34,246 nt of DNA from positions 14,742-48,987 of the forward strand of contig JAJZTK010000011.1 of NCBI GenBank assembly GCA_021849045.1, read 5' to 3'. The DNA is from Deltaproteobacteria bacterium. GTDB taxonomy: Bacteria; Desulfobacterota; Desulfuromonadia; Geobacterales; DSM-12255. Under the pieces are notes generated by a model, which ran no database searches, was not told where the DNA came from, and saw only the letters and a program-made list of their open reading frames with translations. Positions 1 through 34,246 of the stretch are shown piece after piece. Positions within the stretch are counted from its first letter, which is position 1. Each line of letters starts with the position of its first letter. The translations under genes were made by a program, and so were the position numbers.

Positions 1-17
1 ACTAATCAGGATATTAC

Positions 18-3005
18 ATGGGCAACTACATAAACTACCTGATCTCCTCCATTGCCACGATGAAGCCGAAGATCACCATAGCCAAGGATGCCATTAAGAA
101 TCTGGTTTCCAGTATAAACGGGGTCAAGTTCGGGCTCATGACCTTCCATTATGTCGGCTTCAATGGGCAGGGGGCACAGTTCCTCAGCGCAACCGTGCCC
201 GGTGCGGGAACCACGAAGTACGTTACCACCGTGAAGAAGATGGACGATATCTTTACCGGCACCATAACCAACCGAACTGCCCTCCTTGCCGCAGTCGACT
301 CCATAGTGCCGTTTGGGTCTACTCCCCTTGGGGAATCGCTCTTCGAGGCGATGCGTTATTTCAACGGCGACGCGAGCGCGTTCGGCAATACGGTGGGGAT
401 TACGTCCGGCAAGTATGTTTCCCCTGTCGAGGTCTCCTGTCAGAAAAACTACGTCATCTTTGTCACCGACGGCATGGCAAACGCAGATGACGATCCGGTG
501 CTGAAGACCATCTGCACCAATGGGGACTGCGACGGCGACGGGATTGAGCCGGGGGACCTGAACCATTCCCTGGATGACGTGGCCAAGGCCCTGAATCTCG
601 GCCCACAGCAGGTGGTTACCTATACCATCGGTTTCGGCCTCACCGGCGCCGATGCCACTGCCATAGACCTGCTGAACAGGGCCGCCGATGCCTCCCACGG
701 AAAGGGGAAATACTACGATGCCGGGTCGGCGCAGGATCTTCAGAATGCGTTTTCCCAGGTCATGGGGACCGTGACGGCGATCGACACCACGTTTGGCGCC
801 AACTCGGTGCCGGCCAGTCCGGATAACAGGACCTATGCCGGCAGCAGGCTGTATATGCCGTTCTTCAAGACCGCCAATAGTGCGTTCTGGAACGGCAACC
901 TGAAAAAATACGGCCTCTCTTCCGGAATCAATCCCAATATCATTGATGTCTACGGGGTCCAGGCCACGTACGTAGATCTGAACAATGATCGCATCGACGA
1001 CATCACACTCACGCCTCTCCCCGTGGGGGCAGAAAACGGGACCGTCAAGAGCAGTGCGACCTCCTACTGGAGCAGTGCCGCCGACGGCAGTGCCGCCGAC
1101 AAAGGAGGGGCCGGGGGAGTCTTGCAGGCGAGGGCGGCAACTACCCGTACCCTGTACTCGGTCCTCCCCACCGGCAGCTCTCTGGTCACCTTCAACAACA
1201 CGAACATCACTGCAGCCATGCTCGGGGTGGCCGACAATACGGAGCGGGACAAGGTTATCAACTTCATGTATGGCCAGGATGTGGATGACAGCAACAAGAA
1301 TGGCAATACGACGGAGAACCGTGCCTGGTTGATGGGGGACCCGCTTCACGGAAGACCATTGGCCGTCAGCTATGCGTCGTACAGTTTTTCCGCGACCAAC
1401 GAAGCAAACTGTTCGGTCAATAAGTCGGTTGTGTATATCAGCAGCAACGATGGCGTACTGCATGCGTTCAGGGATTGCGACGGGGCAGAGCTGTGGGGGT
1501 TCATTCCGCCGGATATCCTCGGTAACCTCAACTACCTGAGGAGTTCCGGCAGCCATGTTACGCTTATGGATGCATCGCCCCGGGCGTATATCTACGATGC
1601 CAACAACAACGGGATCATCGAGAGCGGCGATAAGGTCATTCTGCTTTTCGGCAGCAGGAGGGGAGGGGGCGTGGCCGCCGGTACGGCGACCGGTTCCTAT
1701 TATGCCCTGGACGTGTCGGACCCATCCTCCCCGCAATTCCTCTGGCGCATTTCGAACAGCTCGCCGACAACAGGTTCTCCTGCGACACCGGTGTATGCCG
1801 AGCTGGCCGAGAGCTGGAGCGAACCGAAGATCGTCAGGATGCGAATCGGCAGCAGCGACAAGATCGCCATGGTCGTCGGTGCGGGGTATGACAACCTCAA
1901 TGAGGATGGTCGCTATGGGGCAACGCAGACCTATTCCGGGACCGGTGTGGTTCCTGCGGCATCCAATGCCGAGGGAAACGTTACGAGCAGCGGGACTGCC
2001 GCTCCGGCAAACCCCAAAGGCCGCGGGGTCTACGTGGTCGAGGTCGCAACGTTGAGCGGCGGGGTGCCGAGCTTTACCAGCGGTGGCACCAAGATCGGCG
2101 GATTTACCTATGACAGTGCGACCTCTCCCTACTCAGGCATGACCTTTTCCTTCCCCGCCGAGGTCACGGCCCTGGACCTGAAGGGAAGCGGCTATGCGGA
2201 GCGGCTGTACGCAGCCGACGCCGGCGGAAACATCTGGCGGTTCGATGTGGCAGACCCTGCGCCGGTGAACTGGACCGCCCGCAAGCTCTTCAGTGCCAAT
2301 CCGGGCGCCGGTGGTGCGTCGGATAAGGGGCGGAAGATGTTTTACAAGCCATCGGTCGTGTCCGAGCTTGGTTACAAGATGCTGTATTTCGGCAGCGGGG
2401 ACCGGGAGCACCCATTGAACACGGCGGTTGTCGACCGGATCTATGCCCTGATCGACCGGGACCAAACCTTCACGGTCACGGAAAGCAACCTGATGGACTT
2501 CACCACCGATCAACTCCAGACAACGACGAAGTCATCCGGCAACGGGTCGGTCGCCGATCTTTTGAGCAAGCTGAATGCCGCCACAAACTACGGCTGGTAC
2601 ATCAAGCTGGATCAGAACAGCGGCGAAAAGGTGCTCAGTGCACCGCTGGTATTCAATAAGGTTGCCTATTTCACCACCAACACACCCGGTTCGTCGGCCA
2701 TGATCCAAGCCTGCCAGCCGAACCTGGGAACCGCCAGAATGTATGCCCTTAACTACAAGACCGGCGAAGCGGTGATGAACTACGACACCTCGAACGACAG
2801 CACCACGACCACCAACCAGCGGGCAACATCTGGCGGCAAGGTCCTACAGCGAAGCGACAGGGTGAAAACGACGGGCTCAGGTATCCCCCCCGGCGTTACA
2901 GCTATTATCACTCCCGGGGGGGGCGTCTCTCTCTGGACCGGGATGCAAAAGCAGGACGCCGTAAAGGGCGGGAGCATCATTCCGCTCTACTGGCGGCAGA
3001 AATAG
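18..3005 (+). CDS. PilY1-like type IV pilus tip/biogenesis protein, N-terminally incomplete
   Basis: Resembles the PilY1/PilC family, secreted proteins at the type IV pilus tip that help pilus extension and adhesion. The first ~250 residues match the body of a von Willebrand A domain (YVIFVTDG near residue 150). Residues ~260-990 resemble the PilY1 C-terminal beta-propeller, including the family-typical GDPLHGRP motif near residue 440. Two EF-hand-like calcium loops are visible, D170-x-D172-x-D174-G...D180 and D527-x-N529-x-N531-G...D538. There is no signal peptide and the vWA metal motif DxSxS is missing. An in-frame TAA at 3-5 lies four codons upstream, and those codons read S-G-Y-Y, which looks like the tail of that motif. 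AGGA at 8-11 could act as a ribosome site, but the gene is most likely broken or cut at the window edge. The pseudopilin gene follows 15 bases later, probably in the same operon. Confidence 0.85.
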   Translation: MGNYINYLISSIATMKPKITIAKDAIKNLVSSINGVKFGLMTFHYVGFNGQGAQFLSATVPGAGTTKYVTTVKKMDDIFTGTITNRTALLAAVDSIVPFGSTPLGESLFEAMRYFNGDASAFGNTVGITSGKYVSPVEVSCQKNYVIFVTDGMANADDDPVLKTICTNGDCDGDGIEPGDLNHSLDDVAKALNLGPQQVVTYTIGFGLTGADATAIDLLNRAADASHGKGKYYDAGSAQDLQNAFSQVMGTVTAIDTTFGANSVPASPDNRTYAGSRLYMPFFKTANSAFWNGNLKKYGLSSGINPNIIDVYGVQATYVDLNNDRIDDITLTPLPVGAENGTVKSSATSYWSSAADGSAADKGGAGGVLQARAATTRTLYSVLPTGSSLVTFNNTNITAAMLGVADNTERDKVINFMYGQDVDDSNKNGNTTENRAWLMGDPLHGRPLAVSYASYSFSATNEANCSVNKSVVYISSNDGVLHAFRDCDGAELWGFIPPDILGNLNYLRSSGSHVTLMDASPRAYIYDANNNGIIESGDKVILLFGSRRGGGVAAGTATGSYYALDVSDPSSPQFLWRISNSSPTTGSPATPVYAELAESWSEPKIVRMRIGSSDKIAMVVGAGYDNLNEDGRYGATQTYSGTGVVPAASNAEGNVTSSGTAAPANPKGRGVYVVEVATLSGGVPSFTSGGTKIGGFTYDSATSPYSGMTFSFPAEVTALDLKGSGYAERLYAADAGGNIWRFDVADPAPVNWTARKLFSANPGAGGASDKGRKMFYKPSVVSELGYKMLYFGSGDREHPLNTAVVDRIYALIDRDQTFTVTESNLMDFTTDQLQTTTKSSGNGSVADLLSKLNAATNYGWYIKLDQNSGEKVLSAPLVFNKVAYFTTNTPGSSAMIQACQPNLGTARMYALNYKTGEAVMNYDTSNDSTTTTNQRATSGGKVLQRSDRVKTTGSGIPPGVTAIITPGGGVSLWTGMQKQDAVKGGSIIPLYWRQK

Positions 3006-3020
3006 GACGGTAACTGGCGA

Positions 3021-3575
3021 ATGGTCTGTGATGGAATGATTATGGCGACTGGACTGAAGCGTTGGCGTGCAGGCAATGAACGCGGGTTTTCGTTGATTGA
3101 AGTCGTTGTTCTCATGGCCATCATTGGAATCTTGCTGGCCATCGCGCTGCCGCCATTCGTAAGCTGGCGAAAAACGCTCAGCTACCGGCAGACGGCTCGC
3201 GGGATTCAGTCGATGCTCAACGAGGCGAAGTCGCTGGCCATTACCAGGAACCTGCAGCATATGGTCGTTGTTGAACCGGGCGGCAGCAGCTACAAGCTGA
3301 TGCCTGGCAATCGTGCGTACAATACTGCGGCAACCGGATGGGGTGCCGCTCTGCAGGCGGTGACGAGTCCGCCCAGTGTCACCATCCGCAGCAAAAGCGA
3401 CGGAACATCATCGGACAACGTCTATATCCAGTTCAATCCGAACGGAACCGTCAGATTGTCCGCTCCCGATGGTACGGCGAGCGACGGTAATGTCACCGTC
3501 AACGATGGATCGTCGGTAATGTTCTGCATCACCGTGTCGGCATCGGGGAGGATCAGAATGGAGAAGAGATACTGA
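3021..3575 (+). CDS. GspH/FimT-family minor pseudopilin
   Basis: Minor pilin or pseudopilin thought to prime pilus assembly at the inner membrane. The N-terminus carries a prepilin peptidase site: G22 then F23-SLIEV, with the conserved Glu at mature position 5. A hydrophobic segment of about 20 residues follows (VVVLMAIIGILLAIALPPF). The 184-residue length and the C-terminal beta-rich part suit FimT/GspH. The start is uncertain. ATG 3021 gives the longest leader with no good ribosome site; in-frame ATGs at 3036 and 3042 are possible, and 3042 has GGA six bases upstream and would give a 15-residue leader. It follows the pilY1-like gene by 15 bases, as in minor pilin operons. No terminator is visible in the 21 bases before the convergent cytochrome gene. 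Confidence 0.85.
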   Translation: MVCDGMIMATGLKRWRAGNERGFSLIEVVVLMAIIGILLAIALPPFVSWRKTLSYRQTARGIQSMLNEAKSLAITRNLQHMVVVEPGGSSYKLMPGNRAYNTAATGWGAALQAVTSPPSVTIRSKSDGTSSDNVYIQFNPNGTVRLSAPDGTASDGNVTVNDGSSVMFCITVSASGRIRMEKRY

Positions 3576-3596
3576 TCCCCGCCTGATTGACCGCTG

Positions 3597-4340
3597 CTAA
3601 CGCCTCTCAAGGGAATAGCCCGCGCATTTCCTTTCTGCCGTTATCATAAGATCCATCATCTCCCGGGCCGAACCGGGCTGTTCGGCGCCGATCACCTGAC
3701 GCTCCATGCACTGCTCGTAACTCCGGTACCGTTCCTTTTCCACGACCTTCACAGCTCCGGTCTCATCGCTTTGCCGGGCTGCCTGATGTCGGCTGGCAGC
3801 CGTTTTCTTCTTTTTCGGCTGGCGGATCTTTTCGGTCCCCGTTTCAGCCGGTTCCTTTTCCCCGTTATCCTGTTGCCAGGAAAAGTCTGTCCGTCTTTCC
3901 GGGGTGTCGGTGAAAAAGACCGTGCCGTCGGGGGATTTGCTCCGGTAAACCACCGTTGGAGGAACCTCTTTTTTGGGTGGAGGCTCTCCCTCTTCGCCTT
4001 CGTCATCCCTCTGGCCGTCGTTGCTATTGGAGCCCTTTACCGGTGCTTTTGACTCTCCCTTCACGGGCGCCCCTTCCTTGCCGCCAGTGGTCTCCTTGGC
4101 ACCAATTCCTCCCTCGCCGGCAGTTGCCTTGGTAACATCTGTCTGTTTCGAGAGCACAAAACCGTTTTTGTAGAACTCTATGCCGAATTCGTTCAGCTGC
4201 GGGAGCTTGCTCGTATGGCAGCCATCGCACTGCATCTTGTACTTACGGCCGAATGCCGACATGGCTGAGGCCGTGCCGGCCGAGCAGAAGGTGGCAAGGA
4301 TTGCCAGTAGTATCAGCCAACCAGTCGTGTTCCAGCGCAT
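3597..4340 (-). CDS. Secreted monoheme c-type cytochrome-like protein with DUF4124-like segment
   Basis: Starting at ATG 4340 (GCGAGG four bases upstream) the protein has 247 residues. Residues 1-26 form a signal peptide. One heme c motif, C38-D-G-C41-H42, follows in the context FGRKYKMQCDGCH...LNEFG..F..NGF. That layout is typical of N-terminal heme segments of Geobacter-type outer membrane and periplasmic cytochromes. A charged, low-complexity linker follows, then a stretch (VVYRSKSPDGTVFFTDTPER) that resembles the DUF4124 module found in many periplasmic proteins. The C-terminus is charged and has two further cysteines. Expected in the periplasm or outer membrane; its electron-transfer partner is unknown. 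An upstream in-frame TTG at 4364 is a less likely start. The permease gene lies upstream on the same strand, separated by 105 bases with their own candidate promoter. Confidence 0.75.
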   Translation of the reverse strand: MRWNTTGWLILLAILATFCSAGTASAMSAFGRKYKMQCDGCHTSKLPQLNEFGIEFYKNGFVLSKQTDVTKATAGEGGIGAKETTGGKEGAPVKGESKAPVKGSNSNDGQRDDEGEEGEPPPKKEVPPTVVYRSKSPDGTVFFTDTPERRTDFSWQQDNGEKEPAETGTEKIRQPKKKKTAASRHQAARQSDETGAVKVVEKERYRSYEQCMERQVIGAEQPGSAREMMDLMITAERKCAGYSLERR

Positions 4341-4403
4341 GTTACCTCGCTCCATACTGCGCAAAATTGGCTTCGTACGTCCTGCCCGTGCAAAATCTGC
4401 TCA

Positions 4404-4433
4404 TTTATAGCGCACTACCTGCCACTTCTTCAA
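4404..4433 (-). promoter_or_regulatory. Candidate promoter for the cytochrome-like gene
   Basis: On the minus strand TTGAAG (4428-4433) and TATAAA (4404-4409) are 18 bases apart, matching sigma-70 at 4/6 and 5/6 positions. The same stretch can also be read as a poor sigma-54 site (TGGCAGG then GCGCT). Position relative to the 4340 start is suitable. Prediction only. Confidence 0.4.
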
Positions 4434-4445
4434 TTTTTTCCACCA

Positions 4446-5243
4446 TTAGATCAACCCGCTCAGCAGTTTGAGGCTGGAGGCAATCAGGAGGCAGGCGAAC
4501 AGTTTTTTCAACCGGGAGATCGGCAGCCGGTGGGCCAGGCGGGCACCGAGGGGGGCGGTCAGGTAACTCATGCCGGCAACCCCGATCAGGGCCGGGAGGT
4601 AGACGAAGCCGAACGAGTAGGAAGGGAGCCCTCTAACGGCCATGCCGTTCAGGATGTAGCCAAGCGCACCGGAAATGGCGATGGGAAAGCCGATGGCTGC
4701 CGAGGTGCCGATGGCGCCGTACATGGAGACATTGCACCAGATCAGGAGCGGTACCGACATGCTGCCACCGCCGATTCCCACCAGGCTGGAGATGATGCCG
4801 ATGAAGGTTCCCGCGCCGAATAGCCCTTTGCCGCCCGGAAGCTGGCGGGTCGGTTTCGGCCGGATCTCCAGGAGCATCTGCACGGCCACGAAAATGGTGA
4901 AGCAGACGAAAAATACCTTGAGGAAAACGGTGGAAAGGCTGGCTGCCACCCAGGAACCGGCCAGCGTACCGACCATTATCCCCGGAGTGATCAGGCGGAC
5001 CACCTGCCAGTTCACCATCCCCTTACCGTGGTGGGCCCGAAAGCTGGCTATCGAGGTGAAGACGATGGTGGCCAGGGATGTTCCCAGGGCCAGATGGAGG
5101 ATGTGTTGTGGCGGGAACTGCTGGGCCGTGAAGGTGAAGGTAAGCATCGGCACGATGACGATCCCGCCGCCTACTCCGAGGAGTCCTGCCATGATGCCGG
5201 CGAACGCGCCGAGGATACAGTAGGTTAGCCACGTAACGACCAT
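4446..5243 (-). CDS. TauE/SafE-family membrane permease (sulfite/organoanion exporter type)
   Basis: Polytopic inner membrane protein of the TauE/SafE (DUF81) family, whose studied members move sulfite, sulfonates or related anions. It shows the family signature GLLGVGGGIVIVPML in the first helix and its internal repeat SSLVGIGGGSMSVPLL in the second half, with about eight hydrophobic segments. The length of 265 residues is normal. The start is placed at ATG 5243 because AGGAGGG on the minus strand lies five bases upstream; ATG 5246 is adjacent and nearly as good. The frame stays open farther upstream, but that part is hydrophilic, atypical and unlikely to be translated. Substrate cannot be told from sequence. 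It is divergent from acpH and upstream of the cytochrome-like gene. Confidence 0.88.
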   Translation of the reverse strand: MVVTWLTYCILGAFAGIMAGLLGVGGGIVIVPMLTFTFTAQQFPPQHILHLALGTSLATIVFTSIASFRAHHGKGMVNWQVVRLITPGIMVGTLAGSWVAASLSTVFLKVFFVCFTIFVAVQMLLEIRPKPTRQLPGGKGLFGAGTFIGIISSLVGIGGGSMSVPLLIWCNVSMYGAIGTSAAIGFPIAISGALGYILNGMAVRGLPSYSFGFVYLPALIGVAGMSYLTAPLGARLAHRLPISRLKKLFACLLIASSLKLLSGLI

Positions 5244-5394
5244 CATCACCCTCCTGCTCCGCATCATAGCTTTCCGACTCCAGCTGCACAAGTTGAAATT
5301 GCCGGTGCGCCGGGTATGCTTGATCTTCTGGAACGAATACGATCCGTGAGGCGTCAATGTCCCTTTCCATCCTGATTGCCGCCGTCAAGCCGGC

Positions 5395-5994
5395 ATGAAC
5401 TTTCTCTGTCACCTGTACCTTTCCGGTAACGACCCGGAACTCCAGGTCGGTAACCTGATGGGCGATTTCGTCAAGGGGCCACTTGCCGGCCGCTTTCCGG
5501 CCGGCATCGAGCAGGGACTGAGGCTCCACCGCTGGATTGACAGCGCGGCAAATCGTGACCGCTCGTTTCTGGAGAGCCGGGAGCGGCTCGACCCGTACTT
5601 CGGGCTTTACCGGGGGGTCCTGGTCGACCTGTTTTATGATCATTTTCTGGCCACAGAATGGCCAGCGTATCATCCGCTCCCCTTGGAAACGTTTCTCGAC
5701 GATGCCTATGCTACGGCCCTGGACCATCGCACCGTCATGCCCGACCGGTTTCTAAATATCCTGCCGGTAATCTTTACCGACCTTATCCCCTCGTACCGGG
5801 AGGTGGCAGGGATCGACAGGGCTCTCCAGCGGATGGCGGCGCGGCGGAAACGGCCCAGCCCGCTCGGGAGCGGTGTTCGGGAGCTGGTCCGGCACTATGG
5901 TGATCTGCAGGCCGATTTTCGCTCGTTCCTCCCCCGGATGACCGGCCAGGTGGCTGCGTTGCCGGCTGATGCCCGGGGCGGCATTCACCGTTGA
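5395..5994 (+). CDS. acpH: ACP phosphodiesterase (AcpH family, DUF479)
   Basis: Predicted to remove the 4'-phosphopantetheine arm from holo acyl carrier protein in the cytosol. The 199-residue length is close to the 193 residues of E. coli AcpH. Family motifs are visible in order: MNFLCHLYLS, GNLMGDFVKG, GLRLHRWID, and DLFYDHFLA, with the histidines and aspartates expected for an HD-like metal site. The ATG at 5395 begins directly at the conserved N-terminal motif, although no strong ribosome site is seen. It is divergent from the permease gene and lies 80 bases upstream of the quinone oxidoreductase gene on the same strand. Confidence 0.88.
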   Translation: MNFLCHLYLSGNDPELQVGNLMGDFVKGPLAGRFPAGIEQGLRLHRWIDSAANRDRSFLESRERLDPYFGLYRGVLVDLFYDHFLATEWPAYHPLPLETFLDDAYATALDHRTVMPDRFLNILPVIFTDLIPSYREVAGIDRALQRMAARRKRPSPLGSGVRELVRHYGDLQADFRSFLPRMTGQVAALPADARGGIHR

Positions 5995-6074
5995 CAGGGG
6001 GGGACTGACGGTGTATGAAGACGGGCATCAAAAAGGAACATCGTTCGTATATTCCGTGTACAGGAGGAGTCTGC

Positions 6075-7061
6075 ATGAAAGCGGCATTGCTAGACGGTTT
6101 TGGTGGCCTGGAGGTGCTGAAGGTCGGTGAGGTGGCAAGGCCGATCCCCGGCGAAGGGCAGGTGCTGATTAAGGTCCACGCCACATCCATCAACCGTCCC
6201 GATCTGGTTCAACGGGAAGGGAAATATCCCCCCCCGCCGGGCGATTCGGACATTCTCGGTCTGGAAGTGGCCGGGACCGTCGAAGAGCTCGGAGCCGGGG
6301 TAACCGGCTGGCAGAAGGGGGCTCGGGTGATGAGCCTGGTTGGTGGTGGCGGCTATGCCGAGTACGCCGTGGCCTACGCCAGTCACCTGATGCCCATCCC
6401 GGACAGTATGAGCTATGAGGAGGCGGCCTGCGTCTGCGAATCCTACATTACCGCTTTCTCGAACATCTTCATGATCGGTGGCCTCAAAGACAACAACAGC
6501 GTCATCATCCATGGCGGCGGCGGCGGCGTGAGCAATGCCGGCATCCAACTCTGCAAGGCCCTGGTTCCCAATACGCGGATCATCGTCACTGCCCACCCGA
6601 GCAAGATCGAACGGGTAAAAGGGCTCGGGGCAGGGCTGGTGATCGACTTCACCCAGACGCCCGACTTTTCCGAGGCGGTCAAGGAGTTCACCAACAAGAA
6701 GGGGGTGGACGTGATCCTCGACCACGTGGGGGCCAAGTACCTGGCGCCCAACATGAACTCCCTGGGCTATGCCGGGCGCCTCGTCATCATCGGCGTCATC
6801 AGTGGCATCAAGGCCGAACTGAACCTGGCCCTGATGATGGTCAAGCGCCAGCAGATCATCGGCTCCGTGCTCCGTTCCCGGCCGGTCAAGGACAAGGGGG
6901 CGATCGTGGCCGAGTTCACGAAGACGGCCCTTCCCAAGTTCGCCGACCGGACCATCGTGCCGATTATTGAAAAGGTCTTCCCCCTCGACCAGGTGGCGGA
7001 TGCCCACCGGATGATGGAAGAGGATAAGCATTTCGGCAAGATCGTCCTGAAGGTTGCATAG
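6075..7061 (+). CDS. NAD(P)H quinone oxidoreductase, PIG3/QOR-like MDR family
   Basis: Zinc-free medium-chain dehydrogenase/reductase of 328 residues, closest in motif pattern to the PIG3 (TP53I3) type of NADPH quinone oxidoreductases. The segment SINRPDLVQREGKYPPPPG is nearly diagnostic. A Rossmann nucleotide-binding stretch follows (HGGGGGVSNAGIQL, residues 146-159), then GVDVILDHVGAKY. The usual zinc-ligand residues of alcohol dehydrogenases are absent. The start is ATG 6075, with AGGAGG at 6062-6067 seven bases upstream; the 20 extra codons from 6015 are unlikely. It probably reduces quinones or electrophilic enones in the cytosol. A strong hairpin terminator lies 39 bases after the stop. 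Confidence 0.88.
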   Translation: MKAALLDGFGGLEVLKVGEVARPIPGEGQVLIKVHATSINRPDLVQREGKYPPPPGDSDILGLEVAGTVEELGAGVTGWQKGARVMSLVGGGGYAEYAVAYASHLMPIPDSMSYEEAACVCESYITAFSNIFMIGGLKDNNSVIIHGGGGGVSNAGIQLCKALVPNTRIIVTAHPSKIERVKGLGAGLVIDFTQTPDFSEAVKEFTNKKGVDVILDHVGAKYLAPNMNSLGYAGRLVIIGVISGIKAELNLALMMVKRQQIIGSVLRSRPVKDKGAIVAEFTKTALPKFADRTIVPIIEKVFPLDQVADAHRMMEEDKHFGKIVLKVA

Positions 7062-7099
7062 CTGCGACTGTCACGGCGACCAGTGTCATAAGGAAAATC

Positions 7100-7126
7100 A
7101 AAAAAGCCTGCACCGCAGGCTTTTTT
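7100..7126. terminator. Bidirectional rho-independent terminator
   Basis: A perfect 12-bp stem (AAAAAAGCCTGC / GCAGGCTTTTTT) with a three-base loop, A-run on one side and T-run on the other. It serves the plus-strand oxidoreductase gene and the convergent small cysteine-rich gene. Confidence 0.92.
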
Positions 7127-7152
7127 GTGGAACCAATTACGGGTAAGGTTTG

Positions 7153-7323
7153 TCAGTCGCCAAGCCAGCCAGCTTCGGGGATCTGCACCGGATCGCACAG
7201 GCTGCCGGGTTCGTGTGCCTTGGCGCCGCACCGGCGACACATGGCGGTCGGGTTGGCTGAAAACGCCCTGATCTCGTTGACGTCATTCAGTTCGCAGATT
7301 CTGGCTCCTTCGCTACTTTTCAT
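7153..7323 (-). CDS. Small cysteine-rich hypothetical protein (56 aa, CxxC)
   Basis: A short gene with strong translation signals. The minus strand reads AAGGAGGTG seven bases before ATG 7323, and TGA is at 7153-7155. The 56-residue product begins MKSSEGARICELNDVNEIRA, has C10, and then M28-C29-R-R-C32-G-A-K-A-H36 and C43. The CxxC with a following His and Cys could bind one metal, most simply Zn or Fe (inference). No signal peptide or membrane segment is seen, so it is probably cytosolic. It has its own candidate promoter at 7371-7399 and the shared terminator at 7100-7126, so it is probably a monocistronic unit. From memory, short proteins with a similar CRRCGAKAHEP-like stretch occur in Geobacter relatives. 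Function unknown. Confidence 0.8.
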   Translation of the reverse strand: MKSSEGARICELNDVNEIRAFSANPTAMCRRCGAKAHEPGSLCDPVQIPEAGWLGD

Positions 7324-7370
7324 GATTCAACACCTCCTTGAGGTGATGCGTTAGTTCTGCTGATACCTAA

Positions 7371-7399
7371 ATTAAATCACAGTTGGTATAAGTTTGCAA
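7371..7399 (-). promoter_or_regulatory. Candidate promoter of the small cysteine-rich gene
   Basis: Minus-strand TTGCAA (7394-7399), a 17-base spacer and TTTAAT (7371-7376). It sits about 47 bases before the ATG and leaves a short leader that ends in a strong ribosome site. Confidence 0.45.
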
Positions 7400-7496
7400 A
7401 TGGTCATCTGGTGAATCGTGCTTTGAACCGGCGCAGAATCTGGCGTAATCTGCGGAAGAGCTGCCCATACTCTCCCGACACCTTGTCCGGAATACC

Positions 7497-8579
7497 ATGA
7501 TCGACGCTGTCCGCCATCATTACGAGCACCATGTCTACCCGCACTACGGCCTCCTGGCTTCGGTACAGCGCTGCGACACCTATGCGCTGAACCTTTCGGC
7601 CCTGTGGGGGGCGTTCAACGGTTGCCTTCCACTCAGTGAGGCGCGGATACTCCTGGCCGGATGCGGCAGTTTTTCCCCCTATCCCACGGCCCTGGCCAAC
7701 CCGGAGTGCGAGGTCGTGGCCCTTGACCTTTCCCAACGCTCTTTGCGGCGGGCCCGTCTCCATGCCCTGCTGCACGGCTGCCGGAACATCCGCTACCAGG
7801 TGGGGGATCTGCTGGACCCCCTCGTGGCGCCGGGGCACTTTGGTTTCATCGACTGCTTCGGCGTTCTGCACCACCTGCCCGATCCTTTGGCCGGGCTGCA
7901 CGCACTGGCGGCCCGGCTGGCACCGGGAGGGATCGTCCGGATCATGGTCTACAGCCTTGGCGCCCGACGGGAAATCGAGTCTGCCCGTCGCGCCCTGCGG
8001 TTGGCGGGGATCAACGATGTCGGCGCGTTGCAGTGCCTGCTCCGACGGGCAGTTCCGGGGTCGAGGCTGGCCACGGTCGTGCGGGAGACTGCGGATGCCG
8101 TTTCCCCGGCCGGCCTTGCCGACGCCTTTCTCCACCCTCGCGCCTGCACCTTCCGGGTTGATGACCTTGTTGCCCTGGTGGAGGATGCCGGCCTGACGCC
8201 CCTGCGCTTCGCCCATGTAGGGGCGCTGCCGAATCCGGCGGATGAATTGACACGTCTCCGGTCGCTGGAGCGGGAAGGGACACTGGATCACAATTTTGTG
8301 CTCTACCTGGGGCAGAAGGGGGGCTGCACGGCCTGCCGGGTCGAAGATGGCCTGCTCGTGCTGAACCCGGTGATCGCCGCTGCCCTCGCAATCCCCCGCC
8401 TCCGGCCGCTTATCGTCGCTCCACGGCTCGGTTGTCCCAACCCAACGCTCGACCGTGCCGCCCGCCGGTTTCTCCGGCGCTTCCGCGAGCCGGTGCCGGC
8501 CGCGTCCCTGACCGGCCCGGAACTCGCCCTGGCCGGAGAGTTTGTCCGCGCCCTCTTCCTGCTGGCGCTCAACCCTTAG
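7497..8579 (+). CDS. Class I SAM-dependent methyltransferase
   Basis: A 360-residue cytosolic protein with a methyltransferase fold in residues ~45-165. Motif I is ILLAGCG (51-57), the acidic residue after strand 2 is in VVALDLS (D77), a GDLLDP stretch follows, and FIDCFGVLHHLPDP (117-130) is the motif IV/post-motif region typical of Methyltransf_25/11 proteins. The C-terminal ~190 residues have no motif I recognise and may select the substrate. The start has only a weak GGA upstream. The stop overlaps the tail-to-tail stop of the next gene by four bases. Substrate unknown; small molecules, lipids or peptides are all possible. Confidence 0.82.
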   Translation: MIDAVRHHYEHHVYPHYGLLASVQRCDTYALNLSALWGAFNGCLPLSEARILLAGCGSFSPYPTALANPECEVVALDLSQRSLRRARLHALLHGCRNIRYQVGDLLDPLVAPGHFGFIDCFGVLHHLPDPLAGLHALAARLAPGGIVRIMVYSLGARREIESARRALRLAGINDVGALQCLLRRAVPGSRLATVVRETADAVSPAGLADAFLHPRACTFRVDDLVALVEDAGLTPLRFAHVGALPNPADELTRLRSLEREGTLDHNFVLYLGQKGGCTACRVEDGLLVLNPVIAAALAIPRLRPLIVAPRLGCPNPTLDRAARRFLRRFREPVPAASLTGPELALAGEFVRALFLLALNP

Positions 8580-8941
8580 TCATCATCGCAATGTCGGTCA
8601 TGACCACTGTGCCGCCAGCCGCCTCTCCGGTCGTAGGCGCGGTATCGCTCCTCTCCGGGGTAATCGTCCGTGCAGACAGTCCTGGCCCGTCGTTCCACCA
8701 GTATGCCGTTCCGGTAGATGTTCCTGATGACGGTCCGGCAGTCATCGTCATCGTGCACCGCGACGGTGACCGGCCGTGGAGGAGGATAGTAGACCGGGGT
8801 GACGACCGGCGCGAACTCCTGCACCCTGGTGGTAAAATACGGATCAACGTTGTAGTTGATGCTGAAGCTGACGTTGTCCCTGGCCGATGCGGTTCCGGCG
8901 CCAAAGAGGAGAACTGCTGCTGCAAGAATGACTCGTTTCAT
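8576..8941 (-). CDS. Small secreted hypothetical protein, Asp/Arg-rich
   Basis: A 121-residue protein with a clear signal peptide (MKRVILAAAVLLFGAGTASA, cleavage after residue 20). The mature part has a Pro/Tyr stretch (PVYYPPPRP), an acidic HDDDDC motif, three cysteines (in DDDDCRT, VCTDD, HCDDD) and an Arg/His/Asp-rich tail. AAGGAG eight bases before ATG 8941 supports the start. The acidic clusters and cysteines could bind metal, but that is inference. I do not recognise the family. It converges with the methyltransferase gene and overlaps it by four bases. Confidence 0.75.
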   Translation of the reverse strand: MKRVILAAAVLLFGAGTASARDNVSFSINYNVDPYFTTRVQEFAPVVTPVYYPPPRPVTVAVHDDDDCRTVIRNIYRNGILVERRARTVCTDDYPGEERYRAYDRRGGWRHSGHDRHCDDD

Positions 8942-9021
8942 GGCTTGCGCTCCTTTTGTGCTGTTTGAACAAAACGTACCCCGAAAGAGCGGTTCGCGCT
9001 ACGGACATCCATCGTCATGCG

Positions 9022-9056
9022 ACCCGATGTCGGGTGCAAAACAGGTCATGTCGGGT
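9022..9056. promoter_or_regulatory. TCGGGT inverted/direct repeat, candidate operator
   Basis: ACCCGA-TG-TCGGGT (9022-9035) is an inverted repeat, and ATGTCGGGT recurs at 9048-9056. A further CCCGAT half-site lies at 9066-9071. The repeats stand just upstream of the -35 element of the next promoter, an activator-like position. No cognate regulator is identifiable. Confidence 0.4.
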
Positions 9057-9077
9057 CGACAAAGGCCCGATATGGCG

Positions 9078-9106
9078 TTGACATCGGCGATGTTGCCGTG
9101 TAATAC
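9078..9106 (+). promoter_or_regulatory. Candidate sigma-70 promoter for the Dabb-yChJ pair
   Basis: A perfect TTGACA (9078-9083) is followed, after 17 bases, by TAATAC (9101-9106). The weak -10 box together with the upstream repeats fits an activated promoter. The first gene starts 40 bases farther on. Confidence 0.5.
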
Positions 9107-9146
9107 ACAGGTGCTGAAATTCGACATAGTTCAGAGGAGAGGATAC

Positions 9147-9437
9147 ATGATCACCCATATCGTACTATTCAAACTTGCCGAGCCGACGCAGGCCAACATA
9201 ACCAAGGCCAAGGAACTTCTCCTCAGCATGGAGGGGAAGGTTCCCATGCTGCGCCACCTGGAGGTCGGGGTGGATCTGCTCCGTTCCGAGCGCTCCTATG
9301 ACGTGGCCCTCTACACCAGGTTCGACTCCATGGACGACCTTAAGGCGTACCAGGTGGACTCCTACCACGGGGGAACGGTTGCCCCGTACATGAAATCGAT
9401 CAGCTCGTCGGTAGCTGTCGCAGATTACGAATCGTAA
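9147..9437 (+). CDS. Stress-responsive alpha/beta-barrel (Dabb) domain protein
   Basis: A 96-residue, single-domain protein of the Dabb family, ferredoxin-like folds that dimerise into a small barrel. Typical N-terminal MITHIVLFKL, central RHLEVGVDLLRSERSYDVALYTRF (two strands) and a late HGGTVAPYMKSI motif are visible; other family members show a comparable YxxHPxH stretch. ATG 9147 is preceded by GAGGAGAGG. Members include plant stress proteins and a few enzymes, so the function here is open. The YchJ gene follows after 12 bases, probably co-transcribed from the promoter at 9078-9106. Confidence 0.85.
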   Translation: MITHIVLFKLAEPTQANITKAKELLLSMEGKVPMLRHLEVGVDLLRSERSYDVALYTRFDSMDDLKAYQVDSYHGGTVAPYMKSISSSVAVADYES

Positions 9438-9449
9438 GGAGAGAAGAGA

Positions 9450-9935
9450 ATGTCTGCTGAACTCTGTCCCTGTGGATCACAACAGGGGTTTGCCGAGTGT
9501 TGCGAACCGTTCATTACCGGCCAGCGACAGGTGGAAACTGCCGAACAGCTCATGCGTTCCCGCTATACCGCCTATGTGAAGGGGAGTATTGACTACCTGT
9601 ATGAAACCACCCACCCGGACCATCGCAAGGGGTACGACCACGAGGGGACGCGGGAATGGTCCGAAAAATCCAACTGGCAGGGACTGGAGATCGTCAGTAG
9701 CCAAGGCGGCCCGAATGACAGCGTCGGCCTGGTGGAATTCATAGCCCGCTACCTGGACGGCGATACCGAATATGCCCACCACGAAGAGGGCACGTTCCGG
9801 AAAAAAGACGGCATCTGGTACTTCGTTGATGGCAGGATGGTTCGTCCCAAACCGATCACCAGCGACAAGGTCGGGCGGAATGAGCCCTGCCCCTGTGGGA
9901 GCGGGGCCAAATACAAGAAATGTTGCGGCAAGTAA
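9450..9935 (+). CDS. ychJ: YchJ-family SEC-C motif protein (UPF0225)
   Basis: A 161-residue cytosolic protein. The N-terminal [17 protein letters not shown] and the C-terminal [18 protein letters not shown] are SEC-C zinc-binding motifs, each with the CxC...CC ligand set. Between them lies an NTF2-like (SnoaL-like) domain with the conserved [12 protein letters not shown] segment. This arrangement is that of YchJ, whose exact role is unknown; the SEC-C motif of SecA binds SecB and ribosomes. AAGGAGAG lies about seven bases before the ATG. It follows the Dabb gene closely and is ended by the hairpin at 9954-9988. Confidence 0.9.
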
Positions 9936-9953
9936 CCGCTGGCTGCTGAAACT

Positions 9954-9988
9954 AAAAAGGCCTGTTCATTGCGGTGAACAGGCCTTTT
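9954..9988. terminator. Bidirectional rho-independent terminator
   Basis: A 14-bp perfect stem (AAAAGGCCTGTTCA with TGAACAGGCCTTTT) around a six-base loop, with a T-run on both strands. It separates the plus-strand ychJ gene from the minus-strand efflux operon. Confidence 0.92.
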
Positions 9989-10007
9989 GTGTGTATACCC
10001 CCCGGCG

Positions 10008-11363
10008 TCACTCCCCCAGCCTGCCGGTTGTCCAGTCGAGGTTGGTACGGGCCGCCAGATAGTCCCGCCTGGCCCGCGCCAGATTGCTTTGGGCCTGGAG
10101 CAGGTTCAGCTGGGCGTCGTCCACCTCCAGCCGGATCTTTACCCCGTACTCGTACCCTTTTTCGGCCATCTGCAGCAGCCGCTCGGCCTGGCGCACCGTG
10201 CCGGCCAAAGCGGTGACAATCTCTCCGGCCTCCCGGACGTTATTGATCGCGTTGCGGACCTCCAGGGAAATTGCGTCCAGCAGTTTCTGTTCCTCGATCC
10301 GTTTCGTGGCCAGGTCGCTCCGGGCTTGTTGGACCCTGCCGTCGGTCTTGAAGCCGTCAAAAAACGGGAAGGAGAGATAGACGCCGATTTTCCAGGCAGC
10401 ACCATCGTTTCCGAGACTGGCGATATCCAGTTGGTGCCAGCCGACAGCCCCTTTCAGGTCGAGGCGCGGCTTGTTCTCGGCAGCGGCAATGGTCACCAGT
10501 TCTCCATAGATGCCGAGCCGATGACGGAGATCGATCAGTTCAGGGCGGCTGTCGCGGGCAATCTGCAGGACCTCTTCAAACGCCGGAGGGGGAGCAACCG
10601 CCATGTCGAGGCTGCCGGCGGCATCCACCGCTTCCCCCTCGATCCCCAGCAGGAAGCTCAACTGGTCGCGGTTGGTCTTGATCAGGTTTTCCGTCCTGAT
10701 CACCTCGGGCCGGGCGTTCTGTACCGAGACGTCGGCGGCCAGGACGTCGTAATCGGTCGCCACGCCAGCACTGAACTTCTTGTGTGCCTCGTCGCTGTGC
10801 CGCTTCTTCTGCTCCAGGTTTTCCACGGCAAAGCGATGGAGTTCCTTGGCCAGCAGGAGGTTATAGAAGGCAACGGCAACATCCCGCTCCGTCCCCTGGC
10901 GGGCCAGGCGAAGCTGTTCGCCGGCGGTCTTCAGCCCCACCTCGGCAGCGCGGATGGCGGCGCTTACTTTCCCCCAGGTGTAGAGCGGCTGGGAGAGGGA
11001 GAGATCGACGACTCGGCTGTACTGCTCTGCGGCCGTGCCGAAGAACAGCTGCTGGCTGTCATCCCTGGTAACGCTGGCGGAGCCGGTCAGGGTGAGCTGG
11101 GGCAGGGCCGCGGAGCGCTCCTCCACGTACCGTCCCTGTACCGACTGGCCATACTGGTGCGCCTTCCTGATATCCTTGTTGTTCTCCCGGGCGATCTGCA
11201 GCGCCTGGTCCAGGGTCAATACCTGTTGTTCAGCTGCCGCTGTCTGATGTGGCAACCCGATCAGAAGATAGATGCCCAGAAAGCTCAGGACGATTAAAGC
11301 CGCGCGGGAGGCTGGTTTCCCGGCGCCCCACCCCGTTGTGCCATTCCATTTCAATATGTGCAT
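10008..11363 (-). CDS. TolC-like outer membrane efflux channel (OEP family)
   Basis: Outer membrane and periplasmic-tunnel component of a tripartite exporter. From ATG 11363 (CAGGAG six bases upstream) the protein has 451 residues, a hydrophobic signal segment ending near TAAA, and then the family motif LTLDQALQIARENN. Two OEP repeats of long amphipathic helices follow, including QPLYTWGKVSAAIRAAE and FPFFDGFKTDGRVQQARSDL. The frame stays open to 11432, but that part runs into a palindromic repeat and is unlikely to be coding. It is the last gene of the adaptor-pump-PabBC-TolC operon and ends before the shared terminator. Confidence 0.9.
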   Translation of the reverse strand: MHILKWNGTTGWGAGKPASRAALIVLSFLGIYLLIGLPHQTAAAEQQVLTLDQALQIARENNKDIRKAHQYGQSVQGRYVEERSAALPQLTLTGSASVTRDDSQQLFFGTAAEQYSRVVDLSLSQPLYTWGKVSAAIRAAEVGLKTAGEQLRLARQGTERDVAVAFYNLLLAKELHRFAVENLEQKKRHSDEAHKKFSAGVATDYDVLAADVSVQNARPEVIRTENLIKTNRDQLSFLLGIEGEAVDAAGSLDMAVAPPPAFEEVLQIARDSRPELIDLRHRLGIYGELVTIAAAENKPRLDLKGAVGWHQLDIASLGNDGAAWKIGVYLSFPFFDGFKTDGRVQQARSDLATKRIEEQKLLDAISLEVRNAINNVREAGEIVTALAGTVRQAERLLQMAEKGYEYGVKIRLEVDDAQLNLLQAQSNLARARRDYLAARTNLDWTTGRLGE

Positions 11364-11380
11364 TTTTATCTCCTGCACCC

Positions 11381-11468
11381 ATAACTCCCCCTCACCCCCT
11401 CTTACCTTAAGAGTGGGAATGGATTTTTTCACCTCCCCTTAAGGTAAGGGGAGGCCTGGAGGGGTTAT
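11381..11468. repeat. Long imperfect palindromic intergenic repeat (REP-like)
   Basis: Left arm 11381-11411 and right arm 11438-11468 are near reverse complements, beginning ATAACTCC and ending GGGGTTAT, with the central arms CTTACCTTAAG / CTTAAGGTAAG. It fills most of the 114-base gap between pabBC and the tolC-like gene. CCCCTCC-rich palindromes of this kind are dispersed in many proteobacterial genomes. In the mRNA it would fold into a large hairpin and could reduce or tune expression of the downstream channel gene. Confidence 0.8.
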
Positions 11469-11477
11469 CTGTCCTGT

Positions 11478-13238
11478 TCATTCATGGACCAGCAGTCCAC
11501 GGCGCCACCCCCGCACCGAGTTGATCAGCCAGAGTTCTTCCGCCTGCTCCAGGTCGTGGGGATAGAGGCGCTCCTCAACGATTTCACCACGCTCCAGGAG
11601 TTCTTCCCGCAAGGTGCCGGGCAGGAGCCCGCTGGCCAGGGGCGGGGTGACGAGGCGGCCGCCGAGCTTTAGCACCAGGTTGCAATAGCTCCCCTCGGTC
11701 AGCTCGCCCCGTTCGTTGAGGAACAGTACTTCGTCCGCTTCAGGGTGCGCCGAGCGTGCCCGCTCGAACAGGTCGCGGCGGGTGGTCTTGTGGAAGCGGA
11801 ACGGGTCTGTTGATGGCAGCCGCTCCCCGGCCAGGGCCACCTTGAGCGCCACGGCCGGATCACCCTCTGCCAGCGGTTCGGAGGATACCTCCAGCCCACC
11901 GTCACGCTCCAGCAGCAGCCGCACCTTGCGGCATCCCCCGACTGTCCCGGCGTGGGTGGCGAGAAGCTGGCGGGTTGCCGCTTCGTCGAACGTAAAGCCG
12001 AAGCGGGCCGCCGAGGCTGCCAGCCGGGCCAGGTGCCGCTCCAGCAGGGTGTACTCGTGGTCTTCCAACCGCAGGGTTTCGATGAGCCGGAACGGGCTGG
12101 CCGGCTGTGAGAGGAAGTCGCCCTTGGTCAGGCACTCCCGGTATTCGGCGGCCGGGACCGCGTCCCAGGTGATGCCGCTCCCCACCCCCAGAGTCAGCTC
12201 TCTGCTTTCCCGGTCCAGGACCAGGGTGCGGATGGCCACGGAAAAGAGCGCCTCCCCGCCGGGCGAGACATAGCCGATGGCGCCGCAGTACGGGCCGCGG
12301 GGCGTTGTCTCCAGGTCGCGGATGATCTCCATGGCGCGCCGCTTGGGGGCACCGGTGACCGAGCCGCAGGGGAACAGGGCACGGAAGAGTTCGACGAGCC
12401 CAATGCCCTGCCGGAGACGGGCCGTGACCGTGGAGGTCATCTGGTGCACGGTCGGGTAGCTCTCCAGGTCGAAGAGCGAGGCGACCCGGACGCTGCCGGT
12501 CTCAGCCACAATCCCCAGGTCGTTGCGCAAGAGGTCGACGATCATCAGGTTCTCGGCCCGTTCCTTGGCGCTCTGCCGCAGCCGGTCTGCGGCCTCCCGG
12601 TCCTCGGCCGGCCACCTGCCGCGCGGCGCCGTTCCCTTCATGGGGCGGGTGGTGACTACCCCGTCCCGCAGGGCAAAGAACAGCTCGGGCGAGGCGGAGA
12701 GGAGCAACTGGCGCCCGGTGTCCAAAAGGGCGCAGAAGGGGGCCTGCTGCCCCTGGCAGATCCGCTGGTAGAGGTTGAGCGGAGAGCCGTGGAAACGGCC
12801 GCTTAGCGGGAAGGTGTAGTTCGCCTGGTAGCAGTCGCCGGCGGCAATCAGCGACCGGATCCGTTCCACTGCCCTCTCGTACTGCTCCGGCTCCAGACTG
12901 GGCGTCAGCGGGATCGTTTCCTCCGTGGCGGCCGGCAGCCCCGCACCAGCCGCGCAGGGGAACCGCTCCCGGTAGCAGGCGAACCAGGCCAGCGGCATTC
13001 CCGCTGCTGCCGGCAGTTCGGGCAGGTCGATGTTGAGCCCATGGGCCGCTTCGTACGACACGAACCCGACTGCATGCTCGCCCCGCGCTGTTGCCTGCTC
13101 CACCGCTGCCAGGACCCCGGCCACCCGGTCGGGATCGTCGGTCGCGATGGTGCCCGTGTGGCCACTGAAGCGCCACGAGCTGCCGAAGCCGCCTGGCCCG
13201 AACGCGTCCAGAAGTACGGTTGGGGCCTCTTCAGGCAT
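11478..13238 (-). CDS. pabB: Fused aminodeoxychorismate synthase component I / aminodeoxychorismate lyase (PabB-PabC)
   Basis: A 586-residue fusion for p-aminobenzoate synthesis, the folate precursor. Residues ~1-375 are a chorismate-binding PabB: PMKGT (199-203, with K201 in the place of the E. coli PabB active-site lysine), DLLRNDLG (235-242), PCGSVTGAPK (290-299), GPYCGAIGY and GVGSGITWD. Residues ~383-586 form a class IV PLP-dependent lyase: FHKTTRR (K484, likely Schiff-base lysine), EVLFLNERGELTEGSYCNL and SGLLPGTLRE. PabA, the glutaminase, is not in the window. The gene overlaps the RND pump gene by eight bases, so it is translated as part of the efflux operon. This is an unexpected neighbour for a folate gene. 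Confidence 0.92.
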   Translation of the reverse strand: MPEEAPTVLLDAFGPGGFGSSWRFSGHTGTIATDDPDRVAGVLAAVEQATARGEHAVGFVSYEAAHGLNIDLPELPAAAGMPLAWFACYRERFPCAAGAGLPAATEETIPLTPSLEPEQYERAVERIRSLIAAGDCYQANYTFPLSGRFHGSPLNLYQRICQGQQAPFCALLDTGRQLLLSASPELFFALRDGVVTTRPMKGTAPRGRWPAEDREAADRLRQSAKERAENLMIVDLLRNDLGIVAETGSVRVASLFDLESYPTVHQMTSTVTARLRQGIGLVELFRALFPCGSVTGAPKRRAMEIIRDLETTPRGPYCGAIGYVSPGGEALFSVAIRTLVLDRESRELTLGVGSGITWDAVPAAEYRECLTKGDFLSQPASPFRLIETLRLEDHEYTLLERHLARLAASAARFGFTFDEAATRQLLATHAGTVGGCRKVRLLLERDGGLEVSSEPLAEGDPAVALKVALAGERLPSTDPFRFHKTTRRDLFERARSAHPEADEVLFLNERGELTEGSYCNLVLKLGGRLVTPPLASGLLPGTLREELLERGEIVEERLYPHDLEQAEELWLINSVRGWRRGLLVHE

Positions 13239-16200
13239 GCTTTCCCCGCATCTTTCGCTTCAGCCAGCCCCCCAGGTCGTCCATGTAGGTGTACATGACC
13301 GGCACCACCAGGAGGGTCAGGAGGGTGGAGGTGAGCAGGCCGCCGACCACGGCCCGGGCCATGGGGGCACGTCCCTCGCCGCCGGCGCCGATGCCGAAGA
13401 ACAGCGGCAGCATGCCGAAGATCATCGCCAGGGTGGTCATGATGATCGGCCGCAGACGCGTCCGTCCGGCCAGAATCACTGCATCGCGGCGCGGCAGGCC
13501 GTCCCGGCGTCTGAGCACCTTGGCGTAGTCCACCAGGAGAATCGCGTTCTTGGTCACTAGCCCCATCAGCATGATCAGGCCGATCAAGGACATGATGTTC
13601 ACCGTGTCGCCGGTCAGCTTCAGCATGCCGGCCATCCCCACGATGGAGAGGGGGAGCGACAGCATGATGGCCAGCGGCTCGAAGAACGATTCGAACTGGG
13701 CCGCCAGGATGAGGTAGACGAAGACCACGGCCAGGAGCAGCGATTCCCCCATGTAGCCGAACGACTCGGCCATGTCCTCCGCCTCGCCGGAGAGGCTCAC
13801 GGAATACCCCGGCGGCATGTTGATCCGCTTCGCCGCTGCCTCCACGTGTTTGGCCGCCGTGCCGATCGGGAGGTTGTCCAGGTTGGCGGAGACCGTCACC
13901 TGGCGGGCCAGGTCCCTGCGGTTGATCTCGGTCGGGCTGGTGGCGACTCTGGTCGTGACCAGGCTGGCCAAAGGCACCAGCTTCGTGCCGCCGCTGGCGT
14001 CCGGCACCGACACCTTCAGGTCGTTCACTTGGCCGGGGGTATAGCGCAGCCCTTCCGGCAGCCGCACCCGCACGTCGACCGCATCCCCGTCCTCGTCCTC
14101 GTAGGTGCTGATGGCCTCGCCTCCCACCATCCGGCTCACGGACGCGACGATGTCATTGGTGGTCACCCCGGCGGAGAGCGCCTTGTCCCGGTCCACCCGC
14201 AGCCGGTATTCGGGGATGTCATGTTCCAGGGTTACGGCGAGATCTTTAACCCCCGGTACCCTGTACAGCTCTTCCTTCAGCTTCTGGCCGAGCTGCTTCA
14301 GGGTCTGCAGGTCGTCCCCCTTCAGGTTCACGTTCAGCGGCTTCTGCGCCCCGCCGATCTGCCCCACTTCCTCGATGGAGAAGGTGATGCCGGCAATCCG
14401 CTCGAACCGCTGCCGCACCAGCCGCTGCAGTTCGAACTGGCCCCGATTGCGTTCTTTCCGTTCCTTCAGTTTCAGGTAGATCAGGCCGTCCCGCACCGTG
14501 CCGCTGTCCCCGGCGCCGATGGTGGCGTAGGTGTGGTCGATCTCCGGGAGGTCCCTGACCGCAGCCAGGGCCGTTGCGAGCCGGTCCTCGGTCTCGGCCA
14601 TGGAGGCGTCCGGCGCGGTCTTGAAGGAGATCTGGAACTCCCCCCGGTCTTCCTTGGACATGAAGGACGATTCCAGGGTGCCGAAGATGACGATGCCGCC
14701 GACAAAGGCGCCAACGGCGGCGAGCATCATGGTCTTGCGGTGATCCAGTGCCCAGCCGATGGCTGTGGGGTAGTGGTTGGCAACCCTGTCGAACCAGGCG
14801 TTGAAACTCTCCAGCCACCGGGCCAGCCCCGCCCGTTTCCCCTGGAGATGGATGGACGGATCGTGCCAGCGGGAGGAGAGCATCGGGTCCAGGGTGAAGG
14901 AGACGAACAGCGAGACCAGCACGGCAAAGGCGACGCTGATGCCGAACTGGTAGAAGAAGCGGCCGACGATCCCCCGCATGAAGGCCACCGGCACGAAGAC
15001 GGCGACGATGGACATGGTGGTGGCAAAGACCGCCAGGCCGATTTCGGCGGTGCCGAAACGGGAGGCCTCCATGTGGTCCTTCCCCATCTCCAGGTGCCGG
15101 ACGATATTTTCCCGCACCACGATGGCGTCGTCGATCAGCATGCCGATGGCCAGCGACAGGGCCATCAGGGTCATGACGTTCAGGGTCATCCCCATACCGT
15201 TCATGACGATAAAGGCGGAGATGACCGAGATCGGCAGGGTCACGCCGGTGATCACCGTTGAGCGCCAGGAGTTGATGAAGCAAAAGACGATGAGCACCGT
15301 CAGGATGCCGCCGATGATGAGGGTCTCCTCCACGTCGGCCAGTGACTCGCGGGTCATGATGGTGCCGTCGCGGACCATGGAAAGGGTGACCCCGGGGGGG
15401 AGTTCCTGCTGTACCTTGGCCATCATCTTCTTCACGGTGTCGACCAGCGCGACCTCGTTGCCGCCGGACTGCTTGTAGATGTCGAGGCCGATGGCCGGCT
15501 GGCCGTTCACCAGCGCCAGCTTGCGCCGCTCCTCGATCCCGTCGCTGACCCTTGCCATCTCCCCCAGGGTGATGGGGCGGTCGCCCCGCCGGGCAACGGC
15601 CATCCGGCGGTACTCCTCAGCCCGGTCCGGCTTCCCCTCGATCCGCATCGGGTACTCGGCGGTTCCCCGGGTGAGCCGCCCCAGGGGGGTGTTGGTGTTC
15701 TCGGAGCGGATACCGTTCACCACGTCGTTCACCCCGAGCCCCAGGGAGTCCAACCGCACCGGGTCCAGTTCCACCCGGATCTCCCGCTTCTGCCCCCCCA
15801 CCATGTCAACCTTGCCGACGCCGGCCACGCTCTCGAACCGCTTCTTGATCTTTTTCTCGACCAGGGTAGTCAGCTCCCGGGGGGAGAGACTGTTCGACTG
15901 TACTGCCAGGGCCGCCACCGGCGCGGCGTTGAAGTCGAGCTTCTGGATGATCGGCTCTTCGATCCCCTGGGGGAGGGTGCCGCGGATGGAGCCGATCTTG
16001 GCCCGCACCTCCTGGGCGCAATCGTTCACCTTCTGCTCCAACTGGAACTGCACCATCACCGTGGACACCCCCTCGCGGGAGGTGGAAAAGACGTGCTTGA
16101 CCCCGGCGATCTGGTTCACCGACTCCTCGATCCGCTTGGAGACCTCCCGTTCCACCGTCTCCGGCGAGGCGCCGGGAAAGGTGGTCACCACCGAGATCAG

Positions 16201-16329
16201 CGGGAATTCCACGTTGGGGAACATCTCGACCCCCAGCCGTTTGAAGGAGAAGATGCCGAGCACCACGAGGGCAAGCATCATCACCGTGGCAAAGATGGGG
16301 CGCTTGATGGAGAGGTCGGAGAGGATCAT
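13231..16329 (-). CDS. RND-family multidrug efflux pump (HAE1/AcrB-like)
   Basis: Inner membrane proton-driven pump of 1,032 residues, the usual family length. It begins MILSDLSIKRPIFATVMM, the standard first helix, followed by a periplasmic porter domain. LAIGMLIDDAIVVRENIVR contains the paired aspartates of helix 4 used for proton relay. A second large periplasmic loop and a second set of helices follow, with GLVTKNAILLVDYA in the mirror position. The overall pattern is HAE1 (hydrophobe/amphiphile) rather than heavy-metal CusA, but the substrate cannot be read. The start lies six bases after the adaptor stop and the end overlaps pabB by eight bases, showing tight translational coupling. Confidence 0.93.
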   Translation of the reverse strand: MILSDLSIKRPIFATVMMLALVVLGIFSFKRLGVEMFPNVEFPLISVVTTFPGASPETVEREVSKRIEESVNQIAGVKHVFSTSREGVSTVMVQFQLEQKVNDCAQEVRAKIGSIRGTLPQGIEEPIIQKLDFNAAPVAALAVQSNSLSPRELTTLVEKKIKKRFESVAGVGKVDMVGGQKREIRVELDPVRLDSLGLGVNDVVNGIRSENTNTPLGRLTRGTAEYPMRIEGKPDRAEEYRRMAVARRGDRPITLGEMARVSDGIEERRKLALVNGQPAIGLDIYKQSGGNEVALVDTVKKMMAKVQQELPPGVTLSMVRDGTIMTRESLADVEETLIIGGILTVLIVFCFINSWRSTVITGVTLPISVISAFIVMNGMGMTLNVMTLMALSLAIGMLIDDAIVVRENIVRHLEMGKDHMEASRFGTAEIGLAVFATTMSIVAVFVPVAFMRGIVGRFFYQFGISVAFAVLVSLFVSFTLDPMLSSRWHDPSIHLQGKRAGLARWLESFNAWFDRVANHYPTAIGWALDHRKTMMLAAVGAFVGGIVIFGTLESSFMSKEDRGEFQISFKTAPDASMAETEDRLATALAAVRDLPEIDHTYATIGAGDSGTVRDGLIYLKLKERKERNRGQFELQRLVRQRFERIAGITFSIEEVGQIGGAQKPLNVNLKGDDLQTLKQLGQKLKEELYRVPGVKDLAVTLEHDIPEYRLRVDRDKALSAGVTTNDIVASVSRMVGGEAISTYEDEDGDAVDVRVRLPEGLRYTPGQVNDLKVSVPDASGGTKLVPLASLVTTRVATSPTEINRRDLARQVTVSANLDNLPIGTAAKHVEAAAKRINMPPGYSVSLSGEAEDMAESFGYMGESLLLAVVFVYLILAAQFESFFEPLAIMLSLPLSIVGMAGMLKLTGDTVNIMSLIGLIMLMGLVTKNAILLVDYAKVLRRRDGLPRRDAVILAGRTRLRPIIMTTLAMIFGMLPLFFGIGAGGEGRAPMARAVVGGLLTSTLLTLLVVPVMYTYMDDLGGWLKRKMRGKHA

Positions 16330-16335
16330 GGCTGG

Positions 16336-17484
16336 CTACTTTCCTTGCCGGCTGACAGTCACCCTGTCGCCGTCCTTCAGGGTGAAGCCGCCGCGGATGG
16401 CGTAGGTTTCACCCGACTTCAGGCCGGAGGTGATCTCCACCTGGTCGCCATTGACGACACCGGTGGTGACGGCTCTGAGCCCCGCGCTGTCGCCGGTCAC
16501 GACGAAGACTGACCCTTTGCCGGTCTGCATGTCCCAGGAGGTGAGGGCTGAGCGGGGGAGTTGCACGACGCCAGTCCGGCGGCCGGTGATGATCTTCCCC
16601 TTGGCAAAGAGACCTCCCTTGAGGGTTTCCGGACTGTTCGCAACCTCGGCGATGACTTTCAGGGAGCGGTCGGCGGCGGTCAGTTCCGGGTTGACGAACG
16701 AGACCCGGCCGGTGAAGGTGCGGCCCGGGAGGGCATCGACACTGAATTCAAGTGGTTGGCCCACCCTGACCCGGGCGGCGTCGGCCGACGGCACGGCAAC
16801 GGTCAGGTTGAGGAGCCGGTTGTCGACGATCCTGAAGATTGGCTTGGCCGCGGCCGCGTCACTGGCAAGGTCCCCCACGTTGACGTCACGCAAGGCCACG
16901 ACACCGTCCAGCGGGGAGGTCACCAGCGCCTTGGCCTGGCGGGCCCTGGTCTGGCGCCCTTCCTCTTCGGCAGCCCTCAACTGTGCGCGGGCCGCGTCGA
17001 CCCTGGCCCTGGCCGCTTCGGTCTCGCTGTGGGCATCGTCCACCGCCTGCTGGGTGGCCAGTCCCGCCTCCTTCAGCTTCAGCGCCCTTGCCTGCTCGCG
17101 CTCGGTTCGGGTTGCCATGACCTGGGCCTGCGCCAGTCCTGCCCGGGCAGACTCCACCCCGGCCTCGGCCCGCTTCACCAATGCCTCGGTCTCGGCGATG
17201 TCGATCCGGGCCAGCGGCTGTCCCTTGCGCACCCTGACCCATTCGGTGACAAAGACCTGTTTGACCAGCCCCGGAATCTGGGTCTTCACATCGGCCCAGA
17301 ATTTGGGCTCCAGGCTGCCGGTCACCTCGATCCCCTCGGTCAGGGGAGTCCCGGTGACCACCCCGGTCTCGACCGCCACCGGCGGTTTCTGGGTCGGTTT
17401 TCCGGCTGATTGGTCGTTCCTGCTGCAGCCGGCGACCCCGGCCAGGGTTGCGGCGATGAGTGCACTGCAGATCAGTCTGTTCAT
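16336..17484 (-). CDS. RND efflux periplasmic adaptor lipoprotein (MFP/HlyD family)
   Basis: Membrane fusion protein linking the RND pump to the TolC-like channel. From ATG 17484 (AGGAG upstream) it has 382 residues. The signal ends in a lipobox GVAGC, so it should be lipid-anchored in the inner membrane. In order there is a barrel-sandwich half (IPGLVKQVFVTEWVRVRKGQPLARI), a coiled-coil hairpin rich in Ala, Glu and Arg (residues ~100-185), the second lipoyl half (ALVTSPLDGVVALRDVNVGD) and beta-barrel/membrane-proximal domains. The frame is open 30 codons farther upstream, but that part is hydrophilic and lacks a ribosome site. It is the first gene of the operon. Confidence 0.92.
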   Translation of the reverse strand: MNRLICSALIAATLAGVAGCSRNDQSAGKPTQKPPVAVETGVVTGTPLTEGIEVTGSLEPKFWADVKTQIPGLVKQVFVTEWVRVRKGQPLARIDIAETEALVKRAEAGVESARAGLAQAQVMATRTEREQARALKLKEAGLATQQAVDDAHSETEAARARVDAARAQLRAAEEEGRQTRARQAKALVTSPLDGVVALRDVNVGDLASDAAAAKPIFRIVDNRLLNLTVAVPSADAARVRVGQPLEFSVDALPGRTFTGRVSFVNPELTAADRSLKVIAEVANSPETLKGGLFAKGKIITGRRTGVVQLPRSALTSWDMQTGKGSVFVVTGDSAGLRAVTTGVVNGDQVEITSGLKSGETYAIRGGFTLKDGDRVTVSRQGK

Positions 17485-17621
17485 ATGGCTCCTGGCAACC
17501 AGGTTATCCCTGTCGATTAAGGATCGTGAATTTTTTCTCTGTCGGTAGGTACAACATGTGACACCAGCGGTCAAGTGGTTATCCGGCCGGAAGGGGGGGC
17601 ACTGGCTGAGATAGGAAGGAA

Positions 17622-17650
17622 TTGCATTTTTACCGGCAAGTTTATATAGT
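17622..17650 (+). promoter_or_regulatory. Candidate promoter of the def-fmt operon
   Basis: TTGCAT (17622-17627), 17 bases, then TATAGT (17645-17650), a 5/6 match to the -10 consensus. It lies 31 bases before the def start in the gap divergent from the efflux operon. Confidence 0.5.
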
Positions 17651-17681
17651 GATTGAATTCTGTGGGAGCAGTGAGGCAGGC

Positions 17682-18197
17682 ATGATACGCAAGATACTGA
17701 CCTATCCGGACCCCGAGCTGAAGAAGAAGTCGGCGCCGGTGACGGTCATCAACGACAAGATCAGGGAGCTGGTGGCCGACATGGCCGAGACCATGTACGA
17801 CGCGCCGGGCGTGGGACTGGCTGCTCCCCAGATAGGGGTGCACCAGCGGGTAATCGTCATCGACGTGGCCGGGAAGGACGAAGCGCCCGACCTGATCGTG
17901 GCCATCAACCCGGTCATTGTCCATGCCGAAGGGGAAGAGTACGAGGAGGAGGGGTGCCTGTCGGTCCCCAAGTACTCGGCCAATGTCCGGCGCCATGCCC
18001 GGGTGGTGGTGAAAGCGCTCAACCTGGAAGGGGAAGAGGTCACCTGGAAGGCCGACGAGCTCTTGGCCATCGCGTTCCAGCACGAGATCGACCACCTGGA
18101 CGGTATCCTCTTTATCGACCATATCTCTCCCCTGAAGCGGGAGATATTCCGCCGCAAGTACCGTCGGGCCATGGAAGAACAGGAGGGGGGCCGCTGA
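17682..18197 (+). CDS. def: Peptide deformylase
   Basis: Removes the formyl group from nascent N-terminal methionine at the ribosome. The 171-residue length is standard. All three active-site motifs are present: GVGLAAPQIG, EGCLSVP (with the metal-binding cysteine) and QHEIDHLDG (with the HExxH metal histidines and catalytic glutamate). The start at ATG 17682 is preceded by GTGAGG. The TGA stop overlaps the fmt ATG by one base, so the two are translationally coupled. Formylation (fmt) and deformylation (def) being adjacent is a widespread bacterial arrangement. Confidence 0.97.
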   Translation: MIRKILTYPDPELKKKSAPVTVINDKIRELVADMAETMYDAPGVGLAAPQIGVHQRVIVIDVAGKDEAPDLIVAINPVIVHAEGEEYEEEGCLSVPKYSANVRRHARVVVKALNLEGEEVTWKADELLAIAFQHEIDHLDGILFIDHISPLKREIFRRKYRRAMEEQEGGR

Positions 18198-19141
18198 TGG
18201 CGCCGCTCCGCATCGTGTTCATGGGGACCCCCCAGTTCGCCTGCCCGACCCTGCAGATGCTAATCGACCGGGGGGAGCGGGTGGTGGCGGTGGTGACCCA
18301 GCCGGACCGGCCCAAGGGGCGGGGGCAGCAGACCCAGGCACCGCCGGTGAAAGAGCTGGCCGTACAGCACGGCATCCAGGTTCTGCAGCCGCTGAAGGTG
18401 CGGGCACCCGAGGCGATCGAAGAGATCCGGGCACTGGCGCCGGACCTGATAGTGGTGGTCGCCTTTGGCCAGATCCTCCCCAAGGCGCTTTTGGAGATCC
18501 CGCGCTTTGGGTGCATCAACGTCCACGCATCGCTCCTTCCCCGTTACCGGGGGGCAGCACCGATCAACTGGGCCATCATCAACGGCGAGAGCGAGGCCGG
18601 GGTCACCACCATGCAGATGGACGTGGGGCTCGACACCGGCGACATGCTGCTGAAGCGGTCGACTCCCATCGCCCCGGACGACGATGCCCAGTCCCTGCAC
18701 GACCGGCTTTCGCTTATCGGCGCCGAGGCGATGAATGAGACCCTTGACCTCCTCAGAGAGGGAAAGCTGGTACCGGAGAAGCAGGACGACTCCGTTTCCA
18801 ACTACGCCCCGATGCTGAAAAAGGAAGACGGCCGGATCGACTGGCGCCGGTCGCCCCGGGAGATCGCCTGCCGGATCAGCGGGGTGACCCCGTGGCCCGG
18901 CGCCTACACGACCCTGGAAGGCAAGCTGCTGAAGCTGTTTCGCGTCCGGACCGGCACCGGGAGCGGCATCCCCGGCACGATCCTGGCGGCTGACCGAAAC
19001 GGCCTTGAAGTGGCCTGCGCCGGCGGCAGCGTTATCATCGGCGAGTTGCAACTGGAAGGGAAGCGGCGTCTTTCAGTGGGCGATTTCCTGGCCGGCTGCC
19101 GGCTCCTCCCCGGCACCGTCTTAGAGGCAAAGGACATCTAG
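18197..19141 (+). CDS. fmt: Methionyl-tRNA formyltransferase
   Basis: Transfers a formyl group from 10-formyl-tetrahydrofolate to Met-tRNAfMet. It has 314 residues, the usual length. Motifs are RIVFMGTPQFACPTL at the N-terminus, INVHASLLPRYRGAAPINWAI (the folate-binding and catalytic region with the conserved Asn, His and SLLPRYRG), and GVTTMQMDVGLDTGDML. The C-terminal OB-like tRNA-binding domain begins near residue 205 (ISGVTPWPGAYTTLEG). AGGAGGGGGG at 18181-18190 lies six bases before ATG 18197. The TAG stop is immediately followed by the GTG of the DUF116 gene. Confidence 0.97.
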   Translation: MAPLRIVFMGTPQFACPTLQMLIDRGERVVAVVTQPDRPKGRGQQTQAPPVKELAVQHGIQVLQPLKVRAPEAIEEIRALAPDLIVVVAFGQILPKALLEIPRFGCINVHASLLPRYRGAAPINWAIINGESEAGVTTMQMDVGLDTGDMLLKRSTPIAPDDDAQSLHDRLSLIGAEAMNETLDLLREGKLVPEKQDDSVSNYAPMLKKEDGRIDWRRSPREIACRISGVTPWPGAYTTLEGKLLKLFRVRTGTGSGIPGTILAADRNGLEVACAGGSVIIGELQLEGKRRLSVGDFLAGCRLLPGTVLEAKDI

Positions 19142-19912
19142 GTGAGCGACGATACAAGCCTGCACCGACTGCCCCGCAAGCGCCTGTTCGTGGCGCTGAT
19201 GGGGGTTACCTGCTTTCTCATCATCGGGGTCACCTATCTGCTCTGGTGGATTCCCACCAAAGGGTTGGCCAACATCCATCCCGACCTGCCGCGGACCGTC
19301 GGCCTGATCTTCGCCGCCCTCTCCGGCATCGCACTGCTCGGGACCATTCTCCTGATCCTGACCACGGCCCTGGGCAAGGACATTCTCTTCACCCGTTTTA
19401 TGCGGCTGGTGGTGATCAAGTTTCTCCTGCCGGCCATCGAGTTCCTGGGGCGCTGCCTGGGCATTCCAAAGGACACCATCCGTCAGTCGTTCGTGGCCAT
19501 GAACAACAGCCTGGTCACCTCCCAGCGGCTTCTGGTGCCGGCCGACCGGATACTGATCCTCCTGCCCCATTGCCTGCAGCTCTTCGACTGCGACATCAAG
19601 GTGACCGGCGGCATCGAGAAGTGCGTCCGCTGCGGCCGGTGCGACATCAAGGGGCTGGCGGAACTGGCGGAGAAGTACCGGATCGACATCTCGGTAGCCA
19701 CCGGCGGCACCCTGGCGCGCAAGGTGATCGTGGAGAAGCGGCCCAAGCTGGTGGTGGCGGTGGCCTGCGAGCGGGACCTAACCTCCGGGATCAAGGACTG
19801 CTACCCGCTGCCGGTGATCGGCGTCCTGAACGACCGTCCCTTTGGCCCCTGCTTCAACACCGCCGTGGATGTGGAGAAGATCGACCAGGCGCTGCGCGCA
19901 GTCCTGGTCTAG
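19142..19912 (+). CDS. DUF116 membrane-anchored cysteine-rich protein
   Basis: A 256-residue protein with two N-terminal transmembrane segments (about residues 15-37 and 52-76) and a cysteine-rich soluble domain typical of DUF116. That domain has LLPHCLQ (C144), C150, the cluster C161-x-x-C164-x-x-C167, and C209, C220 and C237. The cysteines suggest an iron-sulfur or zinc site facing the cytosol. It starts at GTG 19142, directly after the fmt stop, with AGGA upstream, so it is in the def-fmt operon. From memory, DUF116 genes often sit beside fmt in Desulfuromonadota and Firmicutes. Exact function unknown. Confidence 0.85.
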   Translation: MSDDTSLHRLPRKRLFVALMGVTCFLIIGVTYLLWWIPTKGLANIHPDLPRTVGLIFAALSGIALLGTILLILTTALGKDILFTRFMRLVVIKFLLPAIEFLGRCLGIPKDTIRQSFVAMNNSLVTSQRLLVPADRILILLPHCLQLFDCDIKVTGGIEKCVRCGRCDIKGLAELAEKYRIDISVATGGTLARKVIVEKRPKLVVAVACERDLTSGIKDCYPLPVIGVLNDRPFGPCFNTAVDVEKIDQALRAVLV

Positions 19913-19917
19913 CCCCC

Positions 19918-20250
19918 ATGCCGTTCCTGGCCAAGTTCCTGCTCACCAACCTGGTCATCGTCGCCTGTGTCCAGGTGGGGCGGCGCTTCCCGCCTCTGGC
20001 CGGGCTCATCGCCACCATGCCGATCACCACCCTGGCCGTACTCCTCTGGCTCCATAGCGACAACCCCGGCAACACCCCGCTTCTGGCCGATTACGCCAAG
20101 GGTGCGCTCTGGGGGATCATCCCAACCTTTCTCTTCTTTGCCGCTGCCTGGTTCTGTCTCCGTCGCGGCCTGGCCCTGCCGTTGACCCTGGCCGCCGCCT
20201 TTACGGTCTGGCTGGCCGGGGCCGCCGTCCACCAGTGGTTGGTGCGGTAG
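19918..20250 (+). CDS. DUF3147-like small integral membrane protein
   Basis: A 110-residue protein with four hydrophobic segments: about 5-22, 24-45, 63-81 and 86-106. The pattern MPFLAKFLLTNLVIVACVQV, then PPLAGLIATMPITTLAVLLWL, then a soluble loop and two more helices, resembles the DUF3147 family. It starts five bases after the DUF116 stop without a clear ribosome site, so it probably depends on translational coupling as the last gene of the def-fmt operon. No terminator is visible downstream, and the chromosome-like composition changes soon after the stop. Function unknown. Confidence 0.7.
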   Translation: MPFLAKFLLTNLVIVACVQVGRRFPPLAGLIATMPITTLAVLLWLHSDNPGNTPLLADYAKGALWGIIPTFLFFAAAWFCLRRGLALPLTLAAAFTVWLAGAAVHQWLVR

Positions 20251-20536
20251 GTTTAAGCAGGTGACAGGTACGTAACGTTCTCTGAGTAATCCCAAAGGTC
20301 ATCTTGCAGTATCTCTCCAGATGGGTCGGTATCCTCTATCTACTGATACGATGCAGCCAATCCCCACAGCATTGATTGCCCTTGACAGCCGGATTACAAG
20401 CTATTCATCTTTCGGTTCGTAGTGCGGAGGTTGGGGCTAGAATCGCGGAGAGCTTTTGATCGGCAAGAGGAAGGTTTGAGTTACTTATATGGGTAACCAT
20501 GCAAGTTTCTTTTATAGGAAAACTGCTTAATAACGG
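20251..20536. other. Non-coding left flank of the AT-richer insert
   Basis: About 290 bases between the membrane protein stop and the first cassette-like core site. Composition shifts from GC-rich to AT-richer across it. I see only short frames (the best about 33 codons), no tRNA-like structure, no integrase remnant and no convincing terminator or attI-like repeats. It may be scar sequence from insertion. Confidence 0.4.
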
Positions 20537-20563
20537 GTTAAACGACGAAAGAAAAAGAGCAAG

Positions 20564-21442
20564 ATGAACAAGCCCCAGAAAAAGGGAAAAATCAGGAAGC
20601 CGGTTCGGAAGCTTTCAGAACTCGAATTATCGTTTCTGGAAGAGGTGGATTTGTATGACAAGGTTATCGAGACAACCAAACTTATTTCTTGGAACCAGCA
20701 CGGCATAATGACCGACGGCAGAGGGATAAGGGGCATGAGGATTTTTACCCGTCAGACAGTAACGGGGTTATCCCTCCAAAGGATACTGCCACGGCCATCA
20801 AAGTTCACAGAGCCAGATACTGAACTTTGGGACATATGTTCAATAGCATCCCTCTCAAGAAACCTAATGGAAGGTTATTTGTGCTTATCCTACTTCGGAC
20901 TTGAAAAAGTAGCCGAGGAGGAAGCGGAGTTGCGCTTCTTTATTGCCCAACTTCATAAAAATGTTGAATGGTATGAGATCAGGAAGCTATCTGATTCGAC
21001 AGATCCAGGACTGAAAGAATTTGAAGACGGGATCAAAAGCGAAAAAGAGCGAATAAGAAACCACCCATATCTAGCCTCGCTCACAGAAGCCCAAAGAAAT
21101 AGAGCCCTCCGCGGCATTGAGATGTACAAAACGAAGACGGATTTTGAAGCCGAGCAGGCAGTCTGCAAGGATCTAAGGCGAAACTACAGACATTTATCCA
21201 ACCTTGTTCATCCTCTGCCACTATCAATTGAAAGGATAGACAGTGAGCGAGGACGGGGTATCGGTACCGACCCAGATGTAAACTACTGCCTCATTTGCCT
21301 AATGTTGGCACGGAGATATTTAGCCGCCTCAACAATTGGTATTGCCGATCTGTTTCCAGAAGCACTGGCTTCGAAATTTGAGACGAGACTCCGAAAAATT
21401 CGGCCACTCGTTATGGCCGGGTTTGAAGGTGGCGATGTTTAA
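20564..21442 (+). CDS. Hypothetical protein, helical, DUF5677-like pattern
   Basis: A 292-residue protein with no signal peptide or membrane segment. Residues ~110-120 read SLSRNLMEGYLCLSYF and residues ~205-216 NYRHLSNLVHPL; together these resemble the helical core of DUF5677-type proteins, which I offer only as a tentative link. The N-terminus is basic (MNKPQKKGKIRKPVRK). It is clearly AT-richer than the genes on either side. ATG 20564 has only a purine-rich leader (AAAGAAAAAGAGC). Its TAA stop lies inside GTTTAAC, the first core of the attC-like element, an overlap typical of gene cassettes. Function unknown. Confidence 0.7.
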   Translation: MNKPQKKGKIRKPVRKLSELELSFLEEVDLYDKVIETTKLISWNQHGIMTDGRGIRGMRIFTRQTVTGLSLQRILPRPSKFTEPDTELWDICSIASLSRNLMEGYLCLSYFGLEKVAEEEAELRFFIAQLHKNVEWYEIRKLSDSTDPGLKEFEDGIKSEKERIRNHPYLASLTEAQRNRALRGIEMYKTKTDFEAEQAVCKDLRRNYRHLSNLVHPLPLSIERIDSERGRGIGTDPDVNYCLICLMLARRYLAASTIGIADLFPEALASKFETRLRKIRPLVMAGFEGGDV

Positions 21443-21500
21443 CCAGCGGCGGCATACGGTCTTCGCTTCGCTTCGCCGCTGCGCCACGCCACCGTTGTGA
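21437..21500 (+). repeat. attC-like recombination element A
   Basis: It starts with GTTTAAC (RYYYAAC consensus) and ends with GTTGTGA (imperfect GTTRRRY), 64 bases overall. CAGCGGCG (21444-21451) pairs with CGCCGCTG (21474-21481). An alternative fold pairs GGCG-CA-CGG with CCG-TG-CGCC and leaves unpaired bases, as attC sites do. It aligns with the element at 33786-33848 over most of its length (shared TAACC, GCGGCGGCA, ACGG, CTTCGCT). Confidence 0.6.
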
Positions 21501-21573
21501 AGGATAAAAAATGCCATGGGAGCTGATTTAGAGTACACGACCAGAAGCAGCGATATTAAGTAAGAGACCCAAT

Positions 21574-21618
21574 CAATATCACCTTTTCTTGACAACTTGT
21601 CACGAAAAGGTGATATTG
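21574..21618 (+). promoter_or_regulatory. 45-bp palindromic operator containing the toxin-antitoxin promoter
   Basis: Outer arms of 15 bases (21574-21588 and 21604-21618; CAATATCACC...GGTGATATTG) are perfect reverse complements. Inner arms TGACAA and TTGTCA flank a central C, with one mismatched pair between inner and outer arms. The promoter TTGACA (21589-21594), 17 bases, GATATT (21612-21617) lies fully inside. The Phd-like antitoxin starts 26 bases downstream. This fits autorepression by the antitoxin or the toxin-antitoxin complex. Confidence 0.75.
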
Positions 21619-21643
21619 AAGAAAAACAGCGAGGTTATTCAGT

Positions 21644-21883
21644 ATGCAAACCATGACAGTCGGTGAGGTCAAAGCTCATTTTTCAGAAGTCCTCGACATG
21701 GTGCAAAGTGGCGAGGATGTAGTGATCAGTTTCGGCAAGAAAAAGGAGAAGATCGCTGTGCTGGTCTCTTTTTCGCACTATCAGGGCAAACAGGAACGCA
21801 AGCTGGGGCTTCTGGCAGGGAAGGCGACCTTTTCGCTTCGGGAAGATTTTGCCATATCCGATGAAGAATTGTTGAAGTCATGA
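21644..21883 (+). CDS. Phd/YefM-family antitoxin
   Basis: A 79-residue antitoxin. The N-terminal MQTMTVGEVKAHFSEVLDMV and GEDVVISFGKKKEKIAVLVS are the DNA-binding Phd/YefM fold; the C-terminal part (DFAISDEELLKS) would be the disordered toxin-neutralising tail. ATG 21644 has GCGAGG about ten bases upstream; the in-frame ATG four codons in is possible. Its TGA overlaps the toxin ATG (ATGA), the standard coupling in such operons. It probably represses its own promoter through the palindrome at 21574-21618. Confidence 0.9.
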   Translation: MQTMTVGEVKAHFSEVLDMVQSGEDVVISFGKKKEKIAVLVSFSHYQGKQERKLGLLAGKATFSLREDFAISDEELLKS

Positions 21884-22278
21884 ATTTTCTTCTCGATACC
21901 CATACGCTGCTCTGGGCACTGTTCGAGCCGACTCGACTGGGCAGGAAAGGGGCGGAGATTCTTGGTAATGCCGACGAAACCATATTTGTCAGCGTGGTCT
22001 CCTTCTGGGAACTGTCGTTGAAGTATGCTATCGGCAAGCTTGAACTCGGCAATGTCACCCCGGACGAATTCCCCAGCCTTGTCCGGCAGGCAGGTTTTGA
22101 GGTCTTGCCGCTTGCCGAAGCTGATGCTGCAACCTTTCACAATTTGCCGCGACTGGAACACAAGGACCCTTTTGATCGTCTGCTGATCTGGCAGGCAATT
22201 TCCGGAAAACTGACTTTCATCTCACAGGACAAAGCGTGTGCAGCGTATAAAAAGCAGGGGCTGAAGGTGATATGGTAA
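21880..22278 (+). CDS. VapC-like PIN-domain toxin
   Basis: A 132-residue PIN-domain ribonuclease, the toxin partner of the upstream antitoxin. The acidic active-site residues are visible: D6 in LLDTHTLLW, E44 in SFWELSLK, D96 and D99 in HKDPFDRLLIWQA, and D117 near the C-terminus (ISQDKA). It would cut RNA, often tRNA or rRNA, when not bound by antitoxin. Pairing of a Phd-type antitoxin with a PIN toxin is common. It ends 28 bases before the second attC-like element. Confidence 0.92.
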   Translation: MNFLLDTHTLLWALFEPTRLGRKGAEILGNADETIFVSVVSFWELSLKYAIGKLELGNVTPDEFPSLVRQAGFEVLPLAEADAATFHNLPRLEHKDPFDRLLIWQAISGKLTFISQDKACAAYKKQGLKVIW

Positions 22279-22306
22279 AATATGTATCACCAGTTTGAAA
22301 GAAAAG

Positions 22307-22353
22307 GCCCAACAACACGACGGCACTCGGTCTCCGCTCTCGTCAGGTTGATG
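22307..22353 (+). repeat. attC-like element C (divergent)
   Basis: GCCCAAC (perfect RYYYAAC) at the left and GTTGATG at the right. CGGCAxxCGGTCTxCGCT matches the centre of element A at 15 of 18 positions. GACG and CGTC can pair inside the cores. It is 47 bases long, short for attC, and could be degenerate. It lies 28 bases after the toxin gene. Confidence 0.4.
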
Positions 22354-22369
22354 TGTCTTCCTGAGCGCG

Positions 22370-22537
22370 ATGCTGTGGGGAGTAATAGGCGGTGTGGTGG
22401 GATTTGTAGGCGGATTTTGGGGTCCAATTGCTTTTTCGAGATCTCCACAAGGTCCTTTGCTGAGCATTGTCACCGGACCTCTCGGAGTAGTTATAGGCTG
22501 CATATATGGAGCAGTGAGAGCATTTCGACAACAATAA
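22370..22537 (+). CDS. Small glycine-rich membrane protein (55 aa)
   Basis: ATG 22370 to TAA 22535-22537 encodes 55 residues with two hydrophobic, glycine-rich stretches (LWGVIGGVVGFVGGFWGPI and LLSIVTGPLGVVIGCIYGAV) and a basic tail (RAFRQQ). It would span the membrane as a hairpin. There is only a weak GAG upstream, and an in-frame TGA seven codons before the ATG limits the start. It follows the second attC-like element, so it could be a last cassette gene or a remnant. No family recognised. Confidence 0.5.
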   Translation: MLWGVIGGVVGFVGGFWGPIAFSRSPQGPLLSIVTGPLGVVIGCIYGAVRAFRQQ

Positions 22538-22539
22538 AC

Positions 22540-22577
22540 AACGCCGTGGGCCCAGAATTGCTTGGTTCCACGGCGTT
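22540..22577 (-). terminator. Hairpin terminator after the FKBP gene
   Basis: AACGCCGTGG (22540-22549) pairs perfectly with CCACGGCGTT (22568-22577) around an 18-base loop. On the minus strand it is followed by a loose T-rich stretch (GTTTATTG). It lies 40 bases after the FKBP stop. The lack of unpaired bases in the arms argues against an attC site. Confidence 0.6.
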
Positions 22578-22617
22578 ATGACTTTCAGGCGCTTCGGCAA
22601 CAGTTGCCTGCTGGTTG

Positions 22618-23049
22618 CTATTTCACATCCAGCAGCTCAACTTCGAAGATGAGGGTCGCATTCGGAGGGACATCCCGGCCTGCACCACGGGCGCCGTATG
22701 CCAGTTCCGGCGGGCAGACCAGTTTGGCCTTGCCGCCGACCTTCATCTTCTGGACCCCTTCGGTCCAGCAGGGGATTACCCCGGAGAGCGGAAACTGGAT
22801 GGACTGCTTGCGCTTGTAGGAACTGTCGAATTCCTTGCCGTTCGTCAGGGTGCCACGATAGTTGGCTTCGACGGTGCTGGCGGCGGTCGGCGCTTTACCG
22901 CTGCCGTCCTTGATGGACCGGTAGACCATGCCGGATGCGGTCTTCACTGCCCCTTTTTCCTTGGCGGCCTTGTCGATGGCATCGTTGGCCACGGCAAATG
23001 CCGGCACCGCAAGGGTCGTGGCAATGGCTGCAATAATCAGTCGCTTCAT
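22618..23049 (-). CDS. Periplasmic FKBP-type peptidyl-prolyl isomerase
   Basis: Catalyses cis-trans proline isomerisation during folding of exported proteins. From ATG 23049 (AAGGAG five bases upstream) it has 143 residues: signal peptide MKRLIIAAIATTLAVPAFA, a short helical linker, and one FKBP domain. The domain shows VEANYRGTLTNGKEFDSSY, FPLSGVIPCWTEGVQKMKVGGKAKLVCPPELAYG and NATLIFEVELLDV, all standard active-site segments. It resembles FkpA/Mip proteins but lacks their long N-terminal dimerisation region. The frame open to 23109 is not needed. It stands alone between the insert and the Cache gene. Confidence 0.93.
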   Translation of the reverse strand: MKRLIIAAIATTLAVPAFAVANDAIDKAAKEKGAVKTASGMVYRSIKDGSGKAPTAASTVEANYRGTLTNGKEFDSSYKRKQSIQFPLSGVIPCWTEGVQKMKVGGKAKLVCPPELAYGARGAGRDVPPNATLIFEVELLDVK

Positions 23050-23151
23050 CTCTGCTCCTTGGTGTGATGGGAATTTGTACGCAACGGCCGGCATCGTACC
23101 ATCGGACATTAGCTGCCGTCAATGGCGATTCCCTGGAGAGTGGCCTGAACC

Positions 23152-23223
23152 TTCAACGTGAAAAGGCTGAACGATTGAGAGAAACTCTCTTGACGGATTC
23201 ACGTAACATCCCTATAACGTGAA
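23152..23223 (+). promoter_or_regulatory. Cluster of ACGTGAA half-sites and an inverted repeat, candidate operator
   Basis: TTCACGT (23198-23204) and ACGTGAA (23217-23223) form a perfect 7-bp inverted repeat around a 12-base spacer that overlaps the -10 box. A third ACGTGAA is at 23156-23162. A separate palindrome GAGAG-AAA-CTCTC (23177-23189) abuts the -35 box. The regulator is unknown. Confidence 0.55.
23190..23218 (+). promoter_or_regulatory. Promoter of the tandem Cache gene
   Basis: TTGACG (23190-23195), 17 bases, TATAAC (23213-23218), each 5/6 to consensus. The start codon at 23251 follows an AAAAGGAG ribosome site. Confidence 0.7.
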
Positions 23224-23250
23224 TAAAATTTTAATAAAAGGAGATCAAAT

Positions 23251-24123
23251 ATGTTGCGAGCAATTATTGTGTACTCCACCCTGATTTTCCTGCTCATGAC
23301 CCCAGCTCTGCATGCTGCGGAAAAAGCGGTTGCGCCGGCAAAGGAGACCGTGGAAAGCAGCGATGCCAAACGCGCCCAAGCACTCCTCGCCCGAGCTGTC
23401 GATTATTATAAAGGGAACAAGGATCGGGCTCTTGCGGCGTTTTCGCGCGCGGGTGAATTCATCAACGGCGATCTCTACGTGTATGTGGTCGGAACGAATG
23501 GGCAGATGCTCGCCAGTGGCGGGTCATCGTCAGCGCTGATCGGCCGGGATATTTCTGATTTGCGCGATGCCACGGGAAAGGCGTTTATCCGGGAGATGAT
23601 CGATACGGCCAAGACCAAAGGTGCCGGTACGGTGGAGTACCGGTGGCTCAATCGCTCAGACAGGAAGATTGAGCGCAAGGTTGTCAACTATCAGAAGGTT
23701 GATGACCGTATTATTGCTGTCGGGTTCTACATCCCACGGGCAAGCCAGGAGCAGGCCAAAACGTTACTGGACCAGGCCGCCAATGCCATTACGATCGACC
23801 CAACCGCTGCCTATACCCTGTTCAATGACCTGAACGGTAAGTTCGTTCAGGATGATCTCTATGTATTCGTGATCGATCTGAAGGACTCGAAATTCCGTGC
23901 CCACGGGGCAACACCCCGTCTCGTTGGCACTGATGCCCTGGAGCTGAAAGATCCCACCGACATGCCCCTGCTCAAGAAAATGATCGCCAACGCCAAGCCA
24001 ACTGGCTACGGAAAGCTGGAATATCACTGGCGCAATCCGGTCACGGAAAAAGTGGAAAAGAAGACCACCTTCCTGCGCAAGGTGAATAATGTCATTGTCG
24101 GAGTCGGTTATTACACACGATAA
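23251..24123 (+). CDS. Secreted tandem Cache-domain protein
   Basis: A 290-residue protein with a signal peptide (cleavage near ALHAA, residue ~22) and two similar Cache-type sensor modules. Module 1 (about 40-165) and module 2 (about 168-290) share the order hydrophobic helix, DLYVYVV / DLYVFVI strand, IGRDISDLRD / VGTDALELKD, GTVEYRWLN / GKLEYHWRN and a closing IIAVGFY / IVGVGYY. Cache domains bind small ligands outside the inner membrane, usually as part of chemoreceptors or kinases. Here no transmembrane anchor, HAMP or output domain follows, so it would be a free periplasmic ligand binder. AAAGGAG precedes the ATG. The gene stands alone between its own promoter and terminator. Confidence 0.82.
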   Translation: MLRAIIVYSTLIFLLMTPALHAAEKAVAPAKETVESSDAKRAQALLARAVDYYKGNKDRALAAFSRAGEFINGDLYVYVVGTNGQMLASGGSSSALIGRDISDLRDATGKAFIREMIDTAKTKGAGTVEYRWLNRSDRKIERKVVNYQKVDDRIIAVGFYIPRASQEQAKTLLDQAANAITIDPTAAYTLFNDLNGKFVQDDLYVFVIDLKDSKFRAHGATPRLVGTDALELKDPTDMPLLKKMIANAKPTGYGKLEYHWRNPVTEKVEKKTTFLRKVNNVIVGVGYYTR

Positions 24124-24175
24124 CTCTCCTGCAAGGCAAGATTGGTCAGTCTGCGCGCTATCTGAATTGAATGGG

Positions 24176-24214
24176 AAAGCGGCTTACTGGGATTGCCCGG
24201 TAAGCCGCTTTTTT
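24176..24214 (+). terminator. Rho-independent terminator after the Cache gene
   Basis: AAAGCGGCTTAC (24176-24187) pairs with GTAAGCCGCTTT (24200-24211), extended inward by GGG/CCC, and is followed by a T-run. Confidence 0.92.
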
Positions 24215-24279
24215 GTTGAGGCCCGTTGGCCGCGAACGTTGTATGCCGAGTTACTTCCCGCAATGCATGGCAAACTTCA

Positions 24280-25191
24280 ATGAGATACTTCCTGCTGCTC
24301 CTTTCGATCCTGATGCTGTTTGTCCGCCCATCCCCCGGCGGGGAGATCTCCCGTTTTGCCATGGCGGTCGGGCCGGTGCCGGTCCTCAATACCCCCGACC
24401 CGCGTGCCGTCTTCGGCGGCCGTGACGGCAGAACCCTGGCCGTCGATCGCTGCGGCCAGCTCCGGGCACTGGAGTTCGTGGCGCTGCCCGGCACACTCTT
24501 CACCATCCTGGATGAGCTGGCCATGGCAGAGGGAACGGTCTACCGGGTGACCAGCGCCGATTACCCCTATCCGGCCCGGAGCGGCTACTACATCGACAGC
24601 CGCCTGGTGCGCCTCCATGATACCCGGCCACCTGAGCGGGCGCGGAGGCTGCCGGGTCGGGAAGAGATAGTCGCCCGCCTGGAAGGGATGGCGGGCCTTC
24701 CCTATGTCTGGGGGGGGAACATCCCGACCGGGGTCGAGGTGCTCCTCCAGCTCTATCTCCCGGCCGGTCCCCTCGACCAGGCCGGCCGGCAACGCTGGCA
24801 GCTGTCCGGGGTCGACTGCTCGGGGCTTCTCTATGCGGCAACGGATGGTTTCACCCCGCGCAACACCAGTTCCCTCGCGGGTTACGGTTCCCCGGTAGCG
24901 GTCGCGGGCCGCCCGGCGCGACAGATTGTCGACCGGCTGGCACCGCTCGACCTGATCGTCTGGCCCGGCCATGTCCTGGTGGTGCTGGATCGGGAACGGG
25001 TCATCGAGAGCCGACTCGACTGCGCTCATCCCGAACATGGGGTGGTCATCTCGTCGCTACGGGAGCGGCTCAAAGTAATCATGGCAACCAGACGGCCGGT
25101 GGACCGGCTCAGCGTCACTCCGGGCAATGCGGCTCGTGAGTTCGTGGTCCGGCGCTGGTTCAGCGGCGCTTTTCCCTCGCTCGTACCTTGA
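24280..25191 (+). CDS. NlpC/P60-family cysteine peptidase (cell wall hydrolase)
   Basis: Predicted periplasmic peptidoglycan endopeptidase. From ATG 24280 it has 303 residues with an N-terminal hydrophobic signal (MRYFLLLLSILMLF). An SH3-like N-terminal part is followed by the NlpC/P60 domain: LPYVWGGN, the catalytic Cys in SGVDCSGLLYAA, PLDLIVWPGHVLVVLD with the catalytic His, and a late polar residue in VIESRL. No good ribosome site is seen; a TTG at 24226 is an alternative but would bury the signal. The stop is one base from the convergent MerA-like stop. It has no obvious functional neighbour. Confidence 0.85.
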   Translation: MRYFLLLLSILMLFVRPSPGGEISRFAMAVGPVPVLNTPDPRAVFGGRDGRTLAVDRCGQLRALEFVALPGTLFTILDELAMAEGTVYRVTSADYPYPARSGYYIDSRLVRLHDTRPPERARRLPGREEIVARLEGMAGLPYVWGGNIPTGVEVLLQLYLPAGPLDQAGRQRWQLSGVDCSGLLYAATDGFTPRNTSSLAGYGSPVAVAGRPARQIVDRLAPLDLIVWPGHVLVVLDRERVIESRLDCAHPEHGVVISSLRERLKVIMATRRPVDRLSVTPGNAAREFVVRRWFSGAFPSLVP

Positions 25192-25192
25192 T

Positions 25193-26599
25193 TTACTCCG
25201 CACAGCAGGAAAGCTTGCTGATATCCCGGCTGAATCCCTGGGCACAGAGCCTTAACCCCTCGCCGATGGAGGGGTAGACGTGCAGGGTGTTGGCCAGGTC
25301 TTCAACGGTTGCCCTGAGGCGGATTGCCAGGGCTGCCTCGTTGATCAGTTCGGCGCCCCGGTGACAGGCGAGGTGGACGCCGATGAGCCGTCCGCTGGCC
25401 CGGTCGGCCACCATGGTGATGATGCCGGCGGTGTGGCCGGTGACGTGGGCTTTGGGGATGGCGATGACCGGCAGGCTGTTGGTCACCGGGTCGATACCCG
25501 CCTGGCGGGCTGATTCCTCTGTGTGGCCGACGAGGCCGATTTCCGGGTCGGTGAAGATTGCCATGGGCACAGTCAGGTAATCCATGGTGCAGCCGCAGTC
25601 CGGGTTGAACATGTCGTCCACGGCAACGATCCCCTCCCTGGCCCCGGCCGAGGCGATCATCATGCCGCCGATGGCGTCTCCTGCTGCCCAGATGCCGGTG
25701 ACGCTGGTCCGCATGGTGCTGTCCACCGTGACAAAGCCGTGCCGGTCCAATGCAATGCCGATCTCTTCCAGGCCGATCCTGGCCGTGGCCGGTGCGGTTC
25801 CCACGGCAACCAGCAGGCGCTCGCCGGTGAATTCGTGCCGCCGGCCGTGCAGGTCGGCCGAGACCACGGTCTGGCCGCCCACGGAGGAGACCGAGCAGAA
25901 CGCCGCATCCGTCACGATACGTATCCCTTCGGCCACCAGAACCTCCTGCAGGGCCAGGGCCACCGCGGGAGAAATGGCCGGGAGAAGGCGGGGGCCATGC
26001 TCCAGGATCGTGACCTGAACCCCGAGGCGGTGGAACATCTGACCGAGTTCCACGGCAATGACCCCACCGCCGATGATCACCAGGGATTTGGGCAACTCTT
26101 TGAGCAGCAGCGCACTGCGGCTGGTCAGGAAGGCGCTGCCGGCAAGGCCGGGAATCTCGGGAATGCGCGGGTTTCCACCCGCCGCGATCAGGATGTGGTC
26201 GCAACTGAACTGCCGCTCTTCCACGGTAACGGTCCGCTGGTCGACAAACCGGGCGGTCCCCTTGACCAGTTCCAGGTCGGGAATCTGCTGCAGCACCTCC
26301 AGGTAGCGGGCTGTGCGCAGGTGTCCGACCACCTCGTCCTTGTGGGCTGACAGGGCCTGAAAGTCGACTGCGCCGGATCTTTTCGCGAGGCCGATCCTTG
26401 CCCCAAGGCCGGCTTCGTGGTTAAATAGTGCGGCATGGATCAGGGTCTTGCTCGGGATGCAGCCCCAGTTGATGCAGGTGCCGCCGAGCACGCTCTTTTC
26501 GATCATCACGATGCTGGCGCCGTGGGAGCTCGCGCGGAGAGCGGCGGCAAAGGCGGTCGAACCTGAGCCTATGATGATGACGTCCGGGGATGTGTTCAT
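25193..26599 (-). CDS. merA: MerA-like FAD-dependent disulfide oxidoreductase (mercuric reductase type)
   Basis: Cytosolic flavoprotein of 468 residues from ATG 26599 (AAGGAGG eight bases upstream). FAD motif VIIIGSGSTAFAAALRA, redox pair GGTCINWGCIPSK (C42, C47), NAD(P)H motif VIIGGGVIAVELG and second FAD motif GIWAAGDAIGG are in the standard order. The C-terminus ends in SCCAE, matching the vicinal cysteine pair of mercuric reductase (SCCAG in Tn501-type MerA), and HVYPSIGEGLRLCAQ corresponds to the MerA stretch with its conserved Tyr. The N-terminal heavy-metal domain is absent. No merT, merP or merR is nearby; the divergent gene is a Crp/Fnr regulator. Reduction of Hg(II) to Hg(0) is the best guess, with other metals or disulfides possible. 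Confidence 0.82.
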   Translation of the reverse strand: MNTSPDVIIIGSGSTAFAAALRASSHGASIVMIEKSVLGGTCINWGCIPSKTLIHAALFNHEAGLGARIGLAKRSGAVDFQALSAHKDEVVGHLRTARYLEVLQQIPDLELVKGTARFVDQRTVTVEERQFSCDHILIAAGGNPRIPEIPGLAGSAFLTSRSALLLKELPKSLVIIGGGVIAVELGQMFHRLGVQVTILEHGPRLLPAISPAVALALQEVLVAEGIRIVTDAAFCSVSSVGGQTVVSADLHGRRHEFTGERLLVAVGTAPATARIGLEEIGIALDRHGFVTVDSTMRTSVTGIWAAGDAIGGMMIASAGAREGIVAVDDMFNPDCGCTMDYLTVPMAIFTDPEIGLVGHTEESARQAGIDPVTNSLPVIAIPKAHVTGHTAGIITMVADRASGRLIGVHLACHRGAELINEAALAIRLRATVEDLANTLHVYPSIGEGLRLCAQGFSRDISKLSCCAE

Positions 26600-26726
26600 G
26601 CGAACCGCCTCCTTACCTGAAATCAAGTGTACCCGAAACCTGCTGCCCGGCAATGTCCGCAGCCGGTTGAGGCAAACCCTGCCGGCCCGTGGGCCGCTCT
26701 GCAGGCGAAGTACCCCGGTGAGCCCC

Positions 26727-27422
26727 ATGGAGATTCAGGAAATTCTCAAACAATCGCTGCTCTTTGCCGGCCTGGACGCCGAAAACCTGGCCGAGGTGGC
26801 TGCCATCGCCATCCGACGGACCTTTGTCAAGGGGGAAACCCTTTTCGGCGAAGGAGAGCCGGCCACCGGTTTCTACCTGCTGGCCAAAGGGGGAATGAAG
26901 CTCTGCAAGGTCTCCCCTGACGGTCGTGAAAAGGTGCTCCACTTAGTCCACCCCGGCGAGACCTTTGCCGAGGCGGCGTTTTTCGGCGACGGCCGGTATC
27001 CGGCCGAGGCGAGGGCCATCGAGAGCGGCGAAGCGCTCTGCTTTCCGAAAGACGCCTTCATGGGACTCCTGGAGCGTAATCCCCGGTTCTCCATGAACCT
27101 GATCGTTTCGTTGTCGCTTCTGCTGCGGCGTTTTGCCAGGCAGATCGAGGAACTCTCTTTTGCCGAAGTCCCCAACCGGCTCGCCGCCTATCTGGTGGAA
27201 CTGGCGGCCCGCAAGGCGACCACCTTTCAGGGCAAGACCTACCTGGACCTGGATATCAAAAAAGGTGAACTGGCGTCCCGGTTGGGGACGGTCAGCGAGA
27301 CCCTTTCCCGCACCTTCCGCAAGCTGAAGGAAGACGGCCTGCTGGAGGTGGACGGGAGTCGGGTCACGATCTTCGATATGTCCCGCCTCACTGAATTAGC
27401 CGGCCGCACAGGACCGGCCTGA
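26727..27422 (+). CDS. Crp/Fnr-family transcriptional regulator
   Basis: A 231-residue regulator with an N-terminal cyclic-nucleotide-binding-like beta barrel (about 10-130; GEGEPATGFYLLAKGGMKL and HPGETFAEAAFFGDGRYP) and a C-terminal winged helix with LASRLGTVSETLSRTFRKLKEDG as the recognition region. There are no N-terminal cysteines for an iron-sulfur cluster, so it is not an Fnr oxygen sensor of the classical kind; ligand unknown. ATG 26727 has GGTGAG four bases upstream. It is divergent from the MerA-like gene with 127 bases between starts, suggesting regulation of that gene or itself. The 250 bases after it hold a GCCGGG/CCCGGC hairpin (27453-27468) without a T-run and no gene. Confidence 0.88.
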   Translation: MEIQEILKQSLLFAGLDAENLAEVAAIAIRRTFVKGETLFGEGEPATGFYLLAKGGMKLCKVSPDGREKVLHLVHPGETFAEAAFFGDGRYPAEARAIESGEALCFPKDAFMGLLERNPRFSMNLIVSLSLLLRRFARQIEELSFAEVPNRLAAYLVELAARKATTFQGKTYLDLDIKKGELASRLGTVSETLSRTFRKLKEDGLLEVDGSRVTIFDMSRLTELAGRTGPA

Positions 27423-27673
27423 TCCGTGAGTTCTGAAGCCCTCTGCCGTTTTGCCGGGCTTCCCCGGCCCATGGATTCAGTCGCTGTTTTATTTTGGTAA
27501 TAATTTTCAAACGGAGAGAATTCCGCTTGATTACGGGCAAAACTTCCCGATAATTGAACATACGCAGTTCTCGTGGGTGAGCGAAGCAGGGCGTGGCGGA
27601 GCCGCTACGAATCCGGCGGTACGTTAAGACGGTACGGTGAGCTTGCGCAGGGATGGTTGTCGAGAGGTGGATC

Positions 27674-28111
27674 ATGAATGCCAGGGATGTTGACGAAGCC
27701 ATTGATCTGTACGTGAATGACCGGATGGAGAATGGGAAGGAACATGCCCGCGAGCGCTTTCTCGCTTTCACCTACCTTCGGCACAGCAGCAGCGAGGTGC
27801 GGGAGTTCCTGAAGAAGGTGGCCGGGTTGTCGCGCTATTACATCAACTTCCTGCGGGTAATGGAAAACCCGTTCAAAGGGCCTGAATTCGCCTGGTTTGC
27901 CTCCATGGTGACGGTGGCGATCTATGCCTGCATTCTGCTGACAGACGATGAAAACCGCCTGCTGGGGATCGGTCTCCTGTCGGGAACCATCGTCTATGCA
28001 GTCTCGCTGATCGTTGCCGTGGCCCGTAACTGGTGCAACGTGGGGGTCATGATCGCCATCTACCGGGAAATCGTCCAATTGGCCGAGAACGAGATGGAGA
28101 GTGCCGCCTGA
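27674..28111 (+). CDS. Hypothetical protein with two transmembrane segments
   Basis: A 145-residue protein from ATG 27674 (AGAGGTGG five bases upstream). Residues 1-65 are polar and helical, with an even charge mix. Two membrane segments follow, FAWFASMVTVAIYACILL and LLGIGLLSGTIVYAVSLIVAV, separated by a short DDENR loop, and a 30-residue C-terminal tail. Both termini probably face the cytosol. I do not recognise the family. It stands alone, with a bidirectional terminator 36 bases after the stop. Confidence 0.72.
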   Translation: MNARDVDEAIDLYVNDRMENGKEHARERFLAFTYLRHSSSEVREFLKKVAGLSRYYINFLRVMENPFKGPEFAWFASMVTVAIYACILLTDDENRLLGIGLLSGTIVYAVSLIVAVARNWCNVGVMIAIYREIVQLAENEMESAA

Positions 28112-28147
28112 ACTGGGGTTTGGACCGGCGGTTGGAGTAGAGGTAAC

Positions 28148-28176
28148 AAAGGCGGCCTGAGTGGGACCGCCTTTTT
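28148..28176. terminator. Bidirectional rho-independent terminator
   Basis: AAAGGCGG (28148-28155) pairs with CCGCCTTT (28167-28174) around an 11-base loop, with T-runs on both strands. It separates the two-helix membrane protein gene from the convergent gene at 28195. Confidence 0.85.
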
Positions 28177-28194
28177 CGTGTGGTGGGTTGAAGG

Positions 28195-28575
28195 TCAGTG
28201 TGATGTGCCGGGTTCGGTCTTGCCGAAATTGAAGGCCGCCTTTGCCTGTTCGATGGACTCCATCTCCTTCAGACGCTCACCCAGCCAGAGGTGGATGTTG
28301 CGTGCCGATTCGTAGTTGAGGATGACGCCGCTATCCACGTAGCGGACCATGCTGTTTTTCAGATCCTCCGGATCTTCGGCTACCACGTTGCCGATGGTGC
28401 CGTTGCTATTGATCTCATGGGTGATACTGTTGGGCAGCGGGGTCCGTTCCAGGTAAAAATTGACCACCAGTTCGCCGCGCGGGTTGACGCCGCCGTGGGC
28501 TCCGTTCACATAGACCGGGTTGTAGCCGTAATTGAAGATGTACTTGAATTTCACTTCCGGATTCTTTCCTGACAC
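28195..28575 (-). CDS. Conserved-looking hypothetical protein, DUF3467-like
   Basis: A 126-residue soluble protein that starts at GTG 28575, chosen because AGGAGGAG lies four bases upstream; the longer frame to 28701 overlaps a terminator and is low-complexity. The stretch NPVYVNGAHGGVNPRGELVVNFYLER recalls small DUF3467-type proteins, which have a similar strand-turn-strand core, but the link is tentative. The C-terminal half is helical and charged. Function unknown. Confidence 0.68.
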   Translation of the reverse strand: MSGKNPEVKFKYIFNYGYNPVYVNGAHGGVNPRGELVVNFYLERTPLPNSITHEINSNGTIGNVVAEDPEDLKNSMVRYVDSGVILNYESARNIHLWLGERLKEMESIEQAKAAFNFGKTEPGTSH

Positions 28576-28667
28576 GTGTCTCCTCCTGATTGCCGATGGT
28601 CGCCATCGCCGCCATCCTACCACACGGGCGCGGCAGCCGCAACCTCCCGCGTAAGGCGCCGGGAAAC

Positions 28668-28693
28668 GAAAAGCCGCCATACGGCGGCTTTTC
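28668..28693 (-). terminator. Rho-independent terminator after the coiled-coil gene
   Basis: A perfect 11-bp stem GAAAAGCCGCC / GGCGGCTTTTC with a four-base loop, 24 bases after the stop of the minus-strand gene at 28718; on that strand CTTTTCGTTT follows. Confidence 0.88.
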
Positions 28694-28717
28694 TGAAGCA
28701 ATAAATTGAAGACCGGT

Positions 28718-29161
28718 CTATTTGACCTGCAGCCCTTCCTTCATATCTTTCAGGTCCTTCTTGGTATCTTCCTTGATTTCCTTAATCTGCTGCTTTTTCT
28801 TTTCCTTCTTCAGCTTGGCCTTTTCCTTGGCCTCGCCGACCTCTTTCTTCTTTTCCTCTACCTTCTGCACGGTCTCCTGCTTCTTCTTTTCCAGTTCCGC
28901 CGCCTTTTCCTGTCGTTTCTTCTTCATCTCTGCAGCCTTTTCGTCCTGCTTGGCCTTTTTGTCCTTCAGTTCCTGCTCCTTCTTACCCATCTTTTCTTTG
29001 GCTTCGGCCTCTTTCTTACCCATCTTTTCCTTCAAGGCCTCTTCCTTTTTGAGGAGCGCACCGGTCGGGGAGTACTCCTTCTCTGCTTCGGCCGCCAGGA
29101 CCGAACCGGCGAGGATGAGGGCGGCGACAATGGCGACGAACGTTGCTGCAACTTTCTTCAT
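28718..29161 (-). CDS. Secreted Lys/Glu-rich coiled-coil protein
   Basis: A 147-residue protein with a signal peptide (MKKVAATFVAIVAALILAGSVLAA, cleavage near residue 23). Nearly all the rest is Lys, Glu, Ala, Gln and Met with heptad spacing, so it should form one long charged helix or coiled coil. A KEKMGKKEAEAKEKMGKKE segment is a visible internal duplication. There are no cysteines or catalytic motifs. AGGAGG lies six bases before ATG 29161, and a strong terminator follows. It would be abundant-looking, basic and periplasmic or surface-located; a structural or envelope-spacer role is only a guess. Confidence 0.8.
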   Translation of the reverse strand: MKKVAATFVAIVAALILAGSVLAAEAEKEYSPTGALLKKEEALKEKMGKKEAEAKEKMGKKEQELKDKKAKQDEKAAEMKKKRQEKAAELEKKKQETVQKVEEKKKEVGEAKEKAKLKKEKKKQQIKEIKEDTKKDLKDMKEGLQVK

Positions 29162-29337
29162 GATGACCTCCTGAAAATGTGATTACGACTGGCTAATAAT
29201 ACCATGGGAATGGCGGATGGCAAGCAGAACTGCACCGGCAGGGCGAGTGCCGCCGCACCCTTGATTTCCGGCAGCGCCTCTGTTACAAATACCCTCCCGT
29301 TTTCCGAGCCTCCATCACAACCGGTGTTCCCGACATT

Positions 29338-31377
29338 ATGGCCAAACCGTATCTCGCCAACCTGAATCCCGAACAGTTCGAAGCCGTTCGCCAGACCGAA
29401 GGGCCGCTGCTGGTCCTGGCCGGCGCCGGTTCGGGCAAGACCCGGGTCATTACCTGCCGGATCGGCTATCTCCTGAAGGAGCGCCGTGTGCCGCCGGAAA
29501 GCATCCTGGCCGTCACCTTCACCAACAAGGCTGCCAAGGAGATGGCCGAACGGCTGACCGAGCTGGTGGGGAGCAAGGCGTGCGAAGGGATGATCATTGC
29601 CACCTTCCACTCGCTCTGCGTCAGGATTCTGCGCCGCGAGATCCATCATCTCGGGTACCGTCCCGGCTTCACCATCTACAATACCGCCGACCAGGTGGGG
29701 CTGCTCCGTCAGGTGATGCGGGAGGCGGGACTGGACAGTTCGGTCATCAAGCCGGAGTTGATCCTCTGGAAGATCTCCGGTGCCAAGAACCAGATGCAGA
29801 CGCCGGACCGCTACGAGCCCCGCTGGAGCGACGATGTGGAGCTGGCCACGGCCCGCGTCTACCCCCGCTACCAGGCGGCCCTCAAGGCGTGCAATGCCGT
29901 CGATTTCGACGACATCATCCTGCTGACCGTCGGGCTGCTCCGGGACCATCCCAAGGTCCTGGCTCACTGGCAGGAGCGGTTCCGTTACCTGATGGTGGAC
30001 GAGTACCAGGATACCAACGCTGCCCAGTACCTTCTGATTTCCTTCCTGGCCGCCGGGACGCGGAATCTGTGCGTGGTGGGGGACGACGACCAGTCCATCT
30101 ACGGCTGGCGCGGCGCCGACGTGCGGAAGATCCTCGCCTTCGAGGAGGATTACCCCGGCTGCCGGGTGATCAAGCTGGAGCAGAACTACCGCTCCACCGG
30201 TAACATCCTGGCCGCGGCCAACAGCGTGATCAAGAGGAATGTCCAGCGCAAGGCCAAATCCCTCTGGACCGCGGCCGGTGAAGGGCGGCCCATCGATCTG
30301 GTCGTGGCCGGCGATGACGAAGCCGAGTCTACGCTGGTGGTTGAGCGGCTGCAGGCGGAGCGGGTGCGGCACGACCGCGCCTATGGCGACTTCGCCATCC
30401 TTTACCGGACCAATGCCCAGAGCCGGGCCTTCGAGGAGCAGCTCCGGATGGCCGGCATCCCCTATGTGCTGGTCGGCGGGATGCAGTTCTACGACCGGAA
30501 GGAGGTAAAGGACGTTCTTTCCTATCTTCGGGTCCTTGCCAACCCGGCGGACGAACAGGCGCTCTTGAGGATCGTCAACTTTCCCCGACGGGGAATCGGC
30601 GAGGGTACGGCCACCAAGCTGATCCAGTGGTCACTTGAGCACCGCTGTACCGTTTTGGAGGCGTTTGCCCGGGTGGACGAATTGCCGGGTATTGCCGAGC
30701 CGGTGCGGGTCAAGATCCTGGCCTTTTGCACGATGCTCCGGGAAGAGGCGGCCCGCTTCAAAAGGGGACGCCTGGCCCTTCACGCCAGGGAGCTGTTCCA
30801 GCGTCTCGGCATTGACGAGGAGCTCCAGAGAACCGAGGACGACCGGAACGTGGCGCGGCGCAAGATGGAGAACGTGGAGCAGGTGGTCAACTCCCTGGCA
30901 ACCTACGAGGAGCGGACCCTGGGCGCCACTCTGGCCGGCTTCCTGGAGAAGGTGGCGCTCATGGACGAGGACCGCTTCACCGGCAAGGACAAAAAGGAGC
31001 AGAGCGAGGATGCGGTGACCCTCATGTCGCTCCATGCCAGCAAGGGGCTGGAATTTCCGTACGTCTTTCTGGTCGGGTTGGAAGAGGATATCCTCCCCCA
31101 CAAACGGTCCATGGAGGACGGCGGCACCGTGGAAGAGGAGCGCCGTCTCTGCTACGTGGGGATCACCAGGGCGCGCAAACACCTGACCATCACCCGCTGC
31201 GAGCGGCGTAAAAAGTACGGCCGGATGGAGGAGCGGCAGCCGAGCCGTTTTCTCGACGAGATACCGGCGGAGCTGCTGAACGTCGAGGGGGGAAGTGGCA
31301 CGCGGGTTGTCACCGAGGAGGAGAGTGACAAGCTCGCCAGCAACACCTTTGCCCGGCTGAAGGCGATGCTGGGGTGA
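29338..31377 (+). CDS. Superfamily 1 DNA helicase, Rep/PcrA/UvrD type
   Basis: A 679-residue 3'-5' DNA helicase for repair or replication restart. All SF1A motifs are present: Q motif LNPEQFEAV, Walker A GAGSGKT (29-35), Ia TFTNKAAKEM, II VDEYQDTN, III DDQSIYGWRGAD, IV LEQNYRS, V TLMSLHASKGLEF and VI RRLCYVGITRAR. The length is close to E. coli Rep (673) and shorter than typical PcrA/UvrD, and the long Tudor-like C-terminal extension is lacking, so Rep is the nearest comparison. The ribosome site is weak. It is monocistronic, with accessory genes starting just downstream. Confidence 0.93.
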   Translation: MAKPYLANLNPEQFEAVRQTEGPLLVLAGAGSGKTRVITCRIGYLLKERRVPPESILAVTFTNKAAKEMAERLTELVGSKACEGMIIATFHSLCVRILRREIHHLGYRPGFTIYNTADQVGLLRQVMREAGLDSSVIKPELILWKISGAKNQMQTPDRYEPRWSDDVELATARVYPRYQAALKACNAVDFDDIILLTVGLLRDHPKVLAHWQERFRYLMVDEYQDTNAAQYLLISFLAAGTRNLCVVGDDDQSIYGWRGADVRKILAFEEDYPGCRVIKLEQNYRSTGNILAAANSVIKRNVQRKAKSLWTAAGEGRPIDLVVAGDDEAESTLVVERLQAERVRHDRAYGDFAILYRTNAQSRAFEEQLRMAGIPYVLVGGMQFYDRKEVKDVLSYLRVLANPADEQALLRIVNFPRRGIGEGTATKLIQWSLEHRCTVLEAFARVDELPGIAEPVRVKILAFCTMLREEAARFKRGRLALHARELFQRLGIDEELQRTEDDRNVARRKMENVEQVVNSLATYEERTLGATLAGFLEKVALMDEDRFTGKDKKEQSEDAVTLMSLHASKGLEFPYVFLVGLEEDILPHKRSMEDGGTVEEERRLCYVGITRARKHLTITRCERRKKYGRMEERQPSRFLDEIPAELLNVEGGSGTRVVTEEESDKLASNTFARLKAMLG

Positions 31378-31419
31378 GCGGGCACTGCTCGGTCAGACTC
31401 TACGCCTTCTTCGGCCTTT

Positions 31420-31746
31420 TCAGGAAGCTTTTGAAAGAATGTCCGCAGCCCACTGGTTGAGGCTCATTCCGTGAGCTTCAGCCATCATGGCGGCACGGGC
31501 ATGGACTTCAGGCGGGACTCGCAGCATAAGTTTGCCCGAATAAGGCTTTTGCGGGGTGCGGCCAACCTTTTCACATGTGGCAAGATAGTCATCAACTGCC
31601 TCCTCGAATGCCGCGCGCAAATCCTTGACGGACTCGGCGTGGAAGCCGATGACATCTTTTATTCCTGCGATGTGGCCAATAAAACAACCATCTTCATCGC
31701 TGTACTCAATCCGAGCGGCGTACCCTTTGTAATTCATTGTGCTCAT
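31420..31746 (-). CDS. hicB: HicB-family antitoxin
   Basis: A 108-residue antitoxin. The N-terminal part (YKGYAARIEYSDEDGCFIGHIAGI) is the partial RNase H-like HicB fold; the C-terminus (KLMLRVPPEVHARAAMMAEAHGMSLNQWAADIL) is a ribbon-helix-helix DNA-binding domain. The start overlaps the hicA stop as ATGA, showing coupling. It neutralises HicA and probably represses the operon. An in-frame ATG three codons later is also possible. Confidence 0.92.
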   Translation of the reverse strand: MSTMNYKGYAARIEYSDEDGCFIGHIAGIKDVIGFHAESVKDLRAAFEEAVDDYLATCEKVGRTPQKPYSGKLMLRVPPEVHARAAMMAEAHGMSLNQWAADILSKAS

Positions 31747-31997
31747 GGTTTCACTCCTGCATTCTCCAAAAAGGTTCGTGCATCGCGAACCTGGTATGGC
31801 TTCGCTTCTTTTGCCGGATGGGGCCGGTGAAACGTGGCGATAATGCCATTCAACACGAAGCGAACCCGTGATCCGTTCCCCTCGATGGTTTGCGCCCCAA
31901 GCGCATCGAATAACGACTCGATCTTACGCCATTCCAGCGACGCGGGAACCGGTTGTGAGAAGATGGCTTCGAGGGTGTTGCGGTGGGATTTGTTCAT
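31743..31997 (-). CDS. hicA: HicA-family mRNA interferase toxin
   Basis: An 84-residue toxin with a double-stranded RNA-binding-like fold. EWRKIESLFDALGAQTIEGNGSRVRFVLNG followed by ATFHRPHP carries the conserved Gly-Ser and the catalytic-type His. It is the first gene of the hicAB operon, with hicB overlapping its stop by four bases. No Shine-Dalgarno is seen before ATG 31997 (CACCCC precedes it), so translation may be weak, which suits a toxin. It is divergent from the HTH gene. Confidence 0.88.
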   Translation of the reverse strand: MNKSHRNTLEAIFSQPVPASLEWRKIESLFDALGAQTIEGNGSRVRFVLNGIIATFHRPHPAKEAKPYQVRDARTFLENAGVKP

Positions 31998-32102
31998 GGG
32001 GTGATGGTAACAAGCAATCCGTCAGCTTACAATCATTATTTGATAGCATCATCTTGTTTGCCGAACACTGCTTCAGCCAGGAAAGAATCCACAACTTTCG
32101 TC

Positions 32103-32130
32103 TTGACATGAGGTTGTATAAAGTTATATT
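32103..32130 (+). promoter_or_regulatory. Promoter directly upstream of the HTH gene, leaderless type
   Basis: TTGACA (32103-32108), 16 bases, TATATT (32125-32130). The ATG begins at 32137, just where transcription should start, so the mRNA may have no 5' leader. Confidence 0.6.
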
Positions 32131-32136
32131 GGCATC

Positions 32137-32496
32137 ATGAAAGAGATGAAAGCACATACTGATTGCCAGACCATAGACATTCATGGCAAACCGGCCTTTG
32201 TGCTGGTGCCGTGGGAAGAATTCAAGCGTGTCCGTCCCCTGCTGGAAGGAGACAAGGCACGCGTCACCGGTATACCGCAAGAGGTTGTCGAGGCGCATGT
32301 ATTGAACGATGTTCCAATGATCCGGGCATGGCGGGAACATATCGGCATCACCCAAGGGGAGCTTGCCGCCCGTATGGGAGTCAGCCAGGCCGCGGTCGCC
32401 AAACTGGAAAAAGCGGACGCAAAGCCGCGTGGCGTGACCCTCAAGAAAGTAGCCGAAGCCCTGGGAATTTCAGCGGTACAACTTGATCTGTCATGA
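32137..32496 (+). CDS. XRE-type HTH antitoxin-like protein without visible toxin
   Basis: A 119-residue protein. Residues ~12-40 (IDIHGKPAFVLVPWEEFKRV) form a short beta module as in Phd-like and related antitoxins; residues ~62-117 are an XRE/Cro helix-turn-helix (MIRAWREHIGITQGELAARMGVSQAAVAKLEK). Such proteins usually accompany a RelE/ParE or HigB toxin. None is found on either side: upstream is divergent hicA, downstream is a gene-free stretch. It may be an orphan antitoxin or a regulator. The second in-frame ATG, three codons in, could be the real start. No ribosome site can exist if the mRNA is leaderless. Confidence 0.82.
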   Translation: MKEMKAHTDCQTIDIHGKPAFVLVPWEEFKRVRPLLEGDKARVTGIPQEVVEAHVLNDVPMIRAWREHIGITQGELAARMGVSQAAVAKLEKADAKPRGVTLKKVAEALGISAVQLDLS

Positions 32497-32555
32497 ATCA
32501 AGTCTTTGAATAATCAGGAATAGATCGTATATCTATCGATTGCTAAAGAATAAAA

Positions 32556-32574
32556 AATAGATCTGTCCCCATTT
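32556..32574. repeat. Short CTGTCCCCATTT repeat-like motif
   Basis: AATAGATCTGTCCCCATTT resembles a short sequence that, from memory, recurs around REP-associated transposases and related palindromes in many genomes. A single copy here, with no transposase, could be a relic. The 111 bases between the HTH and HNH genes hold no gene. Confidence 0.25.
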
Positions 32575-32607
32575 CCTTGCATTTCCTGCAGGGGGGAAAA
32601 CTGTTGT

Positions 32608-33765
32608 TTATAAATTTTTAAAATATTCAGAATGCTTACCTATGTGGTTGTTTATTGTCGCCAAATCATTGTGGTCTATCATTCCGCCTTTATAAGCAAT
32701 GAATTCCGGTAGAGTCATCGTAAATCCGCGTTGGAGATACTTATAAAGAATTATTACAACACCATCCTTGATTGGCTCAATATCTGCGGCATCCAGGTTT
32801 TCTAAAGAGGCGCATTTCACGATCCAATTCATCTTGCTGCCTAAATTAAGATTGACAGCGACACCCTCCTTGCTTGGCAATATTAAAAGTGTTACTGCGT
32901 ATTGATGCCCAGTTACGTCTTTAAAAAGCTGATCGAAATGACCTGCCAAGTCAGTAGTTCCCTGAATGTCTGGAAGTTGTTCACCTTCCCGATGCCACAG
33001 TGCTTTTTGCAATTCGGCTGTGTAGTCGGTACTCAGAATTTTCTCTCCGAATAAAGAATACCCCACACCTAGTGCTAACTTCGCCATAAAGCGGACGTCG
33101 TAGCGAGTATAGATAGCAAGACTATTTTTCCTTGTTTGCTCACCTGAACAGGCGGTTCGGAAAAACTCAATACGAGCTGCATCAAGACGATCAGGGGGCG
33201 CAAAGCCAATGTCAGCTGGGTCCGCGCCATCAACGATTGTGCACATAATCTTTCTTACACGCCTTCCCTCAAAGGCATCTCTGAATGTTAGCCACGACAG
33301 AAGAGCATTCTTTGTTGACCTCTCCGAAAACTGAAAGTACGCACGAGTTTCAACTTTTTTTGTCGTACGTGGGTTGCCGCCGACGTACCAGTAAAGCCGA
33401 GCGTCCTTAGGCCTGATCCAGTAAACTTGTTCACCTAGCGGCCCCAGCCAGCTTTCACACACATCATCCTCTTGTAACTCAGGTGGCATGAGGTCCGAGC
33501 TACCCATGGGAGTCAGTGGCAATCCAACGGGCTTCGCTGGATCAAATAGAGCATATGCAGCCTCACGGAAAAACTGGGACACAAACCAGTTCTTTTCAAA
33601 AGAAGCATCCACAAAAAGTCCAAGGTTGTTGTTGCATTGCCCACAGACGTCTCTTGTTTTGAATTTGTCAGGAGCATAGGCACCACCTAGGCACTGCGGA
33701 ATAACATGCTCAAGCGTGAAATCCTCGACCGGTTTTGGCCGTTTGCAGTAGATGCACTCTTTCAT
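32608..33765 (-). CDS. HNH-endonuclease-like protein
   Basis: A 385-residue protein from ATG 33765 (AAGGAAGA just upstream); a GTG at 33783 is the alternative. The N-terminus has the zinc and HNH pattern CIYCKRPKPVEDFTLEHVIPQ...CLGG...CGQCNNNLG, with two CxxC pairs, the catalytic-type His in LEHV and the Asn cluster. The remaining ~320 residues have no motif I recognise. HNH proteins of this layout act in restriction, phage defence or mobile elements, so a defence role is possible but not shown. The gene is AT-richer than the chromosomal genes and starts 20 bases after the attC-like element. Confidence 0.75.
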   Translation of the reverse strand: MKECIYCKRPKPVEDFTLEHVIPQCLGGAYAPDKFKTRDVCGQCNNNLGLFVDASFEKNWFVSQFFREAAYALFDPAKPVGLPLTPMGSSDLMPPELQEDDVCESWLGPLGEQVYWIRPKDARLYWYVGGNPRTTKKVETRAYFQFSERSTKNALLSWLTFRDAFEGRRVRKIMCTIVDGADPADIGFAPPDRLDAARIEFFRTACSGEQTRKNSLAIYTRYDVRFMAKLALGVGYSLFGEKILSTDYTAELQKALWHREGEQLPDIQGTTDLAGHFDQLFKDVTGHQYAVTLLILPSKEGVAVNLNLGSKMNWIVKCASLENLDAADIEPIKDGVVIILYKYLQRGFTMTLPEFIAYKGGMIDHNDLATINNHIGKHSEYFKNL

Positions 33766-33785
33766 GCTGTCTTCCTTTTTCACCT

Positions 33786-33848
33786 GTTCAACGTCACAAG
33801 GCGCACCGGCAGAGCGTAGCGAAGTCCGTGTGCCGCCGCAGGTTATGC
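33786..33848 (-). repeat. attC-like recombination element B
   Basis: On the minus strand it reads from GCATAAC (33842-33848) to GTTGAAC (33786-33792, perfect GTTRRRY). GGCG-g-CAC-a-CGG pairs with CCG-GTG-CGCC, leaving two unpaired bases on one arm, the hallmark of attC hairpins. It follows the stop of the gene at 33853 by four bases and aligns closely with element A. Confidence 0.6.
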
Positions 33849-33852
33849 GTGC

Positions 33853-34110
33853 TTATCCGCGAGCATTTTTTATCTGTTCCATATCTAAGATGTTTTTGCC
33901 ATGCCTACTTTTCACGAAAGGAATCTTGTCATGATCGACTCCGAACCATTCATAAACTCTGCTGACTAAAATAAACGCAGCTCTTTCTGGCTCTCCCAAT
34001 TCTTCCCCAATCGTTACATTAAATATTTCCCCTGAGCTTGGAGCTGTCTTGATTCTGTGAGGCATTCGCTGTGTAGCTAAAATTTTACAAGGGTTTCCAG
34101 AGCGAGTCAT
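33853..34110 (-). CDS. Small hypothetical protein, cassette-like
   Basis: Read from ATG 34110 (AGGAAA nine bases upstream) it has 85 residues; GTG 34134 with GGAAGA before it is an alternative. The frame stays open to 34236, but those codons run through the terminal repeat and look untranslated. The sequence (IFNVTIGEELGEPERAAF, YEWFGVDHDKIPFVKSRHG) is soluble, mixed alpha/beta-like and matches no family I know. It lies directly before an attC-like element in the same orientation, as a cassette gene would. Confidence 0.5.
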   Translation of the reverse strand: MTRSGNPCKILATQRMPHRIKTAPSSGEIFNVTIGEELGEPERAAFILVSRVYEWFGVDHDKIPFVKSRHGKNILDMEQIKNARG

Positions 34111-34160
34111 GTTATCTAGTTTCCTGATTAGCACTAATCTTCCGCCCGCTTGAAAAAAAT

Positions 34161-34246
34161 CCCCTCCCCCCTGGCGGGGGAGGGTGATGGTGGGGGGGAA
34201 GTTGCCACGAAGTCCGCTGGTTGCAGCTTCACCCACCCCCCCGCCC
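34161..34246. repeat. GC-rich palindromic repeat at the window end
   Basis: CCCTCCCCC (34162-34170) pairs with GGGGGAGGG (34176-34184); a GGTGGGGGGG tract follows and CACCCACCCCCCC closes the window. It belongs to the same general CCCCTCC-type dispersed repeats as the element at 11381-11468, probably continues outside, and may be why the sequence stops here. Confidence 0.65.

Follow-up and report, generated by a model that had tools for sequence, protein, structure and literature searches.

The 34,246-nucleotide stretch of contig JAJZTK010000011.1 analysed here (hereafter the window; assembly GCA_021849045.1, order Geobacterales) carries a reductase gene that is likely to encode a true mercuric reductase (MerA) of an operon-free, Geobacterales-specific lineage. 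The gene that adjoins it encodes a Crp/Fnr-family core regulator, and its position would reflect inherited gene order and would not be evidence of a Hg-specific switch. Regulatory novelty at this locus is unlikely, and the remaining interest lies in a deep, apparently vertically inherited MerA that stands outside a mer operon, in an order with many predicted mercury methylators.

Assignment of the reductase to MerA

The gene, merA, lies at positions 25193-26599 on the minus strand (ATG at 26599, stop codon at 25193-25195), is immediately preceded by an AAGGAGG ribosome-binding site, and encodes a protein of 468 amino acids. Against TIGR02053, the curated NCBIfam model of MerA, the protein scores 488.5 bits (cut-off 454.45), and it stays under the cut-offs of all other NCBIfam families shown, including dihydrolipoyl dehydrogenase. 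Among the matches listed, no other protein of the source genome exceeds the MerA cut-off. Its closest matches in the PDB are three mercuric reductases, 5x1y (38.0% identity), 1zk7 (37.4%) and 4ywo (36.0%), the last of which we take to be the MerA of Metallosphaera sedula. Pfam assigned the pyridine-nucleotide-disulphide oxidoreductase and dimerisation domains, plus weaker relatives of these, and no heavy-metal-associated (NmerA) domain, as expected from the original prediction, which had described the reductase as lacking one. By eye, no GMTCxxC-type motif was seen in the 43-amino-acid in-frame extension 5' of the start (ORF 25193-26728) either. NmerA occurs in many MerA but is not obligatory, and the plasmid-encoded MerA of two loci (L183 and L186) likewise measure 479-485 amino acids.

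The accessible part of PMC8261052 lists as essential, in RC607 numbering, the residues C207/C212, Tyr264, Tyr605 and C628/C629, with position 605 occupied by Phe in archaea. Residue equivalences were taken from an alignment of the reductase with 5x1y, and the offset between 5x1y and RC607 was derived manually, with the CC pair as reference. All six signature residues are present: C42 and C47, the redox-active pair (C42-INWG-C47, codons at 26459-26476, minus strand, as are the following; C207/C212 of RC607), Y99 (26303-26305, equivalent to Tyr264), Y442 (25274-25276, equivalent to Tyr605), and the C-terminal vicinal cysteines C465-C466 (25202-25207, C628/C629). The C-X4-C pair and the terminal CC (in LSCCAE) are those that had been noticed at the outset. 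A Phe at the Tyr264 equivalent was considered and ruled out, the aligned residue being Y99. The full set recurs in 51/51 complete named loci of the Geobacterales MerA family, three more loci (L068, L069 and L073) being incomplete because they are cut or frame-broken. By sequence, residues and tree (see below), the product of 25193-26599 is thus classified as a MerA.

Phylogeny and a CC-less sister clade

The phylogeny comprised 52 rows, including the three PDB MerA, plasmid MerA, MerA of other members of the phylum and dihydrolipoamide-dehydrogenase-type rows. Relative to the first tree, this second one omits four distant or long-branched rows (L002, L003, L004 and L077), L003 possibly being already missing from the 52 rows through the length filter. 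MerA, with the Geobacterales lineage included, is separated from the dihydrolipoamide-dehydrogenase-type rows with a support of 99/99, so that the reductase falls inside the MerA clade, and the placement outside MerA that the original prediction had named as its refutation did not occur. The 18 rows of the Geobacterales family form a clade of their own (100/99), and the branching order among the main MerA lineages has no resolved support in this tree.

The closest relatives of the family are five rows (L070-L072, L171 and L172) that are ~44-47% identical to it, lack the C-terminal CC pair and join it with a support of 100/100. A single clade of all CC-bearing rows was rejected by the AU test (p-AU 0.0001), which was picked after the tree had been seen and left out L167 (frame broken by a stop), L076 and L078. 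Thus, the sister clade has probably lost its CC pair.

A further MerA was observed in G001, a close relative from the same genus. This second copy (L011/L100) is 36-37% identical, has Phe at the 605 position and groups with MerA rows of the Phe605 type, haloarchaeal ones among them; no such copy is present in the source genome.

Coenzyme and substrate of the reductase

In all 18 family rows (18/18), the window protein included, the second Rossmann strand ends in an acidic residue, whereas the MerA of Tn501, Bacillus and Metallosphaera have an Arg-containing motif at this place. An acidic residue at this position of the nucleotide-binding fold is associated with a preference for NADH, and its presence suggests the same preference for this reductase. 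The enzyme would be a cytosolic FAD dimer taking electrons from NAD(P)H, with NADH as the suggested donor; the electrons would keep the C42/C47 pair reduced, the C465/C466 pair of the partner subunit would receive Hg(II)-thiol complexes, and Hg(0) would be released. As it would work without MerR, MerT, MerP and an NmerA domain, its substrate would be Hg(II) taken into the cell by other routes. Hg(II) as the substrate, the cofactor, and a constitutive or non-Hg-specific expression of merA are what we infer from the sequence.

The original prediction had allowed for a different substrate, and it is conceivable, albeit unlikely, that the protein is a flavoprotein that only resembles MerA, with another metal ion or a disulfide as its substrate. 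The missing CC pair of the sister clade means that some enzymes of the wider clade may have another function, no transport genes or Hg sensor accompany merA, and the activity of Geobacter homologues is called unclear in the accessible part of PMC8261052. However, the six signature residues are conserved across the family, the curated MerA model is passed, and the reductase lies inside the MerA clade. The departure from the Arg of Tn501, Bacillus and Metallosphaera, which could also be read as a sign of another substrate, is shared by MerA rows elsewhere in the data set (L011, L160, L163 and L164 also carry the acidic residue). Since the signature residues and the tree both place the enzyme in MerA, Hg(II) reduction is retained as the predicted activity.

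The Crp/Fnr regulator and its neighbourhood

The regulator gene, crp (26727-27422, plus strand), encodes a protein of 231 amino acids with cNMP_binding and HTH_Crp_2 domains. It is divergent from merA across a 127-base intergenic region (26600-26726), the gap length given in the original prediction. The region holds the merA ribosome-binding site (AAGGAGG, minus strand), and no conserved operator was recognised in it. The regulator has two cysteines, C60 and C105, of which C60 alone is conserved (36/38 orthologues), so it has no [4Fe-4S] cysteine set, and its description as a Crp/Fnr protein without iron-sulfur cysteines holds. In line with this, the conserved cluster cysteines of Fnr are lacking, and the score against the Fnr model is 61.6 for a cut-off of 228. 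The recognition helix keeps E..SR in 38/38 orthologues, presumably of FNR type. A GSU0071-family protein (NCBIfam NF045710) is encoded directly downstream of the regulator, at 27668-28111 on the plus strand.

The original prediction had read the pair as a control logic distinct from that of classical mer operons. In a model of this kind, the Crp/Fnr protein would be the dedicated controller of merA in place of MerR, would respond to Hg(II) or to the redox state and would bind in the 127-base gap. By coordinate comparison, the two genes are indeed arranged divergently, with 95-403 bp between them, in 12 of the 85 genomes of the order with merA, across several genera (G000, G001, G019, G024, G026, G048, G052, G053, G058, G062, G063 and G064), and both the conserved C60 and the conserved FNR-type (ETLSR-like) helix would be compatible with such a role. 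Yet the lone cysteine makes no known Hg(II) or Fe-S site, and the regulator is far more widespread than the reductase: an orthologue, nearly always in single copy, was found in 130 of the 141 genomes of the order (102/103 of the good ones), against 85/141 for merA, and it is retained where merA is missing or distant. The co-occurrence and co-location expected of a dedicated Hg regulator are therefore not observed. In eight of the 85 merA genomes (G021, G023, G025, G046, G047, G049, G051 and G054), crp and merA are 2.0-2.7 kb apart, in one (G050) 9.8 kb, and in the remaining 64 crp is farther away, on another contig or not found. A transketolase gene (tkt), assigned by Pfam, precedes crp and separates it from merA in seven of the eight cases spaced by 2.0-2.7 kb, the exception being L137. 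Where crp is not beside merA, transketolase precedes it in 6/10 fetched neighbourhoods (L220-L223, L225 and L230), and the tkt-crp order, with the merA-linked cases counted in, spans three families of the order.

These arrangements would be explained most simply by a tkt-crp unit that came to lie divergently beside merA in some lineages, with tkt gone from between the two in the source genus, which argues against a dedicated mercury regulator. The regulator would then be a core regulator of the order, often within a transketolase-crp unit.

In 66 upstream regions of merA and 32 of crp, no site shared by the two genes was seen. FNR-like palindromes with up to three mismatches (<= 3) are no commoner upstream of merA than in shuffles (34/66 regions versus 31.9), whereas those upstream of crp exceed the shuffles (22/32 versus 12.3), at scattered positions. 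Given that the shuffles preserve base content only and that the upstream sequences are related by descent, the excess upstream of crp hints at autoregulation at most.

Dedicated control of merA by this Crp/Fnr protein is weakened by the distribution, the gene order and the lack of a shared site, and we regard it as quite improbable; local control through the divergent adjacency could nevertheless operate in the lineages in which the two genes are neighbours. What had been claimed as a novel regulatory logic is probably merely inherited gene order.

An exact-palindrome search upstream of merA returned Geomonas-type sites only: the sequence ACTGTATCCAAACAGT, a perfect palindrome of the form ACTGT-N6-ACAGT, is found in 9/66 regions (L051, L052, L057, L059-L062, L075 and L125), where it is conserved ~200 bp upstream of merA. 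It is possibly an operator of a neighbouring gene and has little bearing on control by crp.

Distribution and inheritance of merA

With presence defined as a match at E < 1e-100, the Geobacterales MerA family was found in 85/141 genomes of the order and in 65/103 of the good ones. Identity ranges over 59-100%, and five of the 85 matches are partial. Named relatives include Geobacter argillaceus (96%), Geobacter sp. OR-1, Oryzomonas japonica, Geomobilimonas luticola, Geotalea species, Geomonas species and Citrifermentans bremense. In the neighbourhoods of 57 named loci, no mer genes were found near merA among the seven gene clusters scanned with Pfam. The varied chromosomal contexts without mer genes suggest vertical inheritance.

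That merA is the leftover of a recently acquired mobile mer operon stripped of its other genes is highly improbable: solitary plasmid merA do exist (e.g., L182, albeit beside a heavy-metal-responsive regulator), but the 782 plasmid records matching the reductase are all < 60% identical (40.6% for the best among the matches listed), and the family is present across the order at 59-100% identity, forms its own clade and has ordinary genes as chromosomal neighbours. Judged from its sequence and surroundings, merA is a chromosomal, stand-alone gene that belongs to a separate, deep lineage, as opposed to a broken mobile operon.

A conserved protein of 118-120 amino acids without Pfam match (L029:7532-7894 and homologues) is encoded upstream of merA on the same strand, 25-181 bp from it, in 20 of the 107 family loci, a count in which named and handle loci overlap; five more hits are farther off or weak. 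It was not found in the window, and a search of viral contigs for it gave no match.

Other mercury genes in the source genome and the order

By inspection of the neighbouring genes, no mer-type regulator or transporter was recognised in the window, in keeping with the absence of MerR and transport genes that had been reported for this locus. An Hg(II)-responsive MerR and transport genes beside merA, as in a mer operon, are thus not seen here. MerT had no match in the whole source genome, with a match below the cut-off in one control genome alone, and MerB had none in the source genome nor in any control, so that the MerT result is a weak negative and the MerB result carries no information. The source genome encodes three MerR-family proteins, all without the Hg(II)-binding cysteine triad; two were checked by alignment to plasmid MerR and the third by reading its sequence.

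On another contig than that of merA (C261, around 10145-10462, locus L188), the source genome encodes HgcA with the sequence NVWCAAGK, which we take to be the HgcA cap-helix motif. An HgcB-like ferredoxin lies downstream of hgcA and a MarR-like regulator upstream. Given HgcA and the HgcB-like ferredoxin, the source organism is a predicted mercury methylator. A profile survey with the C-terminal part of PF03599, in which the cap motif was present in 30/30 loci fetched, gave HgcA-type matches in 95/141 genomes of the order. Like the source genome, 73 of the 85 merA genomes have both genes, 12 have merA only, 22 of the 141 genomes have hgcA only and 34 have neither. The raw co-occurrence is strong (Fisher p 1.2e-8, 141 genomes) but shrinks when stratified by genus (p 0.026 across all 141 genomes and p 0.28 across the 97 with a completeness of 95% or more), and thus no merA-hgcA link beyond shared ancestry is claimed.

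More tentatively, a stand-alone and vertically inherited MerA may serve as a house-keeping sink for Hg(II), with cytosolic Hg(II) split between it and HgcAB, and with merA expression that responds to central metabolism or to the redox state and not to Hg(II). If the enzyme is active, the lineage would account for some of the Hg(II) reduction seen in metal reducers that have no classical mer operon. The presence of reduction and methylation in one cell would then bear on the methylmercury output of these organisms. According to the accessible part of PMC9948709, Geobacter bemidjiensis is the one strain verified for both Hg methylation and methylmercury degradation.

Comparison with known systems

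In the literature covered by titles and abstracts, which includes few subscription papers, no description of the Geobacterales MerA lineage or of a Crp-merA pair was found. The accessible part of PMC8261052 states that Geobacter encode divergent MerA homologues with an unclear part in reducing Hg(II), and it describes no regulator or gene neighbourhood for them ('crp' has 0 occurrences in that part). They come from the same organism group as the lineage described here and, on that basis, probably include it, in which case the conserved lineage defined here would provide the concrete gene and protein behind the question.

The regulator shares with FtrB, Fnr and Crp the layout of cNMP_binding and HTH_Crp_2 domains and an ETLSR-type recognition helix. 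Unlike them, it has no Fe-S cysteine set and is transketolase-linked in several families, and it scores far below the curated cut-offs of all three models (102.5 against 211 for FtrB).

The archaeal MerA 4ywo, whose matched chain is the catalytic core only (462 amino acids), has a CC tail and 36.0% identity to the reductase; it carries Phe at the 605 position, where Tyr is found here, and lies on a separate branch. Metallosphaera sedula is among the confirmed MerA in the accessible part of PMC8261052. The Tn501 and Bacillus-type MerA (1zk7 and 5x1y) have the same domain layout, C-X4-C pair, both catalytic tyrosines and CC pair as the Geobacterales enzyme, which differs from them by its 37-38% identity, by having no NmerA domain and by standing with no merR, merT or merP nearby.

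Follow-up and report, generated by a model that had tools for sequence, protein, structure and literature searches.

In the window analysed here, a stretch of 34,246 nucleotides of a deltaproteobacterial contig (JAJZTK010000011.1), the element at positions 33786–33848 of the minus strand (the focus site) is a genuine integron attC site, judged from its own sequence and from the sites, arrays and integrases (IntI) read in the genomes of relatives, from which we infer its recombination. It adds a member to a well-known kind of site. Most probably it is the attC of a cassette in a small chromosomal array lacking its own integrase (probability about 0.92). Arrays without IntI are known as CALIN, for clusters of attC lacking integrase (IntegronFinder 2.0, PMC9024848). 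In general, attC sites are made up of boxes and extrahelical bases, and are crossed over on the bottom strand between G and TT (PMC12901181). The parts of the focus site are as follows.

33786–33848, minus strand: attC site, with the crossover between G (33792) and TT
33842–33848, minus strand: R'' box, GCATAAC
33826–33837, minus strand: L'' arm
33833, minus strand: extrahelical G (C on the bottom strand), placed by the alignment of homologues
33829, minus strand: extrahelical A (T on the recombining bottom strand), an unpaired column between paired columns in the alignment
33800–33809, minus strand: L' arm
33786–33792, minus strand: R' box, GTTGAAC

On the minus strand, the site reads GCATAAC CTGC GGCG[G]CAC[A]CGG ... 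CCGGTGCGCC TTGTGAC GTTGAAC, where the brackets mark the extrahelical bases; the L stem is 10 bp long with these two bases bulged. The R' box conforms to GTTRRRY, with the crossover between G and TT, and the R'' box is near-consensus, being one base off RYYYAAC, which the consensus of the family fits. The minimum-energy fold of the bottom strand is the attC stem with both bulges, and the fold of the top strand lacks that stem. An earlier, sequence-only reading of this DNA had proposed that both strands be folded, and had seen one G and one A unpaired on a single arm; these are the bases at 33833 and 33829, as read on the top strand of the site. The folding energy is not beyond that of shuffled DNA (z of 0.2 and -0.3). 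Energy alone would thus have missed the focus hairpin, its stability being no higher than that of shuffled DNA. A search of the window against Rfam gave no match.

The other hairpin, at 21437–21500, was the basis of the first claim, that the two are nearly the same sequence, and this holds: 46 nt of the focus site align at 85% with 21440–21485 of the plus strand, and the blocks TAACC, GCGGCGGCA, ACGG and CTTCGCT come in the same order in both copies. As also claimed, the R'' box of the focus site lies four bases past a stop codon (33853–33855), and the orientation relative to the upstream gene is common to both copies; in the first copy the stop codon of the gene falls within R''. The R'' of that copy, GTTTAAC, fits RYYYAAC exactly and its R', GTTGTGA, is off GTTRRRY. 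The two were described as dispersed copies next to unrelated genes. The dispersal stands and the number does not, as more copies exist, and both copies of the window appear to be part of short cassette arrays, with an attI-like site at the start of at least one of them.

A profile search started from the two sequences found the element in many genomes of the same order. In the alignment of copies, which had been suggested as a check, each of the 46 full-length sites opens with a box rich in pyrimidines that closes with AAC, and terminates in GTT, after which two purines usually follow. These two triplets served to set the ends of the sites in the alignment and the adjacent bases did not; the base after GTT is G or A in 45 of 47 aligned sites. 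The attC structure (R boxes paired, L stem, two single-base bulges) is paired in 92% of the cells of the 46 homologues. Compensatory changes occur in 7 of its 14 pairs, with two-sided changes in 33 cells, and none of 500 shuffles did as well; versions of the structure slid along the alignment score far lower. The L''/L' stem and the extrahelical bases on one arm are thus kept by covariation. Right outside R'' and R', conservation drops to background.

A covariance model built on the family (R1) has matches in 87 of 97 relatives of the same order. The focus site scores 80.7 bits with R1, a value that, like the score of the other window site, is not independent, since both sites are in the training set; the homologues of the focus site were also recovered independently of R1, by blastn and nhmmer. 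In the same genome, R1 matches from outside the training set lie on contig C57 (58 bits) and contig C229 (50.5 bits). In all, copies other than those of the window were found on contigs C57, C229 and C190, and a weak one at contig position 686–745, outside the window. On C229 (6569–7191), a YefM/YoeB pair directly follows the attC; the stretch adjoins a trpB-like gene and differs from the sister genome. No plasmid match to the attC was found, and the one match to the attC core in a scan of viral contigs was rejected as a chance hit (11.9 bits).

The sites are tied to genes and to integrases. An ORF on the same strand stops within 150 nt of R'' in 45 of 54 sites, against 10% at random positions, and the stop often falls within R'' itself. 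IntI above the curated cut-off is present in 43 of the 97 relatives, among them the one other genome from this genus. Among the best 150 sites, an IntI gene is found within 20 kb of 14, where about one is expected by chance, and every one of these is on the canonical, divergent strand. When neighbouring sites of the same 150 are less than 4 kb apart, they share the strand in 14 of 15 pairs and have cassette-like spacing. In one relative, nine sites line up on a single strand within 10 kb adjoining IntI, and other arrays (L078, L081) are found in relatives. Boxes, stem covariation and IntI-linked arrays in relatives together bear out the attC interpretation first drawn from the letters alone. 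Most IntI of this order (L045–L056) are open frames of 415–488 aa, as against about 315 positions in the integrase model.

The present genome (a draft, 99.7% complete) has no IntI above the TIGR02249 cut-off. It has two partial matches, of the same kind as those given by recombinases of control genomes. The locus is accordingly not a complete integron, which would have an intI in the genome or at the locus. This lack, and the dispersal of palindromic copies through many genomes, are what one would also see in a REP/BIME or MITE-type palindrome family spread by a transposase and unrelated to integrons. The sequence-only reading had kept such a family as its alternative to scattered cassette insertion, to be favored if copies lay mostly away from gene ends or in random orientation. 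Neither is the case: the orientation is fixed after stop codons, and in relatives the sites form same-strand arrays placed canonically by IntI. At the attC, neither terminal repeats nor a target duplication is seen, conservation ends at GTTR and not at boundaries of the kind a palindrome family would own, and the extrahelical bases are kept by covariation. The link to IntI, the one-strand arrays, the placement at stop codons and the limits of conservation exclude this reading for practical purposes; we give it only a few chances in a hundred, and of the two earlier alternatives scattered cassette insertion is the one that survives. Slighter still is the chance that the hairpins are transcription terminators of the upstream genes. 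They do come directly after stop codons, but the T run is absent, an invariant GTT and extrahelical bases are foreign to terminators, and homologous sites stand in arrays by IntI.

If the focus site works as an integron attC, the cassette DNA would become single-stranded and its bottom strand would fold into the hairpin. IntI would bind the R and L boxes, with the two extrahelical bases guiding the choice of strand, and would cut between G and TT of R', the cassette thereby moving in or out of attI, attC or secondary sites. The cassettes would have been placed by IntI and would now be stranded unless IntI is supplied. Since no IntI was detected here, the arrays of this genome are predicted to be immobile unless IntI comes in trans; CALINs can be mobilized in trans by a functional IntI (PMC12444791).

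The first copy of the window lies in an array with the following parts.

20252–22535, plus strand: segment with the attI-like site, cassettes 1 and 2 and an attC remnant, absent from sister genome G001
about 20478–20520, plus strand: TATAT/GTAAC repeats upstream of the attI-like core
20519–20543, plus strand: attI-like core, CTGCTTAATAACGG followed by GTTAAAC, with the crossover between G20537 and T20538
20564–21442, plus strand: orf292, the gene of cassette 1, with a weak match to DUF5677, below cut-off
21437–21500, plus strand: attC of cassette 1 (R'' GTTTAAC, R' GTTGTGA), 66.3 bits, in the training set
21644–22278, plus strand: Phd/YefM antitoxin and PIN toxin, cassette 2 (Pfam PhdYeFM_antitox 1.7e-7, PIN 5.5e-11)
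22307–22338, plus strand: truncated third attC, only R'' and the L'' arm (nhmmer 0.0038; 15.5 bits)

The sites at 21437 and about 22307 are 0.8 kb apart on one strand, as in a CALIN. Contig C4 of G001 is colinear with the window on both sides of the segment at about 93% (blastn), with about 30 bp between the rsmB-type and FKBP genes. The insertion junction is not readable directly from this alignment because the 30-bp spacer of G001 differs on both sides. A second insertion, on the same contig of G001 (L112), is absent from contig C222 of the present genome; it gives no clean junction either, as its borders lie outside attI/attC. The insertion polymorphism relative to the sister genome and the toxin-antitoxin cargo both support the cassette reading. 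The cassette proteins of the window were found in no other array examined, except for a distant PIN homologue. Just 5' of the Phd/PIN pair, at 21573–21619, there is a 23-bp nearly perfect palindrome (96%, 1-nt spacer), which is probably the autoregulatory operator of the pair.

By its layout, at least the array at 20.5–22.5 kb is founded at a conserved attI-like site. The pattern was first seen at the window and at one sister locus: AAACTGCTTAATAACGG followed by GTTAAAC comes before orf292, and AAACTGCTCAATAACGG followed by GTTAGAC before the cassette of the sister genome. In a search of the 3 kb upstream of 48 IntI-less attC loci, the core, AACYGSTCAATAACGA followed by GTTR, was present on the same strand in 25 of 48 (the two initial loci included) and on the opposite strand in 3 of 47, when up to 4 errors were allowed. 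With up to 3 errors, the counts are 19 on the same strand and 0 on the opposite; downstream controls at 4 errors gave 5 of 51 on each strand. When the cores are aligned on the crossover, about 17 bp are conserved up to the G and conservation fades after GTTR. An end of conservation at the crossover is as expected if different cassettes were joined there.

The core is also found beside integrase genes. In about eight complete integrons, CTAACYGSTCAATAACGA followed by GTTR lies between IntI and the first cassette, in some with 4–5 mismatches. A conserved core by intI, to which various cassettes are joined between G and TT, marks L048, L049, L051–L053, L056, L082 and L083 as having an attI; the window copy has the core and no intI. 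The element upstream of the core is of three kinds: TATATAGGTAAC repeats, CATCTAATATTAGATGC repeats or a GGTTCACGCGCG hairpin. Searches with the hairpin form gave no viral or plasmid match. Within the sister genome, the complete integron and an IntI-less locus carry attI sequences that agree at 97.7% identity over 87 bp.

Taken together, the loci suggest that small arrays are dispersed over the chromosome and that a conserved attI-like landing site precedes about half of them. The attI-like cores may serve as platforms in trans, may be left over from lost integrons, or may combine the two. Tentatively, and at somewhat less than even odds, one can picture in genomes of this order a distributed integron, in which several scattered attI-like platforms of about 60–100 bp without intI would each hold one to three cassettes and be served by one IntI in trans, encoded elsewhere in the genome or acquired from outside. 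That the IntI-less arrays are instead decayed complete integrons that have lost intI is possible, if short of an even chance. IntI fragments do persist upstream at 2 of 22 loci, one being 49 aa at 80% identity, whereas the other 20 have no IntI trace in the upstream 1.6–4 kb. In the window, moreover, the attI-like core is only about 270 bp away from rsmB, and the sister has just 30 bp across the whole interval from the rsmB-type to the FKBP gene. We consider it rather unlikely that a distant IntI inserted the cassettes one by one at random secondary (attG) sites, without any platform. Cassette insertion at attG is well established (Loot et al., 2024, as cited in PMC12901181), and most of the 150 best-scoring sites stand alone, 123 of them with no listed neighbor within 4 kb. 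Against it, half of the IntI-less loci have an attI-like core that is on the right strand and conserved to the crossover, whereas attG sites, as the citing papers describe them, are strongly divergent from classical att sites in both sequence and structure (Loot et al., 2024, via PMC12901181 and PMC12444791). As far as those accounts go, the attG case shares with ours cassettes outside the main array and the crossover between G and TT; the difference is that our core has a conserved stretch of about 17 bp and is present beside IntI too.

The attC of sedentary chromosomal integrons have the same R''/L''/L'/R' layout, two extrahelical bases and a variable terminal loop, and those integrons have the same short cassette ORFs and toxin-antitoxin cargo. 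Here, however, the arrays are isolated, short and without IntI. A taxon-specific attC covariance model has been published for Deltaproteobacteria (Ghaly et al., 2021, PMC8352920). With CALINs and single attC sites, the loci share attC sites and cassettes without a nearby intI and the presence of several loci per genome, but about half of the loci here start with a conserved attI-like core. In Xanthomonas, CALINs occupy fixed loci away from intI (PMC12444791). The attI of class 1 integrons likewise has a pair of boxes with R of the form GTTRRRY, upstream repeats and a first cassette joined between G and TT; the differences are that the core here is CTAACYGSTCAATAACGAGTTR, that the upstream repeat or hairpin is of three kinds, and that many copies are without intI.

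In the papers searched, largely from open-access journals, we found no description of IntI-less loci that start with a conserved attI-like core. On attI-like sites, or sites that are orphan, duplicated or multiple, the same range of journals gave only one paper, which deals with off-target activity of an integron on a plasmid. CALINs and lone attC sites are common, and what brings cassettes to particular chromosomal loci far from the integrase is not settled. The conserved core at about half of the loci offers a testable answer, namely landing platforms used in trans. If true, it would show the spread of toxin-antitoxin and other accessory genes into many chromosomal positions.

At the end of the contig, the focus site is the single attC on its part of the contig and has the following neighbors.

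32608–33765, minus strand: HNH_5 protein, 385 aa (Pfam HNH_5 3.5e-15), starting about 25 nt after R'
33853–34110, minus strand: small ORF, 85 aa, no Pfam match, with its stop 4 nt before R''
34121–34246, no strand assigned: repeat with terminal inverted repeats, 124 nt of it 100% identical to a copy at the end of contig C259

The small ORF is presumably the cassette ORF, possibly truncated by the repeat upstream. The repeat bounds the array upstream and also breaks the assembly; the structure of the focus array is incomplete because the left end of the cassette lies in the repeat or off the contig. The HNH_5 gene would be either the next cassette, without a recognizable attC, or a resident gene; no attC was found after its stop. 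The only relative of the HNH_5 protein found in the genome collection is from Caballeronia concitans (59% identical, full length), a match that suggests transfer between distant bacteria.

The focus attC sits in a variable stretch after uvrD. In the sister, the interval from uvrD to plsY holds other genes and another attC-like site. In the present genome, the plsY side is on contig C259. The end of that contig carries an attI-like site of the hairpin type, its strand matching that of the focus attC, and then an AlbA_2 gene broken by the repeat. As the contigs are not joined, it is synteny that suggests that C259 and the focus attC belong to one array. A HicB/HicA pair lies at 31420–31997, and homology to the sister genome ends inside hicB at 31531, so that the variable stretch begins within a toxin-antitoxin gene. 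The repeat at the contig end is about 180 bp long, with terminal inverted repeats CCTGATTAGYRCYAATCTTCCGC. On C259, one copy interrupts the AlbA_2 cassette gene and has what appears to be an 8-bp duplication, TAATATTA, on either side; the repeat looks like a MITE. The last bases of C259, AGATCGGA, resemble an Illumina adapter remnant.
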